From contig JAEEHG010000002.1 in assembly GCA_016280695.1 (NCBI GenBank), positions 1-12,765 of the forward strand: 12,765 bases of DNA, written 5' to 3'. Of this stretch, positions 1 to 12,765 are shown in pieces (position 1 is the first letter of the stretch; each line of letters opens with the position of its first letter). Under the pieces are notes generated by a model. The model ran no database searches, had not been told where the DNA came from, and saw only the letters and a list, made by a program, of their open reading frames with translations. Made by a program: the position numbers and the translations under genes. The stretch comes from Solobacterium sp. (GTDB lineage Bacteria; Bacillota_I; Bacilli_A; Erysipelotrichales; Erysipelotrichaceae).

Positions 1-1006
1 CGAAACCGATGAAATCCATATCCATGAAATGGGTGATGTTATGCAGGAAGTCGCCGTCGAAGGCAGCTTCTTTGCCGGTCATGTTTGCTCCGGCAGTGGT
101 GCCCTGGTGGGCAGCGTTGGCCCAGAGGCCGATGATCATGGTGTTGCGGCTCTGCAGTTCATGGCCCTCGCAGCAGTCACCGGCTGCGTAAACGCCCGGC
201 CAGGATGTTGCCATGGCATCATCCACGACAATGCCGCGGTTGACCTTGATTTCCTGCGGGTCAACAATCTTTGTGTTTGCCCGGGTGCCGATGCAGAGTA
301 CGACCAGGTCAGCCTCAACAACACTGCCGTCCGACATGGTGCAGTGGTAGCCGGCCGCGGTTTTCTCAGCTTTCTGCAGGCCTTTGCCAAGGGCCAGTTC
401 AACGCCTTTGGCACTGATCCGGCGCTCGATTTCGGCCGCCACATCCGGATAGGAAGCCAGCGGGAAAATGGCCGGGGCGAGATCGGCGAGAACGGTATGG
501 ATCCCCTGGCTGTTCAGCAGTTCCACAACCTTGATGCCGACCATGGAAGCACCGACAACCAGGGCAGAGTGATGCGGCCTGTCCGCCAGTTCCTGCTTGA
601 GCTTTACGGCATCGTCCACGGTGCGCATGTAAAAGGCATCTGCCGGGTCCAGACCCTCAAAGGCCGGGGCAAAGGCAGAGGCGCCGGAGGCGATCAGCAG
701 CCGGTCATAGCCGATTGCTTCGCCGTCTTCCAGAATGATTTCCTGCCTGGCCGCGTGCACTTCCTTAACTCTTGTGCCGGTGCGGATATCCAACTTGAAT
801 TCTTCCTCGATCTGCTTCAGGGAACCAAACGGGAACAGGGATTCAAAGGGAATCTTCCCGGCGGCGTAATACGTTGTAAGCATGGGGTTGTACGGGGCAT
901 AATCGTGCTCGCTGAATACGGTGATCTGTCCTTCCGGGTCATTCTCCCGGATGGTCCTGGCCGCGTAATAGCCGGCACAACCGAACCCGATAATTGCGTA
1001 ATGCAC
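1..1006 (-). CDS. FAD/NAD(P)H-dependent oxidoreductase, 3' end outside window
   Basis: The visible 335 residues form a two-Rossmann flavoprotein of the pyridine nucleotide-disulfide reductase fold, probably a cytoplasmic NAD(P)H reductase passing electrons to an Fe-S or rubredoxin-type partner. Residues 7-12 (GFGCAG) are the FAD dinucleotide loop. ASG at 106-108 matches the ATG-type motif. GASMVG at 152-157 is the NAD(P)H loop, with Ser where the second Gly usually sits. GVYAAGDC at 279-286 is the FAD-binding GD motif. The N-terminal stretch around 38-50 (PYNPMLTTYY) lacks the active cysteine of CoA-disulfide reductases and NADH oxidases, so it looks more like the NirB/rubredoxin-reductase/phenylglyoxylate-dehydrogenase-epsilon type. 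The start is GTG at 1006, because AGGAGG lies at 1020-1015, eight bases upstream, and no in-frame ATG fits. Divergent from the ABC operon. The C-terminus, which would help name the partner, is missing. Family is secure, substrate unknown. Confidence 0.88.
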   Translation of the reverse strand, partial: MHYAIIGFGCAGYYAARTIRENDPEGQITVFSEHDYAPYNPMLTTYYAAGKIPFESLFPFGSLKQIEEEFKLDIRTGTRVKEVHAARQEIILEDGEAIGYDRLLIASGASAFAPAFEGLDPADAFYMRTVDDAVKLKQELADRPHHSALVVGASMVGIKVVELLNSQGIHTVLADLAPAIFPLASYPDVAAEIERRISAKGVELALGKGLQKAEKTAAGYHCTMSDGSVVEADLVVLCIGTRANTKIVDPQEIKVNRGIVVDDAMATSWPGVYAAGDCCEGHELQSRNTMIIGLWANAAHQGTTAGANMTGKEAAFDGDFLHNITHFMDMDFIGF

Positions 1007-1040
1007 AAAAACCACCTCCTTTATGAACATTGTTATTTAA

Positions 1041-1070
1041 ATTATAGCGTACGGGAAAGATCACGGTACA
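1041..1070 (-). promoter_or_regulatory. Putative promoter of the oxidoreductase gene
   Basis: On the minus strand a perfect TATAAT -10 hexamer lies at 1046-1041. The matching -35 is weak (TGTACC at 1070-1065, 18-base spacer). It would place the transcript start about 30 bases ahead of the GTG start at 1006. Seen by eye only; the strong -10 is the main support. Confidence 0.55.
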
Positions 1071-1104
1071 GATACATCCATGTTTTTTGCATATAAACAG
1101 GTGC

Positions 1105-1117
1105 GCTTTGCCAAAGC
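1105..1117. promoter_or_regulatory. 13-base palindrome, possible operator
   Basis: GCTTTG-C-CAAAGC is a perfect inverted repeat around one central base. It sits in the divergent region between the oxidoreductase and the ABC importer, just upstream of the expected -35 position of the importer promoter, where a sugar-type regulator could bind. No regulator gene lies in the window, so the role is inference. Confidence 0.4.
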
Positions 1118-1142
1118 TGCAATATCAGGGCGAATAACCGCG

Positions 1143-1151
1143 TGTTACAAT
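1143..1151 (+). promoter_or_regulatory. Putative extended -10 promoter of the ABC importer operon
   Basis: TGtTACAAT is an extended -10 element (TG, one base, then TACAAT with one mismatch to consensus). The -35 position (around 1123-1128, TATCAG) is poor, which fits an extended -10 promoter. A start near 1158 would leave a short leader with the AGGAGG ribosome site at 1172-1177. Confidence 0.45.
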
Positions 1152-1184
1152 TTACTCATATTCCGGCAGACAGGAGGTGGCTTC

Positions 1185-2294
1185 ATGAAAATTGTTCTTC
1201 AGCATCTGACCAAGATCTATCCGAACCGCAATAAAAAAGTGGGCGGGGAAGTAGTCGCGGTCAATGATTTTGATTTTGAAATACCGGACGGCAAGCTGAT
1301 CGGGCTCCTGGGTCCTTCCGGCTGCGGCAAGTCCACGACACTGAACATGATCTGCGGTCTGGAAAAGCCTACCCGGGGGAGGATTTTCTTCGGGGATGAT
1401 GACGTGACTGAACTGCCGCCGGAAAACCGCGGTGTCGGGATGGTCTTCCAGAGTTATGCCCTGTATCCGCACCTGACGGTCCGGCAGAACATCACATTCC
1501 CGCTGGAGAATCTGAAAGGGGCAGAGAAGCTGACGAAAGCCCAGATGAACGAGAAGGCCCTGGAGGCCGCCCGGCTGGTGCAGATCGACCAGCTGATGGA
1601 CCGCAGGCCAAGTGAACTTTCCGGGGGCCAGCAGCAGCGGGTAGCCATTGCCCGGGCCCTGGTCAACCGGCCGCGGGTGCTCCTGCTGGATGAACCGCTG
1701 TCCAACCTGGATGCCCGGCTGCGCCTGCAGACCCGTGAGGAAATCCGCCGGATCCAGACGGAGACCGGCATTACAACCATCTTCGTAACCCATGACCAGG
1801 AAGAGGCCATGAGCATATCCGACCAGATTGTCGTCATGTCTGCCGGGGTTCTGCAGCAGATGGGGCCGCCGCAGGAAGTCTATGATGACCCGGTCAACCT
1901 GTTTACCGCCAGGTTCCTCGGCACCCCGGCTATCAATGTCTTCCAGGGCACGGTGCGCAATGAGCAGCTCTATATCGGTGAGGCGGCCGTGCTGGCAGTG
2001 CCGGGGACAGCCGATCAGGAGGTGTTTGCCGGCATCCGGCCGGAAGGCTTTGTGATCAGTGATGACGGCCCGTTTGTGCCGGAACTGATCCGGGTGGAGG
2101 TCATGGGCAGGGATACCAGCGTGGTCTGCAGCCATCCGGCCTGCACGACGCAGACAATCCGCGCCATTGTCCCGTCAGACAGTGTCAGCCATGACGCAGA
2201 GATCATCCGGTTTGCCCTCAAGCCGGCAAAAGTGCACCTGTTTGCGAAAGATACCGGACTACGCATCCGGACCGGGGGAAAGCAGGATGGATAG
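1185..2294 (+). CDS. ABC importer ATPase, UgpC/MsmK/MalK type
   Basis: This 369-residue cytoplasmic ATPase powers the carbohydrate-type (CUT1) importer encoded by the next three genes. Visible motifs: Walker A GPSGCGKST at 43-51, Q-loop Gln89, signature LSGGQ at 145-149, Walker B VLLLDE at 165-170, and switch His203. After about residue 240 there is a C-terminal beta-rich regulatory region (TOBE-like), as in MalK/UgpC. Length is normal for the family. The start is the ATG at 1185, with CAGGAGGTGG seven to eight bases upstream; an earlier in-frame ATG at 1080 has no ribosome site and would overlap the promoter. It is first in the operon, and its 3' end overlaps the next start by 8 bases. Such ATPases often serve several sugar importers, so the substrate cannot be read from it. 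Confidence 0.95.
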   Translation: MKIVLQHLTKIYPNRNKKVGGEVVAVNDFDFEIPDGKLIGLLGPSGCGKSTTLNMICGLEKPTRGRIFFGDDDVTELPPENRGVGMVFQSYALYPHLTVRQNITFPLENLKGAEKLTKAQMNEKALEAARLVQIDQLMDRRPSELSGGQQQRVAIARALVNRPRVLLLDEPLSNLDARLRLQTREEIRRIQTETGITTIFVTHDQEEAMSISDQIVVMSAGVLQQMGPPQEVYDDPVNLFTARFLGTPAINVFQGTVRNEQLYIGEAAVLAVPGTADQEVFAGIRPEGFVISDDGPFVPELIRVEVMGRDTSVVCSHPACTTQTIRAIVPSDSVSHDAEIIRFALKPAKVHLFAKDTGLRIRTGGKQDG

Positions 2295-3180
2295 AGAAGA
2301 ACGCAAAGCCTGGTTGTACCTTCTGCCGGCAATGATCTTCCTCGGCATCTTCATGGTCTATCCGCTGTTCGATGTCATGGTCTATTCCGTGGAGGAAGGC
2401 TACAATTCCGCTTCCCAGACCTTCCGCGGCGTCGGTCTGTACAACTATGCCTATGTCCTGCGTGATCCTTACTTCCTGCAGGCACTGAAGAATACATTTA
2501 TCCTGGTGATCATCACGGTGCCGGTTTCCACCGGGATCGCGCTGCTGATTTCCGTGGGGCTCAACTCGATTACCCGGCTGAAGGAACTGTTCCAGACGAT
2601 ATTCTTCCTGCCGTATGTCACCAATACGCTGGCTGTCGGCCTGGTGTTCATGATCCTGTTCAAGAAAACGCCGTATTCAGACGGCTTTGTGAACCTGATT
2701 ATTCACTTCTTTGGCGGCAGCACCGTTGACTTCATCGAAGGACCGTACTGGGCCAAGATGTTTGTCATGTGCTTCTATACCGTCTGGGTTGTCCTGCCGT
2801 TCAAGATCCTGATCCTGACCAGCGCGCTGGCCTCGGTGGATCCCGACCTGTACAAGGCAGCCCGGGTGGACGGGGCCTCAAAGGGCCGGATTTTCCGGAA
2901 GATCACCCTGCCGATGATTTCCCCGATGATTTTCTATCTGGTCATCACCGGGTTCATCGGGGCCTTCAAGGCATACGCTGATGAGGTGGCGATCTTCGGC
3001 ACCAACCTGAATGCGGCCGGGATGAACACGATTGTCGGCTTCGTCTATGACATGCTGTACGGTGACAGCGGCGGATATCCGTCCTATGCGGCGGCGGCAG
3101 CCCTGATCCTGTTTGTCATTGTGCTGACCATCACCGTTATCAACCTGCTGGTCCGGCGGAAGAATTCCGTCATTTCGTGA
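2287..3180 (+). CDS. ABC sugar-type permease, UgpA/MalF-like
   Basis: A 297-residue integral membrane subunit of the CUT1 importer. About six hydrophobic segments are visible: near residues 9-30, 70-92, 102-125, 156-180, 212-228 and 266-289. The cytoplasmic coupling loop carries the EAA motif at about 189-212 (YKAARVDGA, then ITLPMISP), which docks on the ATPase. The start is ATG 2287, inside the 3' end of the ATPase gene and preceded by a purine-rich GGGGGAAAGCAGG; this gives an 8-base overlap and implies translational coupling. An upstream in-frame ATG would put about 40 residues of out-of-frame ATPase sequence before the real N-terminus. Forms the translocation pore with the following permease. 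Substrate unknown. Confidence 0.94.
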   Translation: MDREERKAWLYLLPAMIFLGIFMVYPLFDVMVYSVEEGYNSASQTFRGVGLYNYAYVLRDPYFLQALKNTFILVIITVPVSTGIALLISVGLNSITRLKELFQTIFFLPYVTNTLAVGLVFMILFKKTPYSDGFVNLIIHFFGGSTVDFIEGPYWAKMFVMCFYTVWVVLPFKILILTSALASVDPDLYKAARVDGASKGRIFRKITLPMISPMIFYLVITGFIGAFKAYADEVAIFGTNLNAAGMNTIVGFVYDMLYGDSGGYPSYAAAAALILFVIVLTITVINLLVRRKNSVIS

Positions 3181-3188
3181 GGTGAACC

Positions 3189-4058
3189 ATGACACAGTTT
3201 GAATTGATCGGAAAAAAGAGCAGGACAGGGGAAACCGTCCGGAAAACCGCCACGTATGTCCTGCTGAGCATCTGGGCACTGATCGTGCTGTTTCCGTTTT
3301 ACTGGATGGTGCTGACCTCCCTGAAGAGCTACAGCGCGTACAATTCGGAATATGTGCCGAAACTGTACACGACCGCGCCGACCCTGCAGAACTACACGGA
3401 TGCCTTCACCGCTGTGCCGCTGGCCCGCTATTTCGGCAATACGCTGATCTTTACGCTGGTGACGACCGCGGTCATGCTGGTGGTTACGGTACTGGCTGCC
3501 TATGCCTTTGCCCGCCTGCGGTTCCGCGGCCGGAACCTGCTGTTCACGCTGTTCCTGGCCCTGATGATGATCCCGAACGAACTGGTGATCATCACCAACT
3601 TTGTGACGATTACGGACTGGAATATGCGCAATACATTTGCCGGCCTGATCCTGCCCAGTGTCACCTCTGTCTTCTATATTTATCTGCTTAAGGAGAGCTT
3701 CGAGCAGGTGCCCGAGGAACTCTACAAAGCCGCCAAGGTGGACGGGACATCGGACCTGAAGTATCTGACCAAAGTCATGATCCCGATCTGCCAGCCGACC
3801 ATTGTCACCATCGTGATCCTGAAGGTGATCGAGTGCTGGAATTCCTATGTATGGCCCCGGCTGATCACGGATGACGCGGCCTATTTCCTGGTGTCCAACG
3901 GCATCCAGGAAATCCGGGAGAACGGCTTTGGCCGGGAGAACATACCGGCAATGATGGCTGCGGTTGTTGTTATTTCCATACCGCTGATCATTCTCTTTCT
4001 GATATTCCACAAGAAAATCATGGCCGCTGTATCCAGAGGGGGGACCAAGGGAGCATGA
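3189..4058 (+). CDS. ABC sugar-type permease, UgpE/MalG-like
   Basis: The second membrane subunit of the importer, 289 residues. An N-terminal cytoplasmic stretch of about 20 residues is followed by a first helix at about 21-43. Further helices lie near 84-106, 117-140, 149-167, 203-216 and 254-274. The EAA loop is at about 179-203 (YKAAKVDGT, then MIPICQP). MNTF-type conserved family features such as FPFYWMVLTSLK at 35-46 are present. The start ATG 3189 has GAGGTGA at 3179-3185 overlapping the stop of the preceding permease. Its own stop overlaps the next start in an ATGA (4055-4058). These couplings show that the four proteins are made as one set. Confidence 0.94.
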   Translation: MTQFELIGKKSRTGETVRKTATYVLLSIWALIVLFPFYWMVLTSLKSYSAYNSEYVPKLYTTAPTLQNYTDAFTAVPLARYFGNTLIFTLVTTAVMLVVTVLAAYAFARLRFRGRNLLFTLFLALMMIPNELVIITNFVTITDWNMRNTFAGLILPSVTSVFYIYLLKESFEQVPEELYKAAKVDGTSDLKYLTKVMIPICQPTIVTIVILKVIECWNSYVWPRLITDDAAYFLVSNGIQEIRENGFGRENIPAMMAAVVVISIPLIILFLIFHKKIMAAVSRGGTKGA

Positions 4059-5638
4059 GAAGGAAAATTGCTGCAGCGCTGCTGTGCCTCTGCCTGACGG
4101 CGCTGTGCGGGTGCCACGGGTCACGGGGGATGGGTGCCTTTGTCATTCCGGAGGAATTCGATGAAACAAAGACCTATGAACTCACATTCTGGGCCAAAAA
4201 TGATACCAACAAACGGCAGACGGCCGTCTATGAGCAGGCCATCGCGGACTTTGAAGAGCTCTATCCGAATATCAAGGTAAACATGCGGCTCTATACCGAC
4301 TACGGCCGGATTTACAACGATGTCATCACCAACATTTCCACCGGCACAACCCCGGACATATGCATTACCTACCCGGACCACATCGCCACCTACATGACCG
4401 GCACGAATGTCGTCGTGCCGCTGGATGAACTGTTCGCGGATGAAAAATACGGCCTGGGCGGGAGTGAACTGAAGTATGACGGGCCGCGTCAGGATGAGAT
4501 CATCCCGCAGTTCCTGGATGAGTGCGCCATCGGCGGCATCCATTACGCGCTGCCGTACATGCGCTCCACGGAGGCACTGTACATCAACCGGGATTATGTG
4601 GAAGCCCTGGGCTATGAAGTGCCTGACGTGGTGACCTGGGACTTCATGTTCGAGGTGGCCGAGGCAGCCATGGCAAAAGATGCGGACGGGGTGTTCCTGA
4701 TCAATGGCCAGAAGATCATGATCCCGGTGATCTACAAGTCCACCGACAACATGATGATCCAGATGCTGCGGCAGAAAAATGCCGGTTATTCCGACGCGGA
4801 CGGGAACATTGCCATCTTCAACGACACGACCAGGGAACTGCTGGAAACCGTGGCTGTCCATGCCAAATCAGGCGCGTTCTCAACGTTCAAGATCTCCAGT
4901 TATCCGGCCAACTTCCTGAATGCCGGCCAGTGCATCTTCGCGATTGATTCCACCGCCGGGGCGACCTGGATGGGATCCAAGGCCCCGCTGGCCGATATCC
5001 CGGCTGACCAGTTCGTTGATTTTGAGACAGCCGTGCGCATGGTGCCGCAGTTTGACCCGGAACATCCGCAGATGATCTCCCAGGGACCTTCCGTGTGTAT
5101 TTTCAACAAGCCGGACAGCCAGCGGGTCCTGGCAGCCTGGCTGTTTGCCCAGTATCTGCTGACCAATGACGTGCAGATCGGATATGCGGAAACAGAGGGA
5201 TATGTACCGGTGACATCCAAGGCAAGAAATACCGATACGTACCAGGCCTATCTGGAAGAAGCAGGCACCGATGGGAATCTGCACTATGACATCAAGATCC
5301 AGGCTTCCCGGATTCTTCTTGACAACGTGCAGTATACCTTTACCACCCCGGTGTTCAACGGTTCCGCGTCCCTGCGGGATGCGGCCGGCCAGCTGATTGA
5401 AAAGGTCACAAAATCCGTCCGGCGGAAGGAAACCATTGATGACGCATACATGGAGAAACTGTTTGCGGACGTGACAGCCCTGTACCGCCTGGATCAGAAA
5501 CAGGGTGGTGCCGCGTATACGGAAGACAGTCTCGGCCCGCTGCCGGCTGCCTCAAAGGCACTGCTGGCGGGGCTGTGCGGTGTCTGGGTTCTGATCCTCG
5601 GCTATCTGGCATGGGATTACAGACGCAGGAGTTCTTAA
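4055..5638 (+). CDS. Solute-binding lipoprotein of the importer, with C-terminal membrane anchor
   Basis: This 527-residue protein is the extracellular family-1 solute-binding component, expected to deliver a sugar, oligosaccharide or glycerophospho-compound to the two permeases. The N-terminus is a lipoprotein signal: RRK, a hydrophobic core, then a lipobox ending at Cys20 (LCGC). From about residue 40 the pattern TYELTFWAKND, FEELYPNIKV and TPDI is typical of UgpB/MalE-like folds. Unusually, the C-terminus has one strongly hydrophobic helix at about 502-520, followed by DYRRRSS; the arginines predict a cytoplasmic tail. The protein would thus be held at both ends, by lipid and by a helix. 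It is also longer than the usual 400-450 residues. The start is the ATGA overlap with the permease. No terminator with a U-run is seen after it. Confidence 0.9.
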   Translation: MRRKIAAALLCLCLTALCGCHGSRGMGAFVIPEEFDETKTYELTFWAKNDTNKRQTAVYEQAIADFEELYPNIKVNMRLYTDYGRIYNDVITNISTGTTPDICITYPDHIATYMTGTNVVVPLDELFADEKYGLGGSELKYDGPRQDEIIPQFLDECAIGGIHYALPYMRSTEALYINRDYVEALGYEVPDVVTWDFMFEVAEAAMAKDADGVFLINGQKIMIPVIYKSTDNMMIQMLRQKNAGYSDADGNIAIFNDTTRELLETVAVHAKSGAFSTFKISSYPANFLNAGQCIFAIDSTAGATWMGSKAPLADIPADQFVDFETAVRMVPQFDPEHPQMISQGPSVCIFNKPDSQRVLAAWLFAQYLLTNDVQIGYAETEGYVPVTSKARNTDTYQAYLEEAGTDGNLHYDIKIQASRILLDNVQYTFTTPVFNGSASLRDAAGQLIEKVTKSVRRKETIDDAYMEKLFADVTALYRLDQKQGGAAYTEDSLGPLPAASKALLAGLCGVWVLILGYLAWDYRRRSS

Positions 5639-5655
5639 GAAACAGGTCAAAAAAG

Positions 5656-5684
5656 TATGCGGAAATCCGCACTTGAAGTATAAT
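5656..5684 (+). promoter_or_regulatory. Possible promoter with palindrome in its spacer, ahead of the lipoprotein
   Basis: TATAAT is perfect at 5679-5684, but no good -35 is visible 16-18 bases upstream. The spacer holds TGCGGA-AA-TCCGCA at 5658-5671, an inverted repeat that lacks a following U-run and so is not a terminator. It could be a regulator site, or the operon may read through from the solute-binding gene 91 bases upstream. Confidence 0.4.
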
Positions 5685-5729
5685 AACTACGTTGTTCGGA
5701 TGGATTCCGCAACAGGGGGAAAAAGAAAA

Positions 5730-6500
5730 ATGAAAAAGTTTCTGACAGCAGCAGCGGCAATGATGATACTCGCCGGCTGCTCAAACGCTCCTAAGCCGAC
5801 ACCGACACCGGAACCGGAACAGGATTACGCTGCCAAGTCGGAGGGAGTCATGACATTTGCCGAGTATGATGCCGCTGAACTTGATACAAAGGTAACCATC
5901 GAGGCTTATGTCCAGGGTCATCAGTCCTGGTGGAATGACAAGGTTACTGTCTACGCACAGGATCCGGACGGTGCCTATTTCCTGTATGAACTGCCGTGTT
6001 CCGAAGAGGATGCCGCGAAGCTGGTGGAAGGTCAGAAGATCAAGGTTACCGGCTATAAGAGTGAGTGGGCCGGCGAAGTTGAAATCACCTTCGACGAAGG
6101 TGATATGACCGCGCTGGAGATCGAAGACGGCAACTGGATTGCTGAAGCAGTCAATGCGGATGAATTCTGGGGCTCGCCGGATCTGATCACCCTGCAGAAC
6201 CGCAAGGTCTACTTCACAGGGGTCACCGTGGAAGACTACACAACTGATGAAGACGGCGCAACCGGTGCTGCCTTTGCCTACAAGAACCCGACAGACAAGA
6301 CAGATGATCTGTATGTCCAGCTGACAAAGGGTGATACAACTTACGAATTCTGCGTTGAATACTATCTCTGCAACGAAGAAACTGATGTATACAAGGCAGT
6401 GGAAGCCCTGAACATCGGCGATGTCGTTGACGTGGAAGGATTCCTGTACTGGTACAACGGACCGAACCTGCACATCACTGCAGTCGGCGCTGCTGAGTAA
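5730..6500 (+). CDS. Acidic lipoprotein with two probable OB-fold-like modules
   Basis: A 256-residue secreted lipoprotein of unknown function. The signal is MKK, an Ala/Met-rich core, then LAGC with lipidated Cys17. A Pro/Thr linker (PKPTPTPEPE, 21-30) follows. Two beta-rich modules lie at about 41-130 and 150-254. Each has the order of strands seen in OB folds: a TKVTIEAYVQG-type first strand, a central YAQDPDG turn, and a closing GQKIKVTGY strand in the first module; a RKVYFTGVTV strand and a closing GDVVDVEGF strand in the second. Asp and Glu are abundant. OB-type domains can bind nucleic acid, sugars or protein; the ligand cannot be read here. The start ATG 5730 has AGGGGG at 5714-5719; upstream in-frame ATGs would spoil the signal peptide. 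It may serve the neighbouring importer, but that is position only. Confidence 0.82.
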   Translation: MKKFLTAAAAMMILAGCSNAPKPTPTPEPEQDYAAKSEGVMTFAEYDAAELDTKVTIEAYVQGHQSWWNDKVTVYAQDPDGAYFLYELPCSEEDAAKLVEGQKIKVTGYKSEWAGEVEITFDEGDMTALEIEDGNWIAEAVNADEFWGSPDLITLQNRKVYFTGVTVEDYTTDEDGATGAAFAYKNPTDKTDDLYVQLTKGDTTYEFCVEYYLCNEETDVYKAVEALNIGDVVDVEGFLYWYNGPNLHITAVGAAE

Positions 6501-6508
6501 GTTCCGCG

Positions 6509-6539
6509 AAGCGAAGATCACAATGATCTTCGCTTTTTT
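6509..6539 (+). terminator. Rho-independent terminator after the lipoprotein
   Basis: GCGAAGATCA (6511-6520) pairs perfectly with TGATCTTCGC (6524-6533) around a CAA loop. Two more A-T pairs are possible below, and a run of six T follows (6534-6539). Confidence 0.93.
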
Positions 6540-6552
6540 GTTTTTCAGGATA

Positions 6553-6561
6553 TGTTAAACT
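6553..6561 (+). promoter_or_regulatory. Possible extended -10 promoter of the small Cys-rich protein
   Basis: TGtTAAACT is an extended -10 element with four of six hexamer matches, lying between the preceding terminator and the AGGAGG at 6571-6576. The -35 region falls in the T-run of the terminator and is weak. The position fits, because the terminator isolates this unit from upstream transcription. Confidence 0.4.
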
Positions 6562-6583
6562 GATTCTGTTAGGAGGTCCGGTT

Positions 6584-6955
6584 ATGGATAAAGATGAACT
6601 GATTCTTTTAGTGGAAGACCTGGTCACTGTACCGCACTGCTGCACTGAACTGAAGGAAGCCGGGCAGAAGTGGATCGCCTCAGTCGGCACCCCGGATGAA
6701 AAGGCGGCTGCCGAAAGCCTGATTGCGGAAATCGAGGAAGATATTGTACCGATCGATGACCTGGTGACGTTTGCCGAGTCTGAGAGTGCCCTGCGGGCCT
6801 TCGGGGAAGAGCGGGCAACGGAATTCCGCCTGCACGCCTATGAACTCAAGGCATCCGGCGCGAAATACTGTGACTGCGCGGCCTGCACCAAGGCCCTGCA
6901 TGTGCTGGAGCAGAAGGAAGCGCTGCTGAAGGCTGAACCGGATGAGCAGGCTTGA
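6584..6955 (+). CDS. Small cysteine-rich conserved protein (often mislabelled Hsp90)
   Basis: A 123-residue soluble protein, mostly helical by composition. Cys19-Cys20 lie in PHCC, and Cys96, Cys98 and Cys101 form a CxCxxC in AKYCDCAAC. Together they could hold a metal ion or a redox pair. From memory, Firmicutes proteins of this size and pattern are labelled molecular chaperone Hsp90 in databases. The sequence has no GHKL ATPase, middle or dimerisation region and is far too short, so that name cannot be right as a function. The start ATG 6584 has TAGGAGGT nine bases upstream. The 3' end overlaps the dehydrogenase gene by 14 bases, indicating coupled translation and a possible shared role. 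The true function is unknown. Confidence 0.85.
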   Translation: MDKDELILLVEDLVTVPHCCTELKEAGQKWIASVGTPDEKAAAESLIAEIEEDIVPIDDLVTFAESESALRAFGEERATEFRLHAYELKASGAKYCDCAACTKALHVLEQKEALLKAEPDEQA

Positions 6956-7889
6956 GGTCTGCGTTCTGACGCCGTTTACGGAACGTCAGAAGGAACTTCT
7001 GAAAACTGTGGGCGGGGAAGCCTGCAGCTTTCATTTTGGCCCCGATACGGAAATGCTGAAGGCGGCTGATGTCATCATCGGCAACCCGGATCCGGCTATG
7101 CTGAAAGAGGCAGCTCACCTGCAGTGGCTGCAGCTGACCAGCGCCGGGGCTGATCCGTATGTCAAACCGGGCGTCCTGCCGGAGCAGACAAGACTGACAA
7201 ACGCGTCCGGTGCCTATGGCGTTTCGGTCAGTGACCATATGATGGCGATGACTTATGCGCTGCTGCGGAATTTCAATTACTACAGCCGCCGGCAGAAGGA
7301 ACACCGCTGGCAGCCGGGCGGCGCGGTCCGCAGCATAGAAGAGTGCACGGTGCTGGTGATGGGCCTGGGTGATATCGGCAGCCGGTATGCCCGGCAGATG
7401 AAAGCCCTTGGCGCGAAAGTGCTGGGTATCCGCCGCACCCTGCGTGAACTGCCGCCGTACATTGACGCCCAGTATACGCTTGATGACCTGGCGGATATCG
7501 TCGGCCAGGCGGACATCATTGCCAATGTCCTGCCCGGCGGACCGGCAACCGAACATGTGATCAGCCGGGAAATCATTGCCCGGATGAAGCCGGATGCGGT
7601 ACTGATCAATGCTGGCCGGGGGAATGCGATAGACCCGGCTGCGCTCAAGGAAGCACTGAAGGAAGGGCGGATCGGCGGAGCCGGTCTGGATGTGACGGAA
7701 CCGGAGCCGCTGCCGGCGGATGATGAACTCTGGGACTACGATAATGTCATCATTACCCCGCATGTGGCCGGGCAGTTTTACCTTGCCTCCACACTGGAGC
7801 GGATCACGCAGATCGCCGCCGCAAACCTCGCTGCCTTTACGGCCGGGGAACCCCTGACCCACGTCGTGAATAAAGTTCACGGATACTGA
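6942..7889 (+). CDS. D-isomer-specific 2-hydroxyacid dehydrogenase
   Basis: A 315-residue cytoplasmic NAD(P)H enzyme that interconverts a 2-keto acid and its D-2-hydroxy acid. The NAD-binding loop GLGDIG lies at 141-146, after VLVM. The catalytic set is complete: Arg226 in NAGRGN, Glu255 in TEPEPLP, and His274 in TPHVAG. The Arg-Glu spacing of 29 equals that of SerA. The length of about 315 fits the GhrA/phosphoglycerate-dehydrogenase-like branch without an ACT domain, so it is unlikely to be a classical SerA. After the loop, IRRTLREL at 163-170 has arginines where NADP-preferring members often place them, suggesting but not proving NADPH use. The start ATG 6942 lies inside the preceding gene. 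There is no terminator before guaA. Substrate (glyoxylate, hydroxypyruvate or other) is unknown. Confidence 0.92.
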   Translation: MSRLEVCVLTPFTERQKELLKTVGGEACSFHFGPDTEMLKAADVIIGNPDPAMLKEAAHLQWLQLTSAGADPYVKPGVLPEQTRLTNASGAYGVSVSDHMMAMTYALLRNFNYYSRRQKEHRWQPGGAVRSIEECTVLVMGLGDIGSRYARQMKALGAKVLGIRRTLRELPPYIDAQYTLDDLADIVGQADIIANVLPGGPATEHVISREIIARMKPDAVLINAGRGNAIDPAALKEALKEGRIGGAGLDVTEPEPLPADDELWDYDNVIITPHVAGQFYLASTLERITQIAAANLAAFTAGEPLTHVVNKVHGY

Positions 7890-7898
7890 AAAAAATCC

Positions 7899-7927
7899 GT
7901 CACAACAGCATATCACTCATGTATAAT
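7899..7927 (+). promoter_or_regulatory. Promoter of guaA-type gene
   Basis: GTCACA (7899-7904, four of six matches to TTGACA), a 17-base spacer, then a perfect TATAAT (7922-7927). The predicted start near 7934 leaves a leader of under 20 bases with GGAGG at 7939-7943. That is too short for a purine riboswitch, so no leader RNA control is visible. Confidence 0.65.
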
Positions 7928-7951
7928 CTTTCTGTATTGGAGGAATAGGAA

Positions 7952-8932
7952 ATGGAAAACAATAAACGTCCGGAAAGCATGGAAAGAATTACGACGCCGG
8001 AACTGGCCCAGGCATTCATTGATGAGCAGGTTGCGGCACTGAAAGCCCAGGTCGGTGACGGCAAGGTACTGCTGGCGCTGTCCGGCGGCGTGGATTCATC
8101 GGTTACCGCGGCTCTGCTGATCAAGGCGATCGGTGAAAACCTGGTGGCAGTGCATGTCAACCACGGCCTGCTCAGAAAAGGCGAGCCGGAACAGGTCATT
8201 GATGTCTTCCGCAACCAGCTGAAAGCAACCCTGATCTATGTGGATGCGGTTGACCGTTTCCTGGATAAACTGGCCGGTGTCGCTGACCCGGAACAGAAGC
8301 GCAAGATCATCGGCGCCGAATTCATCAAGGTGTTTGAGGAAGAAGCCCGCAAGCTGGACGGTATCCATTTCCTGGCCCAGGGCACGATTTACCCGGATAT
8401 CCTGGAAAGCGGCCCGGTCAAGTCACACCACAACGTCGGCGGTCTGCCGGCTGAGATGAACATGGAACTGGTGGAACCGGTCAAGTTCCTGTATAAGGAT
8501 GAAGTCCGCATGGTCGGCAAGCAGCTCGGCCTGCCTGACAGCATGGTCTTCCGGCAGCCGTTCCCGGGCCCGGGCCTGGGTGTGCGCTGTGTCGGTGCCA
8601 TCACCCGTGACCGCCTGGAGGCTGTCCGTGAATCAGATGCCATCCTGCGGGAAGAGTTCGCCAAGAACGGCCTGGAAGGCAAGGTATGGCAGTACTTCAC
8701 AGTTGTGCCGGATTTCAAGTCCACCGGTATTACCGACGGACAGCGGACCTTTGACTGGCCGGTCATCATCAGGGCCGTCAACACCCGTGACGCGGTTACG
8801 GCGACAGTCGAAAATGTCCCGTTCGAACTGCTGGAGCACATCACTGACCGGATTACGCATGAAGTCAAGGGTGTCAACCGGGTCCTGTATGACCTGACCC
8901 CGAAACCGAGCGCGACAATCGAGTACGAATAA
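7952..8932 (+). CDS. guaA: GMP synthetase, ATP-pyrophosphatase subunit without glutaminase domain
   Basis: A 326-residue cytoplasmic enzyme that adenylates XMP and aminates it to GMP, the last step of guanine nucleotide synthesis. The PP-loop SGGVDSS is at 44-50. KSHHNVGGLP (157-166) and QPFPGPGLGVR (202-212) are signature XMP/ATP-site and dimerisation segments, and the C-terminus ends KPSATIEYE as in GuaA. The usual bacterial enzyme has about 510-525 residues, with an N-terminal class I glutamine amidotransferase of about 190. Here that part is absent, and the protein begins with about 36 residues of helix before the PP-loop. The upstream 60 bases carry only a promoter, so this is not a frameshifted remnant: the start ATG 7952 has GGAGG eight bases upstream. 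It resembles the archaeal split type (GuaAb). The ammonia-supplying partner is not in this window. Confidence 0.93.
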   Translation: MENNKRPESMERITTPELAQAFIDEQVAALKAQVGDGKVLLALSGGVDSSVTAALLIKAIGENLVAVHVNHGLLRKGEPEQVIDVFRNQLKATLIYVDAVDRFLDKLAGVADPEQKRKIIGAEFIKVFEEEARKLDGIHFLAQGTIYPDILESGPVKSHHNVGGLPAEMNMELVEPVKFLYKDEVRMVGKQLGLPDSMVFRQPFPGPGLGVRCVGAITRDRLEAVRESDAILREEFAKNGLEGKVWQYFTVVPDFKSTGITDGQRTFDWPVIIRAVNTRDAVTATVENVPFELLEHITDRITHEVKGVNRVLYDLTPKPSATIEYE

Positions 8933-9027
8933 AAATCTGTCCTGCCGGACCCGGATGATTCTGAACTATGGTAACTGAATTATCCTGGGTACCGATGGGA
9001 TATAACCGGCTGATGGATTAATGAATG
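8933..9027. other. Intergenic stretch without recognised content
   Basis: About 95 bases between the guaA stop and its terminator. A GGTAAC/GGTACC region (about 8970-8993) has only short, imperfect complementarity, and no protein start with a ribosome site or known RNA motif was recognised. It is probably the 3' untranslated region of guaA. Confidence 0.5.
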
Positions 9028-9059
9028 AGGCCTTGCAAGAATCATGTGAGGCCTTTTTT
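9028..9059 (+). terminator. Rho-independent terminator after guaA
   Basis: AGGCCTTGCA (9028-9037) pairs with TGTGAGGCCT (9045-9054), ten pairs including two G-U, around a seven-base loop. T-run at 9054-9059. Confidence 0.88.
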
Positions 9060-9091
9060 CTGTTCACAGGCTGCCGGAAATAACGAAAGTA

Positions 9092-9120
9092 TTGGAAACA
9101 GGGCAGGGCTATTGTAGAGT
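9092..9120 (+). promoter_or_regulatory. Promoter of the IscU-like/GGGtGRT unit
   Basis: TTGGAA (9092-9097), a 17-base spacer, then TAGAGT (9115-9120), with four of six matches in each hexamer. It lies just after the guaA terminator and about 50 bases before the start at 9171. No IscR-like site or other repeat was recognised nearby. Confidence 0.55.
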
Positions 9121-9170
9121 TACATTGAACCGCTGGAGCTTATATGCTTGTAAAGGAGGAGAGGTTTCAT

Positions 9171-9872
9171 ATGCAATACACAAAAGAAGTTGAAGAAATG
9201 ATGTGTGTCGCGAAAGGGCCGGACCACGGCCCGGCCCCGATCCCCGAAGAGGGAAAGTGGGTCCAGGCAAAAGAGATCAAGGACATTTCCGGCTACACCC
9301 ACGGAATCGGCTGGTGCGCTCCGCAGCAGGGAGCCTGCAAGCTGAGTCTGAACGTCAAGGACGGCGTGATTCAGGAGGCACTGGTCGAGACGATCGGCTG
9401 TTCCGGAATGACGCATTCCGCAGCCATGGCAAGTGAGATCCTGCCCGGCAAGACCATTCTGGAAGCACTGAACACCGACCTGGTGTGCGACGCGATCAAT
9501 ACCGCCATGCGTGAACTGTTCCTGCAGATTGTATACGGGCGGACCCAGTCCGCTTTCTCTGAGGACGGGCTGCGTATCGGTGCCGGTCTGGAAGATCTCG
9601 GCAAGGGACTCAGATCCATGGTCGGCACAATGTATGGCACTGCCGCAAAGGGAACCAGGTATCTGGAGATGACGGAAGGCTATGTTGTAAAGATGGCGCT
9701 TGATAAGGACGACCAGGTCTGCGGGTATCAGTTCCTCAGCCTCGGCAAGATGATGGATGCGATCAAGGACGGCATGGCACCGAACGAGGCTTATGAGAAG
9801 AATCTCGGCACATACGGCCGCTTTAAGGCGGAAGACGGAGCGGTCAAATGGATCGATCCGCGGAAAGAATAA
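9171..9872 (+). CDS. IscU/NifU-like Fe-S scaffold homologue, divergent cysteines
   Basis: A 233-residue cytoplasmic protein whose residues about 44-110 match the IscU/NifU N-domain pattern: GIGWCAPQQGACKLSL, then VETIGCSGM, then EILPGKTILEAL. By eye, Cys77 aligns with the second ligand Cys of IscU (YGC), but the position of the first (PAC) is Gln52, flanked by Cys49 and Cys56. The third IscU cysteine (HCS) has no counterpart; GLEDLGKGL occupies that area. About 70 extra residues follow, unlike IscU (about 125 residues). It may bind a cluster or metal in a changed site or present it to its partner. The start ATG 9171 has AAAGGAGGAGAGG before it; an in-frame ATG at 9144 lacks a ribosome site. 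The next gene starts 14 bases after its stop, and this pairing with GGGtGRT proteins recurs in related bacteria (from memory). Confidence 0.83.
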   Translation: MQYTKEVEEMMCVAKGPDHGPAPIPEEGKWVQAKEIKDISGYTHGIGWCAPQQGACKLSLNVKDGVIQEALVETIGCSGMTHSAAMASEILPGKTILEALNTDLVCDAINTAMRELFLQIVYGRTQSAFSEDGLRIGAGLEDLGKGLRSMVGTMYGTAAKGTRYLEMTEGYVVKMALDKDDQVCGYQFLSLGKMMDAIKDGMAPNEAYEKNLGTYGRFKAEDGAVKWIDPRKE

Positions 9873-9886
9873 GAGGAGGTGCAGCA

Positions 9887-10906
9887 ATGGCTTTGTTTGA
9901 AAATTATGAAGGACGCATGCCCCAGCTGCAGCCCGTTCTTGACAAATACGGCTTCAAAAGCTTCGAGGATGTGAAGGCATTTACCAACAGCAGGGGTGTT
10001 GATGCGTACAGTATCGTTGAGAGCACCCAGCCGATCTGTTTCGAAAACGTCAAGTGGGCGTATGAACTCGGCGCCGCGATTGCCATGAAGGAAGGCGCTG
10101 TAAAGGCCGCTGACGCCGCCAGATGGATTGGTGTCGGACTGCAGGCATTCTGTATCCCCGGATCTGTCGCTGATCAGCGTCAGGTCGGTATCGGCCACGG
10201 CAATCTCGGCGCGATGCTGCTCGATGAAGAGACCGAATGCTTCGCTTTCCTGGCGGGGCACGAGTCCTTTGCGGCTGCAGAAGGCGCAATCAAGATTGCC
10301 CTGAATGCGAATAAGGTCCGTCAGAAACCCCTCCGCGTCATCCTGAACGGTCTGGGAAAAGATGCGGCGATGATCATCAGCCGCATTAACGGTTTCACCT
10401 ATGTTCAGACCAAATATGATTATCTTTCCGCTGACGTCAGGGAAGATCACGCGCTGACGGTCGTGAACAGGACCGCCTATTCCAATGGCGACCGCGCAAA
10501 AGTCAACTGCTATGGCGCTGACGATGTCCGGGAAGGTGTCGCGATCATGTGGCATGAAGGCGCGGACGTTTCCATTACCGGAAATTCCACCAATCCGACC
10601 CGTTTCCAGCACCCGGTTGCAGGTACCTATAAGAAAGAGCGCTGGGAAGCCGGCAAGAAGTACTTCTCTGTCGCTTCCGGCGGCGGCACGGGCCGCACCC
10701 TGCATCCTGACAACATGGCTGCCGGCCCTGCTTCCTACGGGATGACGGACACGCTTGGCCGTATGCATTCCGACGCGCAGTTCGCCGGTTCCTCCTCTGT
10801 CCCGGCACACGTTGAGATGATGGGTTTCCTTGGCGCCGGCAACAACCCGATGGTCGGTATGACGGTCGCGGTTGCAGTCGCTGTCCAGGAGGCAATGTCC
10901 AGATAA
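9887..10906 (+). CDS. GGGtGRT family protein (PF14057 type), function unknown
   Basis: A 339-residue cytoplasmic protein carrying GGGTGRT at 265-271, followed by LHPDN, the motif that names the Pfam family GGGtGRT protein. Other likely conserved segments are QPICFENVKWAYELG (48-62), GIGHGNLGAMLL (101-112), LNGLGKDA (153-160), NSTNPTRFQHPVAGTY (233-248) and HSDAQFAGSSSVPAHVEMMG (294-313). The Gly-rich loops and many conserved His, Asp and Arg suggest a ligand- or nucleotide-binding enzyme rather than a structural protein. Cysteines are at 51, 89, 118 and 208. No signal peptide or membrane helix. The start ATG 9887 has AAGAGGAGGTG just upstream; an earlier in-frame ATG at 9848 lies inside the preceding gene without such a site. 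It forms a two-gene unit with the IscU-like protein. No biochemical role is known to me. Confidence 0.92.
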   Translation: MALFENYEGRMPQLQPVLDKYGFKSFEDVKAFTNSRGVDAYSIVESTQPICFENVKWAYELGAAIAMKEGAVKAADAARWIGVGLQAFCIPGSVADQRQVGIGHGNLGAMLLDEETECFAFLAGHESFAAAEGAIKIALNANKVRQKPLRVILNGLGKDAAMIISRINGFTYVQTKYDYLSADVREDHALTVVNRTAYSNGDRAKVNCYGADDVREGVAIMWHEGADVSITGNSTNPTRFQHPVAGTYKKERWEAGKKYFSVASGGGTGRTLHPDNMAAGPASYGMTDTLGRMHSDAQFAGSSSVPAHVEMMGFLGAGNNPMVGMTVAVAVAVQEAMSR

Positions 10907-10917
10907 ACAGACAGGAT

Positions 10918-10947
10918 CCGGATGGATACCGGTCTGCGCCCATCCGG
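10918..10947 (+). repeat. Inverted repeat (hairpin) ahead of the terminator
   Basis: CCGGATGG (10918-10925) pairs perfectly with CCATCCGG (10940-10947) around a 14-base loop that contains ACCGGT. There is no T-run, so it is not itself a terminator. It lies in the 3' untranslated region of the GGGtGRT gene and might stabilise the transcript or act as a protein site. Confidence 0.55.
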
Positions 10948-10967
10948 GACAGATATTGGGAAGATAC

Positions 10968-10997
10968 AAAAAGGGACTTCACACGGGGTCCCTTTTT
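10968..10997 (+). terminator. Rho-independent terminator after the GGGtGRT gene
   Basis: AAAAAGGGAC (10968-10977) pairs with GTCCCTTTTT (10988-10997) around a ten-base loop, and the T-run forms part of the stem. The A-run on the left makes it potentially active on both strands. Confidence 0.88.
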
Positions 10998-11052
10998 CCC
11001 TGCCGCCGGCAGAGAACAGGAAACCGCATATTGAAACACCTGCTGATGCCGT

Positions 11053-11091
11053 TATCTGCAGTGCCATTCCGGCTTTTATCTATTGCAGATA
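11053..11091. promoter_or_regulatory. Inverted repeat upstream of larA-type gene, possible operator
   Basis: TATCTGCA (11053-11060) and TGCAGATA (11084-11091) are perfect 8-base arms separated by 23 bases. The right arm overlaps the expected -35 position of the putative promoter at 11108-11116. This arrangement would suit a repressor or a Crp/Fnr-type factor binding two half-sites. The role is inference. Confidence 0.4.
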
Positions 11092-11107
11092 CTGTAAAGG
11101 TGAATGA

Positions 11108-11116
11108 TGATATGAT
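11108..11116 (+). promoter_or_regulatory. Putative extended -10 promoter of the LarA gene
   Basis: TGaTATGAT is an extended -10 with five of six matches. The -35 (about 11088-11093, GATACT) is poor, suggesting that an activator or the TG extension compensates. It would give a leader of about 45 bases before the ATG at 11169. Confidence 0.45.
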
Positions 11117-11168
11117 GATAAAAAAGAGAAACACCTGACACGATAAAAACAGGAGAAGGAGAAGAAGT

Positions 11169-12443
11169 ATGCTGTCGCTTCCATATGGTGAGAAAAGACT
11201 GGAATTTGAAATCCCGGAAGGCCATCCGGTGACTGTCCTGCAGGGTAAACTGGAGTCTTATGTGCCGCCTCTGGCGGAAGAGGAACTGGTGCTGGCGGCC
11301 ATGAATGCCCCGGTCGGCAGTGAAAAACTGTCCGAACTGGCAAAGGGCAAACGGAACGTCGTGCTGATCTGCAGCGATCATACCCGGCCTGTTCCCAGCC
11401 GGTTGATCGTCCCGCATATGCTGAAGGAGATCCGGGAAGGGGCACCCGATGCGGATATTACCATCCTGATCGCGACCGGCTGTCACCGCCTGACCACAAC
11501 AGCAGAGCTGGAAGCCAAATTCGGACCGGATATTTACCGGAATGAGAAGATCGTGATCCATGACTGTGAAGACGAGGAGAACCTGGTCAGGATCGGGACA
11601 CTTCCTTCCGGCGGCGACCTGATCATCAACAGGCTCGTCGTGGAAGCTGACCTTGTCTGCGCGGAAGGGTTTATCGAACCGCATTTCTTCGCGGGATTCT
11701 CCGGCGGCCGGAAGAGCATCCTGCCCGGTGTGGCATCACGAGTGTGTGTCCATTACAATCACAATGCGGAGTTTATTGATGATCCGCACGCCCGGATGGG
11801 GATTCTGGACGGCAACCCGATCCACCGGGATATGATCTTTGCGGCGCGGGAAGCGAAGCTCGCTTATATCGTCAATGTTGTCCTGAACGCGGACAAGAAG
11901 GTCGTTGCGGCATATGCAGGCGATGCGGACGCAGCCCATCTTGCCGGGTGTGAGTTTGTCAAAGACCAGATGGGCTGCCGGGCGGTACCGGGTGATATCG
12001 TGATCACGACCAATAACGGTTATCCGCTGGACCAGAATGTGTACCAGATGGTAAAAGGCATGTGCACGGCGGAAGCCACCTGTGCCGAGGGCAGCGTCAT
12101 CATCGCGGCCGGGGAATGCCGGGACGGGATCGGCGGTGACGGCTTCTATAAGACATTTAAAGAATGCACGGATATCAGCGCGCTGCTGAAGGAATTCCGG
12201 GCGACGCCGAAAGAGGAAACAATTCTTGACCAGTGGCAGTCCCAGATCTTTGCGCGGATCCTGGAGAAGCATAAGGTCATCTTCGTCAGCGGGACAGATG
12301 ATGACATTGTCAGGGATTTCCATATGATTCCTGCCCACAGCATGCCGGAGGCCCTGGCAATTGCCGAAGGCCTCATCGGTAAAAAAGACTATTCTGTCAC
12401 TGTCCTGCCGGAAGGGATCTCGGTAATCCCGCTGGGTGAATAA
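11169..12443 (+). CDS. larA: Nickel-pincer lactate racemase LarA homologue
   Basis: A 424-residue cytoplasmic enzyme of the LarA (DUF2088) family, which racemises 2-hydroxy acids, in the type case D- and L-lactate, using a nickel-pincer nucleotide tethered to lysine. Numbering follows Lactiplantibacillus LarA with a constant offset of -2: Asp70 and Arg73 in SDHTRP, His106 in ATGCHR, His172 in EPHFFAGF, tether Lys182 in GGRKS, nickel-ligand His198 in YNHNA, and Tyr292, Gln293 and Lys296 in VYQMVK. This agreement makes an active enzyme of the lactate-racemase type likely, though homologues act on other 2-hydroxy acids. The start ATG 11169 follows GGAGAAGGAGAAGA. The cofactor enzymes LarB, LarC and LarE and a nickel or lactate transporter are not in this window. 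It has its own promoter and terminator. Confidence 0.92.
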   Translation: MLSLPYGEKRLEFEIPEGHPVTVLQGKLESYVPPLAEEELVLAAMNAPVGSEKLSELAKGKRNVVLICSDHTRPVPSRLIVPHMLKEIREGAPDADITILIATGCHRLTTTAELEAKFGPDIYRNEKIVIHDCEDEENLVRIGTLPSGGDLIINRLVVEADLVCAEGFIEPHFFAGFSGGRKSILPGVASRVCVHYNHNAEFIDDPHARMGILDGNPIHRDMIFAAREAKLAYIVNVVLNADKKVVAAYAGDADAAHLAGCEFVKDQMGCRAVPGDIVITTNNGYPLDQNVYQMVKGMCTAEATCAEGSVIIAAGECRDGIGGDGFYKTFKECTDISALLKEFRATPKEETILDQWQSQIFARILEKHKVIFVSGTDDDIVRDFHMIPAHSMPEALAIAEGLIGKKDYSVTVLPEGISVIPLGE

Positions 12444-12500
12444 AAGGGGAATACGGCATCAGCCCGCCTCTATATTCAAAATAATCGGAACATTCATCGG

Positions 12501-12526
12501 AAGACTTCGCAGAAGCGAAGTCTTTT
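12501..12526 (+). terminator. Rho-independent terminator after larA
   Basis: AAGACTTCGC (12501-12510) pairs with GCGAAGTCTT (12515-12524) around an AGAA loop; the T-run spans 12523-12526. Confidence 0.88.
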
Positions 12527-12555
12527 GCTTTGCGGCATGTTTTTCCGGCTGAATG

Positions 12556-12592
12556 AAAAAAACAGGAAACCAGTCAATCAACCGGTTTCCTG
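12556..12592 (-). terminator. Terminator of the convergent minus-strand gene
   Basis: On the minus strand CAGGAAACC (12592-12584) pairs with GGTTTCCTG (12571-12563) around a 12-base loop, followed by seven T (complement of the A-run at 12556-12562). It lies about 50 bases after the stop at 12644. Confidence 0.88.
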
Positions 12593-12643
12593 CCAACAGT
12601 GAAATGATGGTAAAGCCATGAAAAACACGATGAAGAAAAGTCT

Positions 12644-12765
12644 TTATCCGGCTGCTTCCTCAGCGGCTGGTTCTTCCGTAAAGTCTTCCAGGCCGATGAC
12701 CTTTGTGACAGGTACGGAGAAGGCAATGCCATGGCCTTCGCTTTCCAGCCCGGCAATGGCGTAGA
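12644..12765 (-). CDS. C-terminal end of a protein, possibly PII-like; 5' end outside window
   Basis: Only the last 39 residues are visible, entering from the right edge: YAIAGLESEGHGIAFSVPV, then TKVIGLEDF and an Ala/Glu tail before TAA. The pattern GHGIAFSVPVTKVIG resembles the C-terminal segment of PII-family nitrogen regulators and related PII-like proteins of Firmicutes (GxGIAFTIPV), but the fragment is too short to be sure. It is convergent with larA and followed by its own terminator. An unrelated protein cannot be excluded. Confidence 0.55.
   Translation of the reverse strand, partial: YAIAGLESEGHGIAFSVPVTKVIGLEDFTEEPAAEEAAG

Follow-up and report, generated by a model that had tools for sequence, protein, structure and literature searches.

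Many anaerobic bacteria carry an adjacent pair of genes, here called S and G, whose products very probably combine, each contributing one half, into a single machine that depends on iron. That they form a single iron-sulfur protein complex of two subunits, which would most likely be an enzyme, is in our opinion an even chance. This reading is favoured by the pairing of the genes, by their natural fusion, by the loss in S of scaffold motifs with retention of three cysteines, by the wealth of ligand-type residues and the lack of an invariant cysteine in G, and by the response of both to iron. From these features we infer cluster binding, direct contact between S and G, and catalysis.

The pair was analyzed in a window of 12,765 nt (positions 1-12765 of its contig), which belongs to a genome 77% complete, with 3.3% contamination, split into 291 contigs. 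ORF lists and profile searches assign to the plus strand both S, an IscU-derived protein of 233 aa extended at both termini (9171..9872; start ATG 9171-9173, stop TAA 9870-9872), and G, a GGGtGRT protein (PF14057) of 339 aa (9887..10906; start ATG 9887-9889, stop 10904-10906). The 14-base gap claimed in the original prediction spans positions 9873..9886 and hosts the ribosome site GAGGAGGTG of G; the site of S, AAAGGAGG, is located at 9152..9159, and both predicted sites, on the plus strand, are good ones and can be read from the sequence. The expected terminator is also in place, as a hairpin followed by T's at 10968..10997 of the same strand, 3' of G, with a folding energy of -17 kcal/mol (z -3.04), equalled by 1 of 200 shuffled sequences. 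A terminator-like hairpin of 11 pairs with a T run is found between guaA and the S-G unit (9027..9055, plus strand); the scan detected in total 3 such sites versus 2.3 (sd 1.4) in shuffles, a number no higher than chance. The promoter assigned to the pair was not recovered, as the scan of the 8900-11250 region gave 0 sigma-70 consensus sites (1.4 in shuffles). As to regulatory RNAs, no Rfam family scores above its gathering score within the window, and in 15 related loci the matches are limited to three tRNAs plus a ZTP riboswitch on the opposite strand, away from S-G. The S-G leaders of Erysipelotrichia and Clostridium align poorly; upstream stretches were inspected only by eye for an iron-regulator motif, and no shared motif is claimed.

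S and G are an obligate pair, and co-occur side by side as anticipated. In a survey of 299 genomes from the phylum of a Clostridium locus, the PF14057 (E 0.001) and S (E 1e-8) profiles, run separately, each matched 19 genomes, the same 19 in both cases, including the centre genome of the survey, picked for carrying S-G; none of the 299 genomes hosts S without G. PF14057 was matched in 5 of 149 genomes of the window's own phylum; for the phyla of the Bacteroides fluxus and Syntrophorhabdus loci the figures are 3 of 247 and 3 of 118, respectively. Around the Photobacterium locus, 7 of 249 genomes of its phylum score over the cut-off, and the 8 matches at E 0.001 include one threonine synthase. 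Centre genomes are included in all four counts. S and G were found paired in every phylum surveyed, and their order is fixed. S immediately precedes G, in the same orientation, in 118 of the 121 loci with G (by set, 82/85, window included, 23/24 and 10/11; among plasmids, where 10 records matched, in 3 of the 3 inspected). In the three misses (L013, L041, L054) the available sequence starts inside G or 120 bases ahead of it; outside the misses fall L109, which is a 3' fragment of G only, and another locus corresponding to a threonine synthase. Some genomes are counted twice (L014/L086, L048/L107, L069/L110, L076/L113), and the main 80 loci, the best 80 of at least 583 matches, are biased to close relatives. 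No widespread third partner emerged by clustering the 934 ORFs of the 80 loci: among the 45 largest clusters, two of the larger ones are by position antisense frames of G and S, and the remaining ones occur in at most 8 loci each. Co-occurrence, constant order, the lack of a widely recurrent neighbour and the fused lineage described below strongly support the notion, advanced in the original prediction, that the pair is a self-contained module. One genome (G348, contigs C94 and C211; L105, L101) hosts two complete S-G pairs, one of which is divergent (G about 60% identical).

S and G may also be found in a single protein. A search with P0074, a single ORF including S and G in which a piece is absent at the join, newly listed 93 proteins, 89 of which combine CAPQQG of S with GGGxGRT. 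Most of the single-ORF S-G proteins look as if they had arisen from the two-gene form by deletion, frameshift or loss of a stop, and some are perhaps sequencing errors. The similar proteins P0284-P0287, P0290-P0291, P0293 and P0295 differ at the residue where the stop of S is expected, as if the stop codon had been lost several times, or misread in assembly. P0327, P0328 and P0331 are taken as a real fused lineage. All are 582 aa long, have a common fusion with a related linker, and include 2, 1 and 3 member sequences found on 4, 1 and 2 contigs, respectively, the longest of 248 kb. Out of the 172 residues invariant in the two-gene form, they retain 167, 166 and 166. Such a lineage is good evidence for a joint function of the two proteins. 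A tethered S-G model, for which P0074 was modelled together with P0090 and 15 relatives each of S and G, counts against the one-complex reading, as its confidence (pLDDT 68.7, pTM 0.58) is too low to yield a trustworthy interface.

S has the IscU fold, and altered motifs. The score against Pfam NifU_N (PF01592) is 20.1 bits, below the 22-bit cut-off, with residues 56-113 matched; S is far under the 187.9 cut-off of TIGR03419 (25.8 bits), and scores 21.4 bits against TIGR01999 (cut-off 192.4). The match to IscU of the S part of the tethered model is clear with VIA-align, and assigns S to the fold; with Foldseek the match of this part is weak (best IscU row, E 0.13, prob 0.94), a further point against the one-complex reading. 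The predicted Fe-S scaffold core is present but weak, and is flanked by long extensions at both ends, rather than by one extension. Three cysteines are invariant in 104/104 aligned sequences. C49 (9315..9317, plus strand), within CAPQQG, sits in the HMMER alignment four residues ahead of the first IscU cysteine position. C77 (9399..9401, plus strand), within GCSGMT, is aligned with the second IscU cysteine, Cys63 in E. coli numbering. C106 (9486..9488, plus strand), within NTDLVCDA, directly precedes helix 107-122 in the model, and we infer that it is the counterpart of the third IscU cysteine. In the MAFFT alignment C106 does not fall opposite this residue, so the three-cysteine site of S is a putative one. 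The [NP]xCGD motif, which includes the first ligand cysteine, is found in 0/76 S proteins, and CAPQQG in 76/76; the third cysteine motif, LPxxKxHC, is similarly found in 0/76 S proteins, versus 8 of 10 IscU/SufU proteins of pair-bearing genomes, and C106 may take the place of its cysteine. Ordinary IscU works with its partners through motifs which are absent from S.

G matches PF14057 over the full length (611.4 bits, cut-off 27, profile positions 1-327 of 327), and had been correctly recognized as a GGGtGRT protein. In 110 sequences from many phyla 111 of the 339 residues are invariant, and none of them is a cysteine. C118, C208 and C89 are nearly invariant (found in 108, 107 and 104 sequences, respectively), so that G might itself carry a cluster, a point against the one-complex reading. 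In the AlphaFold model (pLDDT 83.4, pTM 0.87) the N-terminal part is helical, and in a further, Rossmann-like domain the conserved loops come after strands; the GGGTGRT motif (residues 265-271; 10679..10699, plus strand) is in the loop following strand 260-263. Confidence is lowest at the N-terminus, and then at residues 235-238 and 282-303, both in highly conserved stretches, which in the model behave as if needing a partner or a ligand. Searches with the model, including Foldseek, found no convincing fold relative. One threonine synthase (G897) was matched in a PF14057 search at 19.9 bits, below the cut-off, and tblastn sets SGGGTGR of G opposite GNAGNIT, which we take to be the PLP-phosphate loop of this enzyme. 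The resemblance is probably due to chance, because the hhalign scores of the G profile (13.7 with 22 PALP sequences, 19.2 with 2 threonine-synthase-like sequences, best single 23.2) are inside the null obtained with 120 unrelated ORFs (maximum 24.7). Kinship to CO dehydrogenase/prismane (PF03063), second row of the Foldseek search (E 0.072, prob 0.35, TM 0.23, rmsd 19.1), was rejected at the sequence level on the same ground (23.1 with 8 sequences, best single 20.4).

If S and G form one complex, S would be an IscU-fold protein converted from a cluster-handing scaffold into a subunit that keeps its cluster permanently. This cluster would be bound through C49, C77 and C106, so that one iron site would lack a protein ligand and stay open. 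Binding of ligand and substrate would fall to G, whose Rossmann-like domain carries invariant His, Asp, Lys and Arg; the loops NGLGKD, TGNxTN and SGGGTGR of this domain would be faced by the open cluster site; the three cysteines of S are expected to face the G loops SGGGTGRT, TGNSTNP and RMHSDAQFAGSSS. We tentatively extend this view, as a possibility, to a new Fe-S enzyme, in which an IscU scaffold would have been captured in evolution as a permanent catalytic cluster subunit, and the G half would come from a family without known relatives; this two-part enzyme, fused in one lineage, might catalyze, in anaerobes of the gut and of sediments, a common and abundant reaction that has not been described. 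Aconitase-type Fe-S enzymes have a site-differentiated three-cysteine cluster. The three invariant cysteines of S and the separate ligand-binding part recall this type in a works-like comparison only, and a relation in sequence or fold is not part of the likeness. Pathway genes often flank enzymes, and that none recur beside S-G counts against an enzyme.

Evidence on expression comes from codon usage and from earlier reports. Codon bias of S and G, joined and compared with single neighbours, is above the neighbour-ORF median in 52/52 loci (those of the 80 with at least 5 neighbours of 200 aa), and strongest in 39. The window is an exception, as its bias is weaker than that of seven other genes (S 46.3 and G 43.9 vs 36.4-42.1), which weakens the one-complex reading. 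According to two reports, both proteins are higher with iron in Clostridium pasteurianum (PMC5395762), and BT0173-74 are down 11 to 12.8-fold in iron-starved Bacteroides thetaiotaomicron, where both genes share one row in a table of iron-dependent genes (PMC10434189). In other reports, GGGtGRT is described as highly expressed by unrelated taxa in the chicken caecum (PMC11204068), and both protein names, from different species, figure among rumen proteins falling after feeding (PMC7035244). GGGtGRT of Clostridium innocuum is named in a passage on putative virulence factors (PMC9942572); the presence of the protein in Geobacter, Syntrophorhabdus and many commensals speaks against such reading.

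The same data could be accommodated by hypothesizing that S-G stores or buffers iron or Fe-S clusters, being made in quantity when iron is plentiful and switched off when it runs short, with G as release or packing partner. The reported increase with iron in two phyla (PMC5395762, PMC10434189), the codon bias of highly expressed genes in all 52 loci, the reported abundance in the caecum (PMC11204068), the lack of pathway neighbours and the presence in the hosts of IscU-type and SufB/D-type markers alike would all fit. We consider this hypothesis unlikely, as a third of G is frozen (the 111 invariant residues out of 339) and its loops resemble ligand sites, and storage would plausibly need less constraint.

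S could alternatively be a dedicated scaffold or carrier, building or delivering a cluster or metal whose recipient would be G or, helped by G, a third protein. The IscU fold and the near invariance of C118 and C208 of G are compatible with delivery. So is the Collinsella aerofaciens locus (NZ_OY725717.1, 216936-229919; L191), in which S-G adjoins sufB-sufD-sufS-sufU, with a transposase gene in between, an arrangement which would suit an assembly role and weighs against the one-complex reading; suf genes are missing in the other loci checked, many with only 1-2 kb of flank. Delivery is nonetheless unlikely. [NP]xCGD and LPxxKxHC are absent in 76/76 S proteins, natural fusions fix S and G at 1:1, C118 of G is replaced by Ser in two fusions, and by Val or Thr in L103 and L104, and S was never found without G in the 299 genomes, though a general carrier should serve other proteins too. 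Moreover, a marker of another Fe-S assembly system, one marker not being a whole system, is present in 38/38 hosts tested (38 of the 43 pair-bearing genomes with handles; G152, G154, G157, G158 and G381 were left out). SufB/D-type matches occur in 25 of them (six with a single match), and the other 13 all have strong IscU/NifU matches. G765 has no NifU_N match at E 0.001, and S is the sole NifU_N match in the genome of the window, B. fluxus, G155, G405, G686 and G694. Judging from gene content, S-G would not be the Fe-S factory of the cell. The original prediction had left the choice between a scaffold delivering a cluster to G and two proteins forming one enzyme; the latter, or a complex, fits better, and the former fits less, given the lack of an invariant cysteine in G and of IscU partner motifs in S, and the additional Fe-S markers of the hosts.

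SufU is a zinc-dependent sulfur transfer protein of the IscU fold. It sits with suf genes, whereas S sits with G, and some hosts carry both. That S binds zinc like SufU, which would make S-G a zinc-dependent or sulfur-transfer enzyme free of any Fe-S cluster, is very improbable, both proteins being reportedly lower without iron in two phyla (PMC5395762, PMC10434189).

The pair is conserved across distant groups. Over 75 pairs from many phyla, pairwise identity has a median of 0.765 in S and 0.78 in G, and the distance matrices of the two proteins are correlated (0.654; 0/1000 permutations as high), host kinship being still included in this value. A FastTree of 74 joined pairs, 5 of which have no phylum label, requires 10 phylum changes versus a minimum of 8, and Bacillota by itself requires 7. 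The tree agrees with descent that was mostly vertical, the pair having been transferred as a whole in some cases. The window and L006 to L009 share 0.53-0.59 of third codon positions, with protein identities of 0.91-0.96. A recent transfer of the pair into this genome is a candidate reading, as the pair is absent from the 11 listed genomes of the window's family, one of the same genus; but GC content of the window is 0.555, versus 0.515-0.581 in 9 readable sampled contigs of its genome, and codon usage correlates with that of the other window genes (S 0.89, G 0.81).

Additional features mark the surroundings of the pair. The guaA ORF upstream (7952-8932, 326 aa) has no glutaminase half, and aligns with the GMP synthase model (512 positions) only over 197-512; the order guaA, S, G is the same in L031, where GuaA is 82.5% identical. 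A likely D-2-hydroxyacid dehydrogenase (Pfam 2-Hacid_dh_C; 6942-7889) is encoded upstream of guaA, and LarA, the nickel-dependent lactate racemase (603.9 bits, cut-off 460), downstream of the pair (11169-12443). Mobile elements seem to integrate at the 3' end of the G gene (10730-10906). In Bacteroides fluxus (G150, contig C13:145670-169347; L187, L188) the intact G has an integrase-like gene after it, and its 3' end recurs ~24 kb further on as a 178-nt copy (168/178 identical). In 11 of 13 viral-contig loci (L121-L133, 12 contigs) an integrase-like ORF lies beside the end of G or its copy, and one contig (L126, L132) may carry two such elements in a row. These ORFs are of three apparent types, and their hosts are Bacteroidota-like and Clostridia-like; five ORFs of the 400-aa type are phage integrases by Pfam, and the others are putative integrases by motif pattern.

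In comparison with the IscU/NifU N-terminal scaffold (PF01592), S falls below the Pfam cut-off, is devoid of [NP]xCGD and LPxxKxHC, has additional N- and C-terminal parts and, in 299 genomes, is never without G; it is also lower without iron according to PMC5395762 and PMC10434189. G is a full-length member of PF14057, a named family of unknown function, to which the present survey adds that no G was found without S. The system is hence not wholly undescribed, the G family being already named and the two genes being listed together in PMC10434189, but the open-licence literature searched yielded no study of the pair's biochemistry. GGGtGRT is reported to be highly expressed by gut anaerobes and raised by iron, yet it is without a known reaction (PMC11204068, PMC5395762, PMC10434189). 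Genomic evidence indicates that S and G are to be studied together, as each alone may well be inactive. If the proposed role is true, the pair would be a clear case of an Fe-S scaffold turned into an enzyme subunit.
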